Positions 1 to 36,165 of a stretch of 36,165 nt of DNA are shown in pieces. This DNA comes from Deltaproteobacteria bacterium (GTDB taxonomy: Bacteria; Myxococcota; Myxococcia; Myxococcales; JAHFDP01). A model generated the notes under the pieces. The model did not search any database and had not been told where the DNA came from. It saw only the letters and a list, made by a program, of their open reading frames with translations. The stretch is taken from assembly GCA_023248955.1 (NCBI GenBank), contig JAHFDP010000043.1, forward strand, positions 1 to 36,165, read 5' to 3'. How positions within the stretch are numbered: position 1 is the stretch's first letter; the number at the start of each line of letters is the position of its first letter. The translations under genes and the position numbers were made by a program.

Positions 1-169
1 TCCGACGGCAGACGGGCGTGCCTTTGCGGCCGCGGTGACTTGCTACCACCCGAATCCGAGCCTCCTCCACGCATCCGGTCACCGCGGCCGCAAAGGCACG
101 TCCGTCACGCCGTCGGGCTCTGGCCGCCGCCCAGGCAAAAGTTTCTAAAAAAGCTGGGCGCGCAGCGCG
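1..169 (-). repeat. Dispersed hairpin repeat, copy 1 (cut by window edge)
   Basis: This is the terminal third of a dispersed element also found at 9528-9964, 32381-32718 and 33336-33774. It holds a long inverted repeat with arms 14-39 and 78-103, which pair over 26 positions with one G-T wobble. The loop is the same as in the copies at 9594 and 33618. After the hairpin comes the shared end module: a GGCCGCCGCCCAGGC block, an AT-rich stretch with CTAAAAAAGC, and a small GCGC palindrome. The element ends about 5 bp from the stop codon of the patatin gene. The rest presumably lies left of the window. The repeat relationship is seen directly; mobility is inference. Confidence 0.85.
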
Positions 170-174
170 CAAAA

Positions 175-1602
175 TTACCGCAGCACCCCAAGTTCAGAAA
201 TGGGTTGCATCATCCGTTGAACGAAAGGCAATTCCTCAAGCAACTCTTCCTTGGCCCGCTCAATCACCCGCTCCACCTGCGCCGCGCCAGGCACCACATC
301 AAGCGGAGACAAGGGCGCGCGGAACCGCTTCAGCAATCCGGCGTACGGCGCGTTCGCCAACACGGCCTGGTTGGCATAGCTCTGCAGCGGCATCCAAAGA
401 CCGCTCGAAAGCCGCGGAGCGAATCCATCGAGTGCAAAGAAGAATGCATTGCGCGTGCGGAGCAGTCCCCGCTGCACCGTTCGCCACGCCGCGCGAATGG
501 GCACGTTGTCGGAGATGCCGCCGTCGACGAGGCGAAAAAGATCATGTCGCGCAAAGAGGCCGTCGAGCAGCGCGCGCATGCGGGCATCGTCGCGGACCAC
601 GTCGTAGTGAATGACGCCGGGCACCGATCCGGAAAAGCCCACCGCGTCGACGGCGTCGAAATCGCGCGTACCGTCGGAGTCGCCGAGCACCAGCGACGAG
701 AGCATCGTCGGATCGCGCAGAAATTCCGCCACAGCTTGCGTCAGCTTGCCGATGCCAGAGCGAATCGCGCCCGGCTTGAGCGGACCACCGCTGGCCATGC
801 CGTTCACCAGGTGCTCGTAGTGCTCGAGTCCATGCGGCACCGCGCCTTTGTGAATGCCGGTCACGGTAACCAGCATTGGAATTTCCAAATCAGACAAGCG
901 CAGCGGTGTGCCGTCGGGATGCGTGAAGTAGCGGCCGATGGAGGATCGCAAATAGAGCCGCAGCGGCCCGGGCAATCCGTAACGACTCTCCATGTGGAAA
1001 AAGCGGAACACTTTTTTGAACGAGAGTTCGCGCACGATGTCGGCCACCATCGAGACGTCGAAGCGTGGCTGTTTGGCGCGAAAAAGTCCGAGGATCGATC
1101 CCATGCTGGAGCCGGCGATCAGCGATGGCCGCAACCCCGCGGCTTCCAGCAGCTCGAACGCCCCGAGATGGCCGTAGGCCGTACCGCCACCGCCACCGCA
1201 AACCAGCACCAACTTTTTTTGGCGGACTTCGCGCTCCAGCGCATCCATCGAAAGACGGTGGCCGACGTTTTCGAAGAGCCGCTCGCGAGCGGTGTGGGCA
1301 AGCTGCGTCGCGCGCCGCGTTGCGCCCGGAAGCGCCATCCAATCGATGTTGGCACCGAGGAGAACGGGCGAGAGCGCGGTCGAAAGCTGCGCGCGAAATT
1401 CGCCGAGGAGGCCAGCCACCGCCACATCGCGGCCGTCGTCGCCCGGAATGCACCAGAGCCGCGCCAGCGACAACGCGTAGCGCAGCGCATTCTCGTCGCG
1501 TGCATGAATGCGGTGGCGACCGGACACGCTGGCCCGCACCAGGCGCCGCTCCATCTCTTCGAAGGGATGGAGGAGCTCGAAACGGCGCTGAAGAAGCGGC
1601 AT
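175..1602 (-). CDS. Patatin-like phospholipase
   Basis: This 475-residue protein is predicted to hydrolyse acyl esters of phospholipids or related lipids with the patatin Ser-Asp dyad. The oxyanion-hole glycine run is at residues 136-140 (CGGGGG), the nucleophile elbow GSSMG at 164-168 with Ser166, and the catalytic Asp in a DGG motif at 360-362. The first 130 residues form an extension ahead of the patatin fold. They are not recognised but resemble the N-terminal helical regions of long bacterial patatin-like proteins. No signal peptide is visible, so action from the cytoplasm or inner membrane face is likely. The ATG at 1602 is the first in-frame start. The gene lies about 100 bp downstream of the nucleotidyltransferase gene on the same strand. 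Its substrate cannot be told from sequence. Confidence 0.88.
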   Translation of the reverse strand: MPLLQRRFELLHPFEEMERRLVRASVSGRHRIHARDENALRYALSLARLWCIPGDDGRDVAVAGLLGEFRAQLSTALSPVLLGANIDWMALPGATRRATQLAHTARERLFENVGHRLSMDALEREVRQKKLVLVCGGGGGTAYGHLGAFELLEAAGLRPSLIAGSSMGSILGLFRAKQPRFDVSMVADIVRELSFKKVFRFFHMESRYGLPGPLRLYLRSSIGRYFTHPDGTPLRLSDLEIPMLVTVTGIHKGAVPHGLEHYEHLVNGMASGGPLKPGAIRSGIGKLTQAVAEFLRDPTMLSSLVLGDSDGTRDFDAVDAVGFSGSVPGVIHYDVVRDDARMRALLDGLFARHDLFRLVDGGISDNVPIRAAWRTVQRGLLRTRNAFFFALDGFAPRLSSGLWMPLQSYANQAVLANAPYAGLLKRFRAPLSPLDVVPGAAQVERVIERAKEELLEELPFVQRMMQPISELGVLR

Positions 1603-1709
1603 CTACTTTTGAAGCTAACACCGTTCGAAGCTTGACGGTGGCGCATTGGCGCACGATCCAAGTGGGCGATCGCCAGTCCAGTCGCTTCTCACCACGTGGA
1701 AGGGTAGCG

Positions 1710-2189
1710 CTACTTTCGCTCGAGTTTCTCGAGCGCCTTCTTCACACGCAACGTGTCGCGTAGGTGAAGCAGGTGCAGCCGATCCTTCGGTCGGTCGGCA
1801 GCTTCTTTCGAGCGTACGACATCCTCAAGGCACGCAAAGGCAACGGAAACGTTTCCAACCTGTATTTGAACTGCGCGAGAACGAAGCGATTCGAATCGAA
1901 GGCCGCCAGGGATCCGATCGAAAAGCACGTCAACGGGGACCTTGGCTCCGCTCAGGCGCAGGGCGCTGACGAACTCTGAAATAGGCGCTGCGGCCGCGCC
2001 GAGTCTCTCGCAAACACGCTTGAGCTTCGCGCGATTGCGTGGCGTGTCTCGAATCAAAATATCGATGTCTTGCGTCATCAGCGGCGCGCCCTGCGCGATG
2101 GCCGCCGTAGCGCCAACGACCACCGCCTCCAACCGAGCCTCGTCAAGGGCGCGCTGCAGCTCGCTCAGAAACGATTCGTCAAACGACAT
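1710..2189 (-). CDS. Nucleotidyltransferase-like protein (AbiEii/DUF6036-type fold)
   Basis: This 159-residue protein has the short nucleotidyltransferase-fold signature. A VVVGATAAIAQG segment near residues 23-34 is followed by TQDIDILI near 39-46, where the two Asp residues match the metal-binding DxD of pol-beta-type enzymes. In known relatives such proteins occur in two-gene modules resembling toxin-antitoxin pairs, with adenylylation as the proposed activity. Its ATG lies inside the end of the 72-residue gene upstream, an 11-bp overlap that implies translational coupling. Whether this is toxin, antitoxin or something else is unknown. It belongs to a tyrS-led run of same-strand genes. The family call is fairly sure, the function is not. 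Confidence 0.7.
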   Translation of the reverse strand: MSFDESFLSELQRALDEARLEAVVVGATAAIAQGAPLMTQDIDILIRDTPRNRAKLKRVCERLGAAAAPISEFVSALRLSGAKVPVDVLFDRIPGGLRFESLRSRAVQIQVGNVSVAFACLEDVVRSKEAADRPKDRLHLLHLRDTLRVKKALEKLERK

Positions 2190-2397
2190 AAACGCCGGGC
2201 CGAATTTCGTACATCAGAAAGCTACGCCCCTTGCCGATGGGTCTGAGAATCGAGTCGATGATCAGCATCAGATCACCGCGCTCGATATCTGGAACAAGCG
2301 GCTGAACCTTGTCGCTTAGATCACAAATCCGCCGCGCCAGCCGCTCAGACGCCAGCATCTTGCGGGATTTGCGGGCGCGCTTCTTCACGACACTCAT
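2179..2397 (-). CDS. Small basic protein coupled to the nucleotidyltransferase
   Basis: This 72-residue protein has a very basic N-terminus (VKKRARKSRKM) followed by a mixed-charge part ending in YEIRPGVYVV. It has no membrane segment and no motif that I recognise. Its stop codon overlaps the start of the nucleotidyltransferase gene by 11 bp, and its ATG follows the tyrS stop codon by only 6 bp, so it should be co-transcribed with both. This architecture of a small protein overlapping a nucleotidyltransferase recalls two-gene toxin-antitoxin-like modules. The assignment as partner rests on position only. Confidence 0.6.
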   Translation of the reverse strand: MSVVKKRARKSRKMLASERLARRICDLSDKVQPLVPDIERGDLMLIIDSILRPIGKGRSFLMYEIRPGVYVV

Positions 2398-2403
2398 TAT
2401 AGC

Positions 2404-3591
2404 CTACGACACCGTCACCCGCACGAAGCGCCGCTTCCCCGCCTGCACCAAGTGCTCGCCCGCCTTGAGCACCGCCTGCACATCACCGACGCGCTCTCCA
2501 TTCACCCGAACGCCGCCCTGCGCGATCAAGCGCCTCGCTTCCGAATTCGACGTCGCTAGCCCGAGCTGCGCCAGCGCGTTTAGAAGTGGCACCGACGCGG
2601 CGTCGCCGAGCGCCAGCGCGCGCGTCTCGATGTCCGTCGGAATTTCCTTGTTGGAAACCGTCCGCTCGAAGTGCTCGCGCGCTTTCACGGCCGCTTCATT
2701 ACCGTGGTAATGCGCCACCAGCTCCGCACCGAGCGCCTTCTTCGCCGCCATCGGATGGCCCGCCTTCAGCACCGCGATCTCCTCCGCGGACTTCAGCGAC
2801 AGCAGCTCAAAGTAACGCCACATCAGCGCATCCGAAATCGACATCAACTTTCCGAACTGCTCCTCCGGCGCTTCGTTGATCCCGATGGTGTTGCCGAGCG
2901 ACTTGGACATCTTCTGCACACCGTCCAGGCCCTCCAGCAGCGGCGTGGTCATCACGATCTGGGGCGGCAAATTTTCGCGCTCCATGAGATCGCGACCCAC
3001 CAGCAGATTGAAAAGCTGATCCGTTCCACCGAGCTCCACGTCGCATTTGAGCGCCACCGAATCGTAGCCCTGCATGAGCGGGTAGAGCAGCTCGTGCATC
3101 ATCACCGCGCGGCCCGCGGCGATGCGCTCCTTGAAATCGCGCCGCTCGAACGTCCGCGATGCGCTGTACTTGGCCGCCAACCGCAGCGTGTCCGCGAAGG
3201 TTAGGCCCGCCAGCCACTCGGAGTTGAAACGCACTTCGGTGCGCGCGGGGTCCAATATTTTGAATACCTGGGCCTTGTAGGTCTCGGTGTTGGCGGCGAT
3301 CTGCTCCGGTGTCAGCGGCGGCCGCGTGGCCGACTTGCCAGTGGGATCGCCGATGCGCGCGGTGTAGTCGCCGACCAGAAAAATCGCGGTGTGGCCGAGA
3401 TCCTGGAAGCGACGCAAGAGCGTGAGCAGCACCGTGTGGCCCAGGTGCAAATCGGGCGCAGTGGGATCGAAGCCGGCCTTGATGCGCAACGGCCGTCCCT
3501 TGGCGAGGCGCGCGGCGAGCTCGGTGGACGTGTGCAAATCCACCACGCCGCGGGAGAGCACACGAAGCTGTTCGTCGATGGTCTCGGACAT
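2404..3591 (-). CDS. tyrS: Tyrosyl-tRNA synthetase
   Basis: This class I synthetase charges tRNA-Tyr with tyrosine in the cytoplasm. The 395-residue product has the HIGH-type motif as HLGH at residues 49-52, the tyrosine-pocket region, and the KMSKS motif near 225-229. A C-terminal S4 RNA-binding domain contains SEARRLIAQGGVRVNGE. The length fits the bacterial TyrZ-like branch. I chose the ATG at 3591 (MSETIDEQ) because upstream in-frame sequence would run into the divergent gene and lacks family similarity. The gene appears to lead a same-strand run with the small protein and nucleotidyltransferase downstream. The divergent gene starts 21 bp away, so the promoters overlap. Confidence 0.97.
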   Translation of the reverse strand: MSETIDEQLRVLSRGVVDLHTSTELAARLAKGRPLRIKAGFDPTAPDLHLGHTVLLTLLRRFQDLGHTAIFLVGDYTARIGDPTGKSATRPPLTPEQIAANTETYKAQVFKILDPARTEVRFNSEWLAGLTFADTLRLAAKYSASRTFERRDFKERIAAGRAVMMHELLYPLMQGYDSVALKCDVELGGTDQLFNLLVGRDLMERENLPPQIVMTTPLLEGLDGVQKMSKSLGNTIGINEAPEEQFGKLMSISDALMWRYFELLSLKSAEEIAVLKAGHPMAAKKALGAELVAHYHGNEAAVKAREHFERTVSNKEIPTDIETRALALGDAASVPLLNALAQLGLATSNSEARRLIAQGGVRVNGERVGDVQAVLKAGEHLVQAGKRRFVRVTVS

Positions 3592-3600
3592 GTGGAAACG

Positions 3601-3606
3601 TATACT
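3601..3606 (+). promoter_or_regulatory. Possible -10 box for a leaderless transcript
   Basis: TATACT ends 6 nt before the ATG at 3613, which would put the transcription start on the start codon itself. No Shine-Dalgarno sequence precedes that ATG, which agrees with a leaderless mRNA. No clear -35 box is visible. The same arrangement occurs at 5751 ahead of the TPR gene. Confidence 0.35.
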
Positions 3607-3612
3607 GCACGC

Positions 3613-4455
3613 ATGCCCGCCCCGCAGCCGCGCCTGATGAGCGAGCTCGCAAAAAATCAATTTCGTTCGTTCGCTATCCGCATCCCCTCCGATTGGAAAC
3701 CCAACGCCGGCGCGCTCGCGGAGATGTTCAACAACGCCTTTGCCACAGGCGAAAGGAGCGCCGTTCCCGCGCCGATGCCGCCCGCGCTCTTTCTCGCTGC
3801 GTCGCCCAACACCTTGCACGTGAAGACACAGAAGGAGATGAGCCGTCACTTCGGGGATTTCATCGACGGCATCTGCGGCGCGATTTGCAGCGCGTGGGCA
3901 AGGTGGCAATCGCTGGCGATACTCAGTGGCGTGCAGGTGAACGCCGTCGTCGCAGCAGGTGGCGTGGTGACCGGGCCGCCGCTAGCGCCGCTCATTCTCG
4001 CCGAGGCGCCGAAAGGATCACAGCAGGAACAGAAATTTTCGCGCGCCATCGCCACGGCGATCAGTCAGGGCTGGCAGACCTACCAAGCGACCCTCACGAT
4101 TCCCGGACTTCCGCTCTATCCGGCGTTCGCCGCGTTCCCCGCGCCCTTCGCGCCGCCGACACCGAACGTGCCGGTGCCCGTTGCCGCGCTGGCGCAGGTG
4201 CCGCTCAGCGTTTCCAAATCGGCGCTCAAAGTCGCGATGATTGCGGCGCTCGGCGATCCCCGCGCGTTGCATCAGCTCGAGCTCTTCGACGCCATCGCCG
4301 CGGCGTTCGCCGACTGCTTTTCGGTTTGGCAATCGACGACGATGGTGACGAACCTTCTCGCCTCGGGCCCGGTGCCGACGTTTGCGCCGCCCGCGGTTCC
4401 AACGGGTCCTGTCGTCGGAGGTAGCGCCACGATGGCACCGGGTGGTTTCGCGTAG
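3613..4455 (+). CDS. Hypothetical protein, Pro/Ala-rich, function unknown
   Basis: I do not recognise this 280-residue protein. It has no signal peptide. Residues about 75-130 are weakly hydrophobic (ICGAICSAWARWQSLAILSG, then a Val/Ala/Gly-rich stretch with VVTGPPLAPLIL). A central Pro-rich part follows (PGLPLYPAFAAFPAPFAPP), and the C-terminus ends in GGSATMAPGGFA. Repeated Trp-containing helices (AWARWQS, SQGWQTY, FSVWQST) suggest a helical structural protein. The start is ATG 3613 or ATG 3637; I prefer 3613 because of the -10-like TATACT just upstream. It is divergent from tyrS. The short motifs recall structural proteins of phage-derived injection systems, but I cannot support that assignment. 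Confidence 0.65.
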   Translation: MPAPQPRLMSELAKNQFRSFAIRIPSDWKPNAGALAEMFNNAFATGERSAVPAPMPPALFLAASPNTLHVKTQKEMSRHFGDFIDGICGAICSAWARWQSLAILSGVQVNAVVAAGGVVTGPPLAPLILAEAPKGSQQEQKFSRAIATAISQGWQTYQATLTIPGLPLYPAFAAFPAPFAPPTPNVPVPVAALAQVPLSVSKSALKVAMIAALGDPRALHQLELFDAIAAAFADCFSVWQSTTMVTNLLASGPVPTFAPPAVPTGPVVGGSATMAPGGFA

Positions 4456-4487
4456 CAGGAGAAGCAACGCTCCGAGCGAAGGGAAAG

Positions 4488-4545
4488 GTAACCGTTCAGT
4501 CCCCGCCAAAGTCGTCATGGCCGGGCTTGACGACTGAACGGTTAC
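4488..4545. repeat. Short palindromic element with terminal inverted repeats
   Basis: The 14-bp ends GTAACCGTTCAGTC (4488-4501) and GACTGAACGGTTAC (4532-4545) are perfect inverted repeats. Inside them is a smaller inverted repeat with arms GTCGTCA and TGACGAC. The core GTCATGGCCGGGCTTGAC also occurs at 9980-9997, and an ACGGTTAC end occurs near 10076, so this may be a deletion derivative of the same element type. It sits directly upstream of the nucleotidyltransferase remnant. Confidence 0.8.
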
Positions 4546-4570
4546 AGAGAAAGTTGATACATTGCCATCC

Positions 4571-4729
4571 ATGGATGGCGGCGATTTTGCGCGAGTTCTA
4601 GAGGCGCTCGAGACGGCGCACGTACGCTACGTCATCACCGAGTTGGAAAAAATCGCGCGTTTGCGGGGAGCCCCCCCATGGCTGATGGCTGGGATCGCCA
4701 CGATGAAGAACAGAAACGCGCGTGGTTGA
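4571..4729 (+). pseudogene. Remnant of a nucleotidyltransferase gene with internal deletion
   Basis: The 52-residue frame begins DFARVLEALETAHVRYVI, which matches the N-terminus typical of short nucleotidyltransferase-fold proteins, where a Gly-rich glycine-serine strand should follow. Instead it jumps to ELEKIARLRGAPP, which looks like the C-terminal helix of the same family. The GxxA and DxD catalytic parts are missing. I infer an in-frame internal deletion. Its 3' end overlaps the start of the small gene at 4678, as in intact two-gene modules. A C7 run at 4671-4677 lies at the junction. The family assignment of the fragments is by pattern memory and needs an alignment. Confidence 0.5.
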
Positions 4730-4872
4730 AGTTGACGCCTGAGCAGCGCCTGGCCGCACTGGTGCAGCTCAAGAATTTTGCGTTGCAGTGTTGTGGTCTC
4801 GGAAATCCGATCCTGCGCGACCAACTGGAGAAAGATCCGGCGCGTTATGGAAAGCCTGCGTTTCGTTGGTAG
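4678..4872 (+). CDS. Small protein, probable partner of the nucleotidyltransferase remnant
   Basis: This 64-residue soluble protein contains WLKLTPEQRLAALVQLKNFAL, a pattern seen in small proteins encoded next to short nucleotidyltransferases (W-x-x-L-[ST]-PEERL-x-x-L-type segments). Its ATG lies inside the end of the remnant gene at 4571-4729, an overlap expected for a translationally coupled second gene. It appears intact while its partner is not. The function is unknown; a toxin-antitoxin-like role is only inferred. Its stop codon abuts the convergent cyclo-ligase gene with no spacer. Confidence 0.55.
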   Translation: MADGWDRHDEEQKRAWLKLTPEQRLAALVQLKNFALQCCGLGNPILRDQLEKDPARYGKPAFRW

Positions 4873-5478
4873 CTAAAAATTCACCGTGCGTGCTTCCGTA
4901 ACCAGCGTGCCCATCCGCACATCGTGCGGCGCCACAGGCACCGCGACCACAATCTGAAATTCGTAAGCGAGCCCCAGGCAGCGCGCCCGCGGTATTCCAC
5001 GCAGTGTCGAGTCGTAATACCCACCGCCGCGCCCCAGCCGTCCTCCCGCCAAATCGAACGCCACGCCAGGCACCACGAAAATGTCAATTTCGTCCAGGTT
5101 CACACGCAGTGAATCGGCGCCTGGTTCAGCGAATCCCAACGGGCCCGGCACGAGCTCAGCGAGCGTTTCCACTGCATGAAAAGCGAGCGCGCCTTCTTGA
5201 ACACGCGGAACACAAACGCGCTGCCCGGCCTCCCGCGCCGCCAACATTACCAGCTCCGTCCCCACCTCGGCGCCGAGCGGTGCGTAGAGCGCCACCGTCC
5301 GCGCCCTCGCAAAATCCGGCAACGCGATCAACCGCGCCTGCGCCGCGCGCGACGCCACCGCCAGCAGAGCCGGGGCCATGCTGCGCCTGCGCTCGAGCAA
5401 ATCTCGCCGCATCGCGGCTTTGCGTTGCTGCACATCCACATTGGCCTTATACTCAAGTTGTTTCGAACGCTCTTTCAC
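4873..5478 (-). CDS. ygfA: 5-formyltetrahydrofolate cyclo-ligase
   Basis: This enzyme converts 5-formyl-THF plus ATP into 5,10-methenyl-THF in one-carbon metabolism. The family's ATP/phosphate motif appears as GRGGGYYD at residues 149-156, preceded by VPGVAFDLAGGRLG. The length of 201 residues is normal for the family. The frame opens with GTG at 5478, but the family usually begins near RRDLLERRR, so an internal GTG or the ATG at 5412 could be the real start. The gene lies directly downstream of a predicted 6S RNA on the same strand, the arrangement known from E. coli ssrS-ygfA and other proteobacteria, so the two are probably co-transcribed. Confidence 0.93.
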   Translation of the reverse strand: MKERSKQLEYKANVDVQQRKAAMRRDLLERRRSMAPALLAVASRAAQARLIALPDFARARTVALYAPLGAEVGTELVMLAAREAGQRVCVPRVQEGALAFHAVETLAELVPGPLGFAEPGADSLRVNLDEIDIFVVPGVAFDLAGGRLGRGGGYYDSTLRGIPRARCLGLAYEFQIVVAVPVAPHDVRMGTLVTEARTVNF

Positions 5479-5486
5479 ATTCCCCT

Positions 5487-5675
5487 GCGCTGCTCGTGAT
5501 GGGATTCAAATCCCTGAACCGATAAGCTGAACTCGGGGGCGCCTATCGGCCGGGGGTGGGCAAGCCCTCTTGTCTCGCGCGAGCGAGAGAGGAGAAGGAC
5601 GCCAAAAGCCGGCCGAGGTGCTCCCACCTGCCTAGCAGGGTTCAGGAACCGACTCCACACGACAGCCGCGGGGGA
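5487..5675 (-). ncRNA. ssrS: 6S RNA candidate
   Basis: On the minus strand this segment has the features of 6S RNA, which binds sigma70-RNA polymerase and mimics an open promoter. The closing stem pairs the GCTGTCGTG region (about 5658-5667) with CACGAGCAGC (about 5489-5498). Inside, CCTGAACCC near 5636-5645 faces GGTTCAGGG near 5511-5519. The GGCAGGTGGGAGC segment and the CCCCCGAGTTCAGC segment flank the large central bubble, as in deltaproteobacterial 6S RNAs. Placement immediately upstream of ygfA matches the conserved ssrS-ygfA linkage. Ends are approximate. No covariance model could be run. Confidence 0.85.
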
Positions 5676-5750
5676 TCTTTCCAGAAACGTGATCGAAGAA
5701 CGCCGGGCCGAAAGGTCGTCACGTTCACGATTTGATCACGATCGCGTCGT

Positions 5751-5756
5751 ATACTT
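5751..5756 (+). promoter_or_regulatory. Possible -10 box for the TPR gene
   Basis: TATACT ends 7 nt before the ATG at 5764, so the transcript could start at or next to the start codon. No Shine-Dalgarno sequence is present in between. A weak -35 candidate is all that can be seen upstream. Confidence 0.35.
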
Positions 5757-5763
5757 CCCACCC

Positions 5764-6681
5764 ATGACCTTCCTCGCGCTTCTTCTGCTCGCTGCCGCCC
5801 CCGATCTGCATGGACGCTGGCAAACTCCCTCTGGCGTTGTCGTGGTTACGGCTTCCGGCGACGCGTGGGTCGGCGCGCTGGAGGCCACGAGCCCCGCTTG
5901 TCCGTTACCCGCTGGCACCGAAGTTCTGCGCGGCGCGCTGGTCGACGATTCGCTCTCGGCGCAGGCGCGGCTCTGTCTCGTTGCGTCGGGTTGCGCGGCA
6001 ACGGAAGGCAACGCCTTCGCGCTGCTGCTCCTCGGCGCTGGAAATCAATCGTTGCAAGGCGGCGTCCATGGAAAAGCTGCTTGCGCAAAAAAGGCCACGC
6101 CGCTCGTCCTGAAACGTCTCGACGCGGTGGTGCATGAAACACCGAAGGCCAACGTTGCCCTCGATCCCAACTTGCCGCCGCCACTCACGCTTGCTCCCGC
6201 GGTCGCCAAGGAACGTCTCCCCGTTGGCGATGTCGCGCCTGGCGTTTACGATCCGCGCGCCGCCAAAGCTTCTCCGTCCAAAAAAGCGCGCGCGATTTTG
6301 TCGGACGGCGAGAACTATCTCAAAGAGGGCTATTTCGAGCGTGCGCGCGAGCGGTTTTTGGAAGCGGTCAAAATCGCGCCCGGTCTTCCCGAGGCGTACA
6401 ACGGCGTCGGTGTCACGTACGCGGCGCGACGGGACTTCGTGGAGGCGCTGGCCTGGTACAAAAAATCGCTGACGATCGATCCCGATTTCGGCGACGGCGT
6501 CTACAACATGGCTTGCGCTTACAGTGCGCAGGGACAAATCGCGCCAGCGTTGGCCTACTTGAAGTTGGCGGCGGAAAAGGGCTTCACCGATCGTGACGTC
6601 ATCGAGAAGGACGAAGACCTGGCGCCGCTTCGTGATACAAACGAATACAAAGCAATACTTCTGGAATTCGGAAAAAAATAA
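5764..6681 (+). CDS. Secreted TPR-repeat protein
   Basis: This 305-residue protein begins MTFLALLLLAAAPDLHG, a short Sec-type signal peptide, and should act in the envelope. The N-terminal half has a small domain starting GRWQTPSGVVVVTASG, with Cys residues spaced in a way that allows disulphides. The C-terminal part (residues about 185-300) holds three tetratricopeptide repeats, including YFERARERFLEAVKIAPGLP and FVEALAWYKKSLTIDPDF. TPRs mediate protein contacts, so a scaffold or assembly role is plausible. I chose ATG 5764 because the in-frame extension upstream is charged and would mask the signal peptide. The partner is unknown. Confidence 0.82.
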   Translation: MTFLALLLLAAAPDLHGRWQTPSGVVVVTASGDAWVGALEATSPACPLPAGTEVLRGALVDDSLSAQARLCLVASGCAATEGNAFALLLLGAGNQSLQGGVHGKAACAKKATPLVLKRLDAVVHETPKANVALDPNLPPPLTLAPAVAKERLPVGDVAPGVYDPRAAKASPSKKARAILSDGENYLKEGYFERARERFLEAVKIAPGLPEAYNGVGVTYAARRDFVEALAWYKKSLTIDPDFGDGVYNMACAYSAQGQIAPALAYLKLAAEKGFTDRDVIEKDEDLAPLRDTNEYKAILLEFGKK

Positions 6682-7003
6682 CGCCGATTGTCTAGCCGGA
6701 AATCCACAGTTGCCGTGGTACCGAGACGGTCGAGCGCGGCTCGGCTGCGAGGCGCGGACGAGGGGACTCCCCCGGTACCGGGGGAGATGTCGCGCAGCGA
6801 CAGAGGGGGGCCGCTTGCGGCGAGCAAGCCCCCGGAAGCGCACTTTTCGGTGCGCTGAGGAGGCACCGGAGGAGCCCGCTGTATGATCGAGCGCTTCCAG
6901 CGCCACCAATCGGGCCGGCCGCGCTTCCAGCATGCGCGGCAAGCACTGAAGCAGACGGGCTGCGATCGACCGTCGTAGGTAACGGCAATTGTGGTTTTCC
7001 GGC
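6682..7003. repeat. Gene-free stretch with palindromic repeats
   Basis: No gene is seen here. It holds a perfect palindrome around 6767-6784 (CCCCCGGTACCGGGGG), followed by a TCGCGCAGCGA palindrome. A hairpin with arms GCGCAC and GTGCGC lies near 6838-6856. The block looks like a REP-type dispersed element and could also stop transcription between the convergent TPR and receiver-PilZ genes, although no T-run follows the stems. Confidence 0.55.
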
Positions 7004-8770
7004 TTATTCTGGACTGTCGTCGGTGGCGGCGGGTTCTTCATCGGTCACCGGCGGTGGAATGGCCACATCACCGGCGGGCGCGGCATTCGCGGAGACGGGC
7101 ACCGGCAGCACGTCGACGCGATCGCTCGGCACTTCAATGGAAACCCGCTGGCGGCCGCGCTCGTCCAACACCAGCGCGGTCTGCACGTGCTCCTGCTTGA
7201 GCCGCTCCGCCAGCTGGTGCGCTGCTTTTTCGAGGTCGTTTTTTCCCCACGCGTCGTCGACGTAAACCAGCGCGGTGGCGCGATTCAGCTCGGCATGCAG
7301 CACGCCAGGAAGCTGCAGGCGCGCCGCTTCGAGAACATGAACGCGGGCATCCCTCCAAAGCAGCCAGCTGGCGACGCCCGCGCCCAGCGCGGTGACGGTG
7401 ATCGCACCGATCAGCACCTTGCGCATCTGGAGCCGCCGCGCGGCGCGCTCGAGCTCCGGAGCCGCCTCCACCACGGCCAACCGCTTGGGCGCGTCGACTT
7501 CGACCACCGCGGGCAACGACTCCTCGAGCGCGCGCGAAAGCGGCCGCACCGGCTCCACCACCGCGGGCGTGGTCGCCATCTTTGGCGCCCCAGGCCGGCT
7601 CTCGCGCAAGCGCTGCGCCGCGGCCCGCGTGTCGGAGAGCGATCGCAACAGCGACGTTTTCACCGTGTTGATCTGCTGCAACCGAGCGAGATCGCCCGCC
7701 TGCACCGCTTGCCCAAGCTGCGTCTGCAACGGCGCGATCGCGCTCTCTCCAACTTGAACGAGCTCGTCGAACGAAGCTTGATTCAGCTCGAGCGCGCGCG
7801 GCGCCATGGCGATCGCCTCGTCGATCAGGAGCCGCGCCACCAGCGCGCCCACCACCGCGTGCTCCACCGCGCCGCGCTCACGCTCGGCCACGGACGCACA
7901 GCGGCGCTCTAGACCAGTCATCGTACGCACGATGGCCACGGCCTCCGCCGACGCTTGTGGCGAACCGGTGAGCGCCGCCTGAAACGCGGCTCCCGCGCTG
8001 GTCATGTCGGATCGGGGAGGCCACGGTTTGGCGGTTCGCAGAAGCGTTGGGCCCTCGGGATCAATCGGCGACGACGGCACTGACGACGACGTCTCCGGCA
8101 CGCCATCACCGCGCATTACGCGCGCCAACGCGGCCCGAATCGCGCCCTCCTCTTCGGTCGACAGCCCGAGCAAGCGCATGCCGTTTTGGCCTTCCGGCAG
8201 ATTGTGCGCCACCATCGACCAGACCTCGAAGGCGCGACCGCTGAGCGTAAACCGCAACTTCACGCGCGCACCTTTGGCGAGCGGCGGACCCGAGAGCCGC
8301 ATCCCACTGGCGCTGGCATCGAGCGCGCGCCGTTGCGACACATCCGTCCCCAGCCGTACCATCACGTCGACATTCAATGGACAGCGCTGATCGCCGCGAA
8401 ATTTCAGTCCCGCGGCTTCGCCAACGCGCTCGAGAAAACGCGCGCGGTCAAGCGGCATGAAAAGAATGTCGCGCGCGCCCGCTTCCACCAACGCATCGAG
8501 CAGCGACGCATGTTGCTGACCGAGAATAGCCAGCACCGGCGCTGCAACGCCGGCGGTGATCAGCTCCCGACAAATCCGTGCGGCGTCGATCTCGGGCGGA
8601 TCGTGATGGACGACGATGGCACTGGGCGACACCGCGCGACAGCGCGTCAGCAGCTCACCGGCAATGCCGACCAGCTCAATGTGAAAATCGTGACGCGGAA
8701 AAAGCTCGCCGCGAAACGACGCATGAAAGCGCTTCGGTGCCGCAATCAGTAGCTCGCGTGGTTCGGGCAT
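7004..8770 (-). CDS. Receiver-PilZ-membrane fusion protein
   Basis: This 588-residue protein joins three parts. Residues about 5-120 look like a response-regulator receiver fold, with Asp57 in VVHHD at the usual phospho-acceptor place, but the conserved KP Lys is replaced (FMPLD near 105), so it may be degenerate. Residues about 122-215 form a PilZ domain with RGDQR (125-129) and DASASG (151-156), which match the c-di-GMP-binding RxxxR and D/NxSxxG motifs. A long helical, Ala-rich linker leads to one membrane segment (VLIGAITVTALGAGVASWLLW) near 455-475 and a C-terminal outer domain ending in an acidic Pro-rich tail. It likely senses c-di-GMP and transmits to the periplasm. Its start overlaps the HAD gene's stop by 1 bp (TGATG). 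Confidence 0.8.
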   Translation of the reverse strand: MPEPRELLIAAPKRFHASFRGELFPRHDFHIELVGIAGELLTRCRAVSPSAIVVHHDPPEIDAARICRELITAGVAAPVLAILGQQHASLLDALVEAGARDILFMPLDRARFLERVGEAAGLKFRGDQRCPLNVDVMVRLGTDVSQRRALDASASGMRLSGPPLAKGARVKLRFTLSGRAFEVWSMVAHNLPEGQNGMRLLGLSTEEEGAIRAALARVMRGDGVPETSSSVPSSPIDPEGPTLLRTAKPWPPRSDMTSAGAAFQAALTGSPQASAEAVAIVRTMTGLERRCASVAERERGAVEHAVVGALVARLLIDEAIAMAPRALELNQASFDELVQVGESAIAPLQTQLGQAVQAGDLARLQQINTVKTSLLRSLSDTRAAAQRLRESRPGAPKMATTPAVVEPVRPLSRALEESLPAVVEVDAPKRLAVVEAAPELERAARRLQMRKVLIGAITVTALGAGVASWLLWRDARVHVLEAARLQLPGVLHAELNRATALVYVDDAWGKNDLEKAAHQLAERLKQEHVQTALVLDERGRQRVSIEVPSDRVDVLPVPVSANAAPAGDVAIPPPVTDEEPAATDDSPE

Positions 8771-9480
8771 CAGGCGGCCTCATCCTCGAAATCATGCCAG
8801 AGCCAGCCGCGCCCATTCGCTTCGTTGCGAAGGAGGGGCCCGATGGCCAGAGAAAATTGAGCGGCCGCGAGCAGCGCGTGATCGCCCGTGGGTGAATCGC
8901 CGACCGCCAAATAGATCGCGGCGCCTCCAGCGCGCGCGGCCAGCGCGTCGACTTTCCCGGCGGCGTAAGAGACCGGCTCAACCGCGCGATCGGTCAAGCG
9001 GCCGCCCAGAACTTCCACGCCAATGCCAATGGCATTCGCCACATCGAAACCCGCGGCGGGCGCAATCGCTTCAATGAGCCATCGATTCGATCCGGAGACG
9101 AGAAAGGTCTTGAGCCCAGCCTTGCGACAAGCGCCGACCAGTGCGCGCATCGGTTTGCGCAGACGCGACTCCCAACGCCGCGCCAAATCGCGTGCGCGAG
9201 TGGCGACTTCGATTTCCGGCAAACCCGCCATGCGCTGCACGGCCCAGAGATAAGCCGCGCGTTTGTCCGCGGCAATGCGCTGTTGGTAGGCTGACCACAG
9301 ATCGCGTTCAGCGCCGGGGAGAAAACGGCCGGCCGCGGCGAGCTCGCGAAAAAATTCGTCACCGAGATCGCCAGGCCAAAGTGTGCCGTCGGCGTCAAAC
9401 GCTGCGATGGCGCCGTGCGGCGCGACCTTGAGGGCTGAATGGAGGGCTTCCGCCACGGCGGGAGAGAAGTCGCTAGACAT
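8770..9480 (-). CDS. HAD-family phosphatase (SerB-like)
   Basis: This 236-residue haloacid-dehalogenase-type hydrolase uses an Asp nucleophile. Motif I is FDADGT with D29 and D31, motif II Ser/Thr is in FLVSGSNRW near residue 135, and motif IV is GDSPTGD near 205. The helical cap between motifs I and II is of the C1 type seen in phosphoserine phosphatase and related phosphatases (PGDLGDEFFRELAAAG onward). The substrate could be phosphoserine or another small phosphoester. I chose ATG 9480, since upstream in-frame sequence belongs to the dispersed repeat. It is translationally coupled to the receiver-PilZ gene by a TGATG overlap. Confidence 0.85.
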   Translation of the reverse strand: MSSDFSPAVAEALHSALKVAPHGAIAAFDADGTLWPGDLGDEFFRELAAAGRFLPGAERDLWSAYQQRIAADKRAAYLWAVQRMAGLPEIEVATRARDLARRWESRLRKPMRALVGACRKAGLKTFLVSGSNRWLIEAIAPAAGFDVANAIGIGVEVLGGRLTDRAVEPVSYAAGKVDALAARAGGAAIYLAVGDSPTGDHALLAAAQFSLAIGPLLRNEANGRGWLWHDFEDEAA

Positions 9481-9527
9481 CGGCGGGGAATTTAACACCT
9501 TCCCTGCGGGACCCACTCTTTTTGAAT

Positions 9528-9964
9528 CGCGCTGGCGCTCAGCTTCCTTAGAAAAATTTTGCCTGGGCGGCGGCCGGAGCCCGACGGCGTGACGGATGGG
9601 CCGTTGGGGCCGCGGTGACCGGATGCGTGGAGGAGGTTCGGATTCGGGTGGTAGCAAGTCACCGCGGCCCCAAAGGCCCATCCGTCTGCCGTCGGAGGTT
9701 TGATTTGGGTAGGTCGGACGAGACGCGCTGGGTTGCGAGTTTCAGTGCAGTTTGGAATCGGCCGATCGCCCGCGACGCCGCCAAACGTAGCGCCATCGTT
9801 CCGCCCTGGCCGACGTGATTTTTTTAGAGGATCGATCAGGTTTGGAGTCACGGCGCGGAACGACGGCTGGTTTGGCGACGTCGCGGATTCGTGGGGTGGT
9901 GATCTCGTGGTTAAGAAGGATCGAGCATTTTATCAAGATTCATGATCTTGATATTTCGTCAAGT
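9528..9964 (+). repeat. Dispersed hairpin repeat, copy 2 (full length)
   Basis: This is a near-complete copy of the window's main repeat. In order it has a GCGCTGGCG palindrome and TTAGAAAAATTTTGCC block at 9528-9562, a GC-rich segment, and a long hairpin with arms 9594-9619 and 9658-9683 (26 positions, one mismatch). A unique-looking middle follows (9684-9930). The operator-like palindrome at 9931-9953 has arms TATCAAGAT and ATCTTGATA, and the element ends in TTTCGTCAAGT. Several overlapping frames stay open through the middle in all copies, so a short protein cannot be excluded, but GC-rich DNA has few stops and I do not call a gene. It lies between the HAD gene and the palindromic element at 9979. 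Confidence 0.9.
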
Positions 9965-9978
9965 CAGGCCCGCCGGTC

Positions 9979-10057
9979 CGTCATGGCCGGGCTTGACCCG
10001 GCCATCCACGAGGACTTCGATGCACGTGGATGGCCGGCTCTTCGGCCGGCCATGACG
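9979..10057. repeat. Nested palindromic element
   Basis: Outer arms CGTCATGGCCGG and CCGGCCATGACG enclose inner arms CCGGCCATCCACG and CGTGGATGGCCGG, so the 79-bp segment can fold into nested or side-by-side hairpins. A very similar core occurs at 4513-4530. The sequence also resembles a repeat that is abundant in some alphaproteobacterial genomes such as Bradyrhizobium (from memory). No gene is associated. Confidence 0.8.
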
Positions 10058-10144
10058 ACTGGCGTAACGGACCGAACGGTTACGATATTCGTCAACCCGC
10101 TCACGCAAATTCCAACCGCACGCACGTCATCTTGATCCACTCCA

Positions 10145-10258
10145 ACTAACCTCCGCGACGCGCCGTGTGGGCGGGGGCGGCGCGCGGCGCGATGCGGGCA
10201 CGGCCCGCCGCCCAGGCGACAAGGTATCAATGAGAAGCCAGGCGCGCAGCGCGCAGCG
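10145..10258 (-). repeat. Degraded copy of the dispersed repeat end
   Basis: A block reading GGCCCGCCGCCCAGGC followed by GAGAAGCCAGGCGCGCAGCG matches the terminal module of the dispersed repeat in the same orientation as copies 1 and 4, with more substitutions. The long hairpin is absent or scrambled. With copy 2 it forms an inverted pair around the palindromic element at 9979. The assignment is by eye. Confidence 0.45.
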
Positions 10259-10306
10259 CGAACCAGATTAAGCCCCACGCGCCGCGAGCATGCTAAATCC
10301 CTTTAG

Positions 10307-11706
<1,400 letters not shown>

Positions 11707-11710
<4 letters not shown>

Positions 11711-13770
11711 CAGCGCGGGTTCGCACGGCGCTGTGCACGCTTCTGCTGCTCACCACCGGCATCCTCTTCCACTGGCGCGTCGCGCTCCTGGGCCGCACGC
11801 CGCACGGCCGCGATACCGGCGGACTTTTCTATCCAATTCACCATTTCTGGCAGTCCTGCGTCACGCGTGGCGAACTTCCAGCATGGCTCCCCACTGACGC
11901 CGGCGGTACACCCGTTCTCTCGCTGCATACCGCCGCGCTCCACCCACTACTGCTCCTCTACACATTCCTCCCCTTCGAAACAGCGTTTCGCTGGCTCCAT
12001 GTGCTCGCCGTGCTGCTCGGTCTCCTCGGCATGTTCGGCTTCTGCCGCCAACTCGGAACCAGCCGTGGCGCGTCGGTGCTTGGCGCCTTCGCTTTCGGTT
12101 TCTCCACTATGTTCTGCTGGTCGCTGGAATTCATTCCCATCGCGCTTTCCCTCTGCGCCACGCCATTTTTTTTGTGGGCCACGGTGGCCGCGATCGACGG
12201 AAATCGTTGGGCGCGGCTCGGTGCGACGCTCGCCCTAGGACTCGTGGTGATCGGCGGCGATTTACAAATGGCTCCGGAGATCGCGGCCATCGCTATCCTT
12301 CTCGGTGCAGCCCGCGGCGGCCGGCGCGGCGCCCTGCATGCCATGGGTCTCTCGCTTTTGGGTCTCGGCGTGGGCGCGGTGCATCTATTACCGGCGTCAC
12401 TCGTGACTGGCGAGAGCGGCCGCGCCGCCGGACTGACTGCCGCCGAGGCCTACAAATTTTCGTTGCAGTGGAGCGAGCTGCTCGACGTCTTCGCCCGCGA
12501 TCCCCCTGCTGCGGTCGGCGGCGGCTTGATATTTTCAATATATATAGGCCTGCCCGTCCTGCTCCTCGCCGCGCTGGCCCCGCCGAAAAAAACAGCGCTC
12601 TCCCTGATGACGCTGGCCGTGCTCTGCCTTCTCGCCGCGCTCGGCCCGCACGCGCCGGTCTACGGTCTCCTGCGCGCAGTGGTTCCCTTTTGGAACCGCT
12701 TTCGCTACCCGGTGAAACTGCTCTTGCCGCTCACCCTCTGCCTCGCCCCGCTGGCCGCCCTTGGCGCCGATCGCCTCGGAGAAAAAAGAGCGTGGCTGGT
12801 TCCACTCCTGGCGCTGGTGCTCTTCGCCGATCTCTCCCGCGCCAATTTCGACCTCTGGTACCTCGGGCCCAAGCAAACTTCGCTGACCGAGGCGCCGCCG
12901 CTGGCCAAAGCGCTGGCGAACGATCCGGGCCTGACCTATTCGTACCAACTCAAGACGCCGCCCTCCGCACGCAACCGCGAGATGGAGGAAGATCCAAATT
13001 TCGAAAACTTGAGGCCGCAGGACATCGGCATCACGTCGATGCAATATTCCGACGCGCTCTTCGCCGCGGCGCTCTACCCGCCGACAAGCTCGCTCTGGGG
13101 CCGGCGCTCGTGGAATGGCAACCAGTGGGCGCTCGGAAGCGCGGAACGTTTTCAATCGATCATCCACCGCGGCGGTCCGTTGGAGCAGGGCCTCGAGTTG
13201 GCCGGCGCGTTTGGCGTCACTCACGTCATCTTGCAAACGCCGGTTCCCGAATCCTACCGCGCCCTGGTGGATGCCGAGGATGTCGATCATGGTCTCGCCG
13301 CGGTACGCGTGCCCAATGCGCTTCCTCCGGCCTACGTTCCGAGCGCGGCAGCGCAGGTTCTTCCTGCAGACGCCGTGGCGAAAGTGCTGGCACCGGGTTT
13401 CGCACCCGACCATCTCGCGCTGGTGGAATCACCCTCGGCGCTTGCACCTCCAAACGCCGATGCGGCGGGTGCCGTGCCCGCGATCGTCACCGCACGCGGC
13501 TGTTCGACGCTGGACGTGGATGCGGATTTCGCGCGCGCCGGCGTGTTGGTGATCAACGAACGGATGGCCCCAGGATGGACAGCGACCGTCGACGGAACCG
13601 CAGCGCCGGTATGGACCGCCAATGCGTTGGTCCGCGCCGTTCCAGCGCCCGCGGGCCATCACCGTATTCGTTTGCAATACATGACGCCGGGCCTACTCGG
13701 CGGACTCCTACTCACCGTTCTATCGATCCTCCTGTCCCTTTTCTTGACGCTCGAGCGCCAGCGCTGCTAG
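11707..13770 (+). CDS. YfhO-like polytopic membrane protein
   Basis: This 687-residue protein has about ten membrane segments in its first 400 residues and a large outer-face C-terminal domain with a final membrane helix ([18 protein letters not shown]). The N-terminal loop with [14 protein letters not shown] and later [14 protein letters not shown] match the YfhO family, which has a GT-C glycosyltransferase architecture. In Firmicutes YfhO adds sugars to lipoteichoic acid; the substrate here is unknown. The C-terminal segment [22 protein letters not shown] is also typical of the family. The GTG start at 11707 overlaps the regulator stop (GTGA), so the two are translationally coupled. Confidence 0.8.
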
Positions 13771-13977
13771 GAGAGTGTCGGATAAATGCCACGAAGCGAG
13801 GCGAGCGAGCACGGTGCAGGTCCAAGACTGACTAAGGACCAGTTCGCAAGGTCCAGCCCGGGGTCCTACAATGCGCTTCTAGCGCTTCTAGCGCATCCAT
13901 GCGGGCCGGCGCGCCCTCCGCTATGGCGCGCAAACGAAGGAGATGCGCCGCGATCGTTCGCCGCAGCAACCAAATTC

Positions 13978-15450
13978 ATGCGCATTCCCACTCTCCTGGC
14001 AGCCACACTCCTGGCGTTTCCTGCGTACGCAGCCAACATCACCGATATCTCCGATGCGGTCGACGGCGAAAAGCGCCTCGAAGTCGACTTCGCCATCGGC
14101 CTCTCCCACTCCACGCGGAAAGGAAAAATAACGCGCGAGTGGAACCAAAAATGCGACGTCGAAGGCTACCCTCACTGCCCCTCCGGCACGCCCGCCGATC
14201 ACAACGGCGCGGTCTTCGATGTCACGGAACTGCGCGTCGAGGACGTCACCGACACGATGGACCTTCGGCTCACTTTCGGACTCTGGCACGACTTAGAAGT
14301 GCACTTGGGCGCGCCCTACACGCTCGGTGAATCGCGCTCGTGGGTCTTCGCGAGCGTCGCCGACAGCAACGGGATCTCCACGCAGGTCACCGACGCCAAC
14401 TCCACGTTTCGCGGGCTGCAAAAACTCGACGTCAACGGCCTTGCGGGCAATTCGCAACCCCTCATCTCGGTTCCCGGCCAGACCTACCGCAGCGGGTTTG
14501 GCGATCCCTACATCGGCTTCTCCTGGGCGCCGTTCAACCACGAGCGCGAGCCGCGCCAGCCCGGCGATGCCTTCCCCGATTTTCGACAAACGTCCACCTG
14601 GGCCTTTGGCCTCGACTACACCATGCCCATCGCCACGGTCGACGATCCGGCCAAGTGGCGCTTCACCACCGAGGACTTCACCTTTGTCGACCCCAACGAC
14701 GCCAACCGCGCCAAGAACCACTGGAACCTCATTTCGAGCAGCGGCAGCAGCGGCATGGGCCACGGCGCCCACATCCTCGATTTGTGGACCGCGGCGTCCA
14801 AGAGGATGGCGTTCGTAGACCCCTTCGTGAAGCTTCACTTCACGCTGCCTCTCGCGGTAACGACCGCGGCGGCCGACGCTTGTACGCTCCTCACCAGCAA
14901 TCCGCAGCTGGCTAACACCCAGCTCAACGATCAGGCGAAAAAGAACTGCGCAGCCCCACATGGTGACGGCCTGGGCAATTGGGCAGGCAAAACGGGCTAT
15001 GCGCCGTCGTTCACCGGCGGGCTGACGCTTGGCACCGAGATCGTCGCGTTGGAGCGCGAGGAGTACCACCTCAAAATCGCTTTCGACTTGAACCTCGACA
15101 CGTCCTACGTGAGCCGCGGCCGCAACTACAGCGAGCTCTCCGACGCGCTCGGCAAGCTGACCTACACGGACCAATACCTGGCCCTCAAGGGTTCCGCCGG
15201 AATTCTGGCGCGCTTCTCCAGATACATCCAGCTACGCGTGAACATCTTCGGCGGGTTCGAGACGCCGCATTTCATCACCGGCGAGCCGCCCGGACACGAT
15301 CTGGCGCCCTTCAACGGCCAGGTCGACTTCGCCACACCCGAGCAGAGCCCCGTTTACGATTTCCGCATCGACCCCAACGGCCGCCGCGCCCGCGTGGAAG
15401 AGACGACCGTGCTCGGCATCGGCGGCTCGCTGGCCGCCAGCTTTTACTAG
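13978..15450 (+). CDS. Outer-membrane beta-barrel-type protein
   Basis: This 490-residue protein starts with a clean signal peptide, MRIPTLLAATLLAFPAYA, cut before AN. The mature chain alternates polar and hydrophobic residues, is rich in Gly, Asn, Asp and aromatics, and ends GIGGSLAASFY, a C-terminal aromatic as in outer-membrane barrels. Segments such as LRLTFGLWHDLEVHLGAPY and HLKIAFDLNLDTSYVSRG look like barrel strands. I chose ATG 13978 because the signal peptide begins there. The 200-bp region upstream has a repeated GCGCTTCTA motif near 13872-13894 but no clear promoter. It lies just ahead of the prepilin operon, and a structural link to it is possible but not shown. Confidence 0.75.
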   Translation: MRIPTLLAATLLAFPAYAANITDISDAVDGEKRLEVDFAIGLSHSTRKGKITREWNQKCDVEGYPHCPSGTPADHNGAVFDVTELRVEDVTDTMDLRLTFGLWHDLEVHLGAPYTLGESRSWVFASVADSNGISTQVTDANSTFRGLQKLDVNGLAGNSQPLISVPGQTYRSGFGDPYIGFSWAPFNHEREPRQPGDAFPDFRQTSTWAFGLDYTMPIATVDDPAKWRFTTEDFTFVDPNDANRAKNHWNLISSSGSSGMGHGAHILDLWTAASKRMAFVDPFVKLHFTLPLAVTTAAADACTLLTSNPQLANTQLNDQAKKNCAAPHGDGLGNWAGKTGYAPSFTGGLTLGTEIVALEREEYHLKIAFDLNLDTSYVSRGRNYSELSDALGKLTYTDQYLALKGSAGILARFSRYIQLRVNIFGGFETPHFITGEPPGHDLAPFNGQVDFATPEQSPVYDFRIDPNGRRARVEETTVLGIGGSLAASFY

Positions 15451-15549
15451 CCCCCGGCCTTCCCCAAAAAACGCTCGTGACTTCGCGGGGGCTGTCGCCC
15501 TGCGGTGGCCTTGCTACGTTTCCCTACCATGTGTTCTTTTCTCGACAAT

Positions 15550-15579
15550 TTGACTTGCGCATTCACTAGGCGCTATTCT
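15550..15579 (+). promoter_or_regulatory. Sigma70-type promoter for the prepilin operon
   Basis: TTGACT (15550-15555) and TATTCT (15574-15579) are separated by 18 bp. They sit 70 bp ahead of the first prepilin start in the only sizable gap before the operon. A GAGG ribosome site follows near 15636. Confidence 0.5.
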
Positions 15580-15647
15580 CAACATTACCTTCTCCTTCGC
15601 TCGGATCGTCAAACGCCCCGCTGTTCCCTCTGAATCGAGGCAACCAG

Positions 15648-16274
15648 ATGCGTTCGGACTTCAGAAATCGATTCTCGCGCCCCCGCGGATTTACGCTTCT
15701 TGAGCTTATCGTCGCGGTCGCCATCGTGGCCGTCCTCGCCGCCGCGCTGACGCCGGTGATCATCGGCAGCGTCGAAAAAGCGCGTTTCGATAAAGCCCAA
15801 GCAGACATGAGCACCATTGCCGATGCCTTCCGGCGCTTCCGTTCGGACACCGGAGTGTGGCCCGACGGCAGCACAACGTGGATTGTCGACTCCGAGGGCT
15901 GCTTCGCCCCCGAGTCGCTCGACTCAAGCCACAGCGCCCTCTTCACCGTCCCGACCGGAACCACCCAATGCACGTCCTACACGCAGCTCAACACCAAGGC
16001 GTGCTGGCTTGGGCCCTACGTCAACGGCGACGCCCAGACAGCGTTCGGCGTCGGCGATCCCTGGGGAAACCCCTACAAGGTCTTCCTGGTTGCCAACACC
16101 GCCTCGTCCAACGCCTGCCCCCTCTGGTCCACCGATGTGCCCAGCGGCTCCATCGTCGTCTACAGCTTGGGCCCCAATCTGACCGATAACAGCCAGAGCA
16201 ACCTCGCCAACCTTGCCAAGGGAACCGGCGCAGGTGACGACATCGTTTATGTCGTGACCCTCAGTGTGTTGTAG
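15648..16274 (+). CDS. GspG-like prepilin/pseudopilin A
   Basis: This 208-residue class III prepilin is cut between Gly14 and Phe15 (RPRG|FTLLE), with Glu at mature position 5 and a hydrophobic helix up to about residue 40. The globular part has the GspG-type signature: WLGPYV, then DPWGNPYKVF and VVYSLGPN, where GspG binds calcium. Two Cys pairs may form disulphides. It is the first of four prepilin genes with a likely promoter at 15550 and GAGG ribosome site upstream. Of the four it is the closest to a major pseudopilin. It enters the inner membrane and is then built into a pilus or pseudopilus. Confidence 0.9.
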   Translation: MRSDFRNRFSRPRGFTLLELIVAVAIVAVLAAALTPVIIGSVEKARFDKAQADMSTIADAFRRFRSDTGVWPDGSTTWIVDSEGCFAPESLDSSHSALFTVPTGTTQCTSYTQLNTKACWLGPYVNGDAQTAFGVGDPWGNPYKVFLVANTASSNACPLWSTDVPSGSIVVYSLGPNLTDNSQSNLANLAKGTGAGDDIVYVVTLSVL

Positions 16275-16286
16275 ACTCGACAAAGA

Positions 16287-17423
16287 ATGAACAGTTCGGG
16301 CTCTACGCTTTCGCGTGGATTTACGCTGATTGAAGTGGTGGTTGCGCTCGGCGTGACCGCCGTGCTCGCGGCCGCGATTGCCCCGCTGGTCATCCGGGCC
16401 GTCAACGCGCCCAAGGAAGACGAGACGCAGCGCGAGATGCGCGCCTTTTCCGCGGCCATCACCGGCGACCCCGACCGAGGCATCTTCGGATTTCTGGGGA
16501 CTTACGGCCGCCTGCCCATTCTCGACGGTGGCCAACTCGCCGAGCTTACCCAACAAGGCCCGCTCGTCAACGGCGACGCGGGCACCAACGGCGTTCCTGT
16601 CGGCTGGGTCGGTCCCTATCTCAACGTTCCGACACAGGCGCCGCTACAAGATGCCTGGTTTTCCAACTACACACTCGACATGCAACTCGATGGAGGCGTG
16701 CAGACCGGCTGGTGGCGCGTGCGATCGCCGGGTTTCGACCGCACGACCGGAACCGCGGACGATATTTACGTCCCGCAAAATTACATGCTGCAAACGGGTA
16801 CCCTGCGCATCGAGCTGTTGCGCGACATCGGGGCGGCGGCGCCCGCTAACTACGACAGCGCTAACGTCACGAGCGTCACGCTCTACTATCCGGTTAACGG
16901 CGTAGAAACCGCGGCGGCGGGATCGCTCGTTTCGGGAACGACCAACGAGTGGGCCTTCCTGAGCGGCGGTCTGCCGATTCAGATTCCACTCGGCACGCAT
17001 CCCGTCAAAGTGATCACGGTCAGCAACGGTACGTTCTACCGGAACGTGACCATCGCCAGCATGGTGAACGTGGCCAAGATGACCATCGCCTATTCACTCT
17101 CGCCCTCGCCGTCGGGTACTGCGTTCTGTTGCGGCAGCACCACGGCGTGGAGCAACAGCGGCAGCGGCGTCACCGTCACCGTCGATACGAGTTCATGCGG
17201 CTACGGCGCAGTACCCAACATCCAAACGTCGCTCTCGGCCAACGCGACAAATTGTAAGAATGGCGCGGAGCAACCAGCGGAGTTAACCACGGGGGCTTCG
17301 ACGGTGTTGTCGCCAACGGCGACTGGATTTAGCGTCATCGTAACGCCCACGACCGGTTCAGATACGACGGCGACGGCCATCACAACCTGCGCTTGGAAGC
17401 TTTCTTGGTGCGGAACACCATGA
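16287..17423 (+). CDS. Large prepilin-like protein B
   Basis: This 378-residue protein has a prepilin leader cut after Gly11 (LSRG|FTLIE) with Glu at mature position 5 and a helix VVVALGVTAVLAAAIAPLVI. The globular region carries GWVGPYLNV like GspG-type pilins, but is much longer. It has a Ser/Thr-rich, Cys-containing C-terminal half (CCGSTTAW, SSCGYG, ATNCKNG), which may be a separate beta domain displayed outside. It begins 12 bp after the first prepilin and ends with an ATGA overlap with the third, so all are translated from one message. It is likely a minor pilin. Confidence 0.85.
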   Translation: MNSSGSTLSRGFTLIEVVVALGVTAVLAAAIAPLVIRAVNAPKEDETQREMRAFSAAITGDPDRGIFGFLGTYGRLPILDGGQLAELTQQGPLVNGDAGTNGVPVGWVGPYLNVPTQAPLQDAWFSNYTLDMQLDGGVQTGWWRVRSPGFDRTTGTADDIYVPQNYMLQTGTLRIELLRDIGAAAPANYDSANVTSVTLYYPVNGVETAAAGSLVSGTTNEWAFLSGGLPIQIPLGTHPVKVITVSNGTFYRNVTIASMVNVAKMTIAYSLSPSPSGTAFCCGSTTAWSNSGSGVTVTVDTSSCGYGAVPNIQTSLSANATNCKNGAEQPAELTTGASTVLSPTATGFSVIVTPTTGSDTTATAITTCAWKLSWCGTP

Positions 17424-18304
17424 GCACAATATTTCCCCTCCCCCCTTTGCGGGGGAGGGCTAGGGTGGGGGGACCAAGACCAAGTGGAGATGACGTGCAC
17501 CTCCACACTAACCCTCCCCCGTCAAGGGGGAGGGGAAACTTGCGCGCGTTCAGCCTTCTCGAGCTTCTCATCGTGGTCACCCTCGTCGCCGTCATGTCCG
17601 CCGTGCTCGTTCCGCTCGGCCTCGAAGGCAACCAGCGCAACGCCGTGGCGAACACCAAGGAACTTCTCAAGCAGGGAGCCGAGGCGATCTACGGCGTCGA
17701 GATGCGAAACGACTTTGGCTTCCTCGGCGACGTCGGCAAACTTCCTTCGGCCGCCGATCTCCAGAGCGTCGGAAGTCTCACGCGTGGCACCTGGACCGGC
17801 GGTGTCGCCGTCGGTTGGCGCGGACCTTACGCGGCTTACCAGGGCACCGCGCAGAAAGACGGTTGGGGAAACGCGCTGCGCTTCAATGCCAACGGCACCA
17901 TCACCAGCGCCGGAGTCGATGGCGTCTTCGACACCGCCGACGATGTCACACGACCGGAGATTGCGCCCATTCTGGGCGGCGTCATCAACGGCCGGCTCTG
18001 CCTCGAGGTGTTCGTGCCCCTGGTCGACGGCAGCGAAATGGCGCTCTCCGCGGCCACGGCGGCCAGCAATGCTACCGCGCAGATTCTGGCCCCCGATGCC
18101 ACCGGCGCGGCCACCTGGACTGCCAGCATCAACAACGCCACCATCCCCTGCCCCTTCTATTTCTCCGCCATTCCCCCCGGCCGCCGCCTCGTCAAAGTCA
18201 CCGGAACCGGCGGCGTTCTCTCAGGGCTCGCTGGATGGGCTACAATCGTCATACCGATCGGTCGCCCAGCGGTCGGCAAAGTGGTTCTGGGGGGTGCGTC
18301 GTGA
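17420..18304 (+). CDS. Prepilin-like protein C with an insertion in its leader
   Basis: This is a GspG-like pilin of 294 residues if started at ATG 17420, which overlaps the previous stop as ATGA. The pilin helix is FSLLELLIVVTLVAVMSAVLVPL with Glu at mature position 5. The residue before the cut is Ala43, not the usual Gly. The leader is 43 residues, about 35 of them encoded by a palindromic repeat (17432-17538). An alternative TTG start at 17540 would give a three-residue leader, with a strong GGGGGAGG ribosome site supplied by the repeat itself. The globular part has GWRGPYAAY and KDGWGNALRF, the GspG-type signature. Processing efficiency is uncertain. Confidence 0.82.
   Translation: MSTIFPLPPLRGRARVGGPRPSGDDVHLHTNPPPSRGRGNLRAFSLLELLIVVTLVAVMSAVLVPLGLEGNQRNAVANTKELLKQGAEAIYGVEMRNDFGFLGDVGKLPSAADLQSVGSLTRGTWTGGVAVGWRGPYAAYQGTAQKDGWGNALRFNANGTITSAGVDGVFDTADDVTRPEIAPILGGVINGRLCLEVFVPLVDGSEMALSAATAASNATAQILAPDATGAATWTASINNATIPCPFYFSAIPPGRRLVKVTGTGGVLSGLAGWATIVIPIGRPAVGKVVLGGAS
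17432..17538. repeat. Palindromic MITE-like element inside the prepilin leader
   Basis: The ends are imperfect inverted repeats of about 35 bp. The left end has TTTCCCCTCCCCC followed by GCGGGGGAGGG; the right end is its complement, ending GGGGGAGGGGAAA. Each end can also fold on itself (CCCTCCCCC with GGGGGAGGG), and GTGGAG/CTCCAC pairs in the centre. This is the structure of C/G-rich palindromic repeats found in many proteobacterial intergenic regions. Here it lies within codons of a prepilin gene and keeps the frame open. Confidence 0.8.
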
Positions 18305-18885
18305 TGAAACACTCGCGCGGCTTCACGCTCCTCGAGCTCACCGTCGTCGTCGGAATCATCATGGTCATCTCCACCGGTGTGGTCTCGGTGATGATCGGAT
18401 ACGACGGACGGGCTCGCATCACGCGAGAGGCCTCGGACGTCAAAGGCGTGGTGGCCGCGCTCCGACGCTACTACCAGGACGTGGGCGCGTTTCCGTTGCA
18501 ACCAGCTGTCGCTGGAAACGACCCGGGGCTCGTTACCAACGTGAGCTCGGCCGCGAATTGGAATGGTCCCTACCTCGACCGTTGGCCCAAAGGCAGTCCT
18601 TGGCTCTCCACTGTCACTTGGAAATACGAGCGAAGCGGTGGCGCCGGCTACGCCTCAGGTACCGATTTCAACTTCAACGGAACACTCGGCGACGAGCTTC
18701 GGCTCTCCTTGTGTAGCTGGACCACACCCACCGACGCCGCCACGCTCGCCGCCATCGATACGATGTATGATGACGGCGTGACGACCGCGCCCAGTGGCTC
18801 GGCGCTGACCACATCCGGCGCGATGTATTGGGACTCCGGCAACAGCTGCATCCGCATCTACGTAGGAGAGGGACCATCACTATGA
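18304..18885 (+). CDS. Prepilin-like protein D
   Basis: This 193-residue prepilin has a short leader cut after Gly6 (MKHSRG|FTLLE), Glu at mature position 5 and the helix LTVVVGIIMVISTGVVSVMIGY. The globular part has WNGPYLDRWPKGSPW, again the GspG-like GPY region, and a pair of Cys residues (SLCSW and NSCIRIYVG). The start overlaps the previous stop by one base (TGATG) and the stop overlaps the lipoprotein start (ATGA). It is likely a minor pilin of the same filament. Confidence 0.88.
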   Translation: MKHSRGFTLLELTVVVGIIMVISTGVVSVMIGYDGRARITREASDVKGVVAALRRYYQDVGAFPLQPAVAGNDPGLVTNVSSAANWNGPYLDRWPKGSPWLSTVTWKYERSGGAGYASGTDFNFNGTLGDELRLSLCSWTTPTDAATLAAIDTMYDDGVTTAPSGSALTTSGAMYWDSGNSCIRIYVGEGPSL

Positions 18886-20600
18886 AAAACATCTTCGCGT
18901 TGGCCATCGCCGGTCTTCTCCTCGTTGCCTGCGACGACAAGGTCGCCACCCATTTTCCGCCCGACGGCGGCATCAAAACCGACGGCGGGGGCGGCGATCC
19001 CGACGGCGGCCCCGTCGTTCCCGATGGAGGAGTCCCAGACAGCGGAACTCCAGACAGCGGAACCACTTGCAACCCCACCGGTCCAACGTCGATTGCCGCC
19101 GGCGCCAACTTCATCGGCGTGGTTCCGGGCAACGACGCCTGCCGCGCCCTCGGTGTCTCCGTCGATGATAAGGGCAATCTTCAGCTCCAACTCTTCGGGC
19201 CCAACCTCTCCGTGCCGGTGCCAGGCGCCTTCGAATACGGGGGCAACGGCTTCACGCAGAGCCCAGATCACACGCGGATCTTGACGATCACCGACCCGGA
19301 CAAATCGGGCTTGGGCAAGTTGACGCTGATCAACGTCGCCGCCGGAACCGTGCAGACACTGGCGACCAAGGCTATCGACGTCGGAAGCGCATTCGGTGCC
19401 GCGAACAGCATGCTCTACCTGACCAACATCAACGACACCAACATCGGAACTCCTATCTGGTCGAACGGAACAACGAGCAAGACGCTCCCCAGCGGTGCGA
19501 CGCTCTTCGTCAAGACCAGCGATTCGGAATCGGCCGTGGCGCGCTTCAACACGGAGCGAACGCGCGCGCTGGTGTCGACCAACATCACGACCGATTCCGG
19601 CGATCTGCTTCTGGTCGCGATGGCCGATGGAAGCGCCACCCCGCTCAACACCTCGGTCAAAGTGATCGGCGGACAAGCCGACATGGCCTTGAATGGATCG
19701 CTGGCGGCCGCGCCGGGAGCGGACGGGGCACTCTATCTCTTCGATCTAACCCATCCAGATGCCGCCCCGACACAGCTAGTTGCTGCAACCGCGGCCGTGT
19801 CGTGGCCCCGATTCTCGCCAACGAGCGATCGCCTGGTCTACTACAGCGCCGATGGAATATTCTCAATATCTGCATCGGGTGGCAGCACGCCCAAGCGGCT
19901 CGGCGACGATCCAACCCCACTGCCGCAGCCCGCGATTTTCACGCCCGATGGAAGGGCGCTCCTCTTCGGCGCCAACGCTGCGCCGAGCACGGAGCCCGGC
20001 ACCTATCTCGCGGACGGCTACCTCGTCAGCGCCGACGGCTCGACGCCGGCGGTGTTGCTCGGAAACAACTGGGCGCCGCTGGCGGTCTCCTTCGCCGGTG
20101 GACATGGAGCCACGATGGTGAACATGGTCGACCTTAGCAAGCAGGCCGATATCAACGGCCTCGGAGACCTAGTTCTCTTCACGCCCACCACCAGCGCGAC
20201 TCCGAATTCGCAGCTTTCGCGCGTGAGCCGCTTCGATTTCCTCTTTTCAGCAGACGGGACGCACCTAGCCGCAGTCGGCAACAGCAGCGCAGGCACAAAA
20301 ACCGGCAACCTCTCGCTCATGGACGCCACGGGTCGCAACCGGCCCAGCTTCCCAACCTCGGCCAACGCCGTTCCCTATTTCCAATATTGGTTTAGCCTTG
20401 ACGGCTCACACCTCGCCTACATCGGCGACGCGTCCAACACCACTGACAGCCTCGACCGTCGGAGCGGCACCCTCTTCTGGGCGGCGCTCGATGGCACAAC
20501 CACCCAGTTGCGCAGCAACGTCTCGCAGGTTTCACTCTCCGGTAACTTCGCTTTCACGGTTGGAAGCGACGGCGTTTTCAGCACGCCGCTCCCCAAGTAG
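18882..20600 (+). CDS. Lipoprotein with beta-propeller (TolB/WD40-like) repeats
   Basis: This 572-residue lipoprotein has the signal MKNIFALAIAGLLLVAC with lipobox LVAC and lipidated Cys17. Asp follows the Cys; in E. coli that retains lipoproteins in the inner membrane, but the rule may differ here. A flexible linker of DGG/DSG repeats (19-60) is typical of Myxococcota. The rest has several repeats like WPRFSPTSDRLVYYSADG and FDFLFSADGTHLAAVGN, the PD40/TolB-type blades of a propeller. It ends the prepilin operon with a 4-bp ATGA overlap. A role as adhesin, tip or assembly partner of the pseudopilins is inferred from position. Confidence 0.82.
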   Translation: MKNIFALAIAGLLLVACDDKVATHFPPDGGIKTDGGGGDPDGGPVVPDGGVPDSGTPDSGTTCNPTGPTSIAAGANFIGVVPGNDACRALGVSVDDKGNLQLQLFGPNLSVPVPGAFEYGGNGFTQSPDHTRILTITDPDKSGLGKLTLINVAAGTVQTLATKAIDVGSAFGAANSMLYLTNINDTNIGTPIWSNGTTSKTLPSGATLFVKTSDSESAVARFNTERTRALVSTNITTDSGDLLLVAMADGSATPLNTSVKVIGGQADMALNGSLAAAPGADGALYLFDLTHPDAAPTQLVAATAAVSWPRFSPTSDRLVYYSADGIFSISASGGSTPKRLGDDPTPLPQPAIFTPDGRALLFGANAAPSTEPGTYLADGYLVSADGSTPAVLLGNNWAPLAVSFAGGHGATMVNMVDLSKQADINGLGDLVLFTPTTSATPNSQLSRVSRFDFLFSADGTHLAAVGNSSAGTKTGNLSLMDATGRNRPSFPTSANAVPYFQYWFSLDGSHLAYIGDASNTTDSLDRRSGTLFWAALDGTTTQLRSNVSQVSLSGNFAFTVGSDGVFSTPLPK

Positions 20601-20806
20601 GACGCAAAGTTTATTTCCAAAATTTGGTGTTCTACGGAAGTGGTTGTAGTCTCACATTTCGCTCGGCTCTTCGGTGCAGTTGCTTTCCCTCGCGCGGTCT
20701 CTGGGAGCAGCATGAACAACCGGAAGTCAACGAAGGCCCCTCTCACCGATTCCATGCAACCGGCCCGCTTGCCTGTTCTGCCTACCCTTTGGTACATTGT
20801 CCTAAA
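20601..20806. other. Gene-free stretch upstream of the pilin promoter
   Basis: No gene, repeat or terminator is recognised here. The base composition is more AT-rich than the neighbouring coding DNA. TGGTACATTGTCC near 20790 only partly resembles a sigma54 site and lacks the GC of the -12 element. Confidence 0.5.
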
Positions 20807-20835
20807 TTGAACTTCGAAAAATATTCCGCTACAGT
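20807..20835 (+). promoter_or_regulatory. Sigma70-type promoter for pilin 1
   Basis: TTGAAC (20807-20812) and TACAGT (20830-20835) have an ideal 17-bp spacer. Transcription would begin near 20842 and leave a 5' leader of about 200 nt before the pilin ATG at 21040. Confidence 0.6.
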
Positions 20836-20843
20836 GCAAATCC

Positions 20844-20990
20844 ATGAAGGAGGTGATTCGAAAAGGGATGCGGCAGAGCACTCGATGCTCTTTAGGAACG
20901 CAACCTTCGAGAGGCCAAAGAGACCAACTTAGAGGCTGCATTCCGGCATCGGCTGGAGCCATGCCGGTTCGTTGAGAAAAAGAACCATCT
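20844..20990 (+). promoter_or_regulatory. Structured 5' leader of pilin 1, possible riboswitch or leader peptide
   Basis: The leader starts with AAGGAGGTGAT, a perfect extended match to the 16S rRNA 3' end. It then contains a possible closing stem (GGGATGC with GCATTCC), a hairpin with arms GAGCA and TGCTC, the motif GGAACGCAA, and a hairpin with perfect arms CCGGCAT and ATGCCGG. The GGxACGCAA motif followed by a second stem resembles the core of the c-di-GMP-I (GEMM) riboswitch, which is known upstream of pilin genes in Geobacter, but the full consensus is not met. A 43-codon frame from ATG 20844 is also open. Confidence that it is structured is moderate; in a named class it is low. Confidence 0.4.
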
Positions 20991-21039
20991 TGTATTTCGG
21001 TAGTCCAACCCCCGCAGTAAAAAAAGTGGAGCAAACAAA

Positions 21040-21660
21040 ATGAAGAAGATCAATCGCCCGTCCGGCTTTACGTTGCTCGAGCTGATCGTCGTTGTCGCCA
21101 TCGTGGCCATTCTCGCGGCGGCGTTGACCCCGATCATCTTGAATCAGGTTGAGCGCGCCCGCGTTGCATCTACGCTGAACGGCCTGAACCAGATCGCACT
21201 CGCCATGCAGCGCTTCCGCGTTGACACGGGAAGCTGGCCGAAGGGTTCTGGTACCTGGACGCCGGGATCCGAGAGCGGCGCGGCCGCTGCCTTCGTCTCC
21301 GGCGACACGGCGCTCATCACGAACGGAAACGTGGGTACGATCAACACCTGCACCAGCACGAGCACCACGGCGTGCTGGGGTGGTCCGTACGTGAGCGCCT
21401 CGAAGGACCTCTCCGGGCAGAAGGATTACCTGGGTAACGTCCTGAAGGTCGCTTACGCTGCATCCGGGCAGACCGGCGGGGCAGGCATCGATACGGCGGC
21501 CGGCGAAGGCTTCAGCGCCGCCAGCGGTACTGGCGCGATGGTTGGTGGTACAAACGCGACGGGCGGCATCTACCTCGCGCCTTGCCGTGGAACTGGTTGC
21601 ACCAACTTCATCTCTTCCGCGACGATCGCGGCGGTGGTGGTTTCGAACACCGTGAACTAG
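21040..21660 (+). CDS. Type IV pilin-like major prepilin 1
   Basis: This 206-residue prepilin has leader MKKINRPSG cut before FTLLE, Glu at mature position 5 and the helix LIVVVAIVAILAAALTPIIL. The globular part has CWGGPYVSASKDLSGQKDYLGNVLK, related to the GspG GPY..D.WG motif, and a likely disulphide. It ends ATIAAVVVSNTVN. It is a close paralogue of the pilin at 26879: the first 60 residues and the C-terminal half are nearly identical while residues about 62-100 differ. A good GGAG site, its own promoter and a strong terminator right after it suggest high expression as a monocistronic message, so it is probably a major pilin. Confidence 0.92.
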   Translation: MKKINRPSGFTLLELIVVVAIVAILAAALTPIILNQVERARVASTLNGLNQIALAMQRFRVDTGSWPKGSGTWTPGSESGAAAAFVSGDTALITNGNVGTINTCTSTSTTACWGGPYVSASKDLSGQKDYLGNVLKVAYAASGQTGGAGIDTAAGEGFSAASGTGAMVGGTNATGGIYLAPCRGTGCTNFISSATIAAVVVSNTVN

Positions 21661-21684
21661 TTCTTCACTAGATCTCGGTTACGA

Positions 21685-21717
21685 GGGAGGTCGCCTTTGG
21701 GCGGCCTCCCTTTTTTT
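21685..21717 (+). terminator. Rho-independent terminator of pilin 1
   Basis: An 11-bp stem (GGGAGGTCGCC with GGCGGCCTCCC, one G-T pair) and a short TTTG loop are followed by seven T residues. Confidence 0.93.
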
Positions 21718-21748
21718 GTGGGCAACCGATTCCCCTTAGGAAACAGCC

Positions 21749-23506
21749 GTGCCATTCCCCCCCTCTCCGAAAACCTGGCGCACAAACACTTGGTTTTGTG
21801 GGATCATTCTTGTGGCCGCGGTGGTGCAGTTCGGTCTGCCTCCGCTCTCACGCCAGCTCTTGAACTACGACGATGGCCTCTACGTCGCGCCCCTCCACCA
21901 TCTCTCCTTCAACGACTACTGGACCACGTGGCTGCCGCGAAAAGACCACTACGCCTTTCCACTCCGCGACCTGTCCTACGCGCTTGATTTTGCGCTGTCA
22001 GACGGGTGCGGATTAAATACTTTCTGGCTCACGAATTTCCTCTTCTTTGCCTTGACGCTGTTGGTCTTTCGGCGAGTTCTTCGGCTCGTGCTCCCGAACC
22101 AGGATCGACACCAGCTCTTTCTGCTTGCAGCGGTTGCACTTCATCCGCTGCAAGTCGAAGTGGTGCAGTGGACGTTCATGCGAAAATACACGCTGGTGGC
22201 GCTCTTGATTGCCCACGGAACAGCGGTTGCGTTGCAGGTGGGTCAAACCGATCCGGAACGCGTGCGAAGCCGGAGCTACGTCGAGGTCTTGGTCTGTTAC
22301 ATCGGAAGCCTGCTCTGTTGGCCGGCGGGCGTCCTTTGGATCTTTTGGGCTGCTTTCGAAATGCGCAAGGCCTTGCGCGCCGCGCCGATCAAGGCTGCGG
22401 CATTTGGGGCTGCGACGATGGCGACGCTCGGTGCTTACCTTTGGTTCATCGTCTCGCGCAGCAGCGACTACACACTTGGCGCCACCCGGGTGGCAACGCC
22501 GTCGGCTTGGGGACGCGCTCTCTATTTCGGCTGGCGCGGAGTGGGACGCCTTTTTTACAATTTCTTAATACCGATTCGTTTGGCTGTTCAATACAACGAG
22601 CGCAGCCCGCTAAATGCCATCGGCCTGGCTCTTTTGGCGCTCTGTTTCCTCGCCTTCCTCGTTTCGTTCGCCCGCGACTGGCGCTCCCGTCCGAGCCATG
22701 CGGCTGCGGTGCTCTCCCTCCTCGCGCTCACTGCCTCACTCTTGATCCCTGAGCTCTTTGCAATCGCCACGCATGTGAATTTCGTGGTCGCCGATCATTA
22801 CTGGCATTTACCGCTTCCCTACCTCTTGATGGCAAGTGCACTCTGGCTTGCGCCATTCCTCACTTCCCTCGCGCCTTCGATGCTCTCCGTCGCGGGCGGA
22901 GCGGTCTTGTTCGCTTATTCGATGCTCTCACTTCAAGGGAGCCGTTACTGGGTCGATGATTATTCGCTGCTCACCCGATGTGCAGAGACGGAAGGAGCCG
23001 CGCAATGCCGTGCCTTGGCCATCGAACGGGCTTTCGACCGTGGTGGTTGCGCCTTGGCGGGAGACGCAATTCAATTGGCACGTGATTTTCGGCTTCGCGA
23101 ACCACCCCGCTATTGGTCGCAACTGTCTATCGATTTGCCGCTTTTCGAATCACTCTGCGCTTCCAATTTTCAGGGAACGCTGGATGAGAAAATTCGAAAT
23201 CTGGAAGAAATCAAATCGATGTATGCACCGGCGCCCGCACTCCTCTATGGCGAAGTTTCTTTCTATTTGGACCTTGGCCTGGTCGAGAAGGCCTATACGG
23301 TTGCAACCCGCACCTACTTGAACCCGGAATACGCCTTGGACGGAGTCAGCCGGGAACTCGTCAACATGCTGCGGCGGCAAACGCGCAAGCTCTGCACCAA
23401 GGTATCGCCAGAACTGGCCAATCCGTGCCGGGCACGCGCCGCGGTTTTCGAACGCCGCCTGGATGCATTTCCCGTCGAGTTCGGGCGCGGAGCCTGGGCG
23501 AATTAG
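21749..23506 (+). CDS. TMTC-like integral membrane protein, candidate pilin glycosyltransferase
   Basis: This 585-residue protein has about ten membrane helices. After the first helix comes LNYDDGLYV and then FPLRDLSYALDFAL with LNTFWLTNFLFFALTLLVF. This matches the GT-C-type TMTC/PMT-like proteins, where the acidic pair in the first loop is catalytic and the next segment reads PLxxLSF. The last 170 residues are soluble and helical, possibly degenerate TPRs as in TMTC proteins. A dolichol/polyprenyl-linked sugar would be the donor. TfpW- and PilO-type pilin glycosyltransferases are encoded next to their pilin, and this gene follows a pilin by 90 bp. Start is GTG 21749 with AGGA upstream. Its 3' end is duplicated at 26707-26734. 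Confidence 0.75.
   Translation: MPFPPSPKTWRTNTWFCGIILVAAVVQFGLPPLSRQLLNYDDGLYVAPLHHLSFNDYWTTWLPRKDHYAFPLRDLSYALDFALSDGCGLNTFWLTNFLFFALTLLVFRRVLRLVLPNQDRHQLFLLAAVALHPLQVEVVQWTFMRKYTLVALLIAHGTAVALQVGQTDPERVRSRSYVEVLVCYIGSLLCWPAGVLWIFWAAFEMRKALRAAPIKAAAFGAATMATLGAYLWFIVSRSSDYTLGATRVATPSAWGRALYFGWRGVGRLFYNFLIPIRLAVQYNERSPLNAIGLALLALCFLAFLVSFARDWRSRPSHAAAVLSLLALTASLLIPELFAIATHVNFVVADHYWHLPLPYLLMASALWLAPFLTSLAPSMLSVAGGAVLFAYSMLSLQGSRYWVDDYSLLTRCAETEGAAQCRALAIERAFDRGGCALAGDAIQLARDFRLREPPRYWSQLSIDLPLFESLCASNFQGTLDEKIRNLEEIKSMYAPAPALLYGEVSFYLDLGLVEKAYTVATRTYLNPEYALDGVSRELVNMLRRQTRKLCTKVSPELANPCRARAAVFERRLDAFPVEFGRGAWAN
23478..23505 (+). repeat. 28-bp direct repeat, left copy
   Basis: This segment encodes the last residues EFGRGAWAN of the TMTC-like protein. 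It recurs exactly at 26707-26734, and the two copies bracket the three-gene sugar cassette. Confidence 0.95.
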
Positions 23507-23510
23507 GCAG

Positions 23511-24947
23511 CTAAGGACTTGTTTTTTTGAGCCGATAGACCAGGTAATGCCCCACCGCTGAGCTCGATTCGCCGAAACTAAAATCGTAATTGGCGCGAAT
23601 GACCTCTTGCACCGGGCTGGGCCACCAGCCTGCGGTGCGCATCACCACGAATTCGAATTCGCGTTTCTGAACAGCCCGAGTCAGCGGCGCAGGATCCCAT
23701 CGCCCGCTGTGCTCCAATGCGTTGAAGACGAACGGATCGTCCCACGCGGCCTCCTGTCCGAGACTGATAGGAATGCTCGCATCGTCGGCGAGCACCTTCC
23801 CTCCGCACTTGCGCAACGTCTCAATCAGATTTTCGTACGCTGCCGAATAGACGGGAAGTGTGAGCTGGTAAGCGAGCGGATGGGTACGAACACCATGGGC
23901 CGCCATCAGCGCTACGAACAGCGCAATCGTCGTCTGCTTGCGCCAAGAATCGTCATCCTCCCGCGGCAACGCCTCGGCAACGATGAGACCCAGCGCGGCG
24001 CTCGTATCGAAGAAATACATACTTCCCGATCCGAGCTTGCCGACGGTAGCCAGACCTACCAGCGTGCTGATGAGAAACCAGGGCAGCCCCAGACCGCGTT
24101 TTCCAGAAAGCGAGAGACCGACAGCCACGAGGCAAGCCGCCCAAAACGCGGGGCCGATTTCATGCAAGGTGATGAAGAGAAATTCGTCGAGTTGGATCGG
24201 CAGATGGTTCCCGCCGACGATATTGATCCAGAACCCGCCATTCGTGGCGAGCTGCATGAATCCGCAAAAGAGGCCGAGCGCGAGGCACTGGATACCCAGA
24301 ATCAAGAAGGCCTGGCGCCATTCGCGACGCGTGCCGCTGTCGTAGAGGAGAATTAAAGTCAGCGTGGCCAGCTCAGTCTGTTTCGACAGGACAGCAAGCA
24401 CGGCGAAGAGGCTCACAACGAGGACGCGCCGCGGGCCAGGGGCGAGCTTGCGCTGCGTGAGCAGAGCCGCCAGCGAGAAGAGCGTGGCAAAGGCGTCCGG
24501 GCTGCGGCACACGTGCGACCAGAGGAAGACCGGTTGCGCCACGAGAAAAACAGCGGGCGCTACGAGCGCGGCCAATATTGAATGGCGTGCGTCGAAGCGG
24601 ATGTAGAACGCCAAGAGCGCGGCGCAACCAATTGTCGCGAAGAGGTTAATCGCGCGGAGCGGCCAGAAAGCCCCGGGCGCGAGGGTCGACGCGGCGTAGG
24701 AGGCCCAGTAACTCAACGGGGTGTGCGTCAAAATGTTCAGCGGCAACTTGTCCAGTGCTTCCCTTTGATAGAGCCGTCCGTGCCGAATGGCGTCGAGGAA
24801 ACCAAACACGATGCCGTCCGCGAAAATGGGTGCGGTCGCGCGCAGCGATTGGATCGTCATCCAGGCGTAGGAAAAAAAAGACGCCACGATAAACGCGGCC
24901 AGCGCCGTGACCGTCAACGCGCGGATGGTGATAAAGTGTCGCGCCAT
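23511..24947 (-). CDS. GT-C-type membrane glycosyltransferase
   Basis: This 478-residue protein has about ten membrane segments. The first outer loop has FADGIVFGFLDAIRHGRLYQ, then PLNILTHTPLSYW, which fits the ArnT/PMT-like GT-C superfamily with an acidic residue at the start of the loop. Such enzymes use polyprenyl-phosphate sugars, matching the GT2 enzyme encoded nearby that may make them. The C-terminal 120 residues form a soluble domain on the outer side. I chose ATG 24947 (MARHFITIRA); a GTG two codons earlier is possible. The start codon overlaps the start codon of the divergent epimerase gene, so each promoter must lie inside the other's coding region. Confidence 0.78.
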   Translation of the reverse strand: MARHFITIRALTVTALAAFIVASFFSYAWMTIQSLRATAPIFADGIVFGFLDAIRHGRLYQREALDKLPLNILTHTPLSYWASYAASTLAPGAFWPLRAINLFATIGCAALLAFYIRFDARHSILAALVAPAVFLVAQPVFLWSHVCRSPDAFATLFSLAALLTQRKLAPGPRRVLVVSLFAVLAVLSKQTELATLTLILLYDSGTRREWRQAFLILGIQCLALGLFCGFMQLATNGGFWINIVGGNHLPIQLDEFLFITLHEIGPAFWAACLVAVGLSLSGKRGLGLPWFLISTLVGLATVGKLGSGSMYFFDTSAALGLIVAEALPREDDDSWRKQTTIALFVALMAAHGVRTHPLAYQLTLPVYSAAYENLIETLRKCGGKVLADDASIPISLGQEAAWDDPFVFNALEHSGRWDPAPLTRAVQKREFEFVVMRTAGWWPSPVQEVIRANYDFSFGESSSAVGHYLVYRLKKTSP

Positions 24948-25980
24948 GAACACCTCGATCTCTGCTTATACTGGAATGCCGGTCCTCGTCACGGGCGGCG
25001 CATCGTTCATCGGCAGCCATCTGTGCGAATCGCTGGTGAGCGCCGGTGCGCGCGTCAGGGTGGCCGACGATCTCTCAAGCGGAAAGGTCGACAACCTCGC
25101 TACCGTGCGCGAAAAAATCGATTTCCGTGAGGGCGATCTGCGCGATGCGACCTTCGCGCGCGCGGCCGCACGCGGCCAGGAGATTATTTTCCATCTCGCC
25201 GCGATGCACGGCGGACGCGGCTACATCGAGACGCACCCCGTCGAGTGCATGAACAACATGCTGCTCGACCACACTGTCTTTGCCGAAGGCGCGCGCGCCG
25301 GCGTGCGCAAGATCGTCCACGCCAGCTCGGCCTGCGTCTATCCGACCAACCTACAGACGGAGCGCGACCGGCTTCTGCTCAAAGAATCGGATGCGGGATT
25401 CGCCGAACCTGGCCGCGCCTTCGCGGACGGCGAATATGGTTGGGCCAAGCTGATGGGCGAAATGCAGCTTCGCGCCTTCCACAAACAGTATGGAATCGAC
25501 GCGGTGGCCTGCCGCATCTTTACCGCGTACGGCGAGCGTGAAAACGAGAGCCACGCGGTGATTGCGCTCATCGCCAAGGCTTTGGCGCGGCTCGATCCAT
25601 TTCCAATTTGGGGCAACGGCAAACAGACGCGCAACTTCACCTACGTCGGCGACACGGTGAAGGGGATGGTCCTGGCCGGCGCAACACTGAGTGGATTTTC
25701 ACCCGTCAACGTGGGGTCGGCCACGCACCACACCGTGCTCGATTTGTGCGAGGAGATTTTTTCAACGCTGCGCTGGCGGCCGCGACAACTCGATTTTCAG
25801 CTCGACAAACCGGTTGGTGTGGGAAGCCGCGCGTCGGACAACGCGTTTTGCAAGCAGGCCTTGGGCTGGGAGCCGTCGGTTTCGCTTTCTGAGGGCATCG
25901 GGCGAACCGCGCGTTGGTATGTGGAAGCAAACCGTGGGGGCACGCCGACCGATCTTCAGCGACGGCTGATGGAGCGCTAA
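24946..25980 (+). CDS. NAD-dependent sugar epimerase, GDP-mannose 3,5-epimerase-like
   Basis: This 344-residue extended short-chain dehydrogenase acts on a nucleotide sugar. The Rossmann motif is VTGGASFIGSHL, the catalytic set is SSACVYP plus YGWAK (Tyr-x-x-x-Lys), and a C-terminal substrate domain has GKQTRNFTYVGDTVKG. The segments SSACVYP, LLLKESDAGFAEP and the GGRGYIETHP loop resemble plant-type GDP-mannose 3,5-epimerases more than GalE. The start may be ATG 24946 or ATG 24976 (MPVLVTGG), the second preceded by TATACT at 24967. It is followed at 2 bp by the GT2 gene, so the two are in one message. It likely supplies an activated sugar to the two transferases. Confidence 0.85.
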   Translation: MNTSISAYTGMPVLVTGGASFIGSHLCESLVSAGARVRVADDLSSGKVDNLATVREKIDFREGDLRDATFARAAARGQEIIFHLAAMHGGRGYIETHPVECMNNMLLDHTVFAEGARAGVRKIVHASSACVYPTNLQTERDRLLLKESDAGFAEPGRAFADGEYGWAKLMGEMQLRAFHKQYGIDAVACRIFTAYGERENESHAVIALIAKALARLDPFPIWGNGKQTRNFTYVGDTVKGMVLAGATLSGFSPVNVGSATHHTVLDLCEEIFSTLRWRPRQLDFQLDKPVGVGSRASDNAFCKQALGWEPSVSLSEGIGRTARWYVEANRGGTPTDLQRRLMER

Positions 25981-25982
25981 AA

Positions 25983-26696
25983 ATGACAAAGCCGCGCATC
26001 GATCTCGTGCTTCCGGTTCACAACGAGGGCGCCTCCATCGCGGCCACGCTGGAGGAGTTTTACGCCACCGCTACGGCGCAAGCGCCCGTCGATTTGCGTT
26101 TCGTGATTTGCGAGGATGGCTCGAAGGACAACACCGTCGAAGTGATCCAAGCCCTCGCGGCCAAGCTGCCCATCTTGCTGCTCACGACGAAGGCGCGAAA
26201 AGGCTACTCGCGCGCGGTTATCGATGGGTTTAGATCCACCACGGCTGATATCATCGCCTTTATCGATTCCGACGGACAGTGCGACCCCGGCGATTTTCAC
26301 CGTTTCTGGGAAACGTTGGCCGATAACGATTTTGTGATTGGCTACCGCAATCCGCGTTCCGATCCTTGGATTCGGATCCTGATGTCACGTTCTTTTGGGT
26401 TCGTCTATCGCCGTCTCTTTGACGTGCGCACCAAGGACCCATCCTGTCCCTACTTGCTCATTCGGCGCCCCGCGCTGGAGCGCATTCTCCAAGGAAATGT
26501 GGGCGTTCTGAAACAGGGGTTTTGGTGGGAGTTTCTTGCTCGCGCTAAAGCCACGGGCGCCCGCCTCACGGAGATTCCTGTCCGGCACAGACCGCGCGCG
26601 GCAGGCACCACTCAGGTTTACCGGGTGGGCGCGGTTCCGCGCATTGCGGTCGAACATCTGCGGGGGCTCTTCACTCTGAAGCGTGAGTTGAGCTAG
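25983..26696 (+). CDS. GT2-family glycosyltransferase (polyprenyl-phosphate sugar synthase-like)
   Basis: This 237-residue GT-A enzyme starts MTKPRIDLVLPVHNEGASI, has ICEDGSKDNT for nucleotide binding and IAFIDSDGQCDPGDF, the DxD metal site plus the D-G-Q-x-D/P motif of DPM1/ArnC-like synthases. It has no C-terminal membrane helices, as in DPM1. The likely reaction is transfer of a sugar from a nucleotide sugar to a polyprenyl phosphate on the inner leaflet, giving the donor used by GT-C enzymes. The product would feed the transferase at 23511 or the TMTC-like protein. It is 2 bp after the epimerase gene. The right copy of the 28-bp repeat follows. Confidence 0.88.
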   Translation: MTKPRIDLVLPVHNEGASIAATLEEFYATATAQAPVDLRFVICEDGSKDNTVEVIQALAAKLPILLLTTKARKGYSRAVIDGFRSTTADIIAFIDSDGQCDPGDFHRFWETLADNDFVIGYRNPRSDPWIRILMSRSFGFVYRRLFDVRTKDPSCPYLLIRRPALERILQGNVGVLKQGFWWEFLARAKATGARLTEIPVRHRPRAAGTTQVYRVGAVPRIAVEHLRGLFTLKRELS

Positions 26697-26706
26697 GACG
26701 TGTCCT

Positions 26707-26734
26707 AGTTCGGGCGCGGAGCCTGGGCGAATTA
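26707..26734 (+). repeat. 28-bp direct repeat, right copy
   Basis: This is an exact copy of 23478-23505, the 3' end of the TMTC-like gene, now lying after the GT2 gene and directly before a terminator. Confidence 0.95.
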
Positions 26735-26740
26735 AGCCGC

Positions 26741-26771
26741 GGTCGCCTTCGGGCGGCCCCCCCCCTTTTTT
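26741..26771 (+). terminator. Rho-independent terminator before pilin 2
   Basis: Arms GGTCGCC and GGCGGCC with a TTCG loop are followed by a C run and six T residues. The stem resembles that of the terminator at 21685. A second possible stem forms between the C9 run (26757-26765) and the G8 run (26772-26779). Confidence 0.75.
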
Positions 26772-26780
26772 GGGGGGGGT

Positions 26781-26856
26781 ACCGTTAACTAATTCACACA
26801 TAAATTTGGTTCCAGGGGGGGGGGGGCTGTTAAACTACAGGCGACCCCAACCCCCC
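26781..26856 (+). repeat. Duplicated pilin 3' end and terminator, upstream of pilin 2
   Basis: The segment starting ACCGTTAACTAATTCACACA repeats the stop-codon region and hairpin found after pilin 2 at 27509-27576. In this copy the hairpin's left arm has become a G12 run (26815-26826). It looks like the scar of a lost pilin gene copy. Confidence 0.85.
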
Positions 26857-26878
26857 GTAATAAAAATGGAGCACTAAA

Positions 26879-27520
26879 ATGAAGAAGGCCAACCGTCCCT
26901 CTGGCTTTACATTGCTCGAACTGATCGTTGTCGTCGCTATCGTGGCCATTCTGGCCGCGGCGCTGACCCCGATCATCTTGAACCAGGTTGAGCGCGCCCG
27001 CGTGGCTTCCACGGTGAATGGGCTCAATCAAATTGCGCTCGGTATGCAACGCTTCCGCGTGGACACGGGAAGGTGGCCTTTCAATAACATCCTCTGGGCT
27101 CCAGGCACGGAAAGCGGCGAAGCCCAGGCGTTCGGCAACTTGTCCACCGCGCTCATCACGAACCCGAGCCCCGGTGTCACGCCCACCTGCACCAGCACCA
27201 GCACCACCGCTTGCTGGGGTGGTCCATATGTCAGCGCCTCGAAAGACCTCTCCGGGCAAAAGGACTACCTGGGTAACGTCCTGAAAGCCGCCTACGCCGC
27301 CGCGGGCCAGGTTGGTGGAGCCTCCGTTGCGGCGGGCGCCGGCTTCGGCGACAACGCCGCCTCGGAAGGCTTCAGCGCCGCTAGCGGTACTGGCGCGATG
27401 GTTGGCGGTACAAACGCGACGGGCGGTATCTACTTGGCGCCGTGCCGAAGCGGCGGTTGCCCGAACTTCATCCCCTCTTCGGTAGTCGCCGCGGTCGTCG
27501 TTTCGAACACCGTTAACTAA
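26879..27520 (+). CDS. Type IV pilin-like major prepilin 2
   Basis: This 213-residue prepilin has leader MKKANRPSG cut before FTLLE, Glu at mature position 5 and a helix identical to that of the pilin at 21040. It shares CWGGPYVSASKDLSGQKDYLGNVLK and the GTGAMVGGTNATGGIYLAPC block with that paralogue. It differs in residues about 62-100 and in an Ala/Gly-rich insert (QVGGASVAAGAGFGDNAAS). A GGAG ribosome site precedes the ATG. It is followed by a strong terminator and then by the pilB gene, so it may be the dominant pilin of the machine downstream. Confidence 0.92.
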   Translation: MKKANRPSGFTLLELIVVVAIVAILAAALTPIILNQVERARVASTVNGLNQIALGMQRFRVDTGRWPFNNILWAPGTESGEAQAFGNLSTALITNPSPGVTPTCTSTSTTACWGGPYVSASKDLSGQKDYLGNVLKAAYAAAGQVGGASVAAGAGFGDNAASEGFSAASGTGAMVGGTNATGGIYLAPCRSGGCPNFIPSSVVAAVVVSNTVN

Positions 27521-27542
27521 TTCACACAGAAATTCGGTCCAA

Positions 27543-27585
27543 GGGGGGTCGCCTGTTACACTACGGGCGACCCCCCGATGTTTTT
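27543..27585 (+). terminator. Rho-independent terminator of pilin 2
   Basis: A perfect 11-bp stem (GGGGGGTCGCC, 27543-27553, with GGCGACCCCCC, 27566-27576) is followed by GATG and five T residues. It separates the pilin from pilB. Confidence 0.85.
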
Positions 27586-27607
27586 GGGGAACACGTGGAT
27601 TGATCCC

Positions 27608-29653
27608 ATGGCGCTACCGCCGCAGCACACAACGCTTCGGAACCCCGCCTCCACGCCGAAGCCTGGCCCTGCGCCCGCTGCAGCCATTGGAGGCGCCCCG
27701 CGCCATCGCCTCATTGGCGAAATGCTGGTCGAAGCCCAGTTCATCAACCGCGACCAGTTGGAGATGGCGCTCGCCGAGCAGAAGCGCACACGCACGCGCA
27801 TCGGCGAGGTGCTGGTCCGGCTCAACTTCGTTGACGAAGCGCGCATCGCCGAATTCGTTGCTTTGCAAAATGGGCTCACCTTTCGCCGCCTTTCCAATAA
27901 GGCGCTCGATCCCACCGCCATCGCCATGATTCCCGAGGTGCTGGCTCGGCGGCACCTGCTGATCCCCATCGGCCGATCCGGTAACGTTTTGCAACTGGCG
28001 ATGGCGCTACCCACCGACGTGGTGGCGCTCGACGCGGTCCGCGAAACCGCGCGGCTCCTGGTCGAGCCGGTAGTGGCGATGCAGAGCGAGATCGTCGCCG
28101 CCATCGATCGAAACTACCGCAGCAACGTCAATTTCGAAGAGGCCTTCGAGCGCGCCATCGCCGTCGCCGAGGCCAAGGGCACCGAGCTCGACACCACCAT
28201 CATCTCGAAGGGCCCCATCGTCGAGTTGGTGGACCAGCTGCTCAACCGCGCCATCGAAGAGCGCGCCACCGACATCCACATTCAGCCCGAGGAAGGAATC
28301 CTCCGGATTCGGCTGCGCGTCGACGGACTTTTGCAAGCCGGCCCGATGATTCCCAAGGCGCTGCAGGCCGCCTGCACCGCCCGCATCAAGGTGATGGCCG
28401 GCCTCAACATCTCCGAAAATCGCCTGCCCCAAGACGGGCGCATCCGCTTCCAGATGAAGAACCGCGCCGTCGATCTGCGCTGCTCGACCTTCCTCACCAA
28501 CTTCGGCGAGAACGTGGTGCTCCGCGTTTTGGACCGCAACTCGGTGCCGCTGTCGCTCGAGAAACTCGGCTTTCTCGACGAGGGGCTCCAGCAATTCAAT
28601 TCGGTCATCCGGCGCCCGCACGGCATCATCCTGGTGACCGGCCCCACCGGCAGCGGCAAGACCACCACACTCTACGCCGCGCTGTCCGCGCTCAACTCGA
28701 TCGATCGCAACATCATGACGATCGAAGACCCCATCGAATACGAGCTGCCGCTGGTGCGCCAATCGATGGTGAACGTCCGCGCCGGCATCACGTTTTCCGC
28801 GGGGCTGCGCGCGATTTTGCGGCAGGATCCCGACATCATTCTCATCGGCGAAATGCGCGACGAAGAGACGAGCCAAATGGCCGTGCGCGCCGCGCTCACC
28901 GGTCACTTGGTTTTTTCGACGCTGCACACCAACACCTCCGCCGGCGCTGTCGCGCGTCTGGTCGACTTGGGCGTGGAGCCCTTGCTCATCACCACCAGCG
29001 TCATCGCCGTCATGGCGCAGCGGCTCTGCCGCAGCCTCTGCCCGCAGTGCAAAGTGGAAGAGCCGATTCCCGACGACCTCAAAACGACGATGGAGTACGT
29101 GGCCACGCGCAGTGGACTCAAGGAAGTCCGCGCCTGGAAGGGCGAAGGCTGCTTCGCTTGCAAAGATACTGGATATATGGGCCGGGTCTCCATCACCGAG
29201 ATGTTCGAGCTGGACGCCAAACTGCGCGAGCTGATTTTCCACCGCCGTTTCGGTCAGGAGCTCTCGGATCATCTCAAGGCCGACGGCATGCGCACCATGT
29301 TCCAAGACGGGTTGCGCAAAGTCATGATGGGAATTACCTCGCTGGCCGAGGTGGATCGCATCCTCGAGCCGGAGTTACGCGGCGACTTGGGCCGCACGGC
29401 ACCGGCATCCTCCGCGCCCCCACCAATCTCCTGGGACGCTCCGATGTTGGTGGCGCCGCAACCGGTGGCCGCGCGGCCCGTGGCGCCGCAACAAGTTGCG
29501 CCGATGCCACTGCCGATGGACGAGGTGCCGCTCGGAATAGCGAGGGCACAAGACACACCGATTAACCCGGACGAAGCATTCGACGCGCAATCGCTCTTAG
29601 ACGCGGTTGCCGACGCTGACCTCGAGGACGCCGATGGCGACGTTTCGCTATAG
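27608..29653 (+). CDS. pilB: Pilus/secretion assembly ATPase, PilB/GspE family
   Basis: This hexameric cytoplasmic ATPase powers pilin polymerisation. The 681-residue protein has an MshEN/GspE N-terminal domain (about 30-180), Walker A GPTGSGKTTT near 344-353, the Asp box following it, Walker B IILIGEMRDEET near 409-420, and a His box GHLVFSTLHTNTS. Four Cys (CPQC near 477 and CFAC near 515) form the zinc site typical of GspE/PilB. The C-terminal 90 residues are a Pro/Ala-rich acidic tail not found in standard PilB. I chose ATG 27608 rather than 27578, because the latter lies in the terminator's T-run. The gene overlaps pilC by 20 bp. Confidence 0.95.
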   Translation: MALPPQHTTLRNPASTPKPGPAPAAAIGGAPRHRLIGEMLVEAQFINRDQLEMALAEQKRTRTRIGEVLVRLNFVDEARIAEFVALQNGLTFRRLSNKALDPTAIAMIPEVLARRHLLIPIGRSGNVLQLAMALPTDVVALDAVRETARLLVEPVVAMQSEIVAAIDRNYRSNVNFEEAFERAIAVAEAKGTELDTTIISKGPIVELVDQLLNRAIEERATDIHIQPEEGILRIRLRVDGLLQAGPMIPKALQAACTARIKVMAGLNISENRLPQDGRIRFQMKNRAVDLRCSTFLTNFGENVVLRVLDRNSVPLSLEKLGFLDEGLQQFNSVIRRPHGIILVTGPTGSGKTTTLYAALSALNSIDRNIMTIEDPIEYELPLVRQSMVNVRAGITFSAGLRAILRQDPDIILIGEMRDEETSQMAVRAALTGHLVFSTLHTNTSAGAVARLVDLGVEPLLITTSVIAVMAQRLCRSLCPQCKVEEPIPDDLKTTMEYVATRSGLKEVRAWKGEGCFACKDTGYMGRVSITEMFELDAKLRELIFHRRFGQELSDHLKADGMRTMFQDGLRKVMMGITSLAEVDRILEPELRGDLGRTAPASSAPPPISWDAPMLVAPQPVAARPVAPQQVAPMPLPMDEVPLGIARAQDTPINPDEAFDAQSLLDAVADADLEDADGDVSL

Positions 29654-30854
29654 GGCCGTCGGCGCCGATGGGACGCGCACCATCGGACGCGAAGACGCGG
29701 CCAACGAAGACAGTCTGGAAATCACGCTCAAGGACCGCGGGCTCTTGCTCATCTCCGCGGAGGAGCAGGTCTCCCAACCCAACAAGCTACGCTTCGGCGG
29801 ATCGGCCTACCGCGGCGCGCGCGTCAACAGCGACCTCCTCGCCCAATTCGCCAACGAGTTGGCCGTGGCCCACGGCGCCGGCGTGCAGATCATCGCCATG
29901 CTCGACGACATGGCGCAAAACCACGACCACGCCGGATTCCGCGAAACCGTGGCGCTGGTCTCGGAAAAAGTAAAAGGCGGCGCTACTTTTTCAGACGCGT
30001 TGCGCGACTACCCGCGCACCTTTACGCCGCTCTTCGTCGCGCTGGTGGAGGCCGGCGAGCGCACCGGCAAGCTGGAACGCGTGCTCACCGATCTCGTGAA
30101 GTTCATCGAGTGGCAGAGCGAAATGGGCGCGCTGGTGCTGCAGGCCACGGTCTATCCGGTCAGCTTGCTGACGCTCGTGGTGGGCCTGGTCGTCATGCTG
30201 ATGTCATTCGTGCTCCCGCGCTTCATGAAAATTTTTATCGACCTCAAGCTGACGCTGCCCATGCCCACGCGCGTGGTGATGGGGATCAGCGACCTCTTCA
30301 CGGTCAACGGAAAATGGGTGTTGCTCGCAACGATCGCTTTCGTGCTGGCTTTTTCTTGGGTGCGCAAAACCACGAAGGGCCGCCGAATCATCGATCGCTC
30401 CAAACTCTCGATTCCGCTCTTCGGAAAGCTCCTGACCAAGCTCATTCTCTCCCGCTTCACGCACAACCTGGCCATGATGCTGGGCTCCGGCCTAGACATC
30501 TCCGCCTCGTTGCAGCTGTGCGAGCGCCTCATGGGCAACGTGGTGCTCGCCGACGTGATCGGTGAGGCGCGGCAAGCCATCACCCGCGGCGATTCGCTCT
30601 CCGGATCCCTCGCACGAAGCGGTTTCATTCCGCCGATGGTGCTGCGCACGCTGGCTGTCGGTGAACGAACCGGTACCGTCGAGACGACGCTGGAGCGCAT
30701 CTCGCAGCACTTCGATCGCGAGCTGCCCAAAATCATCAAGCGCTTTTTCGCCATCATGGATCCACTGGTGCTGGTGCTCCTTGGCGGCATGGTTGGGTTC
30801 ATCGCACTGGCAATCTTCTTGCCGCTCTACGGCATGTACGAAGGGGTGAAGTAA
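29634..30854 (+). CDS. pilC: Inner-membrane platform protein, PilC/GspF family
   Basis: This 406-residue protein starts MATFRYRAVGADGTRTIGRE, the classic GspF N-terminus. It has two GspF cytoplasmic domains (about 75-195 and 275-395) and three membrane segments, including SLLTLVVGLVVMLMSFVLP and the C-terminal LVLVLLGGMVGFIALAIFLPLYGM. It is the rotor-like platform that couples the ATPase to pilin assembly. The start ATG 29634 overlaps pilB by 20 bp and the stop overlaps the next start (TAATG), so all are translated together. Confidence 0.95.
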   Translation: MATFRYRAVGADGTRTIGREDAANEDSLEITLKDRGLLLISAEEQVSQPNKLRFGGSAYRGARVNSDLLAQFANELAVAHGAGVQIIAMLDDMAQNHDHAGFRETVALVSEKVKGGATFSDALRDYPRTFTPLFVALVEAGERTGKLERVLTDLVKFIEWQSEMGALVLQATVYPVSLLTLVVGLVVMLMSFVLPRFMKIFIDLKLTLPMPTRVVMGISDLFTVNGKWVLLATIAFVLAFSWVRKTTKGRRIIDRSKLSIPLFGKLLTKLILSRFTHNLAMMLGSGLDISASLQLCERLMGNVVLADVIGEARQAITRGDSLSGSLARSGFIPPMVLRTLAVGERTGTVETTLERISQHFDRELPKIIKRFFAIMDPLVLVLLGGMVGFIALAIFLPLYGMYEGVK

Positions 30855-32377
30855 TGGCGCGGACGCGGCTAGCGGCGGGAATGGAAGTCAGCGCAGGGCT
30901 GGCGAGACTGGCCCTGATGGACAGCACCGCCGGCGGACCGCCGACGCTCCTCGCGCTCGCGGAAGTCAACGCCGATCCACTTACCGTCCGAGAGACGATC
31001 GTCACCGCTGGTGGCGGGCAAGCGGAGTGGTACGCCGCCTGGGCGCCGGGAGAGGGAAAGGCGCTGCACCACATCCTCGCGGCGCCGCGACTGTCGGACG
31101 CCGAGCAGACCCAGTACGTGCACCGCGTTTTGAAGCGCGACTTGGGCGTGAACATCGACGACCTGCGCCTCGACATGCAGGAGCTCGGCCCCACCGAAAT
31201 CGAAGGCCGTCCCGCCACGCAGATGCTAGCGGTGGGGATGGACCAGGCCGAGAGCCGCAAGATGATCGACCTCGTGGCGTCGATCTCCGCGCGATCACGC
31301 TTGGCCACCACCGTCGCGCTGGGGCTCTTGCGCCTCGGGTCTTATCTCTGCGAGGGCAACGCCGAACGCGCACCGATGAAGATCGTGGCCGTCGCCTTTT
31401 TGCGGCACGGCGTCTCCACCCTGGTCATCGCCGAGAGCGGCCGTCTGCGCTTCGTGCGCGAGTTTGATCTCTCGCTCATTTCGCAGAGCAACCAAAAGAC
31501 CGATGCCCAGGCGCAGCTCGACCCCAACACCGCGCGCGCGCTGGCCCTGGATCTCTACCGTGCAATTCAATTTTTCAACCAGCAGCACTACCCGCAAACG
31601 GTCGAACAGGTGGTGCTCTCGGGCGATGCGACGATGGTCAACGGCGCGCAAAAACCGTTGCAGGCGCAAACAGAGTGCGCGGTCGTCACGCTGGAGCAGG
31701 CGCTCGAGGGACGTCTCGTCAAGAGCGGATCGGTGACCGGCGAGCTCTCCACTTACGCGGTCGCCATGGGGCTCGCGCTGGGCCGCCGCGGCGCCACGGT
31801 GCCGAACCTCCTCCCCACGAATCTGCGGCTCTCCGCTGAGCGGCGGCAAGTGGTGCTGGGCGCGGCCGGCGCGATCGTACTGGCGCTGATGACGCTCTTC
31901 GGCGTGCGTTTTCTCCAGTGGCGCGCGCTCTCCAAACAGGAGCTGCGCGTGGCGTCGCTGCAAGCCGAGCTGACCGAGCTCCAACCGAAAGTGGCCAGCC
32001 GCAACACCGTCCGCCGGGAAGCCGCCAGCGTCGAACATTGGCGGGATCTTTTTGGGCGTCTGCCCGGCTACCAGGTGCAGCTGGCCAAGTTGATGACCGG
32101 AATCGCCACGGCCGCGCCGGACAGTCTCACATTTCAGCGGTTCAATATCGATCGCAAAGGGGACATCTTCATCGTGTATCTCGAGGGGAATTTGCGGGGG
32201 CCGGAGCAGGATCCGCTGACGGATGACTTGAGGAAATTCGGATTGGCGTTGCAACACATTGGTGGCGTGTCTGCGGTGACGCCGGCGGCTACATTGAGTG
32301 GAACACCCACGGACGGGGTTGTGACGCTGCATTACAAGGTGGATCTTGAGTTTCGGGATCCATGGCCTTTTGGGTGA
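30854..32377 (+). CDS. pilMN: PilM-PilN fusion protein
   Basis: This 507-residue protein combines two alignment-complex subunits. The first 300 residues look like the actin-like PilM fold (LDLYRAIQFFNQQHYPQTVEQVVLSGDA near 230-260 is the phosphate-2/adenosine part). At about 318-321 comes NLLP, which is the PilN N-terminal motif that normally binds PilM. A membrane segment (VVLGAAGAIVLALMTLFGVRF) lies near 333-353, then a coiled coil of about 40 residues and a ferredoxin-like periplasmic domain. The joined layout is the same as GspL of type II secretion. The frame is open throughout with no stop between the parts. The operon is broken directly after it by the 1.4-kb repeat/antitoxin island. 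Confidence 0.88.
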   Translation: MARTRLAAGMEVSAGLARLALMDSTAGGPPTLLALAEVNADPLTVRETIVTAGGGQAEWYAAWAPGEGKALHHILAAPRLSDAEQTQYVHRVLKRDLGVNIDDLRLDMQELGPTEIEGRPATQMLAVGMDQAESRKMIDLVASISARSRLATTVALGLLRLGSYLCEGNAERAPMKIVAVAFLRHGVSTLVIAESGRLRFVREFDLSLISQSNQKTDAQAQLDPNTARALALDLYRAIQFFNQQHYPQTVEQVVLSGDATMVNGAQKPLQAQTECAVVTLEQALEGRLVKSGSVTGELSTYAVAMGLALGRRGATVPNLLPTNLRLSAERRQVVLGAAGAIVLALMTLFGVRFLQWRALSKQELRVASLQAELTELQPKVASRNTVRREAASVEHWRDLFGRLPGYQVQLAKLMTGIATAAPDSLTFQRFNIDRKGDIFIVYLEGNLRGPEQDPLTDDLRKFGLALQHIGGVSAVTPAATLSGTPTDGVVTLHYKVDLEFRDPWPFG

Positions 32378-32380
32378 GAT

Positions 32381-32718
32381 CGCGCTGGCGCGACCGGCTT
32401 CCTTAGAAAAAATTTGCCTGGGCGGCGGCCGGAGCCCGTCTGCCGTCGGAGGTTTGATTTGGGTAGGGCGGGAGAGACGTACGGTGGTGGAGATTTCAGT
32501 GCAGAGGACTTTCGGCCGATCGCCCGCGACGCCGCCAAACGTAGCGCCGTCGTTCCGCCCTGGCCGACGGGATTTTTTTAGAGGATCGATCAGGTTTGGA
32601 GTCACGGCGCGGAACGACGGCTGGTTTGGCGACGTCGCGGATTCGTGGGGTGGTGATCGCGTGGTTGAGGGGGAGCAAGCATTTTATCAAGATTCGCGAT
32701 CTTGATATTTCGTCAAGT
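32381..32718 (+). repeat. Dispersed hairpin repeat, copy 3 (hairpin missing)
   Basis: This copy starts 4 bp after the pilMN stop. It matches copy 2 throughout, except that the 101 bp corresponding to 9583-9683 are absent. The join reads GGAGCCC directly to GTCTGCCGTCGG. The operator-like palindrome is at 32685-32707 with arms TATCAAGAT and ATCTTGATA and spacer TCGCG. It is in the opposite orientation to copy 4. Confidence 0.92.
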
Positions 32719-32804
32719 AACGTTTCATTGCTTCGAGTGCCCAAACCAATCGGTTGCACCATCGCATCGAGCGGCTGGGCGCGGCGCAGGAGAGGAAGGC
32801 ATGA

Positions 32805-33119
32805 TCAGGCCGCTCTAACGGCAACGGAAAGGTGCAGGCCGGCGCTGTCGACCATTTGCTGGAGCGCAAGCTGGACGAATTGGGCCTCGCTATATCGCAG
32901 AACTTTTGCGAATCGCGCGGCCCTCTCCGGACTCACGCTGCGCCGTCCCTTCTCAAGGTCGCAGAGATGCGCCCGGCTGACATGAAGCTGTCGGCCCATC
33001 CGCTCCTGCGACCAGCCCTCGCCCTCTCGAATCGATTCGAGTAGAGAACCGAACGTCAGTGGTCCAGCCAAGCGTTCGAGGAAAAGGACAGCATCGCTCT
33101 TCGTACGTTTAGTATTCAT
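32805..33119 (-). CDS. XRE-family antitoxin-like regulator (orphan)
   Basis: This 104-residue DNA-binding protein has a Cro/cI-type helix-turn-helix at about residues 27-80 (LLESIREGEGWSQERMGRQLHVSRAHLCDLEKGRRSVSPERAA). It resembles HigA-like antitoxins. Its ATG overlaps the end of the toxin remnant by 11 bp, the order toxin-antitoxin typical of higBA-like operons. The toxin is broken, so this is an orphan antitoxin that may still bind the palindrome at 33267-33293. It is encoded opposite to the pil operon inside the repeat-bounded island. Confidence 0.82.
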   Translation of the reverse strand: MNTKRTKSDAVLFLERLAGPLTFGSLLESIREGEGWSQERMGRQLHVSRAHLCDLEKGRRSVSPERAARFAKVLRYSEAQFVQLALQQMVDSAGLHLSVAVRAA

Positions 33120-33262
33120 GCTTGTTCACCTCTTCGATGACCACGAGTTCAACAGCGCCGCTTAAGGATTTGAACTCAGGCATTCAGCTTCAACGCAACA
33201 TGTCTTGGAACCTTGGCAAGGTTTTTTCTCGCCTCCGCGCTTAGGACGACCTTCGCTGGCAC
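33109..33262 (-). pseudogene. Internally deleted RelE/HigB-like toxin gene
   Basis: The 5' part from GTG 33262 encodes VPAKVVLSAEARKNLAKVPRHVALKLNA and stops at 33176. In a second frame the 3' part encodes LSGAVELVVIEEVNKHEY and stops at 33109, overlapping the antitoxin ATG. These match the start and end of RelE/HigB-type toxins, whose C-termini often read EVNKHxY. The middle, perhaps 50-70 codons, is missing, including the ribonuclease residues, so no toxin is made. The order and the coupling to the antitoxin are preserved. The reading of the two halves is direct; the family is inferred from pattern. Confidence 0.75.
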
Positions 33263-33266
33263 AGCT

Positions 33267-33293
33267 CGATGTACCCCTTCATGGGGTACATCG
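33267..33293. promoter_or_regulatory. Palindromic operator candidate for the antitoxin
   Basis: Arms CGATGTACCCC and GGGGTACATCG form a perfect 11-bp inverted repeat around a 5-bp spacer, TTCAT. It sits a few bases upstream of the toxin remnant's GTG, which is where XRE antitoxins bind to repress their own operon. Confidence 0.65.
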
Positions 33294-33335
33294 CAATGCG
33301 AGCCCTGGGCTGGCAATCGATAGCGGCGAATCCCT

Positions 33336-33774
33336 ACTTGACGAAATATCAAGATCACGAATCTTGATAAAATGCTCGAGCCCGTACAACCACGAGAGCT
33401 CCACCCCACGAATCCGCGACGTCGCCAAACCAGCCGTCGTTCCGCGCCGTGACTCCAAACCTGATCGATCCTCTAAAAAAATCACGTCGGCCAGGGCGGA
33501 ACGATGGCGCTACGTTTGGCGGCGTCGCGGGCGATCGGCCGAAATTTCACTGCACTGAACTCTGCACCACCGTGCGTCTCTCCCGACCTACCCAAATCAA
33601 ACCTCCGACGGCAGACGGATGGGCCGTTGGGGCCGCGGTGACTTGCTACCACCCGAATCCGAACCTCCTCCACGCATCCGGTCACCGCGGCCCCAACGGC
33701 CCATCCGTCACGCCGTCGGGCTCCGGCCGCCGCCTAGGCAAAATTTTTCTAAAAAAGCTTGGCGCGCCAGCGCG
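33336..33774 (-). repeat. Dispersed hairpin repeat, copy 4 (full length)
   Basis: This full copy is inverted relative to copy 3. Its palindrome is at 33347-33369 (arms TATCAAGAT and ATCTTGATA, spacer CACGA). The long hairpin has arms 33618-33643 and 33682-33707, which pair perfectly over 26 bp. It ends 43 bp before the pilO GTG. It supplies the sequence immediately upstream of the toxin-remnant operator and may separate pilO from its old promoter. Confidence 0.92.
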
Positions 33775-33817
33775 CAATTTTAGCGCTAGCACCCAAATGT
33801 GATAAATACTCAACGTC

Positions 33818-34414
33818 GTGAAAATCACCGAACTTTCCCTCAAAGCGTACATCGGCATCGCCTCGACGCTGGTGCTAATCGCGCTTGTCGGGATGTGGTC
33901 CGCGCTGGTGCGGCCCCTCATTCGCGAGCGTGCCACCGCGCACGATCGCACGGTCGAGCTGCAACGCGACGTCGAGAAAGCCCGCACCGAGTTGCGCGCG
34001 TTGGAAATTGGCCCCATGCCACCGCCGGTTCCGCGTGACGCCATGGAAGAGCGCATTCCCGCCGAGCGACTTGACAAAAAGATGATCGAACGGCTCACCG
34101 CCGCGGCCAAACGTGCGTCGGCCAAAAATGTTTCCGTCGAAGTGGACGGCGGGCTCAAGGTGGAGCCGCTGCAGATCGATCTGCAAAGCAAAAAACCGGC
34201 GACGAAGGAGCCCTACTCCGGCCTGGCCATGACCACCAGTCAGCTCAAGCACCTCAAGCTGAACGTCTCGGCGCACAGCAGCTACCGCGAAATGGTGGCC
34301 TTTCTCGGCGAATTGGCCAAGGAGCCGCGGCTGATTTCTGTGGAATCCCTCTCTCTGACGCGCGACCCGCCGGGCGTGCGGTGGACCGTCTCGGTCCAGG
34401 CCAACCACTGGTGA
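33818..34414 (+). CDS. pilO: PilO-like alignment-complex protein
   Basis: This 198-residue bitopic inner-membrane protein has a short cytoplasmic tail, one membrane helix (YIGIASTLVLIALVGMWSALV) and a coiled coil (TAHDRTVELQRDVEKARTELRALE). A ferredoxin-like periplasmic domain contains LKLNVSAHSSYREMVAFLGELAKEPRLISVESLSL, the PilO signature region. It pairs with the PilN part of the fused protein to form the ring between platform and secretin. Start is GTG 33818 with no clear ribosome site. It has been separated from pilMN by 1.44 kb of island DNA. The stop overlaps the next GTG. Confidence 0.88.
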   Translation: MKITELSLKAYIGIASTLVLIALVGMWSALVRPLIRERATAHDRTVELQRDVEKARTELRALEIGPMPPPVPRDAMEERIPAERLDKKMIERLTAAAKRASAKNVSVEVDGGLKVEPLQIDLQSKKPATKEPYSGLAMTTSQLKHLKLNVSAHSSYREMVAFLGELAKEPRLISVESLSLTRDPPGVRWTVSVQANHW

Positions 34415-35226
34415 CCAAGCGCGTTCAAGCCATCGCGATGGCCATCGGAGCCGCGATCGTGATCGCGCTGCTCTTCCTCTGGCCGCGCGTGCATTCACGC
34501 TCCCATCCGCCCAAAGCGATTCTTGCGTCGTTGGCAAAAAATGGCGCGGACGCTGGTTCCGAATCTCGCGATGGAGGCATCGCCGCCGTAACGGCGACCG
34601 ATGCGGGCACGCTTGCCAAGGCCGCGACCAGCGGCGGTGGAGTCGTGGCGCAAAAGACGGCGCCGCCACCGGCCGTGGCCGAGGCACGCGACGCCGGAAC
34701 CGCAGATGCTGGACTTGCCCGTAGCAAAGCCGCCGAGCCTTCCGTGCTTCGCCCCGATGCCGCGCCAGCCATTGCCCGCTCGGACGATCCGATCGTCGCT
34801 ACCGGTGCGCTCCCACCCGGGTTTCCCGATCCGGCGGTGATCACGCGCGATCCGTTTCTGTCTCCCGAAGAGATCCGCGCACTGGCCGATGGCGCGCCGG
34901 TGCTGGTGGCGGCCGATGGCGGCGTCTCGGTAGCCCTTCCCAGTAAGCCGGTGGTCGAGGAAGCGCCCGTGGAAAAGCCGCACCATCGCCCCGTGGAAAC
35001 CGAGTTTGGTTTCGTGATCACTGGCAAGACCAACACCGCGTGGCTCAGTGGCAGGCTCGTGAACAAGGGCGACCGCGTCGGCGGCGACCTCGTCACCGGC
35101 ATCGCGCAGGATCACATCGATCTACGCACTGCCGAAGGCCAGCATCGCATCATCCGCTTTCGGCGACAGTCCGCGGACGTCTGGTCGCTCGGCAAGAAGC
35201 AAGCGAAAAAAGAAAAAGAGCCCTGA
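34411..35226 (+). CDS. pilP: PilP/GspC-like periplasmic protein
   Basis: This 271-residue protein has an N-terminal membrane anchor (AIAMAIGAAIVIALLFLWP) rather than the lipoprotein Cys usual in PilP. A long Ala/Asp/Gly-rich linker with DAGT repeats follows. The conserved C-terminal beta domain (about 205-260) begins EFGFVITGKTNTAWLSGRLV and continues NKGDRVGGDLVTGI. The domain contains the PilP/GspC-HR fold that contacts the secretin N-domains, and DPFLSPEE resembles the PilP linker motif. Anchoring by a helix makes it more GspC-like. Start GTG 34411 overlaps the pilO stop (GTGA). Confidence 0.82.
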   Translation: MTKRVQAIAMAIGAAIVIALLFLWPRVHSRSHPPKAILASLAKNGADAGSESRDGGIAAVTATDAGTLAKAATSGGGVVAQKTAPPPAVAEARDAGTADAGLARSKAAEPSVLRPDAAPAIARSDDPIVATGALPPGFPDPAVITRDPFLSPEEIRALADGAPVLVAADGGVSVALPSKPVVEEAPVEKPHHRPVETEFGFVITGKTNTAWLSGRLVNKGDRVGGDLVTGIAQDHIDLRTAEGQHRIIRFRRQSADVWSLGKKQAKKEKEP

Positions 35227-35272
35227 GTGATTTCACTACCGGCGTATCCCTCTGATGACCGTCAGACAGCGA

Positions 35273-35434
35273 TCACGGAGGAGCCAGCTCCGCTGGTGAC
35301 GGGCGGAGCGCGAAGGCGCGGAGCAATGACGGAGGAGCCAGCTCCGCTGGTGACGGGCGGAGCGCGAAGGCGCGGAGCAATGACGGAGGAGCCAGCTCCG
35401 CTGGTGACGGGCGGAGCGCGAAGGCGCGGAGCAA
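35273..35434 (+). repeat. Tandem repeat, 3 x 54 bp, between pilP and pilQ
   Basis: Three head-to-tail units (35273-35326, 35327-35380, 35381-35434) are identical apart from one base in the first. Each unit contains small inverted repeats (GGAGC/GCTCC and GCGC-type). No frame on either strand looks like a protein. It lies in the transcribed gap before pilQ, so it would form repeated hairpins in the operon mRNA. Confidence 0.97.
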
Positions 35435-35502
35435 AGGAGCACGGGCTGAGTGTGTCCACTACAGAACATTTTTTTGCTGCCCACTCGAAAACGGGAGCAT
35501 CC

Positions 35503-36165
35503 ATGAGACCACAGCTATTCCTCGCAATGACCGCCTTCGCTCTTTCTTGCGCACCACTCCGCGCCCCCTTTCGCCCAAAACTGGAAGACACCCGGCCCTG
35601 GGAATCCGCGGCCGAGTTGACCAGCTCGGTTCCACTTCCTTCGTCCGAGGAGGCCAAAGAAGCCGCGCAAGCTGAAAAAGCGACCGCCGCGGCCGGGCCA
35701 CAGGATGAGCGGCTTCGGCAACCGATCAGCCTACGCGCCGAGGGAACCGACCTGCGCAGCATGCTGCTCGGGTTTTCCAAGGAGACGGGCATCAACATCA
35801 ACGTGGGCAACGAGGTGAAGGGAACGGTTTCGGCCTACTTCACCAACGTGCCAGTCGCCGATGCGCTAACGCAGATTTTGAAGCCGCTCGGTTTTGCCTA
35901 CAAGGTCGAGAAGGACTTCGTCACCATCTACAAGCCTGTGGTGGAAACGCGCATTTTCAAGGTCGACTACCTGTTGGCGCCGCGCAAAGGATCCACCACA
36001 GCGACCATTTCTGAAATCACCGGCGCGGCAAGCGGCGGTGGTGGCGGTGCCGCAGGGGCGCCCGGAGGAGCAGCAGCCCCTGCCGGTGGCGCGGCTCCTG
36101 CGGCGGGGGTAGGCGGCGCCGTCGGTGGCGGCGGCGGCGGCGCGGGCGGCTCGGGCACCAGCAAC
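35503..36165 (+). CDS. pilQ: Secretin PilQ/GspD-like, N-terminal part (runs off the window)
   Basis: This is the start of an outer-membrane secretin, the channel for the pilus. The signal MRPQLFLAMTAFALSC has a lipobox ending LSC, so the protein is probably a lipoprotein, which could help self-insertion. After a Pro/Ala-rich spacer comes the secretin and TonB N-terminal (STN) domain (about 75-140): ISLRAEGTDLRSMLLGFSKETG, then VADALTQILKPLGFAYKVEKDFVTIYKP. A run of more than 45 Gly and Ala residues follows (from about 170 to the edge). The secretin core lies beyond the window. Start ATG 35503 has GGGAG upstream. It follows pilP after the tandem repeats. Confidence 0.88.
   Translation, partial: MRPQLFLAMTAFALSCAPLRAPFRPKLEDTRPWESAAELTSSVPLPSSEEAKEAAQAEKATAAAGPQDERLRQPISLRAEGTDLRSMLLGFSKETGININVGNEVKGTVSAYFTNVPVADALTQILKPLGFAYKVEKDFVTIYKPVVETRIFKVDYLLAPRKGSTTATISEITGAASGGGGGAAGAPGGAAAPAGGAAPAAGVGGAVGGGGGGAGGSGTSN

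Follow-up and report, generated by a model that had tools for sequence, protein, structure and literature searches.

Two pilin genes of a myxococcal bacterium are separated by a set of putative glycosylation genes, three of which are enclosed by an exact direct repeat of 28 bp. How did this three-gene block come to lie there, and is it able to leave again? The stretch of DNA analysed here, referred to as the window, comprises positions 1 to 36,165 (forward strand) of contig JAHFDP010000043.1 of assembly GCA_023248955.1. The repeat is read as a leftover of past gene shuffling beside the pilin gene pair; in our judgement the chances are about even that it is the scar of a recombination event by which the block was inserted.

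Gene content of the pilin locus

The left border of the region is formed by pil1 (21040..21660, plus strand), encoding a prepilin or GspG-like pseudopilin with matches to N_methyl (PF07963) and TIGR02532/TIGR01710, and the right border by pil2 (26879..27520, plus strand), encoding a protein of the same kind with profile matches and 82% amino acid identity to the pil1 product. Downstream of pil2 a gene for a PilB/GspE-type ATPase and two further assembly-like genes, the latter judged by eye, were found. On sequence grounds the locus is a predicted pilus or secretion gene set.

Between the pilin genes, a TMTC-like gene (21749..23506, plus strand; hereafter TMTC) encodes a multi-helix membrane protein of 585 residues with a helical C-terminal domain, a putative GT-C glycosyltransferase with paralogues on two further contigs of the assembly, C55 and C74. 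Profile searches against Pfam and NCBIfam gave no match for this protein, and its structure prediction, which reached usable confidence in the helical C-terminal part only, was too poor for a fold search. The adjacent gene GTC (23511 to 24947 or 24953, minus strand) is convergent with TMTC, the two stop codons being 4 bp apart. It is present as a single copy in the genome and encodes another multi-helix membrane protein and putative GT-C glycosyltransferase, with a weak DUF2142 match and a structure model of low confidence that was likewise too poor for a fold search. The block is completed by epi (24946..25980, plus strand), encoding an NAD-dependent epimerase/dehydratase of the SDR type (PF01370, E=5e-43), and by GT2 (25983..26696, plus strand), encoding a polyprenyl-phosphate-sugar-synthase-like protein (PF00535). 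The best PDB match of GT2 was dolichol monophosphate mannose synthase (5mlz, E=1.3e-12), followed by ArnC (9hwj, E=9.5e-12); its predicted catalytic domain is related to polyprenyl-phosphate sugar synthases of the DPMS/ArnC type, with a putative product.

The 28-bp direct repeat

The sequence AGTTCGGGCGCGGAGCCTGGGCGAATTA is present as an exact direct repeat at 23478..23505 and 26707..26734 (both plus strand), with 28 of 28 positions identical and the copies 3229 bp apart. The similarity of the two copies reaches 34 nt, of which 32 are identical and two are mismatches (23478-23511 and 26707-26740). Given the size and composition of the window, about 6e-8 identical pairs of at least 28 bp would be expected by chance. 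Searching the whole 3.83-Mb, 116-contig assembly with up to 3 mismatches yielded these two copies only, and the 28-mer had no match in viral contigs. Exactly three genes lie between the copies, namely GTC on the minus strand, epi and GT2. The repeat around three sugar genes reported in the initial annotation is therefore confirmed as exact, unique in the assembly and not due to chance.

Copy 1 consists of the last codons of TMTC and encodes the C-terminus VEFGRGAWAN*. Because its V..WA pattern aligns with the C55 paralogue, it is regarded as the genuine end of the gene. Copy 2 starts ten bases past the GT2 stop codon and is continued by AATTAAGCCG (TAAGCCG), which is also found at the TMTC stop codon on C74 and is absent after copy 1. 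Since this continuation is shared with C74, copy 2 appears to be a displaced TMTC 3′ end that keeps the older context, in agreement with the earlier proposal that the last TMTC codons recur at the original end of the gene.

Related gene sets in the same genome

A second set of these genes is located on C55 in the order hemG (minus strand)-epi-GT2-TMTC-thrS, where GT2 is directly followed by TMTC with overlapping stop and start codons. The amino acid identities between window and C55 are 78% for epi, 84% for GT2 and 44% for TMTC. At fourfold sites the mismatch is 0.43 for epi, 0.54 for GT2 and 0.69-0.75 for TMTC, the last value being saturated (saturation 0.71); for pil1 and pil2 it is 0.43. 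As the divergence of TMTC is saturated and that of epi and GT2 is younger, the TMTC gene of the window looks like an independent resident that was not copied together with epi and GT2. Synonymous differences are less frequent in the centre of epi than towards its ends. Gene conversion could therefore give epi and GT2 too young an appearance, and the argument from the age of TMTC is suggestive only. Either the GTC-epi-GT2 block would have to have been separate from C55 long before the junction event, or it would have to have been rearranged in place recently. The repeat, identical at 28 of 28 positions as against 43-54% fourfold-site mismatch in epi and GT2, is younger than the paralogue split and confined to the junction, as a scar would be. 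Copy 2 is identical over 28 bp though non-coding, which argues for a junction far younger than the split of epi and GT2. A comparison of base composition, which had been proposed as a check, showed the block with a GC content of 0.59-0.62 to be no more foreign than TMTC with 0.58.

The homology between window and C55 extends 28 bp upstream of epi (epi leader, 24918..24945, no strand assigned), reaching the beginning of hemG on C55 and the first codons of GTC in the window. None of 5000 shuffles and none of 5158 window 28-mers scored as high as the anchored leader alignment. GTC was therefore probably joined to a leader that had come along with epi. The first nine or so codons of GTC overlap this leader (24918-24947). 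On C55 the leader forms the beginning of the protoporphyrinogen oxidase gene, so that a gene start has apparently been built on the leader of another gene.

A third gene of the TMTC family (L011 on C74, 9871-10215) has lost its body in frame, with 114 codons left and both the N- and the C-terminal ends kept. Additionally, a MITE-like element of about 190 bp with the terminal inverted repeat (TIR) AGTGTCCYGTCNCAGAANTTCG was observed between epi and GT2 on C55 (L010, about 9270-9462); relatives of it are located on C23, C50, C53 and C77.

Nested repeats between GT2 and pil2

Three gene 3′ ends that lack their bodies follow one another in the spacer between GT2 and pil2: the TMTC tail, then duplicates of the pil1 terminator and of the pil2 3′ end. 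The terminator-like sequence of pil1 (21689..21722, plus strand) and its copy (26741..26776, plus strand), which was recognised by folding and alignment, form the left and right copies of an outer direct repeat with 30 of 36 positions identical (alignment score 41, shuffle maximum 20). The 18-nt stem GGTCGCCTTYGGGCGGCC of this terminator occurs exactly at these two sites only in the genome, with a single further match at one mismatch. The right copy folds as two adjacent hairpins, and a run of C instead of T after the first stem leaves it without a canonical terminator score. The terminator that had been placed directly after copy 2 is thus real in so far as these hairpins copy that of pil1, but it did not score as a canonical one. 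The copy of the pilin 3′ end (26781..26848, plus strand) comprises the last 4 codons, the UTR and the terminator and matches the 3′ end and terminator of pil2 (27509..27574, plus strand; terminator scan and alignment) at 58 of 68 positions; this sequence is found at these two places only in the genome. Long runs of C and G were observed at 26741-26848 between the two copied ends.

Several direct repeats are thereby nested: the terminator pair lies around TMTC to GT2, the 28-bp pair around GTC-epi-GT2, the pilin tails around pil2, and pil1 and pil2 around the rest. Of these, the 28-bp pair lies furthest inside and has been preserved best (28/28, or 32/34, compared with 58/68 for the pilin tail and 30/36 for the outer terminator). 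As the inner pair is best preserved and the outer terminator is older, the age order of the repeats fits the nesting. We regard the 28-bp repeat as an ordinary, well-preserved rearrangement scar in a pilin locus with an unusual number of scars. The initial annotation overlooked both the other two duplicated 3′ ends of the spacer and the TMTC gene after GT2 on C55.

Searches for relatives and for traces of mobile elements

A search of genome contigs with the TMTC protein found no relative, a search of plasmids gave no match, and two sets of related genomes, first 60 and then 384, contained no more than weak homologues outside its own genome. For GTC only matches of 22-23% were obtained, in distant genomes. 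A scan of genome contigs with epi returned distant homologues only, mainly archaeal. In the Bathyarchaeota locus L039 epi (45% amino acid identity) is followed by GT2 (34-36%) in the same order as in the window, but no TMTC or GTC match was found beside them. The occurrence of epi followed by GT2 in such a distant archaeal locus suggests that the pair is old.

The ends of the insert carry no terminal inverted repeats, the only match being one of 9 bp at chance level, and no transposase was found in the insert, which holds GTC, the SDR gene and GT2 only. No site-specific recombinase or integrase is encoded within the three-gene block. A direct 14-nt similarity at the insert ends, AGCTA(A)GGAC(T/G)TGT, was too short to be used. 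The palindrome CTAGGACGTGTCCTAG (26693-26708) resembles a footprint of the MITE-like family of about 190 bp (TIR AGTGTCCYGTC...), of which no copy is present in the window. The view of the block as an insertion that duplicated its target thus holds in the sense of a later arrival or rearrangement, but not in that of transposition, given the lack of TIRs, transposase and integrase and of any genome-wide use of the repeat as a site.

Origin of the repeat

From these data we infer both an insertion, rather than a deletion, and a recombination mechanism. In the reading that we favour, and to which we give roughly an even chance, a TMTC-like gene already lay between the two pilin genes when GTC-epi-GT2 arrived and was fused to its 3′ end; by the duplication of about 28-34 bp of its end the gene would have stayed whole, and the older end with its terminator would have come to lie behind GT2, cut off from its gene. 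Exactly this product would result from one cross-over of the chromosome with a circular or tandem DNA that held a short piece of the TMTC end, and template switching would likewise yield it. The duplication of the pil1 terminator around TMTC to GT2 and that of the pilin tail around pil2 would be older events. The duplication of part of a homologous target by a single cross-over has been documented with small DNA circles, with lengths of 109-950 bp (PMC3240628). Such Campbell-type insertion, seen there alongside homology-facilitated illegitimate recombination, likewise leaves a block bracketed by a direct target duplication and the target gene whole on one side (PMC3240628); the duplication in the window is shorter, with 28-34 bp, and its donor and empty site are postulated.

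A less probable, though still plausible, history starts from the gene order on C55. Copy 2 would be the remains of a second TMTC gene after GT2; TMTC would have been copied or moved to the front beside pil1, and the distal body would have been lost except for the last 28 bp and the terminator. The TMTC end behind GT2 is thereby explained without coincidence. The order epi-GT2-TMTC with overlapping GT2 and TMTC on C55, the C74 gene that kept its 3′ end after losing its body in frame, and the pilin body lost just downstream, of which only the tail remains, point in the same direction, and the case for an insertion is weakened since deletion of a second TMTC body after GT2 would leave the same end. 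However, this history needs more events, namely a duplication or move plus a deletion. Moreover, the TMTC genes of window and C55 are older relatives than the epi and GT2 genes are, and an alignment upstream of the window TMTC found no GT2 remnant, as an origin from GT2-TMTC might leave. Four points favour insertion: a single event suffices; the ages of the repeats agree with the order in which they are nested; the two TMTC genes seem to have diverged earlier than the epi and GT2 pairs; and TMTC is preceded by no GT2 remnant.

That the 28-bp copies still recombine, removing GTC-epi-GT2 and switching the pilus sugar, is very unlikely. The direct repeats have the right orientation and bracket a functionally coherent block, and after excision TMTC would still be intact and followed by its terminator. 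However, the block holds no recombinase, the repeat is found nowhere else in the genome, and for RecA-dependent recombination a length of 28 bp is short. Judged by its genes, the block does not appear to be self-mobile, and recombination between the copies could at most lead to its occasional loss; the cassette able to leave that had been envisaged is not borne out. A switch of the sugar type is also unlikely, since the paralogous epi-GT2-TMTC set persists on C55 and loss of the block need not change the available sugar. Slightly less probable again is that the repeats are attL and attR of an integrase targeting the TMTC 3′ end. Integration into a gene 3′ end that restores the gene and displaces the old end is the usual att anatomy. 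As in such genomic islands, the 28-bp direct repeat derives from a gene 3′ end, which is restored on one side and, in its old form, displaced to the other. The block differs from them in having no integrase among its three genes and a tiny insert of only 3.2 kb; a third copy that would mark a recurrent site is lacking in the genome, and the neighbouring tail duplications differ in sequence. The least probable explanation is an artificial junction of two unrelated places through a common 28-mer. Short shared words can mislead assemblers and the draft consists of 116 contigs, but the convergent stop codons 4 bp apart, the coherent gene content, the matches of the paralogous leader and the further nested repeats, which are independent of the 28-mer, argue against it.

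On a wider scale, the pilin locus might grow through a series of insertions at gene 3′ ends that keep the genes intact and strand the old ends (pilin tail, pil1 terminator, TMTC tail) behind new genes. Such locus-specific accretion, as opposed to three unrelated accidents, is considered rather improbable. Should the stacked 3′ ends stem from a process that recurs, this would make the locus a useful model for the acquisition of accessory pilin-glycosylation genes that leaves the residents intact.

Proposed function of the locus

By family membership, the SDR protein would produce or alter a nucleotide sugar, which GT2 would attach to a lipid carrier; its transfer outside the membrane would then fall to TMTC and GTC. 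With pilin genes as neighbours, the pilins are putative acceptors and pilin glycosylation is plausible. TfpW is a pilin-linked GT-C glycosyltransferase of Pseudomonas aeruginosa group IV pilins (PMC11841053). In both cases putative GT-C membrane enzymes lie beside pilin genes and a lipid-carrier sugar supply is implied; the likeness noted is one of gene context, and the pilins of the window are GspG-like and accompanied by a PilB/GspE-type ATPase. The repeat would show how a lipid-linked glycosylation set came to lie beside the pilin gene pair, and it provides a precise, testable junction.

Other repeats in the window

An intergenic element was observed in both orientations at 1-152, 9535-9964, 32381-32726 and 33328-33774, the copies being 86-95% alike and containing a 29-nt inverted repeat around a 38-nt loop. 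Furthermore, a 54-bp unit is present in three near-identical tandem copies at 35268-35434.
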